Positions 1 through 64,000 of a stretch of DNA of 64,000 nucleotides are shown piece by piece; within the stretch, counting starts at the first letter, position 1; the number at the start of each line of letters is the position of its first letter. This stretch comes from Polychytrium aggregatum. Lineage: Eukaryota; Chytridiomycota; Chytridiomycetes; Polychytriales. The position numbers and the translations under genes are program-made. The notes beneath the pieces are model-generated. The model saw nothing but the letters and a program-made list of their open reading frames with translations. It was not told the origin of the DNA and ran no database searches. The DNA lies in contig NW_026516220.1 of assembly GCF_025602895.1 (NCBI RefSeq), forward strand, positions 496,001 through 560,000, given 5' to 3'.

Positions 1-3000
1 GAAATGAATTGAGATATTTTGCCAAAGCCTGCACATGGGGAAAGCTAATCAGCATTCCAATCTCCAGGTGCATCAAGAGTGAGCATCATCTCAGCGCGTG
101 CAAATGTACCTTTGTGGGCGGAAGCGAGGCAGTGGCATGGACCATGGCTCGCCAGCCCAAAGTTTGGATCTGGTCCCAGCTATCCTCAAGAGGTTGGGCA
201 AGAGAAGGACTGTCCATCAGCCGTGTCCAAAGGAGACATATACGATTCCCCAATGGCAGCAAGTCTGTCGCGGCTCCCCACATCATCCCAAGCATACCCG
301 GACGGAACTTCCTTTGGCACGGAAACCTGCTTGCAGATCTGCACCAAGATTTCGTCGCGGAGCTCTGGGAACTTGATCCCGTATTCCATGATAGCCTGGA
401 TCGAGATGGAAAAGTCGTCTTGCTTCTTGCTGGACGGATCGAGGCATTTCAGGAGCACTGGATCAGACGAAGTGACGTGGACGAGGTCAGTCTCCAGAGT
501 GAAATATGGGCTCATTGGCTCCCTGTTTGGCCAAGTGGATTTCGTTTCGTTTCGTTGGCACTATATAGTGCTACACTGCGCTGTACAGTGCTTCATTCCC
601 TGGCTCGACTCCACATACGCTTGAAGCACTCGATCGCAGCATTGACGAGCAGATCGCTTCGCTCCGGCATTTTCGTGAGACTCATTTGGATGGGTGTCTG
701 CAAGGAGAACGGTGGTCGCCATCGTATGAGTGGGCCTTGAGCGCCATAACGGGACGATGAAAAGATGTGCAACCAGCGATTGGGGGCTGTGTCCGAGCCC
801 CATCCAACCCATGACGCCGATGCCATTCAGCCCATCATTGATCGGCCCCATCCAATCTGCATGGCATATGTGTTACGGTGGATGTCTCAACCAAACAAAC
901 CCACTTTGGAGTACTTGAGAAGTTCAGAGAGCTCGATTGGGACCATTTTGATCTTCTTGCTGATCGTCGCAAACGCACTGAGTGGCCTGTAGTGAGTCTG
1001 GAGGCAGGCGGTCATTCAGTGGCGGAATACATGTGGCACTATTCCGCTCAGAGCGTCGCTGTAGCATGCGACATCAACTTTTAGCGTCACGACATCACCA
1101 CTCAGCATCAGACACGCACCTCAAAGTTTTTCTCGGCAAAGATTTCGAGCAGGTAGTCGTCCTGAACCTTTCCTTCGAGGCTGGTGAGCGATCCCTGGAT
1201 AGCATTACACCGAGTCAGCATCCAAATTGCAGAGGGGAAGAGTACTGGCCATGTGCAATATGTCCTCGTTGGCGCCGGAAGCAGTACGTGATGTGCGAGC
1301 GCGGAGGGGGGGTACGTGTGCTCACCATTTCTTCGTTGGCTTTCTTGGCCAGGGGGTTGGACCTCATCTGCTTGGGAGGCGGCGGTGGCGGTGGAGCTAA
1401 AACAATATCAATGGGCTCGGCAGCCGGCGGAGCACCCGACTCGATAGTATCCGCAGCCTGGATGTTGGGCGCAACCTGACTGCCCTTGGACAAGTCCAGC
1501 TGGCTTCCGATCGACTTTGACGACGGTATGGCCTTGACCTGCGCTGGGGGTGGAGCGGGGCGCTTGGGAGGGCTGGTGAAGAGAGAGTCGATTTCCGAGC
1601 TCAGCTCGGCCGCCATCTGAGCCAAAATATCTGCCCCTTGGATCCGCGACTGGGCAAATGCATTGTCGTAGTCGCCAAGGAACGAGAACAAGTTGTCGAG
1701 AGGGGCAGCCTCCTCGGACACTGCTTGAGGTTCGGCTGTTCCAGCGACAGCAGAAGCGGCAGCACCCTCCTTGAGCGCTTCGGGTCGTCCGGCCTTGGCT
1801 ATGTTGGGTGCTTGAGCAGGTTTGGGCGGCACTCCCTCCTTTGCAGCGGGTTGTTTGGAAGTAGCAGCAACTGCAGTCTGGTGCTCCTGAGAAATCAGCA
1901 GAATCAGCGGCCGATGCTGGAGTGCTCTGCATTCGCCTGTATCCTTGACCAAATCACAAGGCCTCTATGCAACGGAATCATCTTTCGCCCCAGCTACAAC
2001 GAGAGAACTGAGTCTGGCGGCGCTGTAGCTGTAGCGTCGGCAGCTGGAGATGGCACGGGGCAGGACGACTCACCCTGGTCTTGGCTGCGATAGCAAACTG
2101 CTTGAGTTGCTGCATATGCAAACAGGCGAGCATGCGTGAAACGGGTGAGCGATCACAGATATCGGATGTCTCGAATCAACGAGTCGTACGCAAGCACCAT
2201 GCCAGGTTGGTGCGTTCCGTGACAGGCTTCGGCGCTATCCACAAACAGAATCAATAGCGGGCCTAGGAACAAGCATGCGGCTTCGCGCACCTGCTCTTCC
2301 TCGGCGCTCTGGTTCTTCTTGTCCGATGCGGCTTTCTGCTTCTCAAAGGCAGCTTGAGTTGACTTTGCAAGCTCCTGTGCTTCTTTGTCTGCCTTGCGCT
2401 TCTCTTCAAGCAGAGTTCTGTAATAGTCGCGAGCAAACCACCCACGAACGACTGGATGTACATCAAGGTGAGCGATACATTACAGAGAGTTGGGTATCGG
2501 GACCGGAACGGTACCCACGCTGGACGTGCAAGATGCGCTGGGCATTGACATCAAAGCGACATTTCTGACTCAATACTCACCGCTCTGAATGAGAATGACA
2601 GCCTTTCGGATCTTGAGGTAGCGACGACGGAAGTAAAAGCCGACGCAGACTATGTAGATGTTTGTGATGAGCAGGAATCGACTTGGCCGAGCATAGAGAG
2701 CACTATGAACGCCCTCTCGCTCAGCCTTGCTATGGCGATCCCCTCTGCCACCCGCCGATCAGAAATCAATCGCACTTACATTTCTGGATAACCTTGATGC
2801 TGGCCCTCATTCTTGTGTACTTTTTCTTGCACACGTATCCACGCATTACTCTTTGAATCAGCAGGATCTTGACCTTCATGATCTTGTCGGCCTCGGCCTG
2901 AAGCGCCTCCATCTATACGAGCGAGGACCAGCATCAGGTCAAAGGATTGAGTGCGACTCGGCCCGCTCTTGGAAAGGATCAGGGACCGATACTCACAGCC

Positions 3001-6000
3001 TCCATGCGCATGAAGAGTTTAGTCTTGCCGCACTGCCACAGGTCCGAGGAAATATTGGCCCCAGACATGATGGCAACAGAGAGTTGCTGAGGGTTGTCCT
3101 TTGGAGACATGCCTGGCGGGATCAGGCACTTGTAGCTAGATTGCGATACGGACGACGGAGGTGTGGCACGCATGTCGTCATGAGTACGTGAGCGGGCCGG
3201 CTCGTCAGCACTGGCGTCGCCTGCAAAGTGACTCCTACCTCTTGGGAATCTGGTCAAACGGGAGACGCATGGGATATCCCGCCTTTCGGATGCGGATCGT
3301 ATCGAGCATACCCGAGTATCGTAGCTGGGCTGGATCGAGAGATGAACATGCGATCGAATCAGCAATGGCGACCACGCGACAATCAATCTGCTACTGTACG
3401 GCATTCGCAGCATCCGCTATGAAAAGGACAGCGTTCTAACGACGCTGGGGGTCCACGAGGGAACCTACACAAAACCATCTGGTCGTCAAACACAAAGGCT
3501 TCCTTCTGCATGTTGGGCTTGATGCAGCGCACATAGTGCGGCATGGTCGATCCCAGGGTGGTGACAAGCGACACTAGCTGGTTGCGGAAGTATGCACCCG
3601 CCGTGATTTTGCCGCCTGCCTTGCCCGCAGGGGCCCCTTTTCCACCGCCGCTGGGCTCTTCTGCCTTCTGGGGGAAAATCCGGGCGACGAGCTTGTAGCT
3701 TGAGGTTCGCAATAGGTCGTATATCTCATCCTGGATCGCATCCTTGTTCTTCTCCAGGAAAGAAACGACGACGTAGGTCACCTAGACGATAAGTCATACA
3801 AGTCAGCGATGTAATCCCTCCCCCCTCCCTTGACAGGACTGCTTCGCACTCTGGTCCGTCATGCTGCAGCAGCCGCATGCGTCGGCTCGACGGTTACCGT
3901 TCCGGCATAATGCTTCACTCCAAACACGCCCTTTTGTGTTCGAGCCTTGACATAGTGCGGGTTCTTGATAAGGCCTTGGTCCATCTTCTGGAGCCAGCCA
4001 TCATCAGATCCCTTTGGAAACTTTGTTTCTTCGTCGAGCAGCGCCAATACGCCTGCAGGCTTGGCCTGCAATGCAAGTGGCGTCGTTTGTCTGTGAGTTA
4101 CAACGGCAGTCGAAAGTTTGTCGAGCCGACACTTGCAGACAGAACATTACCTCAATCAGATCAAGACACAGCTGGTTGTCGGTAAAGGTGATCTTGCTCC
4201 ACTTGATGGCTTCTTTGTCGTACTATGTAGCGCAAGCGAGCAGGCGTTGCACATGCACAGTTCAATGGCATGTTTTGATTGGTTGGTTGTCCGTCTGTGT
4301 TTCTATCTGTCCGTCTGTGTTTCTGTCTGTCCGTCTGTGTTTCTGTCTGTCTGGGAAAGCTCCAGGGTTTCACCGTGTAAACGTGCCGCTCACCTCCTCC
4401 TGCTCCAGTTTGAATATGAACTGGTTGAAGAACTGCTGGAGCTTTTCATTGGTGTAGTTGATGCAGAACTGCTCAAAGCTGTTGATCTGGTCGAGGAGAA
4501 AAGCGATGCAGTATCGACGGGGATGGTATTAGCACAAAGCCCAGCTGGCACGCGATCCAATCTTGCTGAGCATGACCTACCGCAAAGTCTGTCAGAGGTT
4601 GCCGCATGGCGGTACAAAAGTCAGCAACGGGGCTGTGTCAGATCATTTGTGGAAACACTGTGATACACGAACAGCTGTGGTGGAGCTCAAAGCCGCACCT
4701 TCAAAGCCAAAAATATCGAGCACACCGACAAACTTGGCCGAGGCCTGCTTGGTCTTCAGGGCTTGATTGATGAACTCGACAATGCGCTGGAACAGATTGT
4801 CGTAGATGGCCTTGGCGATCGAGTCGCGGTTGTCGGTCGCCTGCAATTTGTAAGCAGCCATGTCCAGACGTGAGCCAAGGCGGGTTGCTGGATCCATCAG
4901 AGAGGCGCCGCGGTATCCTATCGGCAGAGTGTCCGCGGGCTCTCGTGTAGGGGGCAATAATGAGACGCCGACATGCTGTGCTCATACCTGGGATCCTTTC
5001 AGAGGAACCATGGTCACATCTCCGCGAACAACAAGGCGTCGGAAGCACAGCGCCTCGGCAAGCTTCTCAGCGTTCACGCCGAGAAGCTTCGCGACCAGAT
5101 CGACGACCGATCGATCCTTGATGGAGACGGTATTGTCCTTGGCGGCGTCTTGGTCAAAGGCAATGTTGCCGACCCAAAGGATTGCGGAGAGCGTTCGCAT
5201 GGTGCTCTCGATGTCCTCGGTCTCCATTTTAAGGACGGTGAAGGCAAGCTTGAGCTTTTCAAAGTTCTTTTCGTCGGACACGCCATGGAGATCGATGCAT
5301 CCGCTCTGGCTCATGTAATAGTACGCCTCAGGGTCCTCGATACTGTACTTTGACCTTTCGTCCTCGTTGGAGCCACGCAGAAGCTCGTAAAAGACGTGGT
5401 AGTTCCTCTCTGTCTTGGCCTGCTTGACGACACGCGATTTCTCGAGAAGGTAGTTGATAATGCCGGCGCCGATGATGCGGGTATTTTTGTCAAAATGGAT
5501 TTGAATGAACTTGCCAAAGCGCGAGGAGTTGTTGTTGCGGACAGTTTTGGCATTTCCTGGCGGGACATGCAGCGAGAGACATGAGTGCCGGGTGGGAGGG
5601 GTCAGCAAAATGGCGATGTGGGTGAGGGGCAAAGCAGGTGTTCAATGATCAGCCTCAACGCCGGTGACAATGAGATGAGCAGCGTTTGGCTCAGATAGCT
5701 GTTCATAACTGGGGGTTGTGTGGCACGATGTGATATCGAGACAGCTTTGACGGTGGGGTCGGTGTTAACACTCACCAAAGCTCTCAAGCACAGTGTTGGC
5801 TTCCAGGATTTGCTGCTCGACCCACGACTCTTGCGACTGCGTCGAAGTAACAAAGGTCAAGTACTGCAGAATCAGCTTGGTGCTCTCGCTCTTGCCAGCT
5901 CCAGATTCGCCGCTGATGATCACAGCTTGGTTGCCTTTCCCGTTCTTGACGTTTCCATAAGCTTGCTCAGCAATGGCAAAGATGTGTGGAGGCCGATCGA

Positions 6001-6813
6001 GCAGCCGCTTGGCCTGGTATGTCTTCATGTTGTTCTGGTTGGGAAGGGGCACGTTGCCGAGCAGGTGTCAGCGGATGCGGCATGGCAGTCTCGCTGACGG
6101 AGGATTTTTCTGAACGACCACATAAGCACACTAAGGGGCAGGCTGCCCTGTCAGAGGCATCTTACCAGACTGTAGATCTCGAGGTTCTCAAACGGATTCA
6201 TGGCAACCAGAATCGATCCAGTGAACGTCTGTGCAGCGCGAGCAAGAGCTAAGTGATGGAGGCTCGTGTGGCCGTGCTGGCGGCTGTGACGGTCACGCCG
6301 TGAACGATGCTGAGTGGGCTGCGAGTGGCCAAGCCCATGCTATGCCATCAAGTAGCGAATGTGCATGTGGCAGATGTAGAATGGCTTGGCTGGCGCTGAG
6401 ATTGAAACTGCGACTGCGATTGCAACTGCGAGTTTCGGCAGAGTTCCGGGCGGAGATGAATGGATTCCAGCGCCAGGGGGCGAGACTTACATAGATTCTC
6501 CGTTGATCGTAGCGGATTCTCAAGTTTTCCATAATCGCTTCCTCTGTCAGCTCCGTCAGGGTGGTCATGTCACCAACCCCGATTCCCTCTGAGCGTGTGC
6601 ATCCGAGGCCACACAGCGTGATGCGTCGGCAGCGAGCGACACCGGAGCAGCGGCAGGAAGGGAATGAGTACCTGCAACGACATACTATGATGGGTATGCA
6701 CCTGGACAAGGATGCCAGCAGGCGTGGGTGGTATTGACGACGTAGGGCAGTGTACACAGCGCGGGTAGTATAGCCAGAACACGACTCGTACCGCTGAATT
6801 CTGCGTCGGCCAT
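1..6813 (-). CDS. Unconventional myosin with MyTH4 tail (3' end beyond window)
   Basis: Actin-based motor; 23 exons in the window, about 1167 residues, open at the left edge. Exons (minus): 6813-6792, 6588-6491, 6228-6166, 6034-5776, 5556-4988, 4840-4699, 4588-4581, 4486-4394, 4222-4151, 4065-3898, 3781-3469, 3329-3239, 3135-2997, 2912-2780, 2649-2581, 2451-2291, 2109-2074, 1886-1326, 1194-1120, 997-905, 697-619, 457-298, 179-110, 28-1. Phases agree throughout. The motor (about 1-680) has P-loop GESGAGKS near 103, switch [10 protein letters not shown] near 155 and switch II DIFGFEDF near 379; it lacks an N-terminal SH3-like domain. The TEDS position is Asp. Three IQ motifs follow, then a charged helix, a linker with [11 protein letters not shown], a run of prolines, and a MyTH4 domain from about residue 999 ([14 protein letters not shown]). 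A FERM domain probably follows outside the window. Class not assigned. Confidence 0.93.
4290..4349. repeat. 3 x 20-bp tandem repeat in a myosin intron
   Basis: Three near-identical 20-bp units rich in CTGT/CCGT, one with a single A/G difference, inside the intron between 4393 and 4223. On the myosin sense strand the array reads purine/A-C rich. No coding role. Confidence 0.85.
4581..4588 (-). other. 8-nt microexon in the myosin switch II region
   Basis: The preceding exon ends in phase 1 inside the switch II motif DIFGFE, and the next begins [15 protein letters not shown]. Between them an AG acceptor (4590-4589) and a GTAGGT donor (from 4580) bracket ACTTTGCG, which supplies Asp-Phe-Ala and restores the invariant DIFGFEDFA-NSFEQ sequence. 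Without these eight bases the frame is lost. Flanking introns are 110 and 94 nt. Confidence 0.88.
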
Positions 6814-8088
6814 TGCGTCGGTCTGGTCGTGGGAAATGCAGAGATGCTGTGGGCAACAAGGCGGGTCAGTGCTTTTGCGGGATCAGCTGGGACGGCGGCT
6901 TGTGGGATGACTCAAATCTCAGAGCCAGAGAAACAAATGGATGTTGTAGGGAGTCTGGGAACGGATGGAGTTTTGTTTTTATTTTATAGGATGCACTGAG
7001 TGAGCGACGGATCTGCTGCGGCTGGAGCCGTGGGAAGCCCAGAGTGATGTCATTGAACTCTGGTCGAATGATTGGGAGGAGCAGGGTGCGAAGGGCGGTG
7101 TGGCAATAGTGCGACGACGACGGCCGAGAGGGGAAGCCGCAGAGATGATGTGAGAAGCTGTGTGTGGTGTATGGTGGTGTATGGTGGTGTATGGTGGTGT
7201 ATGGTGGTGTATGGTGGTGTATGGTGGTGTATGGTGGTGTATGGTGGTGTATGGTGGTGTATGGTGGTGTATGGTGGTGTATGGTGGTGTATGGTGGTGT
7301 ATGGTGGTGTTGGGAGATGCAGAGAGATGCAGAGAGATGCAGGGAGATGCAAAGGAGGTTGGCAGCGCGCGGGTGGGGGCAGGGCTGTGTGTGTGTGGGC
7401 TGTGGAGTTGCTGGTGCCTGCGTGCACTGAACAGCGCGACGACACGGCACAGAACGCGGCACCGACACAGAACGCAGTCGCACACACACACGTGCGGGCC
7501 GCACAGCAACAACAGCGACAGCAACAACGGCAGCCATCCACAGCAGCGACACACACACACGCGCGCGGCACATGTCTCCTCCTCGCATGAGCGAGACGGC
7601 CAATCCTCTTCTCGCCGCGCCTCGCCTCGCCGCCTGCGGTCTTTGCATTTTTATGCCCGTTTTGCCCTCCGGCCCTGGTCGATCCTCGATCAACCTGCCC
7701 ACTCCAGCGATCTGCTCGTCCTCTCCTTCCCCCCCGTCGTCCCTGCCGTCTGCCCAGTGCTCCGTCTCTGTTGCACCCCAGGGCCGACGAGTTCGATTCC
7801 TCCGCTTCGGGTTGTTCTCGCCGCCAAGCCCTCAGCGCCGTTTCTCCCCCTTCTGTCTCCCTCCGATTGTGGCCCTGCGGACATCATCCCGCCTTTTTTC
7901 CAGAGTCCTGTGTTCGATCGCCAGAGCCCAGAGCCCAGCACCCGCGCTCTCGCTGCTGTATATTGTCTCCTGTCGTTAGCGCTAGATCCCTTCTGTATTT
8001 ATTAGGACTTTCTCGTCCACCCTTTGATCCATCGCATCTGCTCTTTGCCTCGTTCCCGTTGTGTCCCTGATTGTTCTCGGTTGTTGCC
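6814..8088. promoter_or_regulatory. Divergent promoter region, myosin (-) and zinc-knuckle gene (+)
   Basis: 1.27 kb between two divergent start codons, so it must hold both 5' regions. It contains the 10-bp repeat array at 7171-7350 and a C/T-rich stretch near 7600-8088 leading to the plus-strand gene. I see no convincing TATA box. Long ORFs here on both strands are repeat or compositional artefacts. Confidence 0.6.
7171..7350. repeat. 14 x 10-bp minisatellite plus adjoining 10-bp repeat
   Basis: Fourteen exact copies of ATGGTGGTGT run from 7171 to 7310. They are followed without a gap by about four copies of a different decamer (agagagatgc type) to 7350. The array is strongly G/T versus A/C asymmetric. 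It lies within the myosin 5' region, about 360 to 540 bp upstream of that start codon. Confidence 0.97.
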
Positions 8089-11000
8089 ATGTTCGCCGCC
8101 ATTCCAAACAGAGTCTCCCAGTCGGTCTGCAGGACCGTCAAGCCTCCAAAGGCCCACCCGACGCCCTCATCGTTCTCGTCGTCGTCGGGCTCGGTGGCCT
8201 CGATCTCGACCCCGTCCAACATCATCGGCGACCCCACCAAGCCGGCCTCGTCCAGATCCTCGGTTCGTTCCTCGACTCTGTCCCGTGCCGACGATGCCAT
8301 CAAGCCATTCCCACCCAAGGTAATTGCTGCTTGCCGGCGGACCCCCACCCGGCTTGGTCGCTCTCGCCACAGGAGGGCTCTGACTCATCCCTCGGCCTGC
8401 GCCAGCCACCTGTTTCTTCCTCTCACCCCAACCATCCTGCTCGCCGTCTCGTTGCCTTGCATCAACTTCGCTGCCGACCCCACATCCCGCACCCGTCGCT
8501 CATGCACGCTATGCACGCCATACTCGCTCCGACGCAGTCCCGTCCGCCGCTGCTGCCATTTCCGCTTGCACTCATTCATATCATTGTGCTACAGGAACGG
8601 GATTCGTTGCTCATGAAGCGAACCATATCCTCTCCGCCGGCTCTCTTTGCTGCCCCTATTCCTGTCTCGGCCCCGGTGCCGACTCCAGCTCCGACCATCG
8701 CTGTCGTCGAGCCTACGCCTTCGCGTGCTCCCGTCCGACCCCAGCGACGTCCGTCGAACATCTCAAAGCTGGATTCCCATCATCGCTTTGCCTCAAAGTA
8801 CCGACTGCACACTGCCAACGCCAACAACGTCCCGACGAAGCAGCAGCAGCGACATGCTTCCACTGCGTCGGCCTCGCCCGCGACCCCTCCCTCCTCGAAG
8901 AAAAAGTCGACTGGTCTGCTTTGCAGTGTCTGTGGTCTCACCGGCCACTCCCACCGATCGTGCCCCACCAAGCAGCGCCCTGCCGAGTCCCTGCGCACCC
9001 CAAAGGGCAAGGCCTTTGCGTCCTCCTCGGCAGCCAAAGTCGAGGCCAAGATTCGCTCTGTCCAGACGACGGCCCCAGTCAAGGACGCTCTCGCCAAAGG
9101 CAGCAGTGCCCCCAGCCCGCCAGCTGCTGCTGCTACTGCTGCCGTCGCGTCCTCAGATGCCGATTCCCAGTATCTCGCGGCCACATCTCTCTTTGTCACA
9201 AGACTCATCCACATGGAGCCGGAGACGCAGCTGTTTGCGTCTGTCATGGCCACCCCGGGCGCCGAGACCACTCCGGAGTCGCAGGCAGTCCCCAGCCCGG
9301 CGCCTGCAGCTGATCCCGCCCTGGACTCGCTCTCCTCCTCGACGGAAAGTGTGCCGCCTCCCGTGCCTGAGAAAGACACACCTCCCGCAAAGCAGGTTGT
9401 GTTTCCCACTCTCTCTTTCCTCAAGGCCGATATTGCGCTGCAGCACTCGCTTGGTGCCGTCCAAAAGGTCTACGGCGAGCCCTTGGAGTCGCCCGTAGCT
9501 ACCAGCAGCCCCGCTACGGCCGCTTTGGCACACGGATCGACTATCGCAGAGACAACAGCACCCCGTCCCGAGGCCTCTGCCAAGGACCACCTCGACTCGT
9601 CCGCTACTGATCTCCGGCTCACCGATGCGACTCCCAGTAGCATCATCCCAACAGAAGTCGCTTCTGGAGCCCACTCGCTGATCAATGCTCCCCGCGTCGC
9701 CTCAGATATCATGGTGCCTCCCAAGGTCGAGACTGCCCTTGCCACCCCGACCCGCAGCGCCGCTAATCTTCCGGCAGTTCAGCGCACTTTCCCGGTGTCG
9801 CTCGAGTTGGGCAGCAGTATCCAGCACCGTGTCTCGCTTGTCCCACTCGTGCCCATGGCCAGCCATCTGGCTATCGTTGAGCCTGTCCCTACCGCTGTGG
9901 CTCTGCAGCCCACTGCCGAGGCATTCCTCACAGTCGAGCCAGCCCTGCCGCTTTCGCATGATTTGGTTGGCGCCGAGCCTGCTTCGGCAGCCGTCACTGC
10001 ACCAGTGAGCATCCTGATCGAGCCCAAGGTCGACATGCCATCGCAGGCCCCGTCCATGCCATCGGCTGCAGCACTGGTCGAAGAGCCGTCCCGGATCTCT
10101 CCTCGGGCCTCTGTCGGCAAGCAACGCAGACGCCTCTTCCGTGATCAAAGTCACGTTCCTCTGCGCCGCCTCACCGTCGCGGATATTCAGCAACGCTTTG
10201 TGAACGATACAGTGTTCCATCGCATGATAGGCAAGGCTCTCAGCGTCGTCCATCGCCCATTCAACCGCAAGGATCGCGCACAACCGGCCGAAAAGGCCAG
10301 TGCAAGTGCCCCCATAGATTCGAAGCTTATATTCAAGCCCCTGCGCAAGCCCAAAGCTGTCCGGCCCAAGCCCAAGCAGCTGGCGCTCGACTTTTTGCCG
10401 CCCTCGATATTCCAAATCAAGCCCATCCGAACAGCGCCCATCGCTCAGCGCTTGCCCACTCCTCCCCTGGAGTTCCTCTCGCTGTCGCCCCTGTCGCTCC
10501 TTCCCAACAAGCCCTTCCGCAGTCCCCAGAAGGGCATTGCTCCTCGCCGACCCAATGCGTTGGCTCATCCGCTGCTCCGTGAAACCGGCGTTGGGCTTTT
10601 GCGGACCCCTTCGGCGACGAACTTGGCGTCCGTGCGACCCCCGAAATCCCTCGGGCTCTCGATCTTTGCCCAGGTCTCGAGCGAGTTCCTGATGTCGAAC
10701 CATGACGGCCCCATCGGACCCAAGTCCTTCACCCTGCCCGGCTCACTGGACCCAGTCCAGCTGGGCTCTCGCAAGAAATCCAATCGCCCCAGCTTCGAAG
10801 CCCGTCCGTTCCTGCTGCCTGTCCATGAGCAGCTCAAGTATTTCCCCCACCAGTCCCGCGTATGTATTGCCAGCGCAGCGGATTGCGTGCCATACGATTT
10901 TATGTTTCCGGAGTCGCTGCATCTATCCGCCCTTTCTGCTTCAATCTGCTCGGCTCGCCCTGCGTGCCCAACTGGTTACCTCTGACAACAGCGCTTCCTG

Positions 11001-12445
11001 TTCTCACCCGTCTCTGTCGATGCTCGTTGGTTTAGGCCCCGTCCGTCCGAGTCCGATCGTTCCACTCTCAACCCGACTTTTTGCTTCCTCTCGCGCCCGT
11101 GCCGCCCTCGGTCGTGTGTCCCTACGTCGACCACAAGGAGGGCGAGGAGGAAGTGGAGCTGACTCCCGAGCCCCCAGCCTTCATCGAGACCACCAGCCCA
11201 CAACGGCCAAAGATGATCATGGTCTCGCTCCGAAACCTCTTTACCTTCTACAGCATTTCGGATGAGCGATCCTGGATCGCCGAGTCTGAGCGCATCGCTG
11301 CCTGGATCACCACCAAGGCGCGCTCCTACGCCTGTCTCCTGCTGGCCCTGATGGCGCGCACGGCCGAGTCGGCGTTTGCCTGGATGGACCGACAAATCTC
11401 GAGTGACATCAAGGAGGAAATCAAGCTCATCCAAACCTACATCCACACATGCATTGAAATCCGCATCCGCCTCGATCTCCCCCTGCTCTTCCCCAACGAG
11501 TACATCACCGACTCGTCTGGTGCCATCGTCGGCCTGACCCGTCCGGTGCATCTGCTCGCCATCCGCTACCTGGGACGCATCGTGGCCCATGTCGTGCTGC
11601 GCCTCGCCCGCATCCAGCCGCTCAACCGCGACGACCAGATCAGCAGTGCCGAGAGCGTCCCCATGTCGCGATCCGCCTCGAACTCATCCTATAGCAGCTC
11701 CGCTGCTGCCATCCTGCCCCCAACCCTCGACCCCCCTGCCACCAGGAGCCTCGATTTGACCGCAACCCCTGCTGCGGGATGGACCCACGACTCTACCGAC
11801 CGACCCCGCTTCGCCATCGAGCCTGACAACACACCCGACGCCGATTCTATGAACCCTCCTCTGCTGTCGCTCAAAACCGACCGTCTGCTTCTGCAGTACG
11901 AGTGCAGCATCTCGCCCTCATCCTCCCCCAACCTTTCCGACGAGCTCAGCAACGCTCTCCTTCGCGAGCACGAGCTCTATGCTCGCTCCGAATCGGTGCC
12001 TCATAGCCGCCCAGACACTCCCGATTCTGTGGCCCACTCTGCCCCTCACTGGCAGCACTCCCGCCGTACCTCGAGTACCTGGGATGTCGACAGCCCGTCG
12101 CTGTTTGCCTCTAGCCCCGCCACCTTTGCCTCCAGTCCCGCCGTCCATACCGCCAACCCCGCCGTCTTTACTTCCAGCCCAGCTACAAACACCTCGAGCC
12201 CAACGACTCTCACCTCCACGCCCACCGCTGCCAACCGAGTTCCCTCGCAGCCCGTGCACGTCGATATCATGCCGCTGCCCACCCAGATCTTTGTCAAGGA
12301 GGGCAACGCCGAGTGGGAGGCCTTCAGAGTCAAGGGCGCCGGCATCCCCGAAGAGGTCCTTTGGATCGAATATCAGTATCTGAAGACCACCGGTTGCCTG
12401 AGCGCTGCGTACGACCAGAGCCTGCGCGAAGTCGATGCCTGGTGA
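8089..12445 (+). CDS. Orphan 1301-aa Ser/Pro/Ala-rich protein with CCHC zinc knuckle
   Basis: Three exons: 8089-8319, 8595-10859, 11036-12445, all joined in phase 0, with GTAATT and GTATGT donors. Family not recognised. Visible parts: a low-complexity Ser/Thr N-terminus; one CX2CX4HX4C zinc knuckle at about residues 187-200 (CSVCGLTGHSHRSC), a motif that usually binds RNA or single-stranded DNA; a long Ala/Pro/Val-rich middle; a basic patch near 9.9-10.4 kb; and in exon 3 a predicted helical block (from SLRNLFTFYSISDERSW to LRLARIQPLNRDDQ) that looks like a folded domain. Near the C-terminus are about six imperfect heptads of the type SSPATFA. The ATG at 8089 fits; upstream is C/T-rich. Possible RNA-associated protein, by inference only. 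Confidence 0.75.
12100..12236 (+). repeat. Imperfect 21-bp coding repeats (SSPAxxx heptads)
   Basis: Inside exon 3 of the zinc-knuckle gene, about six consecutive heptapeptides follow the pattern Ser-Ser-Pro-Ala/Thr-x-x-x (SSPATFA, SSPAVHT, ANPAVFT, SSPATNT, SSPTTLT). The DNA has diverged, so this is an old expansion of a disordered, potentially phosphorylated segment. Confidence 0.75.
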
Positions 12446-13667
12446 GGACGCCACGTCCCGAGACCAGCTGTTCTCGGCGACACAGGAACCAACCCACGCC
12501 AAACCACGCCTATCAAAGTCAACCAAAGCCAAACAAGCCAAACAAAACACCACTTTTGAAATGACAGCAACCCCATATACCGTACCAGTCCTATTCTGGC
12601 CTGCCAGCGCCAGTGGACGTGCTTCCGTCTCGGTGCCGAGTTGTCGCACAATACCGTTCTTGAACCACGTTTCTCTGCTCCCGCATCCTTCCCCTTTTGT
12701 TGTTTGCTTCCGCACTTTGGCCCCAAATTGCCTTATCTGCGGTCTGTCCGAGCCCCGTAACTCTGCTGAACTTTCCGTGCGCTCTCTATGCTCTGTCTCT
12801 TGGCTCTGCCTTGCATTTTTGATTCGGCGCTTACTTTAACGTGTTCCCCTCCCCCGCCCCTGCCCACAGCTGCGGGTTTCCCCCACTTGTCGTTGGTCCT
12901 TTTCTTCTCCGCCTCTCCTCTAGACTCTCATTTGGCACCTCTCCATTTTTTTTATTCCGCGGCGTTGGCCCTCTGCTTGAATTCCCCCCGTCGTATCCTG
13001 CGAGGCCGTCTCGCATTTCGTTGTATGTTTTTTCTCTTTCATTCGTTACCCAGCCATGACCCGCGTTGATTCTGGTGCCAGCTGGATACCGGCTTCCCCC
13101 CTCTCCCGGCCTGTTTCTGCAGCCAACTTTGCACTGCTTTGATCCCATGCACCGTTATGGGTCTGTCCCATGCGTCCGCCCCCTCTCGCTTCCCCGCCCA
13201 ATATCCAAGATATCGCCCTGTCTTTTGTCACCCGTCAGTCATCAACCTCGCTCATACCTCGGGCTGAATCCCGCTTGCGTCGCTCCCCCGCCCCGTCCAA
13301 CCCCCGCGCTGCGCTCTCCTTGTCTGTAACCCAAATGAGCAATACAACTTGAGTCTCCTCACAATCCCGGCTCTTGTCCATAGCATGCAAGAACGAGGGC
13401 ATTCTTTGCAATATCCCCGAAAGTAGGGGGGAAGTGGTCTTGTTATTTCGATCATCCTCTCGAATCAAGCCAAACAGAACCGAGCGAAGCACACGGCTTC
13501 ACCTCTATCTCCTCTTGACATCGGTTTGTCCTGTCATGGCTGCCTGCGATTCGTGGCTGATGCTCGTATCATCCTGGTCTAAGCAAGCCTGTGGCCAAGG
13601 CCATTTTGTACCTTCTGCAGAGGCGACACAGCCGCAACAGCAATGGCAACCGCAACAACACCCGGCT
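12446..13667. other. Intergenic region between convergent genes
   Basis: 1.2 kb between the stop of the zinc-knuckle gene (+) and the stop of the DUF2009 gene (-). It is pyrimidine-rich on the plus strand and presumably holds both 3' UTRs. I see no conserved ORF or RNA gene in it. Confidence 0.6.
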
Positions 13668-16600
13668 CTATTCAAAGCGGCCGTCGAAGCCGACGAATCC
13701 AGTCAGCAAGAAAACGTGAAAGTAGGGCTTCTTTTCCAACTTGGAGCACCAGTTCCCTGTGTTCGGTAGTTGAGGTTTTGATTGCACCGAGAGAGAGTGT
13801 GTGTTAACGGCATGGTCGTTGTCCGCGATTGCAATCCACGTTTTGGTTGTCGGCAAAGATCGTGTTGTACTTACATGCAGAGGTCAGTCGTCCGTCAATG
13901 CATGATCCAGCATCTGATAGACACAGAAAACGGGCAGCAGCGAGGCCGCATGGGGTTAATCTCCATCCCGAAGAATGAGTCCTCGCCGCTCTACCCTGTA
14001 CATACCAAAGAAGTTGTCGGCACCAGAGCCATCAAAGGCATGGCGGAAAAAGTCGCTGCGAAGGCATGATGCAGGGCCTCAACTTGTCAGTTCGCAGCAG
14101 AGAAGGTAGAGTCCGCCAATCTGCGGATACCCACTTCCTGGCCAGTAACCAACGCACAGGATGGAAGAGAGCCCACCCTCAGCGCCTCCGAGCCCCAGCA
14201 GCCAGAATTACAACACCGCTGCAAAAACAGAAGCAAAGACCGCCGCACATACCACAGAATCTCCTTCTTGAGGCGCTCGGGGCCCTTGAATGTCTCCTGG
14301 ATGTACTTGTCCAACCCACGGTGGCTAGCGACCTCATCGATGTGCTCCAGTGCGTTGACGATGGGCAGCAGGATGCGATAGACCTGCGTGTATTTGTCTG
14401 GCAATATGAAAAGGCACGGCATGCGTTTGATAATGTTTGTATCGTTTGGGGGACGGGGCTCTGTTTGCGCTCTGAGTACCATTGCCAAGTGCACCGCACA
14501 AAGGGCCATCAAGACCTACCGATAAACATCAAGGCATTGGGAACATTCTGTATTTTCGACAACGAGAGCCATGGCGGCGCATTAGCTCAGCAAGCAAGTG
14601 TGACTCGAGAGACTATCACTGTGGCCAGGGCACCACACATTCCCAAAGACATGGCAAGGGCCCGGCGCACTTACATGGTCACCAAGATGGATCACCGAGG
14701 AGCCGATCCAGCGCTCGACTCTTTGCTGTGCGCGATTGAGGATCATATGCATCGTCCTCGAGACGCGCGGAGCGGCTGATACCAGGAGCAAGAGAAGGGC
14801 GGATGGTTGGTCTGCGTGGAGATGGATCGAAGCAACCACACAGGACGACTCGCGACTGGATATGAGCTCGGCCGCTGCTTCCTCGCAGATGCATCCAAGC
14901 CATCGGCACCATACCTTGCACACGATTCAGGCCCTGTCCAGTGTCGCGGAGACGATACGGGTTCGACTCGCTAGAGAGCGAACAGACCGAATGAATACCT
15001 CGACTCCATCAGCAGAGTCGCAATCGCGCTGGCGGAGCAGGCGCCATGTGCAGCGCCGCTCGCGGGAATGTAAGCACGCTGATATCATGTCGCCTACCTC
15101 AGCAAATCATCTTCCGAAAGGCACCATAGCATGAACATGTCTGTGGATAGCAATCAGGAGGCGAACCGGGCAGTGAGCCGCAAATCGGAGCCAGCCAAAC
15201 ACATGCTCTCGTCCCCATGGCGTAGCACCAGCGAAGCTGCCGAAGTGATCGGTCGGCTGTGACAGCGATTGCGAGCAAATACCATGAAGGATTTCGCGCC
15301 AGAGGGTCAGGGACTGCAAAACATATTGATACTGCTTGCTGTGGTCGTGGGAAAGGCGGGCGCCGCCCCGACCGGACTGGATATAAACGAGGCATCGTGG
15401 AGTTGAAGCCGGGGTTTAGTGCTGTAGCTCAAAATGCAGCCGCAAAGATGCGGCGATCCTCCTGTGCATCTGTGGATCAATCGAGACCCATGTCGTACCG
15501 AAATGGCCAGGGACAGGCCGTTTTCCCAGTTCTCGGGGTCAAAGTATTCCTTGAGATAAGCTGGATCGATCGCCGACAAGCCAGTAATGAAGCAGAGAAG
15601 GGTGTGAGTTTCTTACGGCATCAACGGTGGCACGAGGTAGCTCCACAGATCCAGCGGCATTCGCTCCTTCCCTGCGCAAGCGCTGGCCCACAGTCGTCGT
15701 CCTACCAATCATCTTCTCGCACGGATCGCGGTTCGTTCGCAAAAAGGCGTGGTTGTCGCCAATGCTGTAGAGACACTGCTTGATTCCATCCGCCGTGAGG
15801 TCACCGCGGGCGTATTTCCTCGCCAGTACCTCGATGGCTCGCTCCTTCTGCTTGATCTCGTTCTGGATCTGGTGACGGAGCTTGCCCTCGGGAACGATTT
15901 CCATCGTGGCAATGTTGATCAAGTCGTCCTCCAGCAGCGCGAGTCCGTCGTGGGCCGAGAGATGGGCGTAGACAGACTTGATATCGGTGACGCAGTCAAA
16001 CTGGAGTATCTCCTTGACTTCGGGGATCTGTGAATCTTGGAGCATGTACACGAGCTTGCCATAGGTGGCGCGCATCTTCTCGGGCTGTGGACAGTATCCC
16101 AAAGAGCGATCCGCGCAAGTGGCGTGTCAGTTTCCGGACACCAAAACCGTTTACCGATCAACACCAGCAACTCAACAGGCAAGGAAGCGGCGAGTTCGAT
16201 TGCTGGCCTCACATTCATGATCTTGTGTCGTCGCCCGAGCTCGAATCTGGATCAAAGTGCATTCGTAATTCATGTCGCAATGCCGAGACGGTGAGCATCG
16301 AGTGCATTGTGATCAACCGGAATCACCATAGACAGCGCTACATCTACAAGCGTGTCTCTTGCTCCACCAGAGCGCCGCAGACATACATTTTCTGGTAGAA
16401 CTCGGCATTTTCCTCGAATGCGCGGTTCTCGAACAGCTCCTGTCCGGTCTTGTAGTCGGCGGCCATGACGAGGCCGCTGAGGATCGAGCACAACTCCTTG
16501 ATCTGGCCAACGATGCGCCTGCTCTTGTTGGAGTACGACAGAATGTCGATGCGGTCCGTGTACTCGCTGACGTTGAGGGCAGCTTCGAGCAGGCGCAAGT

Positions 16601-17583
16601 ACTTGCGCTCCTCGTACGTCAAACGGAGAGGAATGTACTTGGATCGCTCCAAGAAGTAGCCCTTTGGAAGCTTGCGGTCCGATGTGTACACCGATACGCC
16701 CGAGTCGGCCATGACTTCATCCGATTCACTGTCGTCGTCGGCATTCTGAGAGGAATCGGCCTATGCAACATATTCGTTGTATCAATAAGGGATGGCCGTC
16801 AGAGCATAGGAGAGAGCAGATAAGTTGGCCTGAAAAGAGTTCCCCTGCCTTCTGTAACTCGACAACACAGCCGATCGAAAGGCCGAGGCTTGCCACTCGC
16901 AGACCAGCCGCGATCCCACCTTCTTGTCCCCCGAAGTCGAGCGCTTGGGCTCGGGTCCGAGACGCTTCGCCTTGTGCATCTTGCGGCTGCCCTTGCGATG
17001 CTGCGCCGTGTAGCAGACCTCGCAAAAGTCTTTGAACAACGAGCGGATTAGAGTCGTCAGGACCAGCTCAGAAAGCGCCATTCTTTCCTTTGGGACAAAT
17101 CGCGAGACTGTGCCCGACAGAGCATGCGAAAAGCGGGGATCGGCGCAGTGCGCCGAGATGGTGGACTTACCGTCTGCACATTGCTCGCAGCTGAAGAAGG
17201 CCGGCTGGTCTGGATGCAGATGAATCGCGGCCGGCACGGAGGCGAGCAGGACGGTATCGAGGCCGGCGTCCAACGGCACAGATCAGGGCAGCCCGATTGC
17301 ACCCGACAAAGAAGGACAGTTAGGGCAACGGATGTGCAGCGGGCCCCGTCTGCTGATCCGAATCGCACCACGGAGCATCTTTCCCACCTTCGCACTCGAT
17401 ACAGAAGCCCGTGGGTGGCCTTTTGGCGCTGCTGCCCATGTCGGCATCGTCGCTGTCGCTGTCGTTGCCGTCGTTCGAGTAGGCATTCGCAACCTGGTCG
17501 AGGGCATTCCCCAGGCTCTCGTCGCCGTGGCCGTCGAGGATGTCGCCAAGGGTCCTATGCAGACGATCCTTCTTTTGACTCAT
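13668..17583 (-). CDS. DUF2009 protein with N-terminal B-box-like zinc finger
   Basis: 612 aa in 16 exons (minus): 17583-17388, 17209-17171, 17029-16920, 16760-16387, 16246-16213, 16084-15706, 15560-15499, 15376-15283, 15140-15098, 14970-14915, 14775-14675, 14547-14520, 14397-14253, 14055-14006, 13913-13875, 13756-13668; the total is exactly 613 codons. The N-terminus has a split B-box-like finger: CIEC, then FFSCEQC, then DFCEVC with AQHRKGSRKMH. The DUF2009 core follows: YIPLRLTYEERKYLRLLEAA, YGKLVYMLQDSQIPEVKE, EDDLINIATMEIVPEGK, CLYSIGDNHAFLRTNRDPC, QYQYVLQSLTLWREILH, RWIGSSVIHLGDHNVPNAL and DFFRHAFDGSGADNFF, ending FLLTGFVGFDGRFE. The family is conserved from plants to early fungi but has no known biochemical function. 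Family match is firm; the role is unknown. Confidence 0.92.
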
Positions 17584-18024
17584 GATCCGGACAGACCCAG
17601 GGCGAGCGGTGCTGCGAGGCAGATGTGCACCGAGTGTCTGAAAAATCAAAATTCCAGCGGCAAAGCCAGCACAAGAGAACGGCCAGCGAGCGAGAAGCGA
17701 GAGCGGGCGGGGAGCACGGCGAGAGCGAGGCGGGCTGCTGTCGCTGCTTCCCACAGCTGTCTCACTCAGGATGCTGCAAGACGGAGGCTCTGCAGATGGC
17801 AGCTGGAGCGAATGGCAAATGATGTATTTGGAATTCAAGCTGCCTGCCGCTACTGCCGACCCAGAAACAGCCCTCCCACAGAGCGCTATGGGAGGACCGT
17901 GGCAGCGATCCGATGCAGCACAGGCAGGGACAAGTATCGTCCTGGACATGGGCACAGGCATGGACATGGCATAGGCATGGCATAGGCATGGTCATGGGTA
18001 CAGGCATGGGGTGTTCGACAGAGA
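17584..18024. other. Gap between DUF2009 and DUF952 genes
   Basis: 441 bp upstream of the DUF2009 start and downstream of the DUF952 stop, both minus strand. At about 17940-18010 it holds an imperfect repeat of ggcatagg/gcatgg units. It presumably contains the DUF2009 promoter. No gene seen. Confidence 0.55.
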
Positions 18025-18438
18025 CTACAGAAGCTCGGGGTAGACGCCGTCGATCTGCCGGTAGTCGTGGACGGCGTGGACGACGGTGGGCAGCTCTACG
18101 GGGCCGTAACAATGTGGATAGACTCGCGAGCCCGAGACAAGCTCAGGCCGATCCAGAGCAGGGTCGCCGCAGCTCTCGTGGCTGCAGCCCGAGTCGGGGC
18201 ACTCCCATCGGGTCTGGTGCTGGATCTTGGTCCAGTCGATCTCGAGGACCTTGACGGAAGGGTGTGTCTTGAAGAACAGGTTCGCCGTGTTGCGGACCTG
18301 GGCAAGCGCCGAGAGGTGGATGAAGCCGTCGTGCAGATCGAAATCGGTGCCGGCCCAAGCGGAGGGCTCGGCGCGGCCCTCGGGGAAGAGCTGGCGGTAC
18401 TCATCCAGCGTCAGGATTTTGAAGACGTTGCGGTTCAT
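18025..18438 (-). CDS. DUF952 family protein
   Basis: Single-exon ORF of 137 aa. It carries the DUF952 hallmarks in order: an N-terminal LTLDEYRQL segment, the core DLHDGFIHLSALAQVRNTAN, then LEIDWTKI and a C-terminal YPHCYGPVELPTVV. Family members are small proteins of about 110-140 aa, common in bacteria and scattered in eukaryotes, with no established activity. A Cys/His-bearing insert (CPDSGCSHESCGD) in the middle is unusual and could bind metal. Its start codon is only 155 bp from that of the divergent DUF6604 gene. Bacterial origin by transfer is possible but cannot be judged here. Confidence 0.85.
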   Translation of the reverse strand: MNRNVFKILTLDEYRQLFPEGRAEPSAWAGTDFDLHDGFIHLSALAQVRNTANLFFKTHPSVKVLEIDWTKIQHQTRWECPDSGCSHESCGDPALDRPELVSGSRVYPHCYGPVELPTVVHAVHDYRQIDGVYPELL

Positions 18439-18593
18439 TGCGATGTGCGTGCAGACGAGGGAGATGCAGCCAAGGGGAGCTCGGCGCTGTGGCCGGCGTG
18501 CCTTGCTCTCTCATCAATCTCTGCGCCGTCGCTCGTCTCCATCGCCTTCCTCCATCGCTCACCCAGCTCCATCGCTCGTTTCCAGCGTCTGCC
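18439..18593. promoter_or_regulatory. Compact bidirectional promoter DUF952/DUF6604
   Basis: 155 bp separate two divergent start codons, so both 5' UTRs and the core promoter elements must lie within this space or overlap the neighbouring genes. The sequence is C/T-rich towards the plus-strand gene, as usual for fungal transcript leaders. No TATA box is visible. Confidence 0.6.
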
Positions 18594-21218
18594 ATGCCCT
18601 CGGGACTCCCGCCAACGATGCGGCTCTCGTACCGCAAGTACAAGCAGGAGACTGCCCAGCTCGTGCACTGGATCGAGGCGACGTCGGCAGCCCATTCTCC
18701 TCGATCCAAGCCAAGTCAACCCCGCGACCGCAGCTCCAGCACAGCTACAAACAGCCGTCGGAATGGCAAAATGAAGAATGAACCTCCTCCTCGTCCCGAA
18801 GCGCCAGCACCCAGCAGCCACTCGATCACCCTCGCCGCATTCTCGCAGATGATCGAGAGCATTTCCGGCAGGCTCGACGAGGGCATCCTGGCTATTCCCG
18901 ACAACATATACGCCATTTTCCATAGCATCATCCAGAGCCGGCTCCAGTTTGTCGAGTTCTACTCGAGAATCGCTGAGCGATTGTCTGCCCAGGGCAAGCT
19001 CGCCGAAGTGGCTGAGATCAACCAGAGCACCCAATCCCACATGCACTTTCTGAGCGTCCTCCAAGTGTCTTTCTCGAAGCTCGGCGGCGACTCCTGGACT
19101 CTCCGCAACTCGCCCATGCTGCCCAATAGCCCTGGAATCGGCCGGAATCAACACGAGTCCAACGGATCCGTCTCGGCAGAGTGCCACTTTGAGAATCGAT
19201 TCTCGGCGCTGCAGGTGGACGAAAGCGTCGTGCCCGCTGCTGATCCCCTTGAGGAGCCCGCTCCAAGTCCAAAAGTCTCCAGCGAGTGGAGCCCAGAACG
19301 GGTATCTGAATGGCACCCATCTCAGCTTGAAGAGGACGACGGCGACCCAGAATACGAGGACATCGAGGATGATGACCAAGCGAGTCGCATCAGTCGCGAT
19401 GGCAAGTGCTTCGACGGCCGCAGCTCAAAGGAGCGCAAGGGTAGCCAACCGGATGCCTCGCTCGATGGACGGACCATGCCTGGCGCAGACGATTCGTCTG
19501 ACATCGACCTTGACGGATACGGGCTCGCGGGCGACATGCACGAGTGGATGTTTGCGGCATGGTGTCTCTGGATCGACGTCCACCAAATCCGGCTCTACAT
19601 TCACTCTGTCTGGGAGCACCACTCCCAGGGCAAGGTCAATCTGGTAACGGCCTCGCTCGTGACAACAGTCGCAGTTGCAGTCATCAGCCAGCTGGAAGAC
19701 GAGCTGCGGCAGCAGTTTCCGCACTTTACGGGCTACCAGGATTTCGTCGATGTCTTTGCTGCGGCGCAGGAGCAAGACGAGGCCGGTCTTGTCGAAGAAG
19801 TCATCATGCTGCCGACCTTTACCATTCTCAAGAGCTTCTCGGCCGTTGTCCAGGAAGGAACTCTACCGGTGGCCAAGGCCGGCGTCTTTGGCCCCTTCAA
19901 TCCACGGACCCGTCGCTCTCGCATGACATCGGCACAACGACGAGCCGAAGACAAGAGCGTCCTGTGCACTCAGCTGGCGGACTGGGCGATTCTGGCCCGA
20001 GCGACGACCGAGTTTTTCGGTGACGACGCCGTCGTCGGGCTCGTCCGGCCGTTCATCCAGTCCAAGGAAATTCCGCTGCGGCTTGTTTTCTCGGCCCAAG
20101 CCTACCTCACTTCGCTCTACACAAACCGCCGACAAGCGCATCAGTGCATGATGGCCCTGTATTCGTTTGTACGGTGCTGCCAGAGCGAGCTAGAGTGGCA
20201 GCTGGCGCACGGCGATACCTACATGGACAGCAGCAGCATCAACAAGGACATCAAGGCGATACTGGAGAGCCTCCGCCGCGGGCTCGCTGTCGACCTGGTC
20301 TTCGAGCACAAGCGCAAGCACATAGCCGAGCTTGGCGGCATTCCGATCCGAAGCCACGAGATCTTTGAGCGCAATCCGTGGCTCTGCGGGGCGTGTATGT
20401 ACAAGGTGATGTTTTCGGTCCACCACATCGGCATTCAGATCATCAACCAAGCAGGGTTTTTTGTCGCCATCAGCCATATATACAATGCGCTGCGCCGCCG
20501 CGGGTACCTGAGTCTGGACTGGCCGTTGCTGGACTCGCTGATGGAGCTGCACTCGCGGCGCATCTTCAACGGCAAGGTGCCGACCACGGACTTTCTCAAG
20601 AGCTTTGCGCTGTCTCTTGGGGTGCGCATCGAAAGCTTTGCCCGAGACCCGGTCCGGAGGCGCAAGGATGGATCTGCAAAAGGGCCGCGACGAACGCTGG
20701 AGTTTCATCGACACGGCCGCGGTATTCAGGACGAGTCGCTCCTCCACACGGTGTTTGAAGAGAAAGACGGGCTCGCTCCCGCGACCATGGACCGCATCAT
20801 GGAGTGGGCTCGGCTCGCCGACGCCCCACAGCCGCGAGCACCCGGACGAAGGAGCACCTCTATGAACAAAACCGAACGCACGCCTGTCGATCTCCTGAAG
20901 GGCGTAGCCAACCTCTCCTATCACGAGCAGCACGTCAGCCACGCCGTCGGACTGAATCTCCTGGGAATCCATCGAATCTTTATCGAAACAATGCAGACAC
21001 TGAGAGACCGACTGAGCGAGCACTTGCCTGGTTTGGCGGATCTGAAACCTCAGCAGTGGCCGTTTATTGCAGGTCATCTCCTGTCCAGGCTCGACGAGGC
21101 GGCACAGCAAGGAGACGCCCACGATGGCACAATGCAGGCTGCGGCCCGAGTCTTTGCAGAGCGGATCGAGCGCACGCAGGCGGCGGACTACTGCCTCGTC
21201 CCCGGCGTGGTGCTCTGA
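18594..21218 (+). CDS. DUF6604 domain protein, 874 aa
   Basis: Single-exon gene. The ORF is open upstream, but ATG 18594 is the natural start. The N-terminus MRLSYRKYKQETAQLVHWIE is the signature beginning of the fungal DUF6604 domain, which fills roughly the first 270 residues, including a helical segment HSIIQSRLQFVEFYSRIAER. An acidic stretch (EEDDGDPEYEDIEDDD) follows. The rest is helical with leucine-rich segments and no catalytic motif I recognise. DUF6604 proteins are large fungal proteins of unknown function, some with ankyrin-type extensions; none is visible here. Absence of introns stands out in an intron-dense window. Confidence 0.72.
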   Translation: MPSGLPPTMRLSYRKYKQETAQLVHWIEATSAAHSPRSKPSQPRDRSSSTATNSRRNGKMKNEPPPRPEAPAPSSHSITLAAFSQMIESISGRLDEGILAIPDNIYAIFHSIIQSRLQFVEFYSRIAERLSAQGKLAEVAEINQSTQSHMHFLSVLQVSFSKLGGDSWTLRNSPMLPNSPGIGRNQHESNGSVSAECHFENRFSALQVDESVVPAADPLEEPAPSPKVSSEWSPERVSEWHPSQLEEDDGDPEYEDIEDDDQASRISRDGKCFDGRSSKERKGSQPDASLDGRTMPGADDSSDIDLDGYGLAGDMHEWMFAAWCLWIDVHQIRLYIHSVWEHHSQGKVNLVTASLVTTVAVAVISQLEDELRQQFPHFTGYQDFVDVFAAAQEQDEAGLVEEVIMLPTFTILKSFSAVVQEGTLPVAKAGVFGPFNPRTRRSRMTSAQRRAEDKSVLCTQLADWAILARATTEFFGDDAVVGLVRPFIQSKEIPLRLVFSAQAYLTSLYTNRRQAHQCMMALYSFVRCCQSELEWQLAHGDTYMDSSSINKDIKAILESLRRGLAVDLVFEHKRKHIAELGGIPIRSHEIFERNPWLCGACMYKVMFSVHHIGIQIINQAGFFVAISHIYNALRRRGYLSLDWPLLDSLMELHSRRIFNGKVPTTDFLKSFALSLGVRIESFARDPVRRRKDGSAKGPRRTLEFHRHGRGIQDESLLHTVFEEKDGLAPATMDRIMEWARLADAPQPRAPGRRSTSMNKTERTPVDLLKGVANLSYHEQHVSHAVGLNLLGIHRIFIETMQTLRDRLSEHLPGLADLKPQQWPFIAGHLLSRLDEAAQQGDAHDGTMQAAARVFAERIERTQAADYCLVPGVVL

Positions 21219-21643
21219 CGGGAAGCTGGGTGCGATGCGCACGATGTCGGGGAGTGGACATGAGAGAGCACAGAGCACCACTGTTTCCACTTTGGTCTTG
21301 CTATCGCAGCACCTCGTCGAGCCGGGCTGGACTCGACTGGGCTGTATTCATCCGGCTCAATATACCAAACTCCACCACAGAGCCGCGCATCATCATCGAT
21401 AGCATGGCGAAGGGCGGCGTCGGTCATCGATTGCACTGGCCCCACAGGAGACCATGGCACTGGCATTGACGGCGTTGAGAGTCTCATGGACTCGCCGCGC
21501 CACCGCCGCTGACGTCATCGCCCAACCCGAATGCCGGGATGTTGGCGCCGCGCTGCTGCCCTCATCCTGTCTGCTTCCCCTGCCTCTGCATCTGCCCATC
21601 TGTCCATCTGTCCATCTGCCCATCGCATCTGCCCGTTTCCATC
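21219..21643. other. Gap between DUF6604 and aminoacylase genes
   Basis: 425 bp between two plus-strand genes: 3' UTR of the first and promoter of the second. A short repeat of ctgtccatctg/cccatctg units sits directly before the aminoacylase start (about 21590-21630). No gene seen. Confidence 0.55.
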
Positions 21644-24278
21644 ATGGCCGAGGAAAACATCGCCGTCACCCGCTTCAGGGAGTATCTCCGAGTCAACACC
21701 ATGCAGCCCAAGCCGGACTATGCCGGCTGTGCCGCTTTCCTCAAGGGCTATGCCGAGGAGCTTGGCCTCGAGTATGCTGCGTACGAGCCCGTCGCTGGCA
21801 AGGTGGGATCAGTCTTCTCTGCTGCAGCCGGACTCGCTTCGGATGCTGCCGCCTCTGTTGTCATACCGCTGGCTGAACCGCTGGCTGTCTATTCCTGCTG
21901 TTTCTGGAGACTCACGCCCCGCCTGCCTCTTCCAGCCCGTTGTTGTCCTGACCTGGCGTGGCTCTGATCCTACCCTTGGAGCCATACTCCTCAACTCGCA
22001 CACCGATGTAGTGCCTGTCAGCCGAGTATGTATATGCAACATATGTCTGCCATGTCTGGTCTCGCTGCTGCTGTTCTCCAACACAGCCTCTGCATGACCT
22101 TCCGCCTCTCGCCATCAATGGTCCTGATCCTGATCCTACTTTCCCGCGGCGTGCTCGTAAATAGGCCAGATGGACCCAGGATCCCTTTGCCGCCACCAAG
22201 CTCCCGAATGGCGATATCGTCGCTCGTGGTTCTCAAGACATGAAGTGTGTTGGCATTGGATACCTCGAAGCCATCCGCATCCTCAAGTCGCAGGGTGTCG
22301 TCCCAGTGAGAACAGGTAGCTCGATGGCAGCGCTTGCTGGCTATGAGATGATAGCGTACGAAATTGCATCTGCCTCGGCCGTCATCGTATATCGCCAAGA
22401 ATCGATCTCGACACTCGAACAGAACATGGCGGCAGATCGTTGCGGATGCATCGGACTGAGCTCTCATATGCGGCCCATCGCACCCTCGCTTCTACTAGTA
22501 CACTCGTCCTTCGTGCCTGACGAGGAGATCGGAGGCACCGACGGCATGAAGGCCTTTATCCAAACCGCCGACTTCAAGGCCCTCAATGTCGACTTTGCCC
22601 TGGATGAAGGTAAGACTCCCACCAGGCTCGGATATACATCTGAAGTGCATCCGCAACCCATCCGAGTCGGCGAGTACTCATCTGACACATGCCCTCGAAC
22701 GGATCGTTGCCAGGCATCTCGCATCCTGATGATGCGTACAAGGTCTTCTACAGCGAGCGCACGCCCTGGTGGATCACGCTCACCGCCAAAGGCTCTGCCG
22801 GCCATGGTTCCCAGTTCATCGAGCCCAATGCCACCGCCCGCCTGGTATGATCGACTCGCAACCCAGAGTCATCGACGACATGCCGGGAGAAGGCATTCAT
22901 GTGTCGTCGTCGTCGTCGTCCAACCACTCTGCACACCATCAGATCCGTGTCCTCAACAAGTTCCTTGCTCTCCGCGAGTCTGAGCAGCGCCGCCTGGCCC
23001 TTGGTCTCAAGCTCGATGGCAGCAAGTACACCCTCGGAGATGTGACCAGCGTGAACGTCACGATGCTCAATGTAAATATGCAATCGTATTACCGCATAGA
23101 TCGGCGGCGAGAGTGTTCCGTCCATAAAGTCGGCTGGCACATTTGACAGTGGGGGCCGCGAGCGTTGTCGTCTGCTCAACGGCATGGCTGCCTCACTAAC
23201 TCTGCGCCACATACACCCTCCCCCCATCACAACAGGCTGGCGTTCAAGTAAGACAAGAGACGGGCTTGTGGTGTTGCTGTGAATCAAGCCGGGAATGCAG
23301 CCACAGATCTCCTGCGAGGCTTCTAAGTCGCAGTTTGTCTGTTTGGTTGGACCGTGCTGCTCCTGAACTGCGTACTCACTTTGGTCATCACCCGCCAATG
23401 CGTATCTCAGGCCAATGTTGTGCCCGAGGTGGCCAAAGCATGTGAGTACCACTAGTTTGCGTTACTTGCTGCCATGCTGGACCGGCCAGGTCCTTGATAT
23501 CTGTTGCGGGTCTGCCAGCCCAATCCGAGATTTACTGGGCAGTTGCGTCGATGCATCCACAAGAGAGACTGAGAGACTGTGGCGCCGCTCCGCGGACGGT
23601 GGTTCGCTGACACTTGCTCCCTCCCAGCCGTCGATGTGCGTGTCGCTCCCACAGTCAACCTTGTCGAGTTCAAGAAGCTCATCCGCGGCTGGTGCGACGA
23701 AGAAGAGTAAGCCAAACCTTCTGCGTCAGCCCGAATCCACGCTGTCCGTATCTCTCATCTCGGTCGGATCTGTGTCTCCAGGATCGAGCTTACAGGCATG
23801 ATGCCAGATTTCTCAGGATCGACTGCTGCGGATTCCTCCAACAAGTGGTGGAATGTGCTGAGTGCCGTCGCGTCGCAGCGGTAGGTGGAGAGCATATCCG
23901 GTCACTACGCTCGGCTGCGATATGCAACATCAGGTAGTCAGGTGATTCCTCGTCGTCTAACCGGGCTGCCCACATTCAGGTCCGTCAAGCTTGAGCCCGA
24001 GGTGTTCCCGGCCGGCACAGGTGGGTGAGCAATGGTGTCTTGGTGGCGAAGTCGGTCTGTTTCTCACTCTCGATTCCCTTCCCCACGGACCAAAACCACT
24101 GGCTGCAAAAGACTCGCGGTTCCTCCGCGCAATCGGCCTGCCAGCTTTGGGTATCAGCCCCATCCGCAACACCCCGATTCTCCTCCACGACCACGATGAA
24201 TTCCTCAACGAGAACACCTTCCTGGAGGGCGTCTCCTTCTATGTCGACTTGATCAAGCAGCTTGTGCGCACACAGTGA
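21644..24278 (+). CDS. ACY1: Aminoacylase-1 (N-acyl-L-amino-acid amidohydrolase, M20)
   Basis: 399 aa in 12 exons: 21644-21802, 21936-22025, 22165-22315, 22499-22609, 22714-22844, 22943-23071, 23236-23247, 23411-23441, 23628-23706, 23782-23880, 23980-24020, 24112-24278; exactly 400 codons. This cytosolic dizinc peptidase family hydrolyses N-acylated amino acids. The metal and catalytic motifs are intact: LLNSHTDVVPV (His and Asp with the following acid), ARGSQDMK, FVPDEEIGG (catalytic Glu-Glu), FALDEG, and the C-terminal His in ILLHDHDEF. The dimerisation/lid domain contains TAKGSAGHGSQFIEPNA. Length equals animal and plant ACY1 (about 400 aa), with no signal peptide. Exon 7 is a 12-nt microexon. 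Confidence 0.92.
23236..23247 (+). other. 12-nt microexon in the aminoacylase gene
   Basis: GCTGGCGTTCAA, bracketed by an ACAG acceptor and a GTAAGA donor, encodes Ala-Gly-Val-Gln. It joins SVNVTMLN to ANVVPEVAK. The family normally has a short Gly-Gly-Val-Gln-type segment here, so the protein supports inclusion. Being a multiple of three it could be skipped without a frameshift. Confidence 0.85.
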
Positions 24279-24753
24279 GCGGGTGTGGATGCGCTCCCAG
24301 CCCTGCGCTGTAGCACGGGCATTGATGATGTTTGCTGCGGCAACTCTACGAACACAATCCACCTGAACTATCGAAGCTCGTCTCGAAGAGCGGAGTGCTC
24401 CATTGAATTGTCTGATGGGGCAGCATGCTTGTCTCGTTGGCGAGGAGAAGAGCATCCGCTGGAGTGAGCCCCATCACCACCTCTGCGAACACCTCCGCGA
24501 ACACCTCTGAAACCGCCCACGAGACTGCCACCTGGGCTGCACCTGGGCTGCTGCGGTGCCGCGGCGAATAACCAGAGGAGCTGCTGTCCCACCAGCAGGG
24601 AGCCAAGTGAATAGCCCGCACGACCGATCTGCCTCGCTGCCCCCCAGTCCAAAGGCCCCGTTCCCACACGCCTGTCCATCCGTCCATCTGCCCGCGCGGC
24701 TGTGTCGGACAAGCGCCCGCCCGCCCACCAATGGGGCCGCCGCCCTCCAGGCA
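24279..24753. other. Intergenic: ACY1 3' region and H3 upstream region
   Basis: Contains a short repeat of cacctccgcgaa-type units near 24478-24510 and pyrimidine-rich sequence towards the histone promoter, with CCAAT at 24728-24732. No ORF of its own that I can support. Confidence 0.55.
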
Positions 24754-24760
24754 TATAAAA
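24754..24760 (+). promoter_or_regulatory. TATA box of histone H3
   Basis: TATAAAA lies 112 bp before the start codon of H3, with CCAAT about 22 bp upstream at 24728-24732. This is the clearest core promoter in the window and suits a strongly, cell-cycle expressed histone gene. Confidence 0.75.
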
Positions 24761-24865
24761 GCCACGGCGCCCGCCTCGGCCCCGAAACAGCGCTCGTCCC
24801 TCGTTCCCTTTTCGTTCTTCTTCGCCTGTTCCCTCCGCCTCTCTCCGGCTCTCCAACCGCGAATC

Positions 24866-26923
<2,058 letters not shown>

Positions 26924-29900
26924 ATGGTTATCCTCAGCTTCACCAAAGACACCGAGACCTCGACGGCGGTCACGGCCGGCAACCCGGCGCCTGCCGTCCA
27001 GCTGTGGGGCTTTGATCCGCTGGAGCTTCTGGAGCGGATCGAGTTTCCCAACGACAGAAATGAGCAGCTTCTCCGTGTCTCCAAGGCGTCCCGCATGGTA
27101 CGCAAGCGAGGACGGGTGAGAGTGCAGCGAGTGCCATCCACGCCGAAGCGTTTCTCACGCTGCCGGGTCTTGCTCTATTCCTCTATTGCTCTGTTGCTCT
27201 ATGCCGCTGCTCGCTGGCGACCAACCATACGCAACCGCAGCGTGCGGTCCGCCGCATGTCGCTCGAGCCCTCAGACGACCCAGCCAAGAATGTTCCCAGA
27301 CCCATTCCGCCCGAAAACAGCCGCCGGCGAACCTGCCGCACTCCCGCTGAGGTCAAGGCACGAGAAGAGGAAGCCGTGTTTGAGCAACTCGCCCGCTCGG
27401 CCGCTGCGGTCATAATACAGAGCTGCTTCAAGGGCTGGCTGACCCGCCGCAAGTACCTGGCCGTCGTATGCTACCGCATGTCGCAGCGGTCTGTCGGCAG
27501 CGGCGGCTCGAATCTCCAGTGCATCACGCTCCCAAGCATATCCGATCTATCGGTTCAGGTCTGGTTCCCGTCTGTGCATGAGCGAGCATCAAGAGGGGGC
27601 CCAGGGTCAAAGATGATAGGGCAGCAGTGCTCATACGCACATTGCCGCCCGAAAGCCACCGTCCTTTGCACATTCCACTGCCAAACGGCATTTGCTTACC
27701 ACAAGCGCTCTCTGCATCAACGGCCAACAGGAACGGCTGTTGGCCAAGTACAAACGATACTGCTCGTTCTTTGAAAAGCTGTGTCGGCCTCCGCCTACGT
27801 TTCCGTTCTTCTGTGCGGCATTCATCCAAGCATACTTTCGCATGTGGGTCACCCGCCGCACATGGATCCAGCTACGGCTCAAGGTGAGAGGAATAGACCA
27901 GCCCTGGAAGGTGTCCCCTATAGTCGCCTTCATAACCCTAGGCGACACCCTCCTCTCCCTCTTCCTGGATCTTATTCCTCTTCCTGGATCTGCCTCTGCT
28001 GAGCTGACATCCTGGCATCGATTCTGCTTTCGCAATGTGTTGATGTAACCACCTCGATACAATGACCTCAGACCCTGGAAGAGCAGCGCAAAGGGATGGA
28101 GGTCCTCTGGACCAATGCCAAGAAGAATGAGCGTCTCGCCGGTAGTTACAGTCTTTGGGACCAAGCGGCAAAGAAGATCCAGCAGCTATGGAAGAGTTAC
28201 TATGTGCGTCCATCTCGTTGTTGCTCCGTATTCGGTCCAGAGTTCTGGACGGTGGTGCGGCTCGAATGTTGCTGCTGTTTGAACTGCGGACTGGCTCTTG
28301 GATTGAGCCGGTCGATGCTCTCTACGCTGTCGCCGCTACTCTTGGATTACATCCAGACTCGCTGACTCGTTTGGGTTGATGGGGGGGTGGGTCGCTGTCT
28401 TGCCACGGTGTGACTGCAGAACATCAAGATTTACCACTTTTACAGAGACTTGATCAAGTTCCGTGAGCGCGGGGATCCCCGAAAGCTGCTCAAGTTCATC
28501 AATCCAAAGGAAGCCGCTCTCATCGACGGAGCCTCGGGTATTCATGTGCGCTTTCGGCTCGGCGGGGTAAGGTCGCCCAGCACCACCATACTATCAGCCC
28601 TCGATCGAGATCAAAACGAGAGTGACACAGCGAAGGCCGGCGGCAGCTTCGAGATATCTCCGTCCCCCCCCCTTCTCTTTCCATCCTGGCCGGGACGGAG
28701 TGTGAGCAAGCCAGGATCCAAGTGGGCTTATTATAGCTGACGCCGCCGTTGTCCTCTCTCTTGGCGTTGAACTGGAGCAGAGCAGCTTCCCACCAAAGAT
28801 ATACTACAAGATATTCATCCACAACAACATGATCGACATGAATGCCTTCAGTCCCCGCGACTACACGCAACAGCGAAACAAACAGCCCCTTCCCAAAGAC
28901 CTGTTTTGCAACAACAAAAAGATTGATCAGCCGCACACAGATGGTGAGTGTACTGTGCCGCCCTTGGGTTTAAGGAAGCTTGAGGAGTTGGCTGTTGAGG
29001 AAGTGGACTCGGCGTCCTGCGTGGCAGTTCGTTTCGTGTCTTGCACCGCATCAGAGGATCAATTGATGGCTATCGGGATATCAGTTGACACCTCAGCATC
29101 TGGGTTTCCCTAGGATGGTATGTGCGCCACGAAAACAATGGCTGGCGATGTGTCTCGGATGCAGTAAGTGCGATCTGGGCCGTCCTTGGGGATGCAACGT
29201 CTCATGTCTATGCAACGTATCGTTGTCCATGCTCCATCTGCACGCCGACTTACAAAGATGTGGGACGTTGTGATCATGGAAACAGACCTGGACAAATCCC
29301 TTCGATCCCATCACCATTACCACATCCGAAGTCAAGGTTCCGTTCCACCACCTGAAGCTCAAGCGCCGAGACGAGCTTGCCAAGGAAAAGAAGCTCAAGA
29401 GGCTCAAGTGGCTGCAAAAAATGTGAGTCAGAATACTATGTGCATTAGGCGCATTGAGTGCATTGGGGAAGGCAGAATGCAAGCGAGACCGTTCAGCGGT
29501 CGTGGGTAGTGCGCCGCCATCCATTCGACAGTTTCAAGGATGACAATGCGATGCGACTTTGCTTTGCTGAGCTTCAGGCCAGGCGATGGCATGTAATGAC
29601 ATCATTATCGTTTCGTTCCCACATTCGTTGCGACGACGATGTCGCTCGGCTAGGTACCAGGAGGGGCGACATATTGTGCTTGACCAAGCCGAGACAAACA
29701 AGGCACAGCCCCCTGCCGCCGTAGCTGCTGCAGCGCTGGCTGCTGCTGCAGAGGAGAAGAGAGATAGCCTGCAGACAGTCCCTGGAGTCTCTTACGAGCA
29801 CGCTGAATCGACCGCATCACAGCCCCTCAAGCTGCCCCCAGGACGCAGCATGACTCCTGTGCGCGAGTTCAAGGACGAGTACGATGTGCTGAGCGCTATC

Positions 29901-30582
29901 GCCGAGCTCGAGACGGAAACTGACAACTGGGATGACATGCTCAAGTGGAGTCGGGCCCTGGACTTTGACGACTACTTTGGGCATTGGATGGGCCTGGCGA
30001 CGACGGGCCGGTCGGATGGTATGTTTGCGGGACGATGGCCTGGCTTGTGCGCACGCGATGGAGGTGGTGGTGAAAATGCCATGGAGATGTACATGTGTTT
30101 GTGGAAAGGCGCCGTGTCCTGGATAGCCAAGCGATCCGCTACTCTGCGCTCGGATCGACAAACATCCCGAACAGTCATGTCCATTGAGCCGCCGTGTCCA
30201 TTGAGCTGCCATGTCCGCCGCGCTGAACTGACTCGACTGTCTTTACTGGCTTCCACACAATCTGCTGTGCTGCTCGTCGATCCATCCTGCGATCCCAGAC
30301 CCAAGCACCTTCGACATCGGCATCGATTCAGACAACGAGTCGCTGTTCAATGTCGGGCAGACCCATGCTCCCGCCGATGGCGCCACCGCCGTGGCTGACG
30401 GAGTCGTACCTGCGGTTGGTCCTGATGCGACCACACCAGTGCCGCCGGCTGATGCCATCATGGTCGAGATTGACCTCTTCCGATCCATCGCGAAGGAGCA
30501 GGCCGAGAGCGGCGACGGCGCCAAGAAAGCTCGGCCGTGGAGCGGACGGTCGGCTCGGAGTGCAAAGGACCTCTTTGTGTGA
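26924..30582 (+). CDS. C11orf65/MFI-like IQ-motif protein
   Basis: 609 aa in 10 exons: 26924-27097, 27241-27465, 27731-27883, 28072-28203, 28420-28566, 28781-28943, 29114-29163, 29286-29422, 29654-30018, 30299-30582; exactly 610 codons. Exon 2 has a clear IQ motif (AAVIIQSCFKGWLTRRKYL); exon 3 has a second, weaker one (FIQAYFRMWVTRRTW), and KKIQQLWKSYYV may be a third. The central block GIHVRFRLGG, then SFPPKIYYKIFIHNN, NNGWRCVSD, PFHHLKLKRRDELAKE and KWLQKMYQEG matches my memory of the C11orf65 family (protein MFI, reported to affect mitochondrial fission). An Ala/Glu-rich and acidic C-terminus follows. IQ motifs predict calmodulin binding. Family call is from memory; the IQ assignment is directly visible. 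Confidence 0.78.
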
Positions 30583-31354
30583 AGCCAGCAGAGTCGATCG
30601 TGGTGGTGGGAGAGGGGAGAGGCAACAGGGGCCCCAAGTTTGCTTCATATCATCTGATGTATCTGATGTATCTGATTGCATGTTGTGTATCTGATGTATC
30701 CGATGGCATGGATTGTTTGCGCTTGGTGCAGAGAGCTGCACCTCTCCCCTCCAACCATCCCCTCCATACCTTCGCCCAATTCTATGCCAAGGCGTCTCGT
30801 AACTACCCAGGAATGACAGAAACAAAAGATTACCAACAATCATCGCATCTCTGCTCTTGAAATAGTCCTAGCGCCAGTGTACAGTCGCGGATATCGGATG
30901 TCCAGGGATGCGGCGCATCAACCGATTCGGGACGTGCAAGCAGGCGATATTGCTATGGATGATGATGAAGCAGGCCACATCATGGGTGTTGCCTTTGGCT
31001 GTTTCTGCTTCCTCTATAGCTGCTATATATGTGTATATATTGTGCGGATGGTGGGCGAGGCGGAGTGAGCAGAGGGGAAGGACTTGTGGGTGTGGGGGGG
31101 GGTGGAGGAAGACGATTGTCGCTGATTTCAAAAGTCGGCCGTATCTAAATTATGAGTGCCTTTGTACGGCAGCCCGGAGCCAACGAAGTGGGGGTTGGAG
31201 CAAAGGAAAGAGAGGGAGCCAAGAGGAAGGCACTCTTGTGCAGTGTGGCAACGGAGAAGAGAGGCAGTATAACGATTGGAGGAAGGGTGAGGAAAGACAA
31301 GGAATGGGGATCTGGCCCGCCCGTGTCGTTGACTTTGGAAATACAAATGGCGAC
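30583..31354. other. Intergenic between convergent MFI-like and DENND11-like genes
   Basis: 772 bp, both 3' UTRs. Contains a short repeat of tatctgatg units (30653-30706) and an A/T-rich patch around 31020-31040. No gene seen. Confidence 0.55.
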
Positions 31355-34300
31355 TCATTTGCCTGAGCGGATGGCTTTCAGGGCACCGTTCCAGGCTTTC
31401 AGGATCGACTGCCCGCTGCCTTTGGTGACAATCTCGACTCGGAAGTCGTAGAATCGGATCAGATCCTTGAAAAAGCCAATGTCCTGGATCGGATCGAGAC
31501 CGATGATCACACCGATCTGCGAGACGTCCAGGTGGGGCGTGCTCGACTGGGATATTTCCTCGAGCGTTCCAAAGATGTGAGTGTTGAGATATTGAAAGTA
31601 TCTTTGGGTCGACAGATGGGCCGTGTTGGATGATGATGGATTGTGTTGGCAACGCATGGTTGTTGTGCGAGTGAATTGAGAAGATTGAGGGCGGACGTGG
31701 CAGGAAGAGAACGGGAAGATATGTCGAGAAAGGCAGAGTTAGACACGACTTCAAGCTGGAGAATAGCAAAGCGGGTGATTGCGGTGGCGGCGTCGTGCAT
31801 CGTCAACGTACTGCATCAGTTTGACAGCGGTTTTGATCTCCACGCTGTCGATTGAGTATGTTTCGTCATCGGAGACACGGCCCGCCAGTCGTTTCTCCGA
31901 GGCTTCGTACTCGGCTCGGGTATCCTGGATGATCTTTTCCAGATCTTCAAACCTTCGCTTGTCGTATTCGCTGGGCGAATACTTCCGCAGCTTTGGACTT
32001 GCGCGATTCAGGTTCGGAGATCCCGGAGGAGATGATGGATTCAGTGAACTGCTCGAGGGACCAAAGGCGGCCCCGCTGACAGCCAGTGCTGGCCCTGCTG
32101 CCGCCGTTGTCGCTGTTGCTGGTGCTCCTGGTGCTCCTGGTACTGTGGATGCATCTCGTGAAAGCTGCGACTGTGAGCTCGTGCGTGACAGGGTGTAATC
32201 CAGAGCTTGTTCCGATTTTGAGCCTTGCGACAGGGTGTTGGTCAGCTTTTCTTTGACACCGTTCGTCAGCGACCCGATCGAGCCGCTGAAGCGCAAAAAC
32301 CGCGGTTTCGAGGAGCCTGAAATATTTCCAGATGCTGTCGCGGGCGAGATGTTCGCAGGCAGTGGCGTCGGTGACGGTGACGGCACCGGCGCAGGAATAA
32401 CAATCGGGGCAGGAATGTTCGAGTAGACAAACTGCTGGCTATTGATGAAGACATCGTACAGGTGCGACTTTGTCTCCAAGATAGCGTCGGTTGTGCCTGG
32501 GAGAAGGACATTCGAGTGAGTCACACGAGAACTATGCTGCCAGGTGGCGCATGAGGACGCATGCCGTACAACTCACAGGCACAATACGAATTCGACTGGG
32601 CGAGCTTGTCCACATCGACGAGCGTAACGTAAAAAAGCGGATTCATTCGGATATCCAAGCTCGGTATGGAGTTGAGCGTCAGAAGTTTGGTGAACAAGAC
32701 TGCATGGGCATATGTTGGCGAGTAGGAGTCAGTTACAGGCGAGGGAATGGGATGATCAGCGATCAGAGACGGTAACAGCTGCTGCGAGGATTTGCGGACC
32801 GCGGCCGATGCGGTAATACAAATGCACAACCGAGCCGACATCACAGGGCGACTGAAACAGCGGATGGAAACAAGCGTGGCTGATGGAGGTCGGCTCAGGA
32901 GCGCCTCAACATGCGGGTGCGCCCACACAAGCAAGGATACTGACCATGATTAACCAGGTGCTCGACAGGAGGCATAGAATGGAACAAGATACGCTTCTGT
33001 AGTAGAGCCTAACGGTGGAGTCAAAGCAAACAGCAATGAGTATGGCGTCAGTGAAAGCAAGATGCGAGCTGCATTCTAGCCAGGATATTCGTGCAAAGGG
33101 GACCTCCGCCAGGCGATGCACACGTACGTATTTCCAGATGACAAAGATGCTGCTGCCAAAGTACTGGACAAACTTGACAAAGTGAACGAGCGGATGGTTC
33201 GAGTTGAGGTAAGGGAGTCCGATCGAGTCAGCGAACGGGACAGTTGCCATTGATAGGCTCTGTCGCTGCTGCTCCTTCAAATAGGCTCTGAGATCGTCGA
33301 CCGATCCCCGGTTTTGTACAAAGAGACTGCAGAGAACGCAAGTAGGTCAGCATCAGCGCAGGATTGTGTGCAGTAAAGACGCCAGCAGCCATCTCGACGG
33401 TGATGTGGGTGATGGCAGCAGTGGCAGCAATCGTAGAAACTCCAGCCATGGCAGTGATACGAGACAAGCCAGTACCGGCGACCCAGAGCTGACTCGATTG
33501 CACAGGTGGCAAGGAGTGTCAACTTACGAGACTTGAGCGGACAAAAAGGGAATGTGTCGATGCAGCGAGTCGTAGGATGAGCCGATGATGCCGATAGCCT
33601 TGGTTCTTGATCCTCGCTCACGCTCGCTCACTGGCGAATCCTCCTCGACGTCGAGCTTTTCGATAACAGCGATGCCAAAGTTGGTGCCATGGGCAAAGTA
33701 CCTGGACACGAGGGTGAAGCAGTGAGCACTCGAAGGCGAGGTGTGCTGAAAGACGCTGCTCGGGCTGCCTCGAAGGAGGAAGGCGGCCGACGATGTTGAG
33801 GAAGGACAAGAGCGAATGCGACAAGCCCGACACTGGGTTGAGATGGCATGGGGCCTGAAGGTTGCATGCGAGCTTACACAACGTCTCGTCGGATCAGATG
33901 CGAGCCGCTCGGCAGACTCGAATACTCGACGTGATGAAAATCGTAGGTTTCAGGATAGCTGAACTCGATCAGGTTGCCCTTGATGGTGTGGAACCGGGTC
34001 TTTGAAGCAGGTGCCAAGAAAAACGAGAAAGTGCGTGTGAGACGGAGTGACGGCTGGGCCAGAGCGAGCGGCTCAGCCGGTTCGCAGGCCGCTGGAGCAG
34101 AGGCAAAGGCGTGCCGCTGGATCGTGGATGGGCCCGCTGCGATATGCCAAGAACGAATGGCGGCCTCGAAATGGGAGACTGGCCGGCAAGCTCGGTGGGC
34201 ATGGACGACGCATCGTACCACAAATATGCCGAGAGTCAGGTCGTAGTCATCGGTTTGGCTGCAAAAGATGGGACGGGCGGAGATGTTGGGGGTGAGCGCC

Positions 34301-34410
34301 GATAGAGAAGCAGATTTAGGCGGTGGAATCGCCGATGGATGTGCGGCGATGATGGGGCCGCACCTGGGCCTCAGCAGAACAAGAGTCGAGTTCCGAGCGC
34401 TTTTGGTCAT
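31355..34410 (-). CDS. DENND11/LCHN-like DENN protein
   Basis: 653 aa in eight exons (minus): 34410-34219, 33999-33878, 33701-33528, 33326-33128, 33008-32941, 32851-32577, 32496-31812, 31601-31355; exactly 654 codons. LCHN (DUF2347) landmarks in order: LGIFVTRFHTIKGNLIEF, SSLPSGSHL, YFAHGTNFGIAVIEK, SRTKAIGIIGSSY, NHPLVHFVKF, FGSSIFVIWKY, LLQKRILFHSMPPVEHL, FYVTLVDVDKLA, CTTDAILETKSHLYDV, and a conserved tail GLDPIQDIGFFKDL. DENN-type proteins generally act on Rab GTPases; a substrate for this subfamily is not established. A Pro/Ser/Ala-rich insert in exon 7 (about 32400-32050) makes it longer than animal LCHN (about 450 aa). A domain call rests on conserved segments, not a search. Confidence 0.85.
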
Positions 34411-36360
34411 GGTTGAGACGAGCTGAGTGTTCAGGGCAAAAGCGGGTGCAGGATCCGGAACTGAGTCGACGAGAGTAGGAAAGTCGTCTCGGAGTTGCCT
34501 GGGGGTTGCCGAGGAGCTGCCGAGCCTGGGGAAACGCAGAAGCTAGATACAGGGACTGGACGAGACACAGACCAAGGGGTCAGGGTGAGATTGGGAGAGA
34601 GGAAAGGAAGACGAGGAGGCGAGGGGGACGGATGGATGGACAGTCGATGGACAGAGTTGGTGAACCAGTGCGAGAGGGGAGAGACGGGATGGGGACGCTG
34701 TGCAGGCAACGACGGTGCGCAGGTCCAGCAGCGGGATCTGCGGCACTCACACCTGGGTGGGGAAGGCCGCAGAGGAGATGCGATCGAGCAAGTCGAACGA
34801 TAGGCAAGTCGCGAGGAGGAGGCCAGAACGAGGCAAGAACGAGGCAAGAACGAGGCAAGAAGGAGGCAAGAAGGAGCCATCCAAAGGAGACCGAAAAAAA
34901 TTGGCGGTTTGGGTTTTGGCGACGCAAAGTCGGTTTGAACGGCGGTGCCGCTGTTTGAATAGCGGCGCGGCTGCAGCTGGCGAGCGGTACACTGCGTTGC
35001 CGTTGTCTCTGCTGCCATGCTGTGCGACATTTCCGTGCGACATTTGCCGCAGCATCGACGCGTCGCCAGAGACCGACGAGCGGCTCGGCAGGCCCACAGG
35101 CACAGTGGCGGACTGCAGCACAAGCAGACTCATACACAGCGCCCTTGTCCCGCCACCCCCCGGCTCCAGCGGTCCGCGGCCGTTTCCATGGCGGTGCGCA
35201 TTCCTTGGGCACCGCCTTTCTTCTTCCCGCGCCCTCCCCTGTCGCACCCGGCCCTGCTGTGTCGGCATCGGCCCTGCCGTGCCCACAAATGGAAACGGGA
35301 CACCCCGAATATGCTGTCGATTTGCGGCTGCTTTCTTTCTTTTGTCTTTCTTTTGCCCAGGAACGCGGTGGTTGTCGTTGATGAGCCACAGTCCGTCGGC
35401 TCGATGCACTCTCACCCCAACGTCGCGACATCAACGCAGCCAAGAACATGGCCGCGGCGTGCAGGTTGACCAGCAGAGCCATGCACGGTCTGTGGACCTG
35501 CGGAACTCACAGGCCCGTGAGATTCACAGACTCGCGAGGATCGTACATATACGGGATTCACAGGCCCGTGTGAAGCGTGGACACGCCGGCCGAGACAGCT
35601 TGGCAACAGCGACCAGCGGTGCGACAGTTCAACGAGACTGCGTCTCAATAGGACCCATGCTGATGGACACCATTCACGAATCGCAGCTCCCGACCAAAGT
35701 ATGCGGGCTTGCCATCGGCCACCCAACCCCAGCCGACCACGCCTGCGGCGCATGTGTCGACGCATGCCGTCCTCGTCCGCTTCGATCGCCTGGCCTTGTG
35801 TGCTCGTCCTCGTTGTCGTTTGTGTGCCTGCTCGTTGCCCCTCGGCTGCCATTGGCCGCTCCTTGCTTCTCTTGGTTCTGATTCTGGCCAACTCCCAGCG
35901 CGCGCTGGCATCGGTTCCGCTCAAGCCCGGCCCACCACCGGCATCCATCTGCCCGGCAGGTGGATATCTCCCCATCCACCACCACCCGGCCTCCACCGCT
36001 CCCACAGGCGGGGTTGCATGTATTGCCAATTTCGGTCTCGCCGGCTGTCCCACGTAACGTCGCTGCCGCTGATTTGCGTTTGTGCTCCAGCGTGGCCGGA
36101 TGATCCTGATCTTCCGAATTGTATCCCAAACATCCACGCCCTGTTTCAGGAAGTCGACCCCATGTGGGTCGCCCCATGGTCTGCTCCAGGACTCCTCGTC
36201 GTACCGCAGTCGTATCGAGCAGCACTCGCCTTCGGCGTTGGGCTGAACCGCCATTGCGATTGCTGTCGCTGCGGTCATCAGGTGTATTGAGCTGTCTGCT
36301 TGCTTGTCGGTCTTCGACATCCGCCCGCACGCAGGATTGCTTGGTCTTGAACCCGCTTTT
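34411..36360. other. 1.95-kb stretch without a supported gene
   Basis: Lies upstream of the DENND11-like gene and downstream of RMC1. Several ORFs exceed 200 codons on both strands, but they overlap each other, are Arg/Pro/Ser-rich with no family motif, and look like products of GC-rich sequence. Contains the 11-bp repeat at 34820-34874 and an imperfect repeat of ttcacaggcccgtg at about 35490-35575. A lineage-specific gene cannot be excluded. Confidence 0.5.
34820..34874. repeat. 5 x 11-bp tandem repeat
   Basis: Five copies of aggcaagaacg/aggcaagaagg, with single-base variants, about 410 bp upstream of the DENND11-like start codon. Purine-rich on the plus strand. Confidence 0.9.
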
Positions 36361-39300
36361 TTACAGCCCTTCTGTGCCCACCTCGACCATCAGCACAACA
36401 TCGTCCCACATCTCGCGGTAGATCGACACAAATCGGCCCACGCCCTGGTTTTGCGTCGGCTGCAGCATCCCGTTCCGCTCCAGCAGCTGATAGACGTTCA
36501 GGAACAGGGTCTTGTCCTTGCTTTCGTGCGCGGCTTCAAGATAGCGAACGCTGGGTACCTCGGGCAGAGCCCCATGGTCTTGAGCAAAAGCAACGGCCTC
36601 GTGGATCTGTCGGCATCGGTATCAGCAACAGCATCGGTCCCATGCATGCCAGCCATGTGAGTCTCCCCCCCTCCGGTCTCGCAAGTGCGACCAGACACTT
36701 ACCTGGCCAAGACCCAGCAGGTGTTCGACTACTTCGTCGTAGCGTCCAAGTCTTGTCAGCATATCCAACCCTAGCTGCTGGCATTGCTCGCGCTGTGACA
36801 GCGGTCCGGCCCCGTTGAGCCGCCCCCCGCGCAGAAGCAGCAGCCGACCCAGCGCTGGCGACGGCTCGATAACGCCAAGCCGGATTTGCTCGACGAGCTC
36901 GTGGTCCAGATCGCTGCGACACAACAGACTCGCCCATAGCTCGTAAATGTACGGCTCCACCGGCTGTCCGTACGTCGTCAGCGATGTGACGTACTCCAGC
37001 AAGACGTGCGTCAAGTAGGGTGTTGGGACGCTCTGGATGGTTGGGCATTGTTGTTTGTGCATGCAAACGGGACGATGGAAATGAGTATCCTCAAACCAGT
37101 AAAAGGGTCGATGCCTCCGTGCGCCGATAGACGTTCTGGATGCCAGCCCATGCGATTGCTCTCACCTTGTCGTTGGCCAGGATGCCAAACACATGGGTAT
37201 AGAGCTGCTCCTGGCTCAGAACAGGCGACGGATCGCCGCTGGCGTCTGTCTTGGCAAAGTAACCTGGTTTCCGTAGACCATTCATAGTCAGGCCATGGTG
37301 GCCACATTGCCGCCGTCAACATCAGCACATCGTCGGTATCAGTGTCGATAGCTGACATACCCTTGCCGATCGTGTTGCCAACCAACTTGGCCTTGGGGAA
37401 CGCCTTGGTTTGACGGCTCGACGCCATCGAGTGGATCGAGTCGGTCGAGTCGGTCGAGTCGGAGGGACGCAGAGCCGCGTCATATCTAACGTACAAAATG
37501 CGTGAGGCGAGCGACTGCAGAGTCAAGCCACAGAAGACTGGTGGCATTGCTGTTACAAAATCGCCATGACCCTTGGATCTGCAAGGCCACTGTGGCAAGC
37601 CCTCCGTCCGTCTGGCCCAGCAGGCTTACCCGAGCTTGGCCTTGCTGCCCATTTTGGTGTAAGTGTCAAAGATGGTCCGCAGGGCCGATGGCTCGACGCC
37701 GTTCTCGATGTAGCCGCGAATCAGGGACAGGCAGACCAGCAAGGCTTCCTCCGTTCGGCGACGGATCAGAAAGTTGAGTGTTTCGGTCTGAAGACGTCTC
37801 TTGGTCTGAGCGACAGCCTTGGCATCATAGTGCAGCGCCATGGCCTCGACGTTGAGGCGGAGCTCGTAGACACACCCTCGGGATGGAGACAAAAGCCGGT
37901 TCGAGGAGTCGATCTGCCAGTCGCTCTGATGCCGAAGCTCTGCCGAGCCGGGAAGCCAAGCAAAGCCAAGCCGAGCCAAGCCAAGCCAAGCCAAGCCCGA
38001 CGCCGCGACCGAGTCAGAATCATCGATGGTTCAGTTTAGCACTACGAACAGGCAGGACACACGCACAACTGGATCCGGCAGCTGGGCCTGGATGTCACCG
38101 CACATGATCTGCAACTCGAATATTCACTGAGCACTCCATACCTGACGGCGAGTGCTCGCCTGAATCAGTCTCGATCCATACGTTGGTCCGGAACCCAGCT
38201 GGATCGCCGAGCTTCAGGTCGAACATGTGTGCGCTCTGTTCCATCGCAAGGGTCGAGGCTGTCAGCCAGCAGGCATCACAGTTGGTGCTTACTTACAGAG
38301 ACAGCACATATCCATCTGCCCGACACATACCTGTCTGTCCATGGATGCAACCACAAGTATATCGTTCACGGCCGCAATGTTTGGCCACCTCGAGTGCTCC
38401 GCGACGAACGAGTACGCCAGTCGGCACGCCGTCTTTGTGATTTCGTAGAGAAACAGGTTGCAGGGCGGAGGGCTTCCAGGAGTAGCTGCGCCAGGAGTGG
38501 TGTCGAGATAGACGCAATAGACAGTACCGTAGCTGTGGGGGGACGCCATAATAGCCATCAGAGACAACAAAATCGGCTGCGACAGTTGAATGCATTCCAG
38601 ATACATCCGTCTCTTGACGCACTCATCGATCGGACACACTCGTTCATCGAGATGGCTTCATGGCGCATGTCCCGCTTTTCAGTAGCCCATAAATTGCCAG
38701 TCTCGTCTCCATGCGACTTTGACCTCATTCGTATTCAGCAGTCGCTCCTGCGATCGCATCGCCGGTTACTTACAGAGTTACAAACGAAACATTCCGGCGC
38801 CCAACGACGTTCAAGTTCGACCCAAGGACCTGTGTCCGGTGGGTGCTCTGGCCGTTTGCGAGTGCCACAACGGCATTCGTGGCCGGGTCGATTTTGAGAT
38901 TATCCAGTCGCAGGATTGGTAGAGCCTTCAGCGTCGAGTCCGAGCCAACTCGATACAGCGTCAGCGTTCGCGGACCTGTCGACACAGCCAGAAGACGGTG
39001 CTCGGGCTGGGTGATGTCGTCGATCGAGGCGAAGCCAGAGGAGGAGGAGGAGGAGGAGGAGGAGGAGGAGGAGGAGGGAGGGTGAGAGGGTGGGATGATA
39101 GGGCGTTTGGAAGAGCGAAATCCAATAGATGACCACCATCGACTGCAGCCTGACGAATGGCGCCCATCGACTTACAGAGTACTGATACCAGTTCGAGCTG
39201 ATTGTGTACGATCGCTTCTGGACAAAGGTCGACCGCCCGTCGGAATACTGCCATCATCGAAGCCAGTTAGACCCCCACCCGCTCAACATTGACGTCGACA

Positions 39301-40179
39301 CTGAGAGCACCGTCGAGCATCCGTCATCCCAGGAAAGTGCCAACAGCAATGCGCCGCGTTCGATACGAGACTGCCCGGGCGATCTGCTTGATCCATCGGT
39401 TTCCGCCACACAGCCGCCGCCGCCGCATCGGTCCAACCTGATAAAAGTCGAGATTCTCATTCGTCACACAGACAAATGTGTTCTTCTCGGTCCACTCGAC
39501 CCCCAGGATGACATCGCTCGGCTTGGTGTCTCTTGTGGTCGTGAACACAGGCGTGGTCGAATGTGTCGTGAAGACTTCCTATGGATTGAAATGGCGCCGG
39601 TTTCATCAGAGGGCCATGGACACTGTTGGTCGCTCCGAGTCGACCGCTTGGTCATATCCTTGGTCAGTGCTGGTGCCCGGCATTGAAAGGCGTTCAGGAC
39701 TTACCAGTTGTTTGGCCGAGCGAACAGTTCCGAGAAAGGAGCCGTCAGGAGACAGGGCAAGGCGGCGAATCGACCCCTTGGTGCCAATCCTGAGAGGGAG
39801 AGGGAAACGTCATCAGCAAACGCAACCTATGCCATGCCACTCCATTCACGCCCTCAACCTCGTTCATATTTGCATCTGCTCTGGTGGCTGCTCGCCCATC
39901 GCCCCCGACTTGGACATACTGGAATGTGGCTTCGACCTCGGGGCTCTTCAGCAGGACGCACTGGATATGAGAGTCCGAGGCAGAGGCAATGGCAATGTAG
40001 GATGTTGACCGGGGCTGCTGCTCCGAGGAAAGATAGGGCGAGCTTCCTTCTGGGTCAGGCACAACGCAGTCCCAGTAGACCAGGAGCGGCGACGCATCCG
40101 ATGGATAGGCCGGGGTGAAGGAGATGTGTGTTCGAGCCAGCGAGACTCCATCGGCAAAGGCGGCACCGGGATCGCTCAT
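36361..40179 (-). CDS. RMC1/Mic1 protein (regulator of MON1-CCZ1)
   Basis: 723 aa in 13 exons (minus): 40179-39920, 39789-39705, 39578-39438, 39247-39176, 39006-38774, 38532-38331, 38235-38182, 38108-38067, 37913-37630, 37485-37361, 37263-37166, 37032-36703, 36606-36361; exactly 724 codons. In animals RMC1 is the third subunit of the MON1-CCZ1 exchange factor that activates Rab7 on late endosomes. N-terminal beta-propeller pieces: RRLALSPDGSFLGTVRSAKQ, DVILGVEWTEKNTFVCVTNE, LDFYQ, TISSNWYQYS, RLLAVSTGPRTLTLYRV. The C-terminal helical Mic1 domain includes LRLNVEAMALHYDAKAVA, LEYVTSLTTYGQPVEPYIYE and LFLNVYQLLERNGMLQP. The exon 7-8 junction is the least certain. Exon 3 uses a weak donor (GTTGGA). 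Confidence 0.85.
37952..37997. repeat. Pentamer repeat (agcca/agccg) in RMC1 intron
   Basis: About nine copies of a 5-bp agcca-type unit inside the intron between 38066 and 37914, partly degenerate on its left side. Confidence 0.85.
39038..39078. repeat. GGA/TCC microsatellite next to an RMC1 splice acceptor
   Basis: About 13 copies of GGA on the plus strand. On the RMC1 sense strand this is a (CTC)n tract, 30-70 nt before the acceptor of exon 5 (39006), so it lies where a polypyrimidine tract is expected. Confidence 0.9.
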
Positions 40180-40902
40180 GGCTGCCAGCAATAGGAGTAT
40201 CAGGGGGTCGGCTTCTGCTCGTTTGCTGCTCGTTTGCTGCTCGTTTGCTGCTCGGCTGGCGGATGTCGATGCGATGAGGACAGACCTGCGTGGATCGGCT
40301 GTGGCTGCAAGCCCCCCTTGACGCCAGCCGCGTTTGGCTGTTCGCCTTTGGGCCAGGGCTTCCCACACCCAGGCCGATCGCTGCAAGACGATGTGTCCGG
40401 CGTGCGCTCGGCCAGGGGCCACGGGCGTATCGGTCCAGCACAGCTGCAGCCGTATCTGCCGATACCGATCTGCAGCGCTGTCAGGGCATCACGGGCCCCC
40501 TCCGGCCGCCATCCAAAACAACATAGGTGTCGAAATCTAGACACTTGCCGGGCTCAGCACAGACATACAGAGCATCATCCTGACTCCATCCGCTCCAAAA
40601 CAACATTGGCGTTGACTTGTCTCGCTGCTCTTCTCGATGGCGTGATCGGCTCCATATCAGAGGGCGATCGGCCGATTGGCGCGCCCACCAGAACCTTCTT
40701 GGCAGACTGGCTTCGTCATAGGACTGGTCCTATAAAGTCGCCCGCCCTTTTTTTTTCCTCCAGTACTATCGAGCCTGAAGCCCGTCACAAATCAACCAAG
40801 AGCTTGCCCCGGTTTGCCGAGCCCTACGACGAACCGCAGCTTCCCTTCCCCTCGGCATTTGCCATCCAGCCCTGGCTGTCCCGAAATACCACGACCACTA
40901 GT
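40180..40902. promoter_or_regulatory. Divergent promoter region RMC1 (-) / Pex30-like A (+)
   Basis: 723 bp between divergent start codons. It contains TATAAAG at 40731-40737, 166 bp before the Pex30-like start, and at about 40218-40256 a 3.5-copy repeat of tgctgctcgtt close to the RMC1 start. Confidence 0.6.
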
Positions 40903-42858
40903 ATGCTGTCCGATCCCCCCAATCTCGCTTCCCTTCCGACGATCACCCTTCCCTCGGAGCCACCCGACGATACTCTCTCAGGATCGGCCCGCTCTTCGGT
41001 CTCGTCGATAGCGCCGTCCTTCATCGCTCCATCACGCACCCGACATGGCCTTTTGCGCGAGGAGTCCCATCCTGGCTCGCCGCCATTCTCGAATCAACCT
41101 GTCAAGGACAGCCCCACGTCGTCGGGGAGCTCGGGCTCGAGTAGTCCGTCTCGCGAGCTATCGTCTTCCGAAGACCTCAACATCGCGGCGCAGCGACAGC
41201 CGCCTCTGAATCTACTCACGGCGACCCCATGGAACATTAGCCGACTGGTGCTGCGGCTGGGACCCGTTGTGGATGCCTTTGATATTGCGGTCGATGTGCT
41301 GCTCTGGACGTATCCCTTCCGAACCGGCATGATCTGTATTGGCTGGATTGTTCTCTGTGAGTAACATGGATGGGGCACGCAGTGGCTTCCTTGAAACTTC
41401 CCACGGCCCAGCCGCATTGGCTCGCTTTCGCTGTTTGGTGCCTTCGAGCCTCGTTTCTCCAGTCGATGCAATCGATGCAACGAGCACCACCGCACTCATT
41501 CGCATCCATTCTACAACTTTTACTCACTTTCATCTGCTCTAACAACGACTACGGCTCTCGTTCTCTCCCGGCACCCACCCAGGCACCTATCCCATCCTGG
41601 GCTTCATTATCCCACAAGCGTGCCTGATCCTCTATATGCTGAGCAGATACAAGACCTCCAGCCATCGTCGTCCGCTCCCAACGCCGCCCATCGAAGAGCT
41701 CGAAAGAGTAACCTCGAGCACTAGTCTCCTCAGCTCCATACCAACCGTCAATCACCAGCAGTACCAGAAAAACCTCAAATTCATGCAGAATCTCATGGTG
41801 ATCTACTGCGACCTCTACGATCGGGCTGCGGCAGTCCACCAGACCCTGGACTGGCACGATTCGGAACTGACCACCCGATGGCTTCGAGTCATTGCCCTTG
41901 CCATTCCGATGGCTTACGCCGTCGTCCTGGTTGTGCCTGTGAGGACCATCGTGATGGTGGCCGGATTGATGGTCCTGATGATGCACACATCGCTCTTTAG
42001 GACACTGATGATGGTGCTGCCGTCGTTCATCTGGAAGCGTCTGGTCAACTGGACCAGCAGACTGATACGAACCTTCCCGGCCCCGGACTCTGCCGTGGAC
42101 CTGGGTGTGGTCGATGACTTTGAGGGAGCAACCCCAGAAGAGGAGAAGGCCAAGTCCGAGACGATGGCCGTCGATGTCTATGAGAACCAACGCTGGTGGA
42201 ATGGTATGAACTTCGAGATCGCCAGTGTTCATGTTGGGATGGCGTCGAGCGTCACCGAAGAGATGCGAGTGCGTCTGGCAAGGCCCATTGTGATTGACAA
42301 GGCCTGTTATGAGCACTCTGCCAATCCCTAGTGGTGATTCATCGTTTACCGACTCGTCTTTCTGCTTCTTCATCCGTCCATCTGTCCACCCCCCGCCAGA
42401 GTCTGGATGGGCCGCCCGGCTGCTCAAGTCCGAGCGCCCTTGTTGGAGCGATGTCACCGGCAAACTCACTCGCCATCCCAAGTCGCTGATTGAGCTTCCC
42501 TCCAAGGACTGGGTCTGGGCGACCGAGTGGGTCGTCGACCGCGAGTGGTACCCCTGCGATAATGATGGATGGGTCTACAGGTGAGCGAACCCGATTCCAG
42601 CAGCCGTTGGCGATGCAGAGGCACCTTCCTATCCGACACAGACACAGCCCAAACTGCATCCGCTGCGCCGACACTCACCTTGGCTCTGCCTTCTACTTAT
42701 TTTCTTCCATGCACTCTCCAAACTCGCCGTCCGCCAGCGATCACAACTGGAAGAACGAAACTGAGGGCCAGTGCATCACTTCGCTGACCAGGAGGAGACG
42801 CTGGGTGCGTTCAATGAGGCCTGTCGATGGATCAAAAAAGACCACCCATCTTGACTAG
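40903..42858 (+). CDS. Pex30/Pex24-type DysF membrane protein, copy A
   Basis: 458 aa in four exons: 40903-41356, 41583-42203, 42400-42580, 42738-42858 (459 codons). Ser-rich N-terminus, then PFRTGMICIGWIVLC plus GFIIPQACLILYML (reticulon-like hydrophobic hairpin) and a second pair WLRVIALAIPMAYAVVLVV and IVMVAGLMVLMMHTSLF. The C-terminal peroxin/dysferlin domain has the typical Trp-rich elements: CWSDVTGK, SKDWVWATEWVVD, DNDGWVY and RRRRWVRSMRP. Yeast Pex30-family proteins sit in the ER membrane and shape sites where peroxisomes and lipid droplets form. The start is the first ATG after a long ATG-poor leader. The downstream neighbour is a paralogue. Confidence 0.85.
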
Positions 42859-43452
42859 ACACTGCAGCAGCGAAAGTACTGCTTCTGGGCCTATCCCATC
42901 CCGTATGTGACGAAGCCGACCGGCAGCGCCGATGATACCGTGCATCCAAGAAATGCATCCCTCCCCCGGCTGTTGATCATTCCTTTTCTGTTCTTGGGTG
43001 AATACACTGCGTGCTGACCGTGGCTGTGACCATCCGCCGATATCCGATCGATTCGGTCCTGATAGCGAGGCTTGTGGGTGATATCGACATGCTCCTCCGC
43101 AACCGATACGCTGCTCTCTCGTTGAAGGCTTTCGCCTTTGCCCTGGGTGTATCAGCCTCCCCAGTCCCACCGCTGCTCCATGCCTCCCCTCCCCAAAACA
43201 GACAGATGGTACTGGGCCCACCGACAGACCCATCCGCACAAATCCATCCGCACAGACCCATCCGCACAGAGAGGATAGTCCGATACCCTGGACTCGGGGG
43301 CCGCCGACAGACTCCGACATCAACTCCGATCGTATCCGCCGCTCTCTTCGTCCCGCCAGTCCCTTGAATAAATAGCCATCCGCTGTCCAGACCCTCCTTC
43401 CATCGCTTCAGCTCGCTCCCCCTTCTTCCCGGCCCTAAGCACTCTCGCCGCC
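42859..43452. other. Gap between the tandem Pex30-like genes
   Basis: 594 bp with the copy A 3' UTR and copy B promoter. Contains repeated ccatccgcac units (43227-43268) and an A/T-rich AATAAATAG at about 43367-43375, 78 bp before the copy B ATG, a possible TATA element. Confidence 0.55.
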
Positions 43453-45243
43453 ATGAGCTCTCTAAAGCACTCAGATCAATGTCTGCCTCCATTTGCCTCG
43501 GCTGTGGCCGGCCAGCATCCATCGGCTGACATCTTCAGCCGCGACGCTGATCTGAATCAGCCCCGATTCAACCCGACCAAGCCCACCCAGGTGCTCGCCA
43601 TCAACACCTCGCATCTCTGCAACAGTCGGCTGCGAATGACGGCTCAATACTGGATCGACGTTTTGCAATGGAAGAATCCGCTCCGTAGCACGGCAATCTC
43701 ACTCGCTTGGATGGTCCTCTGTAAGTGCGATCGCTTCCGCCATCGGGGCTGTTTCCGCTCTGAACCTCGGTCAAGCTGCATGCATTTCGGACAAACTTGC
43801 CCCTTAGCTACGCCACTGTACTTGTTTTTGGCAATGCCGTGCGAGTATCCTGCCATCCCCGAGAACGTCATCCGCGCGGCTCGATAACCCATCGATCTGT
43901 CTCCAGGCATATTCCCAAACCTGTGGTTCATCGCTCCACAGATCTTTGTCATATTTTGGATCGCTGTCAGGCGGCTCTCCATCAAATCCAACGCTGCACG
44001 CTCCGCGGACACTCCGGCCCAAGCCGGCGGGAAGCTCGGGGCCTCCAGGACTGCAAAGCGATCCATGCTCTCTGGCGCGATCGACGAGGCCGAAACGACA
44101 AGGAATATCGAAGGATACAACAATCTGGTGTTTGTGCAGGATTTGGTCGACAACCTCCTCGGCGGACTCGTGCGAGCTCACAACCTCCTGGATTCGATCG
44201 ACTGGTCCAACAGCGAGCGCATGGGCCAGTGGATCCAGCTGTCGCTCCTCGGCATCCTCGCTGTCTATTTCATCAATCTGGCTGTCCCTGCAAGAGTGAT
44301 CGTCATGGCTGCGGGGCTGCTCCCGCTCTGGTACCACACCACTCTGGTGCAGTTGCTGCTGGCACTGCTTCCCACCAAGACCTTCCAGGTAATGGCTATC
44401 ACAGCCATCGGCCTTGACAACAACAAGAAGCCGTCTCATTCCGCTGTCGGCGATGTCGATACCGATGCCGACTCGGCCGTCGAGCTGTCACATAGCGACG
44501 ATGACTCGGGTCCAACCCAGTCAAACCGCATCACCATCGACGTCTTTGAAAACCAGCGCTGGACAAGTAAGTCTATCGCTGGCACGAGTGCAGATCCAAC
44601 AAGATACATGCAATGCTGCGTTGTCGAACATGCACTTTTGTGACAGCGGCTAGGGGACGAGATTTCGCCGCTCACTCGATACACGCCTGATACCTGTTTC
44701 AGATTTCAAGTGGACCTCTCGTCTTGGTCCGAACGAGCGAGCCAGCTGGAGTGACAGAACGGGCAAGATTCAGCAACCATCGAGATCCACGATCGAACTG
44801 CCATCGGATGAGTGGCGATGGGACGGCGAATGGGAGATGGATTGCAAGTGGGGCGAATGCGACCAGAACGGGTGGCAATACAGGTATGCGGATCAGTTAC
44901 GCTGCCGAGCTTTGCAGAGACGCTGCAAAAACACAACGCCGCTTGGTTGACGATGATATTGGTGTTGTCTTGGCTTTGACTGACTGGCTGACTGACTGAC
45001 TGAATGAATGAATGACTGGGCGCTGGTGCTGACGTCGCCTCGGCTCGCAATCTACCTTGCTTTGGCAATCTCGTCACCCAACCAAACCATAGTGATCACC
45101 ACTGGCAGTGCCCAAGTCCCACCCAGCTGATTGTCTCGCTCACAAGACGGAAGAGATGGATTCGGTCCATGATCCGAGTCGACTGCCCCAGCAGCGACTT
45201 GTCGTTCAACTCAGGCTCGACCTCGGACGACAACAGCGACTAG
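43453..45243 (+). CDS. Pex30/Pex24-type DysF membrane protein, copy B
   Basis: 419 aa in four exons: 43453-43720, 43907-44566, 44703-44883, 45093-45243 (420 codons). Same plan as copy A: NPLRSTAISLAWMVLC, then a hydrophobic segment WFIAPQIFVIFWIAV, a paired segment WIQLSLLGILAVYFINLAV plus VIVMAAGLLPLWYH, an acidic spacer, and a DysF domain with SWSDRTGK, SDEWRWDGEWEMD, DQNGWQY and RRKRWIRSM, and an acidic Ser/Asp tail. Intron phases equal those of copy A (1, 1, 2), and exon 3 is 181 nt in both. Sequence divergence is large, so the duplication is old. Likely an ER membrane protein of the same class, possibly with a different partner. Confidence 0.85.
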
Positions 45244-45604
45244 ATTTGCCAATCGTCCGGATATGCTTACTCTCCACATGTATTGCATCGTTTCGTATCC
45301 CTCATCCTCATGCCCATCCTGAATCTTTACCACTGGTGGCTGCCCCCATCAATCGATTCACATGCTGCACATTGGTCGTTGCACCGCGCAATCTTGATCG
45401 TTCAGACGGAGGTGTGGTGCCACAAATGCATTTGTATATTGCTGTTCAATATCAGTCAGCGACGACCGTCATCTAGCTCTACCCGCATCGATCAACGCAG
45501 TTGAGTAGTGTCAAGCCAAGGGCACCATCGCCGACAGGCACTCGCTCCCTTGTCGAACGTATACTGAGTCGACAGCACACGCCCGCGTTCTCAGAGGCCG
45601 TCCG
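45244..45604. other. Intergenic between convergent Pex30-like B and CPS1 genes
   Basis: 361 bp of shared 3' region. No gene or repeat seen. Confidence 0.55.
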
Positions 45605-48292
45605 TCAGACCTCGTTCCAGTTCCGGATAAGCTCATGGTAGAACAGGATGCCCTCGACGTGCCCCTCGACCGTCACAAACTCGTTGACGCTGTGCATTCC
45701 TCCGACCTGGCCCTCGCGACTGGGGCGGAAGCGATAGATTGCGCTGGGAGCAAGGGCAACGTAGTGGCGGGTGTCGGTGTTGCCTCGGTTTACGGTCGGG
45801 GCGATGATGAGCGACGAGTGGTTCGAGTCCGGGTTGGGATCAAAGACATGCCGCATGGTTCCGCCCAAGACGGAATAGCCGAGCGAGTGGGTCGAGGCGA
45901 TCGGCGAGGGCTCAAAGTTGGCCTCGAGACGGATCTTCATCACGCGCTTGGCCTTGGCAATGTCATACCAGGACTTGTCTCGGCTGTTCTCGAGTGGGTA
46001 TCGGAAGACGCCATTCTCGCGCTGGAACTCAAGCGTCAAGTTGTGGTGGGTCACAACGGGTCGAAGCACCTTGATGAGGTGTTCTTCGACGACCGAAACG
46101 CTATCGCTCATGGCAATGCGATAGTTGACCATCACCGTGGCTTCCTCAGGCAGGGCATTGACTGTGTGTGCAGCGACCATTCACGAGCAGCGGACCATGG
46201 ATCGACCCGTTAGAGTGGCGGGGTGTTGCAAAGTGTGGTTGAAGCAGTCAGCGCACAGAAAGCAGCCCAGAGAAGAAACACCTCGGCGAGCGGCAGTCGT
46301 CCGATAGGCAACATGTACATGACGATGAGCATCCGGAGAAGATCTGTGAGTACCCCAAGCTTTACCTTTGGTACCACCGGAGATCACATCGGCAGCCTGG
46401 CTGGTCACCATTTTGTTCCTCCAGTCGACGCTCGTCTGGGCCAGTTGGTCAACGAGCTTGGCACGCACCCATGGGCGATCCATGTGGCGGATCAGAGCCG
46501 AGAGCCCGTGCTCCATCGTGCCATACTTTTCCCAGCAGCGCAGGCATTCCACGAAGGGGTTGCTGTCCTCGAGTCGAGGAGTGTACGGGTGCGCCTCGAG
46601 TCTCACAATGGCTTCGGAGAGGATACCGATTGAGGTGTGCGGTGGGGGCTGCGAAGAGTGTCCTCCCTCGGTGGCCACAGAGATGACGGCGTTCGAGTGG
46701 CCTCGCTCTGTCGTGGCGATCAAGCCAAAAGGCCGCGAGAATGCTTCGCCGATGGTTGTGCCTTCGTCGAGGACAAACTCGATCGAGTCGCGCCCGTACC
46801 GGCCCAGCAGTACATAGCCCATGTTCCGAGCACCCTGTGAGCGCCAGAGGGCCAGTGGAAGTATACAGCAGCAATAAGCCAACAGAAGCAGTCTGCATAC
46901 ATGCAGTGCTTGACCTCATCAACCGGCTCCATCGGCCGGTTGGCTCATGCTCGCAGAAGATACTTGCGTTATAGCCACTGATTTCTTCGTCGTATCCAAA
47001 GGCCATGATGATCGTGCGAGTCGGCTGAAAGTTGACCGCCAGCAGCGCCTCGACTAAGCAGTGGGAGCGATGACATCATGTTAGTTTGTTTGATCGTCGC
47101 AGACCCGTTTGCTCGACTCAGGGCACTTGGCCTATTCGTGTCGACCACAACGATATGCTCGCGTCGACCATAGTGCCATGCTCGTGTCGACCTCAGCGAC
47201 ATTGCTCACGCCGCCAGCTCCTCTCTCATTTACCAGCTTCCATGAGACACAGCAAGGCGTTCTTGTTGTCGTAGGATCCACGGCCCCAGACTTTGCCGCC
47301 CTGGATGACGCCCGCAAACGGGGGGTGGAGCCAGTCGCCGATCGAGGATTCGGCCACCGGCACAACGTCCATGTGGGCGGTGAGCATAATGGGCTTGAGG
47401 CTGGGGTTTGTTCCGTCCCAGGTATAGATCAGGGCATATCTGGTGGATACGGCCAAAGCAGAAGAAGGTGAGAGAGAGAAACGCAAAGGCAGAGCGACTG
47501 GTGTCCGAGAGCGTCCAGCTTCAATAGCCAACAGGGCGGCTCTTACTTGTTCACGACCTCGCGCTTCAGCGACTTGTGGCTGATTGGAAGGCACAGCAGA
47601 TCCAGTGCCGTCATGCGACAGGACAGGAACGAGGATGTGAGCAACGAGATTCGATGCACATGGCACAGTCGGATCCGGACTGGATCTCAACACTACCTGA
47701 TAGCAGTTGCTCGCTCCAGCAGCGTCTCCTCGCCCATCTCCCCCCTTCCAGATACACCATGACAGAAGGAAAGCAGCAGCGTGACTCACAGCAGGGGAAA
47801 CTCTTGTTCCAGAAAGTCATGGAAGTCCAGAAAGGGCTTCCACTTGTTCTCGGGCTCCCCAGGAGCAGGCAGAGCTACCATGTCGTCGTACGAGACGGTC
47901 GGGATCTGGACGGCCCTGCTCAGCCGGAGAGCGGTCTCGTGCCAGTACGAAGTGTTTTTGAAGAGGCCCTCGACGTTGATTCGGGTGATGTCTGGGCCTT
48001 GGCTCGGAGCTCGGACGGGCGGCTGGGGACATGCCTTGGTGGCGCTCTTTGGGTCTGCTCCAAAGTTGACATAGGACATCATTGGCACGCAGATGAACCA
48101 GATGGTGAGGGCCAGCACAATGGTGGCAATGCCAAGCGAGCGCGAGGCGCTGGAGAAGTGCTTCTGCTGATGCTCGAGAAGCTCATCCTCCAGGAACTCG
48201 AGCTCTGGGTCGCTTGAGGAGCTGGTGCGGACGACATGGAAGCGGTATGCAGGCGGCGGCGAGAGCGGGGTGCTATTGTTGCGGCGGATCAT
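45605..48292 (-). CDS. CPS1: Vacuolar carboxypeptidase S-like M20 metallopeptidase
   Basis: 617 aa in six exons (minus): 48292-47790, 47579-47547, 47439-47234, 47053-46968, 46834-46366, 46161-45605 (618 codons). Type II membrane protein: a polar cytosolic N-terminus of about 52 residues with basic RR near the start, one transmembrane segment (about 53-73, LGIATIVLALTIWFICV), then the lumenal peptidase. Dizinc motifs: LTAHMDVVPV, GRGSYDNKN, AFGYDEEISG (catalytic Glu pair), FVLDEG, and C-terminal GGMHSVNEF. EGGHSSQPPPHTS lies in the lid domain. In yeast Cps1 is sorted through multivesicular bodies to the vacuole, where it releases C-terminal amino acids. Intron 4 has a GC donor. Confidence 0.92.
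46835..46967 (-). other. GC-AG intron in the CPS1-like gene
   Basis: The exon encoding YDEEISGYN ends at 46968 and the intron begins GCAAGT, the standard GC-type donor; it ends CACAG before GARNMGYVLL. The nearby GT (GTATCT) would shift the frame, so the GC donor is required by the protein. It is the only non-GT donor I needed in about 125 introns. Confidence 0.8.
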
Positions 48293-49157
48293 CTTGCAGA
48301 GAGCGCCTGGTCAGGGAAGCTGGGCGGTCAGAGAGCAGATGGAGCTTTGCGGGAGCAGGGAGAAACGTGGAAGGGAAGCCGGGGTTCCAGATACAAGAGG
48401 GACTCTGGTCTGCTCGGGAGGAAGCGAGCCAGGAGAAAGAGCAGCGGATGGGATGTTCTCAAGTCGATGGCCGAGTCACGCGGAAGCCGGGATGGGGATG
48501 GGCCGGCGATCGGGTCTGGGACCGGAAGACAATGTCCCTCGAGCGATTGTCTGTATCGGCGCGGGCGCCTGCATTGGCATGCTGCTGCCGGCGGGGTGTC
48601 TGGGATTGTCGAAGGTCGATGGGTGGGTGGCTTCGATAGATGGGTGGATGGCTTCAATGGGTGGGTGGTCTGAATGGGCGTCTCAATGGTCTGAATGGTC
48701 GACATTGCATTCTTTGTTCTGCGCTCTGGCTGGCATCTCTGGGCTGTGATTGACCAGGGCATTGTGCCGGTCGGCCAAGAGACATGCATCGCCGAGCAGT
48801 CGAGCACCGAACGTCTCTGGCCGCATCTGCTTGCCGGAACATGTCTCTGGGGCTGCCGCTGCCGCAGCGCCTGGTCATGCAGCCGCAAATCGGCAGGGGC
48901 CAAGGCAACAGACATGCCCCTCCTCGCCCCAGCGATTTGCGGCTCTCTCTCGATCTGGCAAACTCGACGCAACCCAAGACCGCCCAAGGCAACCCGACCT
49001 AACCCAAGGCAGCCCAAGTCAGCTTCGTCGGGCTCTTCGGCTCGGTGATTCTTCGCCCAGCCCGTCGATCCGCTCGATCCGACATCCAAGTTCGCTGGGG
49101 GCAAGCCAACCAAACAACCCCGCTGGCCAACAACCGACCCGCCCTCACTCAGGCCAA
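48293..49157. promoter_or_regulatory. Divergent promoter region CPS1 (-) / WD40 gene (+)
   Basis: 865 bp between divergent start codons. Contains an imperfect repeat of gatgggtggatggcttc units at 48618-48672. No TATA box seen. Several overlapping ORFs in all frames are rejected as chance. Confidence 0.55.
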
Positions 49158-52100
49158 ATGGTCGACCAACCTCTTGCTGTGGGGCGTCAGGACAAGCTCT
49201 CGCTGAACCGGCGACTCGACCTCCTCTCAGCTAGGTCGCAGCTTCATCGGACGAGCCTACAACAAGTTGATACGTTTTCGTGGTTGGCGACTTCAAGAGC
49301 CGAGATCACCCGGTCGCTTGTGCGGCTGACCGGCCCCCAACCAGTGCTGAACAACCACAGGTGTGTCTCGCGCGACCAAGGTGTCGAATGGTTTTGCCAT
49401 GTGTGCATGGTGCGATCAAGCTCGGAAGTTCCTGGATCGAGCCCAGTCCAGTGCGCTGACCACGAATGGCTGGGACTGCGATTTTGATGTTCTCGGCAGA
49501 ATCATGAGGGGCCACTATGCCTGTGTCAACACCATCGCCCTGAGTCGACCTGCGGGCGAGTTCCTGGCTTCGGGAGGCGATGACAAGAGAGTGCTGGTAT
49601 GTATCGTATCCTATGGTACTGTACGGCACATCACAGTGCATCGGAGGCAACTTGGCAGAGCAGCCGTGCCCGTGCTTGCTACTCGATGTCTCCCCTCGCC
49701 ATCAATGGAGATCTAACCAGCCCACTCGCTCCGACACCGCAAAGATATGGAGGGTTGACGACAGCCCGGTCCCGGTCCCGGTGGCCTGTCTCGGCGGCCA
49801 CACCAACACCATCCTACATGTCCAATTCGGCTCAACCGCACGAGTGCTGTACTCGTAAGTGCATGCAGGCCGGCACACTGTTGGCGACGGCAGCCGAGCG
49901 AATGGACCCGACCAAGTGAATGATGCACGATCCTGCAGTGGAAGGCCATGAATCACCCGTGACTGACTTTGAGGGCCCCGGCGGCAGCTGCGGAGCTGAT
50001 GGGGCACTTTGTCGGTACGATGTCGAGCACGGCATCCACGTCTCGCCCGGCATCTCCAAGTTCGTTCAGATTCTGCCGTCGCACCAGGAAAGGGCCACCA
50101 AGCTCTCGGTGCAGCCCACCAACGACGACGTTGTACTCTCGTCAGGGTGAGTGTCCGTAGTTGACGAATCGGAGTCCAAGACGACATGTCAGTCGATATC
50201 CACCTTGATCGCTAACGCAGTCATGGTGAATCCGTTCGCCACCCCTCCCATCCCCTCCCCTCCCCTCCCCTTCACAAACCCCATCCCTTGCATGACGCTC
50301 CTCAACAAACCGCCTCAGCCACGACGGTAAGCTGGAGAAGGTTGCAAAGTGCCATACCACCGAGTCAAGCACATTTGTGTGATACTGCATCGCCCCTCAG
50401 GATTTGTCCGGCTGTGGGACATGCGGTGCTCGAAGCCACTTCAAGGAGAAATCAAAAGCTCCTTCCATCAAAATTCGGTCGAATTCCACCCTCGAAACGA
50501 CGGGCAGTTTGTCACAGCCGACGCTGGCGGGAACGTCTTGTAAGCCGCCTGTGCGAGTATCCCCAGCCGGCGCGTATCAATGGCAATGCCGTCTGCCGCT
50601 CAAGGCGGGGCCTTCTGCCTTAGCGATGGGTAGAGCACTCGAGCACGTGCACAGCAAGTTTGCGTCGCTGTGCGGCCTAATCTGCTTCACTTTTCCATTT
50701 GTAGATTGAGAGACCTGCGTGCCATTTCGGGTCGAGCTTGGCCAAGGAAGCGCGGGCTTTTGATGGAGGTAGGATTCACGAATGCGGTCGACGGGGAGGG
50801 CGTAGGGGTATCCTCTGACTTGCTTCCGCTTTTACAATGACAGCGCACATCGTCGCCGACATTGCCTCACTTGTGGTACCGCCGCAGGAGGATGTGGTCG
50901 CCTCTCTGCACCGAACGTACCTTCCCCTCCCCTAACTCGGTGCGGCGCTTCAGTACACCACTCAGCTGTCAAAGTACAACAAGTCGGCACATGCCTTGGA
51001 TGTGTCGTGCGCCACATGGAACGAAGACGGCAGCATTCTTGGAGTCGTCTTTCGGCACTACTATCCAACGCTCTACCGGGCAGAGCACAAGGATCCTGTG
51101 TGTGTGCTCAAGTCCAGGACGAAAGTGAAGGGCGACGGATTTCGGTGCTCAAACACGTATGTTCCAGCGGAGACGGCAGGATTCAGTATGGGGTACTGCG
51201 ACGATACGGCATTCTCCGGTCAAACCACATACAACGCCGGCGTATGCGAGCGTATATGCATGCAAGGAGAGCGGGGCTGCCGCAGGTGGTGGCCGGAACC
51301 AACGTGGACCTCGGAGCGTCCGCTTACCCAGCCATCTCATCTGCCGCACTGTGGCCATACAGCATCAAGTCCGGCGCATTCGGAAGCTCGTTTGGCAACT
51401 ATTTCGCATGCGGGAGCGAGGACTTCAAGATATACGGTTGGTCCATTCCGAAACCGATTCCAGCCCCGGACGTCTCGTGGGCGCGATCTGGATCGAGCCG
51501 CCAGTTTGCCGGCAGCGAGACAGGTGCGAGTGCCAGCTTTGGTCGCATTCAAGCAGCTTTCCGTCGTTGAGACTCACAGAGTTTACAGTGGACATGGACG
51601 CCGATGCTGACACTGTGGGGATCGGATCCGACAGTGTTTGCAAGAGAAAACTCCAAGATCAGGCCCGTGGTGTTGGAGGACTCATTCACAATATCAGGTG
51701 CGGATATTGACTTCCAGTCTGATGTCCGGGCTGTTTTCGTGTTTGCCGCTGGATACAGAGCCACTGACCAGACAGAGGACTCGTTCCGTGTGCGATTATC
51801 GCCTCAGAGCCCAGGAGCATCATCAATTCAGTCAAGTTTCATCCAGATCGGCCATACTTGTTTTCTTGTGGTATTGTATTCACAAGCACTGAAGGGTCGC
51901 CAAAGTTAGGCGAGCTGTGCGGCCATGATTACTGACAAAGTTCTGGGGGTGGGTGGGGATCTCTCTTCACGCTCCCAGGCATAGAGAAGGCGATTCGACT
52001 CCACTCGCCGTTTCCAATTTCGTCCGCGCCTGGCGCTGCTGATGCGAGCCTGCCGCACTTTTACGATATGCCGGATCAGAACCAGAACACCGAGTTGCCA

Positions 52101-53112
52101 CAGGATCTGCATCCTGCCCGCGCAGTGTATGGAGATGTATCATCCATGGACGAGGACCCTGAAGTCCTGAGACTCTTTGAGGCACTGGTGAGAACCATGA
52201 GGGGGTCTGTGTGGGAATGCCGCGAGGGGGGCATGTTGGTTCGTGGAGTGCCTGCTTCGCCACTGTTGCAGCTGACTCTTATGTTGTTGCGATGTATTCT
52301 ATGCTTCTGCCCTTCATGCTGCCCGGCGATATCATTCTCTGCTAATTCTATCTTTGACACACGCAGACAAACAGCAGCTATCCCAACTCGGACTGGGGCG
52401 AGTCGCTCGAATTCCCCGAGAGCCAAAGCAGCGACTCTGCAGATATGGAGAGCGTCGCCGACGACGAGTTCCAAGCCGAAATCATGGAAAGCGTCCAATC
52501 CTCAATCTCGTCTCCGTCCCAAATATCGAGTGCGAGCTCGGAAGGGCTGCCAGACGGCGACAGCGATGTTGGTGGGTTCTTGTGGGCCTGGAACGACGTC
52601 GAGGCCCAGTTCGAGCGCTGCTGTGTTTTTTTTTGGGGGGGGGCATTGTGAGAAGCACTGGGAGTCGCGGAGGTGCAAGTGTCCGTAGTCTATCGCAGAG
52701 ATATGCTTCGTACCCGCCTTCTTTCTCACATTCAATCCATCTTTATTTCATCTGGATCTTCCCTTGTGCTCGCACCCCCGCACACCGCTTGCGCTCACCC
52801 AACCCGGTCCTCGACTAACACGACTGCCGATGGTGTTTGGCTGCAGAGTTCTCGGCACCGATTTTGTCGGCGTTCCGCACAACCGAGTCTGTGTTTGAGG
52901 AGCGCAAGCGCACAATGATGGCCATGATGGACAGCGTCGAGCCCTGCCACCCGTCCCGCAAGCGACACCGGGCTCGAGCGAGAAGTAGCCCAACCGCAAG
53001 CAACAATGACGGCGGCGGCGGGAATGATGCGGACGAACACGGCTCACCGCGACGGACATCATCAGGCTCGGACGACGAACTCGAGCAGATCTTCCGGCTG
53101 AACAGCGGCTGA
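49158..53112 (+). CDS. DCAF5-like WD40 protein (CUL4-DDB1 substrate receptor type)
   Basis: 649 aa in 14 exons: 49158-49360, 49500-49596, 49745-49854, 49988-50146, 50319-50326, 50401-50539, 50705-50768, 50954-51156, 51363-51523, 51635-51697, 51808-51870, 51979-52187, 52367-52571, 52847-53112 (650 codons). It resembles DCAF5/DCAF8: NRRLDLL near the start, then blades GHYACVNTIALS with EFLASGGDDKRVLIWRV, GGHTNTILHVQF, RATKLSVQPTNDDVVLSSG, FVRLWDMRC (WDXR, the DDB1-docking motif), GSFGNYFACGSEDFKIYGW-type blade (read here as SSFGNYFACGSEDFKIYGWS) and SIINSVKFHPDRPYLFSCG with IEKAIRLHSPFP. The usual GHRSIINS is EPRSIINS here. The acidic Ser-rich tail ends in a basic KRHRARARSS segment. The exon 1 end is the least certain join. 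Confidence 0.85.
50319..50326 (+). other. 8-nt microexon in a WD40 blade
   Basis: CCACGACG, bracketed by CCTCAG and GTAAGC, bridges VLSSG and FVRLWDMRC to read SSGHDGFVRLWD, the invariant blade pattern of WD40 repeats. Both flanking exons end in phases (2 and 1) that only this insert reconciles. Confidence 0.88.
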
Positions 53113-53789
53113 GCTGCTCGGGCACAAGCGAAACTGGATGCGGCTGCGATGCTGTGTTGCAAAGAGCGGTACGCTCGGGCTTGGCCTGGCGAGTCTGCCC
53201 TGGAATACAACACATGTTCACTCGCCGCCTCGAGTCCACGGAGGACAGATGCCTGTCCCTCGTCTGGTGATGTGGGCGACGGTACTGTGGCTAGAGATTG
53301 ATCCGGGTGCTGGCCGGCTGTTGTCCATGGGCGACCACAGGAAGTACTCATGAGACCGCTGCACATCGGGACCGACAACCGAGGCCACGGAGCCGACGAA
53401 AGCAAGCATATCTGCAGCAAGCACATCCTCCACTAGCGCATCTGTAGCAAGGCAGTGATGGAATATTTGTTCCCAGCGAGAGAAGCGGCTCCCCTCCCCA
53501 GTTCGTTCGTGAATGCCTTCCCAGGCACGCGGCCGACGGTGTGATTGGCCTGCTTTGGCCTGATGGGCAGGCGCAAAACCCCCCGGCTCTGCCTTCCCTC
53601 CCCAGGCGAAAGGGTGCTTGGCAGGCCCGCATCCAAGGCCGCCCACGGATCAGCTTACCGACTGTGCCCTCGCTCAATTCATATCCATATCCATATCTAG
53701 ATCCATACCGCTCCTGCTGGTTCGGCCTTTCGCCTCCACCCTCCATCCCCCCCCGTGCGCCTGCTCCGGATCGCAGAACCCTGGCCAGT
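53113..53789. other. Intergenic region upstream of the 283-aa orphan
   Basis: 677 bp between two plus-strand genes. A tatccata/tatctag-type A/T-rich patch at 53686-53708 lies about 85-105 bp before the next ATG. No gene seen. Confidence 0.5.
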
Positions 53790-54793
53790 ATGGAGAGCCC
53801 CAAGAAGCGACACCGGACCCACGGCAACGGCATTCGCGACGGCCTCGGCAACGACGACGATGCCGTCGGGCCGCAATTCCTCGACGACATCTGCACGCAG
53901 GACCATGCAGACTCCCTGATGCGACTCTCGACAAGCCTATCCAAGCCGGAGCGACTGGAGGTCCTGCGCGGAGCAGCGCTGGCCCAGGTTCACAATAGCC
54001 TGAGCTGTGTGCAGAACCTGATTCTGCATGCCCACTACATCCTCAACATCATCCACGACCCGCCAGACCCGCAGTTTGTTGCAGATGCCGTGGCCCTCAT
54101 CCACATCCTCGAAGCCATCGAATATCAGCGCCGGTCCGCACAGCTGCCCAAGAGGGCCAAGAAAAAGGCCGCCATCGCCGTCGAGCGAAGCTTTGAAGCT
54201 GCCGTGCTGCTGATCAAGCGCCGGATCGTTGTCGGGGCCGTCGAGTGGATGCGGCCATTCAGTTTTGAGCAGCATTGCGACCTCGTCCATACCCTCTTTG
54301 GCCAGCAACCGCACACACCTGCTGCACCGATACCCACGGCACCGACATCGATACCCCCGACGCAGCTGGAAGAAAGGCCGCCGCATGACGATGATCCCGA
54401 CCTTGCTGATCTCAGGACAACGGGCAGTTTCCTGCGACCGTTTCGGTTTGAACTGACCCATTTCAAGACCGAGCCAATCGCACAGCTTCTGATCGGACTC
54501 TTGAAGGATCTTCGCATGCAAATCGGATGGTATGCCCGCGATGATGTGTATGGGGCAGGAAAAGAAGAATGCAGGAGAGAGAGAGAGGGACGGAGGGGGA
54601 GGGTAATCTGGGCGACGATGAAAGTTTGACAAACCATGGGACTCCCTTCCTTCTGATGGGGTCATGTCGCCCCACTACCAGCGACGGTGACAAGCAGATC
54701 GAAGCCATCCGATGCTATCCGCCATTTGTACAATTCGCCAACGCTCTCACCTGGGATAAGGCCGAGGCACAGGTGCGGCAGCTGGCAACATGA
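53790..54793 (+). CDS. Orphan helical protein, 283 aa
   Basis: Two exons, 53790-54529 and 54682-54793, joined in phase 2 (GTATGC donor, CCAG acceptor) to give 284 codons. If the intron were retained the ORF would end at 54629. I do not recognise the family. The basic N-terminus MESPKKRHRTHGNG could be a nuclear signal. A helical centre (LAQVHNSLSCVQNLILHAHY, then FVADAVALIHILEAIEYQRR and a Lys-rich KRAKKKAAIAVERSFEAA) is followed by a Pro/Thr linker and helices to the C-terminus RQLAT. The helix-rich alternation and codon use resemble neighbouring real genes. Function unknown. Confidence 0.62.
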
Positions 54794-55664
54794 ATGCACC
54801 CCGCCTGGACCCATCCGTCGGTGGGGTTGTGTGGATGGCGAAGGCATGCTCGGAAGCGCATGAAGGGCACATGGATAGGCACTCCCCGCTCCCCCGCTGC
54901 GATCAGCAATAATCTCCGTTGCTGCACGCTGCTGCAGTTACGGCCACTTGTCGTTCGCCAAAGCACTCGGAATCGGGCTGGCTCCGTCCCTTGCTTTCTC
55001 CGCAAGGATCCACCCGCACCGATCGTCACCCCACAGGGATCCGTTCGGGGCATGGCTGATCCAAGTGCTCTAACAACATGATCCGCTTCTTCACCATGAC
55101 CCCCCCTCTCTCCCTCTTGCCTCCCGCAGGTGACGGACTATCTTGGACGGGTGATGTAGAAGGCAGCTCCTCATCCCCTCTCGCCTCGGCAAGGCGAGCA
55201 GTCGATGCCTGGGGGCAGGCCACAAGAGCGCGCCCCAAGATCTCGCATCGATGGTCTCTGACTCAGCATCGGTAACAGCAGGCGTCGCTGGTTCTGGATC
55301 AAGCTTGGAGGCAGTTGTTGCACTGGCCCCGGTCACTGAGGCGAGATCGGTTGAGAGACGAGTGATGTGGGCATGTCGAGGGAACGCCTCCAATACAAGT
55401 ATCCCCGCTTGGTTTGCAAAGACTACAAATATATTCCAGTGTAAACAGGCAGGCAGTAGAGAGAATGTGTAAGGGAGAACGAAGGAACGAGAAATCGATG
55501 GACGCAGGGGATGCGCCCGACGGTGGGCCGATTCGGAATCGCAGACCACGATGGCACAGAAATCGTCTCAGATGGCTATTGGACCCTCTAGTGGGACATT
55601 GATGTGGTGGATCGGAAAGGGCTTGTTCGGACGCATCTAATGCCGAACGGGCGGCTCGGGGTGT
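54794..55664. other. Intergenic between convergent orphan and CYSTM genes
   Basis: 871 bp, presumably both 3' UTRs. Short antisense ORFs have no recognisable motif. No repeat or RNA gene seen. Confidence 0.55.
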
Positions 55665-56700
55665 TTAGAAGAGGCAGTCCAGACAGCAGCAGAGAGCACA
55701 GCCGAGGCAAAGACCCTGTGTGGCGTCGATAGGAGACGGACGAGGCGTTGTTTTGTTATCAAAAGAGTGAGCAGCGGCTCTGTCGGTCGCAGGCAGGGGG
55801 GGGCTTCTGTACTGGCAGCCCTCGGGAACACGTTGTATGCCGGATTTCGCTGGATCTCGCTAGCTTACCTTGGCCAGGGCATCGTTGTTGTTCGTGGGCT
55901 GCTCCTGTTGGACGACAACAACCTGAGGCTGCGGCTGGACTGCAAGGCAGAGAAAAAAAGGATGTTAGTCCTGATCGGATGTGGGCCATGACAACGACGG
56001 TGGCGTTGAGATGATCGCCGGGAAGTTTGGTTGCGACAGCGACTTACACTGAGGCTGCTGAGGGGCCGAGTAGGGCTGGCCAGGAGGGGCTGTGATCGCA
56101 AATCCCAAGTACCGGGTGCGAGATAAGAACCGAAGGGTTGGATGTGTGCGTTCCACACGGGGCGGTGGACCGAAGGCGAATCGAGACCAGGACGGGTTGA
56201 AGCCACAGACGAAATGCCAAGGTCGTGTCGATTTGATCCAAGATAAACGGCAAGAGCGAGTCGACACCAGCCATTTTTCAAGCGGGACAGAAGTGATATG
56301 GGGTCAACAGCGGCCAGCGTGGGCAACAGAACGACTGGGAACCAATGCGGTGCAGGGAACGACGAACTTACGGGCGTACTGCTGGGGAGCACCGGGAGGA
56401 GGAGCGTACTGAGGAGCGCCCTGGGGAGGATAGTAAGGAGCGCTGGTGGTGGGAGGGGCGTACTGGGGGCCGCCGGGAGGAGCAGCATACTGCTGGGGAG
56501 CTCCGGGAGGGGGGGCGTACTGGGGAGCTCCGGGAGGAGGGGCATACTGGGGAGCGGAATAGGCGGGGTACTGGTTTCCTGCAGATGGAGGGAACGGGAT
56601 GGTGTCAGCGAGAGCGGCGTGGGATGCAAAGGACAGAGCAAGCCCTCGTTTCCAGGCCGTTGCCAGCAGATGGATCGCACCACTCACCCTTCTCGGCCAT
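55665..56700 (-). CDS. CYSTM-type Pro/Gln/Tyr-rich tail-anchored small protein
   Basis: 127 aa in five exons (minus): 56700-56688, 56578-56372, 56089-56048, 55939-55869, 55715-55665 (128 codons). The first coding exon is only 13 nt. The N-terminal two thirds is a low-complexity array of units such as APQYAPPPG (about five to six copies), then QPQPQVVVVQQEQ. The final exon encodes GLCLGCALCCCLDCLF, the CYSTM module: a short Cys-rich hydrophobic segment thought to sit in membranes as tail anchor, probably palmitoylated. CYSTM proteins are widespread in fungi and plants and often stress-linked. Without splicing the last exon would be missed. Function inferred from the module only. Confidence 0.88.
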
Positions 56701-57719
56701 GATGGTGGATGCAGCGGCGAGTGGATAGCAGGCAGAGATGGAGGCAGAGATGGAGACAGAGGAACAGGCGGCGAAACGAAGGGTATAAAAGGCCGGCGAG
56801 CCCAGAAGGCGGCGGACACGCGCGCGGTGGCCGTGTGGGTGGCTGCGCACAGACGCGCTATTGTGCGGCGTTGTTTCGAATGGGGCTTGATTGAGTGGGC
56901 GGCGATTTGCGGTTGCAGGACAGGACAGGACAGGACAGGACAGGACAGGACAGGACAGGACAGGACTGGACAGGACAGGACAGGACAGGACAGGACTGGA
57001 CAGGACAGGACAGGACAAGATGCACTCTGACGAGGCTATTGCTCGGGGGGTGTCGCATGGGGGTCGCTGTCGCATGGGGCGTTGCTGCGATAGAAAGCGC
57101 TGTTGGAGATTGCTCGTCTGCTGCACTCTCGCTCAGGCCCATCCGCACTCTCGCTCAGGCCCGTCCGGCACTTGTTAAACGCAGACTCGGCCCTGAGCCG
57201 CACCACCAATCCCACTCTGTGCCCAGGGCCACTCGCACCACGCGGCACGTTGTGTGGCAGCCTCGCTCGCCCCACACCTTCTCCTCAACCAGCCCGCTCG
57301 GACTGCCGTGTTTGCCAAGAAGGTCGTGCTGGGACCGGCTCCCCTTGCCACACGGCCGTTTCCTTTTTCGGGCGCATGGTTGCCTCCCACAGACGCGCTC
57401 GCTCTTCTTGGCGGTCTCTGGGCATGAGAGCCATGGATGCGAGATAGAGGAGAGGCCCGGCTGCTCTGGATCCGACAGGCCTGGATGGACGGCGCGGGAC
57501 GGTCTTGGGATGGCAGGACTGGGGCTGGATATGCGCCGAGCCCCTTGCTGCATCGACTGCGGCTGCCCGGAGAGGCGATGACTCAGCGGGATAATGAGCC
57601 GGATACATTGTGGGTTCGTTGTGGGTTCGGGATCATGTACATCGTGGATGGACGCTCCGCTTTCCGCTCCGCCGCCCAGGCGGCTTTGTCGGGCGCCGAT
57701 CGTTCTGCCGCGCCGGCGA
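56701..57719. other. Gap between RFC and CYSTM genes with pentamer repeat
   Basis: 1.02 kb upstream of the CYSTM start and downstream of the RFC stop, both minus strand. It holds the cagga repeat at 56916-57015. A TATAAAA at 56784-56790 lies 84 bp from the CYSTM ATG but on the plus strand, so its orientation is wrong for that gene. Confidence 0.55.
56916..57015. repeat. 20 x 5-bp (cagga) tandem repeat
   Basis: One hundred bases of cagga pentamers, perfect except for two ctgga variants at 56966-56970 and 56996-57000, exactly 30 bp apart, which suggests duplication of a 30-bp (six-unit) block. All purines on the plus strand apart from the C of each unit and the T in the two variants. Confidence 0.97.
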
Positions 57720-60077
57720 TCAAGCACTCGGCAGCTTGCGTTCGACCGAATCGATCGTCAGCCGGAACGCCCCGATCATGGCCCCGAGCTGGATCTTCTC
57801 GCTGCAGCCCATCGACAGGTTGTGTCTGGGCCGAGGACATGGAGGACAAGAGCAAGCCATACACAGCGTCAACACCGGAGCAACAGAGTTCCTCGCAGCC
57901 GATCGATAGATCGATGTCCTCCACCAACCGAGTATCGCCGTGCAGGCGCTCTCCAGCATCAACTTACTCGATCGTTGCCATCGTGTCCAGCAGATACGCC
58001 AGCGCATACGACGGGATGTCGAGGAGCCGGATAAAGTCGTAGACGGCGGGGATCATGTCTGCCAGCGCCAGGCCCTTCTCGGTCTTGAGCTGATCGATAT
58101 CTGCAACGGACAATCGTGATGAGCTGTCGAGCCACCATATGCACCACAGCAGCACTGCACGGGCAGAGTCGATGCGCCGGTTCTCACAGTTGTAAGCCGT
58201 CGTGATGTCGCTCTGGAAGATCCAGCCAATGACCTTCTTCATGTCACTTGGAAGTGGGGCGCCGGTGGTCAGGTAGATGGCATCTTCGGTGACGTGTTCG
58301 TACGCTGCATGGGTTGCCTGGACATCCAGCGGGACCGGCCAAATCGTCAGCGATGACCGTAGCGCTCTCGAGCCTTCGGAGACCCCCCTGTTGCGCTCTC
58401 GATGCATGCAGCATTGTCGGCAGGCTTGTACCTGCAGAATGTTGAGTGCCCGTCTCATGTCGCCCTTGGACATGCGCAACAGAGCCTTGACACCATCGTC
58501 GTCGATTTTGATGCTGTGAAGACACGGCCGCAGTTAGCGCGGCGCGGCTGTCAAATCCCCTGAGTCTTGCTCAAAGACATGAGCTCTCGCGAACATGCTC
58601 TCAGAAGCGCGGAGACCACGGACACCCACAGAAACGCCGCGGCACGGATGCCCACCGACATGCAGATCCACAAACACCTACCCCTCCGACTGAACCACAT
58701 AATCGAGCCGAAGCTTGACTTGATCGTGCTGAAGAGGACCGAACCGAAAGCGCGTGCAGCGAGATTGCAGCGCCGGAATGATCTTGCTGACGTAGTTGCA
58801 AATGATGCAGAAGCGCACGTTCTTGGTGTATTTTTCGATCACTAAGGAGCCATATCGATGGTCAGTTGTTCTCCAGGTAAGCGTTGCCGCTCTAGCTTGC
58901 ATGCCGGTGACTCATATGAAGCCCACACACACCAATGTAGCAAGCAAATCGTGCCGAACCAGACACACAGCCTGGCGCCTCGACGGCCCGAACCACCACT
59001 GACCTCGTCGCAGGGCGGCTTGGGCCACATTGGTCATCGCATCGGCTTCGTCCAGGATGATCATTTTGAATCCCGTGCTAACATGGCGCGGCATCCGTTT
59101 GACACAAGAGTCGAGTTCATTAGAGAGGGGAACACACCAGCGGAAGGTTGTAGCATATCTCAGGATCGTCGCCACGGAGCCTGGCAGCCTTACCGAGAGA
59201 GGAAAGGGAAGGGGAGAGAGAGAGAGGGATAGCAAGGAGCTCACCTGAAGATCTTCTTTGTGCTGGCAAAGTTTTTGATCTGCTCACGGACAACATCGAT
59301 ACCGCGGTCGTCGGAGGCGTTGAGCTACATTGCCCGATCCCGTTGGTTAGATCGCTTTCGAAAATCAAACGGACAAAGGAAAGAACAAGCCTATCCAAGA
59401 AGCGTGGGCCGTGGTTTCTCACCTCCAGAATCATGGATTTGTACTTGGGACCGAAGAGCTTCCTCGCGCAAGCCAGGATCAGTGACGTCTTGCCCGTTCC
59501 AGGAGGGCCGTAGAAGAGGAGGTGCGGCAGCCGGTTCTCGTCGATGAAGCGGGAAACTGCGTGCGGAGGCGAGAGAGGACACAACGACGTTTCGTGATCA
59601 GGATGGTGCAGAAGGAGAAATGAATGACCATGCCTGTGCCGTCAACATGCCACCGGGGGAGGGAAAATAGGTGCCCTGCCGCTCTGGACAGACAACGATC
59701 TTACTGGTAGCGATGATGTCCTTGTGGGCGATGAGATCGTCCATCGATTGCGGACGGTATTTCTCGACCCTGAAAGCAGCGCATCATATTCAGCACAGGA
59801 CAGGCGGATCGACATCCTGGTCACAGACATCCTGATCACAGACATCCTGATCACGGACATCCTGGCCACAGACATCCTGGTCACAGACAGAGACCGGGAG
59901 CCATCGCTTTTGTATCGAGAGACGTGGAGAACCGTCGCCGTACCATGGCAGGTTGTTGGAGGCGGTCTCGTTGCCGGCAGGCTCGTCCACCAACTTGCCC
60001 TTTCCTTTGTCGCGCGAGGGACGAGTCTCGTTATCGCTGTCGACATCCATGATGTCGAGGTCTTCGGGTCCAGCCAT
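57720..60077 (-). CDS. RFC3: Replication factor C small subunit (yeast Rfc3 / human RFC5)
   Basis: 365 aa in ten exons (minus): 60077-59944, 59769-59705, 59556-59423, 59324-59245, 59077-59004, 58841-58682, 58513-58432, 58317-58188, 58100-57968, 57825-57720 (366 codons). AAA+ clamp loader subunit that helps load PCNA. RFC boxes: WVEKYRPQSMDDLIAH; Walker A FYGPPGTGKTS; ELNASDDRGIDVVR; Walker B MIILDEADAM; sensor 1 FCIICNYVSKIIPALQSRC (SRC arginine finger); sensor 2 GDMRRALNILQ. The C-terminal collar contains SEKIQLGAMIGAFRLT. The subunit choice rests on FASTKKIF, IEHNLSMG and the collar resembling Rfc3/RFC5 more than Rfc2/4. The N-terminus carries an extra acidic/basic extension of about 42 residues. 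Confidence 0.95.
59806..59890. repeat. 15-bp tandem repeat in RFC intron 1
   Basis: About five copies of a 15-bp unit (acagacatcctggtc type, with A/G and T/C variants) in the first intron (59943-59770) of the RFC gene. Confidence 0.88.
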
Positions 60078-61199
60078 GATCGATTTGTGGATGGGCTCAG
60101 CGGATCGGAGCACAGATGAGAGAGAACTCGATGTTGCTGGGTGAGGGATGAACAGGAGTGGCCCAGCCGCGGTTTGGGAGACGACCGGATTCGATTGTGC
60201 TTGTGGCACGGAATAGGCGGGTGTCCCTGGCTTGTCGGTAGCGATGATGTCCTGCTGATGCCCTGCTGATGCCCCGTTGGTGCCTGTTGGTGCCTGTTGG
60301 TGCCTGTTGCGATGGTCGCGATGGTGCTGAAGCGGACCTCGCAGATCAGGACGAAACTGCCGAATCAGGACATATCGTCCACGTGATAGACACGGGCTCG
60401 ATCATGGGTTATCACGTGAGCTGGAGTGGCGTGACTGGGTGGTTCGAATGCTGCATGGGCAACGCGCGGACACAGACGGGCATCGAGAGCCACCAACAAG
60501 AATCGAACTTGGCGAACCGAGGGCCAAACGAGGTGTGCACCAAGCGCAAGACCGATGTCCAGCGAAGCCAGCGAGAACGACGCGGCTGACGACCAGGTGT
60601 GATCGAGGTGCGTGCGCAGGACAGGGCGTTTTTTGTTTTGGTCCAGGGCAGCGCAGCAATCCCCCACGAGAGGAGCATGGCCGTTGCGGCCTGCGGGCCT
60701 GTGGACACACGGATTTGCTGGTGTCGCGGGTGGAAACGCACCAGTTGCGCACGGGACGAAGGGAGTTGGCCATCAGCACCAACACAAGCAACACGAACAG
60801 TTGACATCATAAATAGCTGGCATCGCGAACAGTGAACACTACGATCAGCCACGCCGCCAGCGACAAGGCCTGTCCCACAGACACCGCTCCGACGCGCACA
60901 CACAGACCACGGCGTGCTCCGTGACCTCTTTGTACCAAGTGATGCAGCCACAGCCGAGATTGGCCCTTGCCTTCTTTCGTGTCTGTACCAGAACTGTGCC
61001 GGGCTGTGGCTTCGTCTGCACAAGGCCCGCGAGCACGAGTCATCGGCTGCACCCCGTCCCACCCCTGGCTGCCGGTCCATGCGATGCCACCAGGAGAATC
61101 CAAGACAGATAAAGGCCCACCTGTGCCGCCCTCTGCTGGCCCATCGTCATCTGCGAGCCTCCATCGCCGATCTGCATTCAACCGCTGCCTCGCTCCACC
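60078..61199. promoter_or_regulatory. Divergent promoter region RFC (-) / ANL enzyme (+)
   Basis: 1.12 kb between divergent start codons. Near 60247-60310 it holds short repeats (tgccctgctga, gtgcctgttg). No reliable TATA box. A 222-codon minus ORF at 60412-61080 has no family features and is rejected. Confidence 0.55.
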
Positions 61200-64000
61200 A
61201 TGTTCCGCTGCATCGACTGTTTCCTGGGCTCCGGGCGCGACTCGCCTGACCCCGACAACCCCGAAAGCAAATCCGTACCTGCCCAGGCCGACGACCTGTC
61301 TGACTCGCTGCCGCATCTCGAGAAGGCCAAGTTCCCAACTCCCATCTCGACCCAGCCTGTCGGGGATGCTGGCGCTGTTGAGTTACCCAGGGATCCGCCC
61401 ACGCCCTCGACCGTCACCTTCGCCACCGCCCCGTCGGTCGCCGCAACCCCATCGGTCATGGCCTCCGTCTCGCCCGTCCCTGTGCAGAGCCCGACTCCCA
61501 CCTTGCCCCTGACTCCCGCGACGGCCACACCGTCCGTATCGAGCCCCTTCAAGCTGTCCGCTGCGTCCCTCAGTCCGAATGCCCTCGCCAACCTGCATCC
61601 GCCCATCCCCGGCCCGCCGCCACCATGGACCCATCCCATCGAGATCTTCATCGGCATCACCCAGAGAGAACCCGAGTGTCTGTGTGTGTGGACCAACGAG
61701 AACGACGCCCAGGAGCGACACTCGTACCAGGACGTCTGGCAGCGTGCTTACTCGGTTCTCCAGGTCCTCAAGAGCCTGCCTGGCTGGGACGATCCCGCCA
61801 ACGACGTCGTGGCGCTCCATGTCGAGCCTGAGCTGTACTGGGTCGTCTACACCTACGCCGTGTGGATGTCCGGCAAGTGAGTGCCGCCATCGCTTGCTCC
61901 GGCTTCCTCCTGTTGATCCTGCATCGCACACTTGCTGTCGTCCATGTGGTCCATGCGGTCCATGTGGTCCATGCGGTCCATGCGACCCGTATCCGTCGCT
62001 TGTGCATCTCACACTTCCTGGCTCTGTATCATCGCCGCACAGAAAAGTCGTCAATTTTGCCTTGGGATGGTCTGCTGCCATCCGCAACGCCATCGCGGAG
62101 AGGTGAGTGTCGGCGTCGGGTTGGGGAGCGGGAATCGATCGACAGTCCAGACTCGTGTTCATCGACAGAGTGGTCCAGTCGAGTTGGGAAGCCATCAAAC
62201 AGAGACTGATTGCCATGCACTGTCGCCGCTCACTCACCCACTCACTCACTCACTCACTCACTCACTCACTCACTCACTCACTCACTCACTCACTCACTCA
62301 CTCACTCACTCACTCACTCACTCACTCACTCACTCACTCACTCACTCACTCACTCACTCACATACCATCCCACCACCATCAACTCCCAGCCTCAACATCA
62401 AGTTCATCCTCTATTCCAAAGTGCGACCTGGGCCCATCGCCGGCGTCACGGCCCACTCCGTCGAGTCCTTCCCTGTCCTCGACGCTGCGTCCATTCCGGC
62501 TCCATCCATGGACTTGTTCGGCCCTCTGCCTGAGTTGGCGATGGTTGTTTGTACCTCTGGAACGACGGGTGAGTCTCTGTCGTGCTTGAGTGGAAGATGG
62601 CCATGAAACCGACCTCGGTGTTTTTGAGGCATCTGGGACAAACAGCAGGGTACTCATCTTCACTCTACGATCATATGCATATCAAACTGTGACCCGCAAC
62701 AAGGCATACCCAAAATGTGAGTATTCCAGTGTTTTATGTGTGGACAGCCCGTTCTCGCTTCCCTGTGTACCAGCTTCGTGCTAACGATACCGATCCACTC
62801 CTCGCAGTATCAACATACCCCATCGTCTGGGTGCCTCTGCCGTCGGTTCGTGGAACTACCAATCCCGTGCCATTTTGCAGTCGCCATCGTTCATGGCCAC
62901 GGTCATCCAGATTCTCGCCTTTGGCACGTACAATGGCTCCCTGTGGTTCCCCAAGTCGTCGCCCAGTATCATCGACAAGGCCAACGAGATTGTCAGAATG
63001 CTGGATGCTGGATGCTCCACCGTGACGCTGGTACGACTCGTTGTGGTATCTCTTGATGGACTCTGGGAGAGGAAGAGGGGGCGAATGTAATCCTGACGAG
63101 AAACTCGCTTTCATCTACAGTCGCCTTCCTTCATGAAAGCCATGATTCAGTATGCCCTGTCCAAGAACAAAGATGCATGTTGGCTGCAGGTCACCCTTGT
63201 TGCCCTTTCCGGTGAGATGGTTCCCGCTGACTTGGTTGCCCAGACCCGCAAGATCTTCCCCGCAGCTGTCTCGTTGAACATTTACGGCTCGAGCGAGGTA
63301 AGCGCCGGAATCGCTTGACGGCTTCCTTCTGGGCCTAAAACACCTGCACATGCGTGTGGACTCGTCAACAAACCCCCCCCCAAAATCTGGAGAAAACAAA
63401 GCAACCACATATCAGGACGCTAATGAACACTCGATTGATGAACACCACCGACCAGAGCGGCACGATCTCGGCAATCGCTCGATCTGAGATTCCTCCTGGA
63501 CTCCCGGCTCCTCGCACCCTTGTTTACACCATGAACAAGCCCGGAGTCCGATGTACGGTTGTGGACGAAAACGGCGACGAGATCACCACGCCGTACCCGC
63601 GACGAGGAATCCTGTGCTATGTCATCAGCAAGGACGATCCGCTCGCCAAGCACCCCAACTTTGTGTATGCCCCGCGCGGCAACAAGCTTGCGTCGTTCGG
63701 ACACTTCCCCGACGGCTCTCCTCGAGTCTGCACCATGGACGAGGCCGAGCTGCTGAACAGCAGCAACCAGTTTACCATCTTTGGCAGGTACGGCCAGTCG
63801 GGGTGTGGTGTGGTGTGGTGTGGTGTGGTGTGGTGTGGTGTGGTGTGGTGTGGTGTGGTGTGGTGTGGTGTGGTGTGGTGTGGTGTGGTGTGGTGTGGTG
63901 TGGTGTGGTGTGGTGTGGTGTGGTGTGGTGTGGTGTGGTGTGGTGTGGTGTGGTGTGGTGTGGTGTGGTGTGGTGTGTGCGAGGCGTTGACATGTCCTGT
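61200..64000 (+). CDS. ANL superfamily AMP-forming enzyme domain (3' end beyond window)
   Basis: Seven exons seen: 61200-61876, 62043-62102, 62390-62568, 62649-62688, 62808-63030, 63121-63297, 63456-63787; about 562 residues, still open. A Ser/Pro/Thr-rich N-terminus of about 140 residues precedes an adenylate-forming domain: HSYQDVWQRAYSVLQVLKSL, DDPANDVVALHVEP, YAVWMSGKKVVNFALGW, the A3-like core VVCTSGTTG, NIPHRLGASA, VTLVALSGEMVPADLV and the A5 motif NIYGSSESGTI. Such domains activate carboxylic acids as acyl-AMP. As spliced, SGTTG is followed by YSSSL instead of the usual xPKG. No carrier domain is in view; the remainder may be a CoA ligase, reductase or DIP2-type protein. Exon 4 is the least certain. 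Confidence 0.8.
61941..61982. repeat. 9-bp repeat in ANL intron 1
   Basis: Four to five copies of gtccatgtg/gtccatgcg in the first intron (61877-62042) of the ANL gene. Confidence 0.85.
62241..62360. repeat. 30 x CTCA microsatellite in ANL intron 2
   Basis: 120 bases of uninterrupted CTCA in the intron 62103-62389. It is on the sense strand, starts after a slightly degenerate run from 62229, and ends 29 bases before the CCCAG acceptor at 62389. Confidence 0.98.
63802..63976. repeat. About 35 x 5-bp (tggtg) repeat in an ANL intron
   Basis: About 175 bases of an unbroken G/T pentamer in the intron that begins at 63788 and continues past the window. Sense strand is G/T only, antisense A/C only. 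Confidence 0.97.

Follow-up and report, generated by a model that had tools for sequence, protein, structure and literature searches.

A myosin gene with two MyTH4-FERM units, probably of class XXII, in what appears to be an early-diverging zoosporic fungus

Class XXII myosins are described by Sebe-Pedros et al. (2014, PMC3942036) as carrying an IQ, two MyTH4 and two FERM domains, with an RA domain between the first MyTH4 and the first FERM, and the same account places the class in the chytrid Spizellomyces and in several holozoans. A later study confirms class 22 in "several fungal lineages" and counts Dictyostelium MyoI among its members (Kollmar and Muehlhausen 2017, PMC5583752). In the account of Torruella et al. 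(2018, PMC6299283), an aphelid has both class XXII and class XV, the latter also being present in Gonapodya and nucleariids; the fungal myosin families are named there as If, II, V and XVII, and classes XV and XXII are given as lost in fungi except chytrids. An older survey lists Chytridiomycota with the four common classes only (PMC2375034).

We analyzed a window of 64,000 nucleotides, the whole stretch C90:496001-560000, in which window base 1 is C90:496001. The assembly from which it comes totals 64.7 Mb in 418 contigs. At the left edge of the window, we identified part of a myosin gene whose tail, followed into the flanking DNA, holds two MyTH4-FERM units.

Structure of the gene and its tail

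The window part of the gene lies on the minus strand, and a splice model of 24 exons reads 1,167 residues without a stop (Table 1). Exon borders were picked by eye from GT-AG borders and phase; all 23 introns are GT-AG, measure 81-262 nt, and are consistent in phase. These introns interrupt the open frames; unspliced, the minus-strand frames give motor fragments and a 28-residue MyTH4 fragment. In the spliced protein, the Pfam Myosin_head model matches at 825 bits over profile positions 2-679 of 679. The IQ cores stand at residues 698, 721, and 744, with a spacing of 23 residues, and one of the three is reported by Pfam (IQ, 29.9 bits, residues 738-758). The motif LDNLFSFLG is found at residue 875 and PPPPPPPK at residue 977, and the TEDS-site residue, read by eye, is presumably an acidic D. 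The first MyTH4 domain, clipped by the window edge, scores 42.7 bits against a cut-off of 27 over profile positions 1-62 of 105, and the coverage becomes 1-105 of 105 when the flank is added. Its best PDB match is 5ejy, named "Myosin-I heavy chain" (E 1.7e-4), which we take to be Dictyostelium MyoI.

The original prediction had named a motor, three IQ motifs, a polyproline linker, and a MyTH4 core from the letters of the window, and all four are confirmed by the 24-exon model, the Pfam matches, and the motif positions. The resemblance it had seen between the linker and filopodial myosins found no support, the one PDB match (E 1.8) being to an unrelated enzyme. Just upstream of the myosin start, window 7164-7310 holds 14.7 perfect copies of the 10-base unit GTGGTGTATG, a repeat that accounts for the many short self-matches in the window-versus-contig comparison.

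Table 1. Features of the myosin gene inside the window (window coordinates)
Feature	Position	Strand	Remarks
MyTH4-FERM myosin gene, 5' part	1..6813	-	24 exons; Met codon 6811-6813; open at window edge
Complete myosin motor, exons 2-13	3006..6574	-	residues 13-676; P-loop GESGAGKS; limits from exon lengths
Microexon 7, 8 nt	4581..4588	-	required for reading DIFGFEDFAINSFEQF
Neck, exons 14-16	2291..2912	-	three IQ cores and beginning of charged stretch
Ala/Pro-rich linker, exon 18	1326..1886	-	includes run of seven prolines
First MyTH4 domain, exons 19-24	1..1194	-	residues 1000-1167; Pfam match 1101-1167; window part only

To the left of the window, the gene extends for another 5.3 kb and ends at a TGA stop at C90:490702-490704 (minus strand). 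A FERM domain had been predicted to be worth seeking in this direction, and two were found beyond the window edge. An own-genome profile search placed MyTH4 (PF00784) at C90:496318-496401 and 492643-492945, and FERM_M (PF00373) at C90:494795-494965, 494473-494718, and 491334-491627. Every one of these matches lies on the minus strand, and along the DNA the gene runs motor, three IQ, linker, MyTH4, FERM, MyTH4, FERM. The tail was joined by a simple exon-chain program, which recovers 20 of the 23 hand-made exons; since it was trained on the hand-picked window introns it is not independent of them, and this applies equally to its picking of the 8-nt microexon 7. The program spliced over the true TGA stop and continued into the next genes; the last exon itself reads into the TGA. 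The modelled protein comes to 2,101 residues (1,167 + 934), which is somewhat short because the program omitted a piece of the F1 lobe of the first FERM that is visible on a separate ORF. From this model, we infer that both MyTH4-FERM units probably share one transcript with the motor. The next minus-strand reading past the myosin stop (L012 ORF 4134-4604) looks cytochrome-b5-like by eye (MSVKIFEWSEVEKHNTRDDCWMVIDGKVYDCSKF).

In the spliced tail, Pfam finds two stretches each of MyTH4, RA_2, FERM_M, and IRS/PTB. The exon after the first MyTH4 carries RA_2 (PF21989; 32.6 bits, cut-off 27), and the ORF that follows holds what remains of this lobe (18.3 bits). The RA model PF00788 passes in the second tail unit only, with RA_2 instead in the first, and an own-genome search with PF00788 gave C68 as its sole match. 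Against the PDB, the second tail unit has 11 matches at E<=0.001, and each of them carries the name myosin-X, VIIa, VIIb, or "Myosin-I heavy chain", the last of these ranking fifth. No SH3 was found in the spliced tail at E<=0.5 (Pfam), nor at E<=1 in any of the 12 minus-strand ORFs of at least 35 aa between the first FERM and the second MyTH4; the only match in the ORFs between the two units is to a viral domain at E 0.15, below the cut-off. A separate PH match is likewise absent from the tail in Pfam, where PH-like models fall only on a FERM F3 lobe and PH_SLA1 is below the cut-off.

Class of the motor and rival readings

Among the best 60 of 151 PDB matches (phmmer), the motor scores highest against myosin X (589.6 bits) and VIIa (586 bits), followed by 7dhw, which we take to be a class XI myosin (571.1), and by II (568.5), V (555.5), XV (553.8), and I (530.6). 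Identity is highest with VIIa (45%) and X (44%), stands at 43% for each of XI, V, and II, and drops to 41% with XV and 37% with I; with a range of 37-45% across the classes, identity alone settles little. Shared residues do not discriminate either, with 5 of 9 for X, VII, and XV together versus 5 of 10 for XI, V, and II.

In a motor tree of 18 rows, the query lies outside the clades of class I (support 97/94), class II (100/100), class V (100/100), and class XVII (100/99), which bears out the earlier expectation of a motor foreign to these four classes. This tree takes in ten motor loci of the same genome, stitched from tblastn pieces with stops written as X; second locus copies (C364, C391, C190, C60, and C91) and the metagenomic locus L001 were left out of the trees. 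A grouping of the query with X, VII, and XV appears in the 13-row tree at a support of 56/48 and is absent from the 8-, 12-, and 18-row trees, in which the query stands alone. Holding it with these three classes together is not rejected (p-AU 0.284 in the 8-row tree and 0.208 in the 12-row tree), and none of the three is rejected singly (0.129 for X, 0.125 for VII, and 0.0834 for XV, 8-row tree). Placement with class V gives p-AU values of 0.0289, 0.0722, and 0.023 in the 8-, 12-, and 13-row trees, and with class II values of 0.0422, 0.0238, and 0.0355; placement with class XI gives 0.0714 and 0.0483 in the 8- and 12-row trees. The 8-, 12-, and 13-row trees do not reject class I as the sister group of the query (0.236, 0.321, and 0.468), nor does the 18-row tree reject a grouping with the five class XVII rows (0.387). 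To judge by the motor sequences, a stem position beside class I or XVII is not rejected. As a member of class I, II, V, or XVII the motor is rejected, the query standing outside those clades and having a MyTH4-FERM tail.

The motor trees thus tell which clades the query stands outside, and the kind of myosin is read from the tail. Tail order and published range together make it very likely that the gene encodes a fungal class XXII myosin, in a comparison whose trees hold no class XXII motors. Our confidence is slightly reduced because PF00788 passes at the second unit only; the query also has three IQ cores in place of "an IQ".

A class XV-type fungal myosin, like that of the chytrid Gonapodya and nucleariids, would also bring two MyTH4 domains, and class XV is published for Gonapodya, nucleariids, and Paraphelidium (PMC6299283). 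In the published description, however, its tails have a single FERM together with an SH3 (PMC3942036), whereas the query has two FERM domains and no SH3 was found in it. Among the best 60 of 151 PDB matches, the Myo15 motor scores under those of Myo10, Myo7a, and classes II and V, and holding the query together with XV makes the 8-row tree 5.4 log units worse, which is not a rejection (p-AU 0.083). We consider this reading improbable, and slightly more so the reading of the gene as a class VII-type myosin or as a separate MyTH4-FERM lineage that is non-orthologous to class XXII. Motor identity does peak at Myo7a, at 45%, and class VII shares the two MyTH4 and two FERM domains, but class VII is described as holozoan only and with an SH3 (PMC3942036), which was not found in the query, and forcing the query with VIIa is 10.1 log units worse (p-AU 0.125, not rejected, 8-row tree).

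The range of class XXII in fungi is patchy in print (PMC6299283), as might be expected had the gene been acquired from another eukaryote by transfer. This we hold to be very improbable, as the published presence of the class in chytrids, an aphelid, holozoans, and amoebozoans fits loss better (PMC3942036, PMC5583752, PMC6299283), and the gene, with 23 introns in its window part, is embedded in an 839-kb contig. For a class XXII myosin, retention by descent is our preferred origin, a preference founded on where the class has been reported in print rather than on a phylogeny.

Genomic setting

Elsewhere in the assembly there are five divergent motor loci (C2, C4, C46, C388, and C408). In all five, Chitin_synth_2 comes next on the same strand, an arrangement of the class XVII type, and we infer that each pair is one gene; of 14 bacterial control genomes, 4 also give a match to the Chitin_synth_2 Pfam model by itself. 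The best tblastn pieces of these motors are about 23-33% identical to a reference. Together, the five loci look like a class XVII expansion. By best tblastn query, the other motors are of class II (C223), class I (C235), and class V (C1, C169, and C179), and each of them falls in its own class in the 18-row tree. Flagellar families are also present, with best scores of 115.4 bits for DM10 and 83.9 bits for IFT46 and matches in 0 of the 14 control genomes; the organism therefore has flagellar genes. Class XVII-type and flagellar genes together fit best with a zoosporic early-diverging fungus. A possible alternative is an aphelid-like relative of fungi; an aphelid would likewise have a flagellum, a class XXII myosin, and chitin synthases. 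Aphelids are reported to have chitin synthases of the same family (PMC6299283), and one class XVII-like myosin is described in the holozoan Corallochytrium (PMC3942036). The original prediction had left two readings, an acquired gene or an ancestral opisthokont MyTH4 myosin retained by an early-diverging fungus, and the second is supported by the class XVII-type loci, the flagellar families, and the tail of two MyTH4 and two FERM domains. It had also allowed for a non-fungal contig, which we reject; the five motor and chitin synthase loci argue against it, and no sign of such a contig was seen.

Among the neighbours of the myosin in the window are an M20 peptidase, DUF2009, DUF952, a core histone that by eye is H3, and, from families found mainly in fungi, DUF6604 and two pieces of Pex24p. 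Separated by about 1.6 kb within window 41543-44640 on the plus strand, the two Pex24p pieces cover one and the same section of the profile and are possibly a tandem pair. Rfam gave nothing above the gathering score in the window, and a tRNA scan of the window, run with the bacterial code, found none.

An own-genome search found no second MyTH4 myosin among the best candidates scored. C35 and C319 were considered for this role and rejected, as the 66 Myosin_head matches include neither of them. At C35:658001-668000, positions 4670-5372 hold a motor-less MyTH4 (66 bits) and then a weak RhoGAP match (E 0.032, below the cut-off), with a WW-like stretch seen by eye upstream of the MyTH4. Animal WW-MyTH4-RhoGAP proteins resemble this gene. 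Aligned over 4,611 bases, the C35 and C319 stretches share 99.96% identity, and C91:1-7194 repeats window 1807-9000 with 1 mismatch (99.986%, the first 9 kb of each compared). Many loci lie on two contigs, with identities above 99.9% in both pairs compared (C90/C91 and C35/C319). Given such near-identical contig pairs, the paired matches look like assembly copies, either redundant contigs or two near-identical haplotypes.

In genome and viral contig collections, relatives of the motor were found at 3 loci, all in one Verrucomicrobiaceae MAG from a pond. In the best of them (L001), repeated PH-like stretches follow the motor, by eye. These myosin contigs (L001-L003) are probably eukaryotic contamination of the MAG.

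Possible function and comparison with described myosins

Dictyostelium Myo7 is described as a tail-inhibited MyTH4-FERM motor that is released on VASP-built actin and then makes filopodia (PMC8352590). The myosin described here may work along similar lines, as an ATP-driven class XXII motor on actin with a three-IQ lever, a proline-rich hinge, and two MyTH4-FERM units. Calmodulin-like light chains would bind the three IQ sites, and, by analogy with Dictyostelium Myo7 and Myo10, the tail may fold back and keep the motor inactive. Release might occur at the cortex on parallel actin, where the motor would swing on cortical actin and the FERM lobes could then bind membrane partners or cargo. The motor may in this way build or load actin protrusions or adhesion sites, most likely those of the zoospore. 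A partner in actin assembly might be recruited through the polyproline run; lying between the neck and the first MyTH4, the linker could bind profilin, EVH1, or SH3 partners. A zoospore motor of filopodial type with regulation of its own, in which the three-IQ lever and the polyproline linker tie the motor directly to actin assembly, is an idea we regard as doubtful. In the passages of the literature surveyed, we found no description of such regulation by a polyproline linker and three IQ sites for class XXII.

As class XXII is in print for Spizellomyces, fungal lineages, and an aphelid, a kept ancestral myosin is the published expectation, and with MyTH4-FERM myosins already published in chytrids and aphelids, most of the surprise is gone. 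The accepted picture of fungal myosins is unchanged. The gene, which is well assembled, is one more piece of evidence for MyTH4-FERM myosins having been retained in flagellate fungi and their relatives and lost in other fungi. Set beside the class I, II, V, and XVII loci that accompany it in the genome, it offers a reference for tracing the simplification of fungal actin motors, and it is a candidate gene for actin protrusions in zoospores.

Compared with class XVII, whose tail is a chitin synthase, the query has a different tail, and the five class XVII motors form a clade (100/99) without it. The best motor bit score, 589.6, is to myosin X, but Myo10 carries two PH domains, one MyTH4, and one FERM, whereas the query has two MyTH4 and two FERM domains. 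Class XV has two MyTH4, one FERM, and one SH3, in contrast to the two FERM domains of the query and the SH3 not found in it. Myosin VII comes closer, with the top motor identity (45%, Myo7a) and the same two MyTH4 and two FERM domains, but it carries a tail SH3, which sits between its two MyTH4-FERM units, and none was found in the query. The amoebozoan Dictyostelium Myo7/MyoI (class 22) likewise has two MyTH4-FERM units, a comparison made by tail and not by motor. Opisthokont class XXII has as its carriers Spizellomyces punctatus, Paraphelidium tribonemae, filastereans, choanoflagellates, sponges, and Drosophila. The query differs from the class as described in its three IQ cores, in its long Ala/Pro-rich linker, and in matching RA_2 at the first unit in place of PF00788; like it, the query has a motor, an IQ neck, and two MyTH4 and two FERM domains, with no SH3 found, and possibly shares an RA-like lobe between the first MyTH4 and the first FERM.
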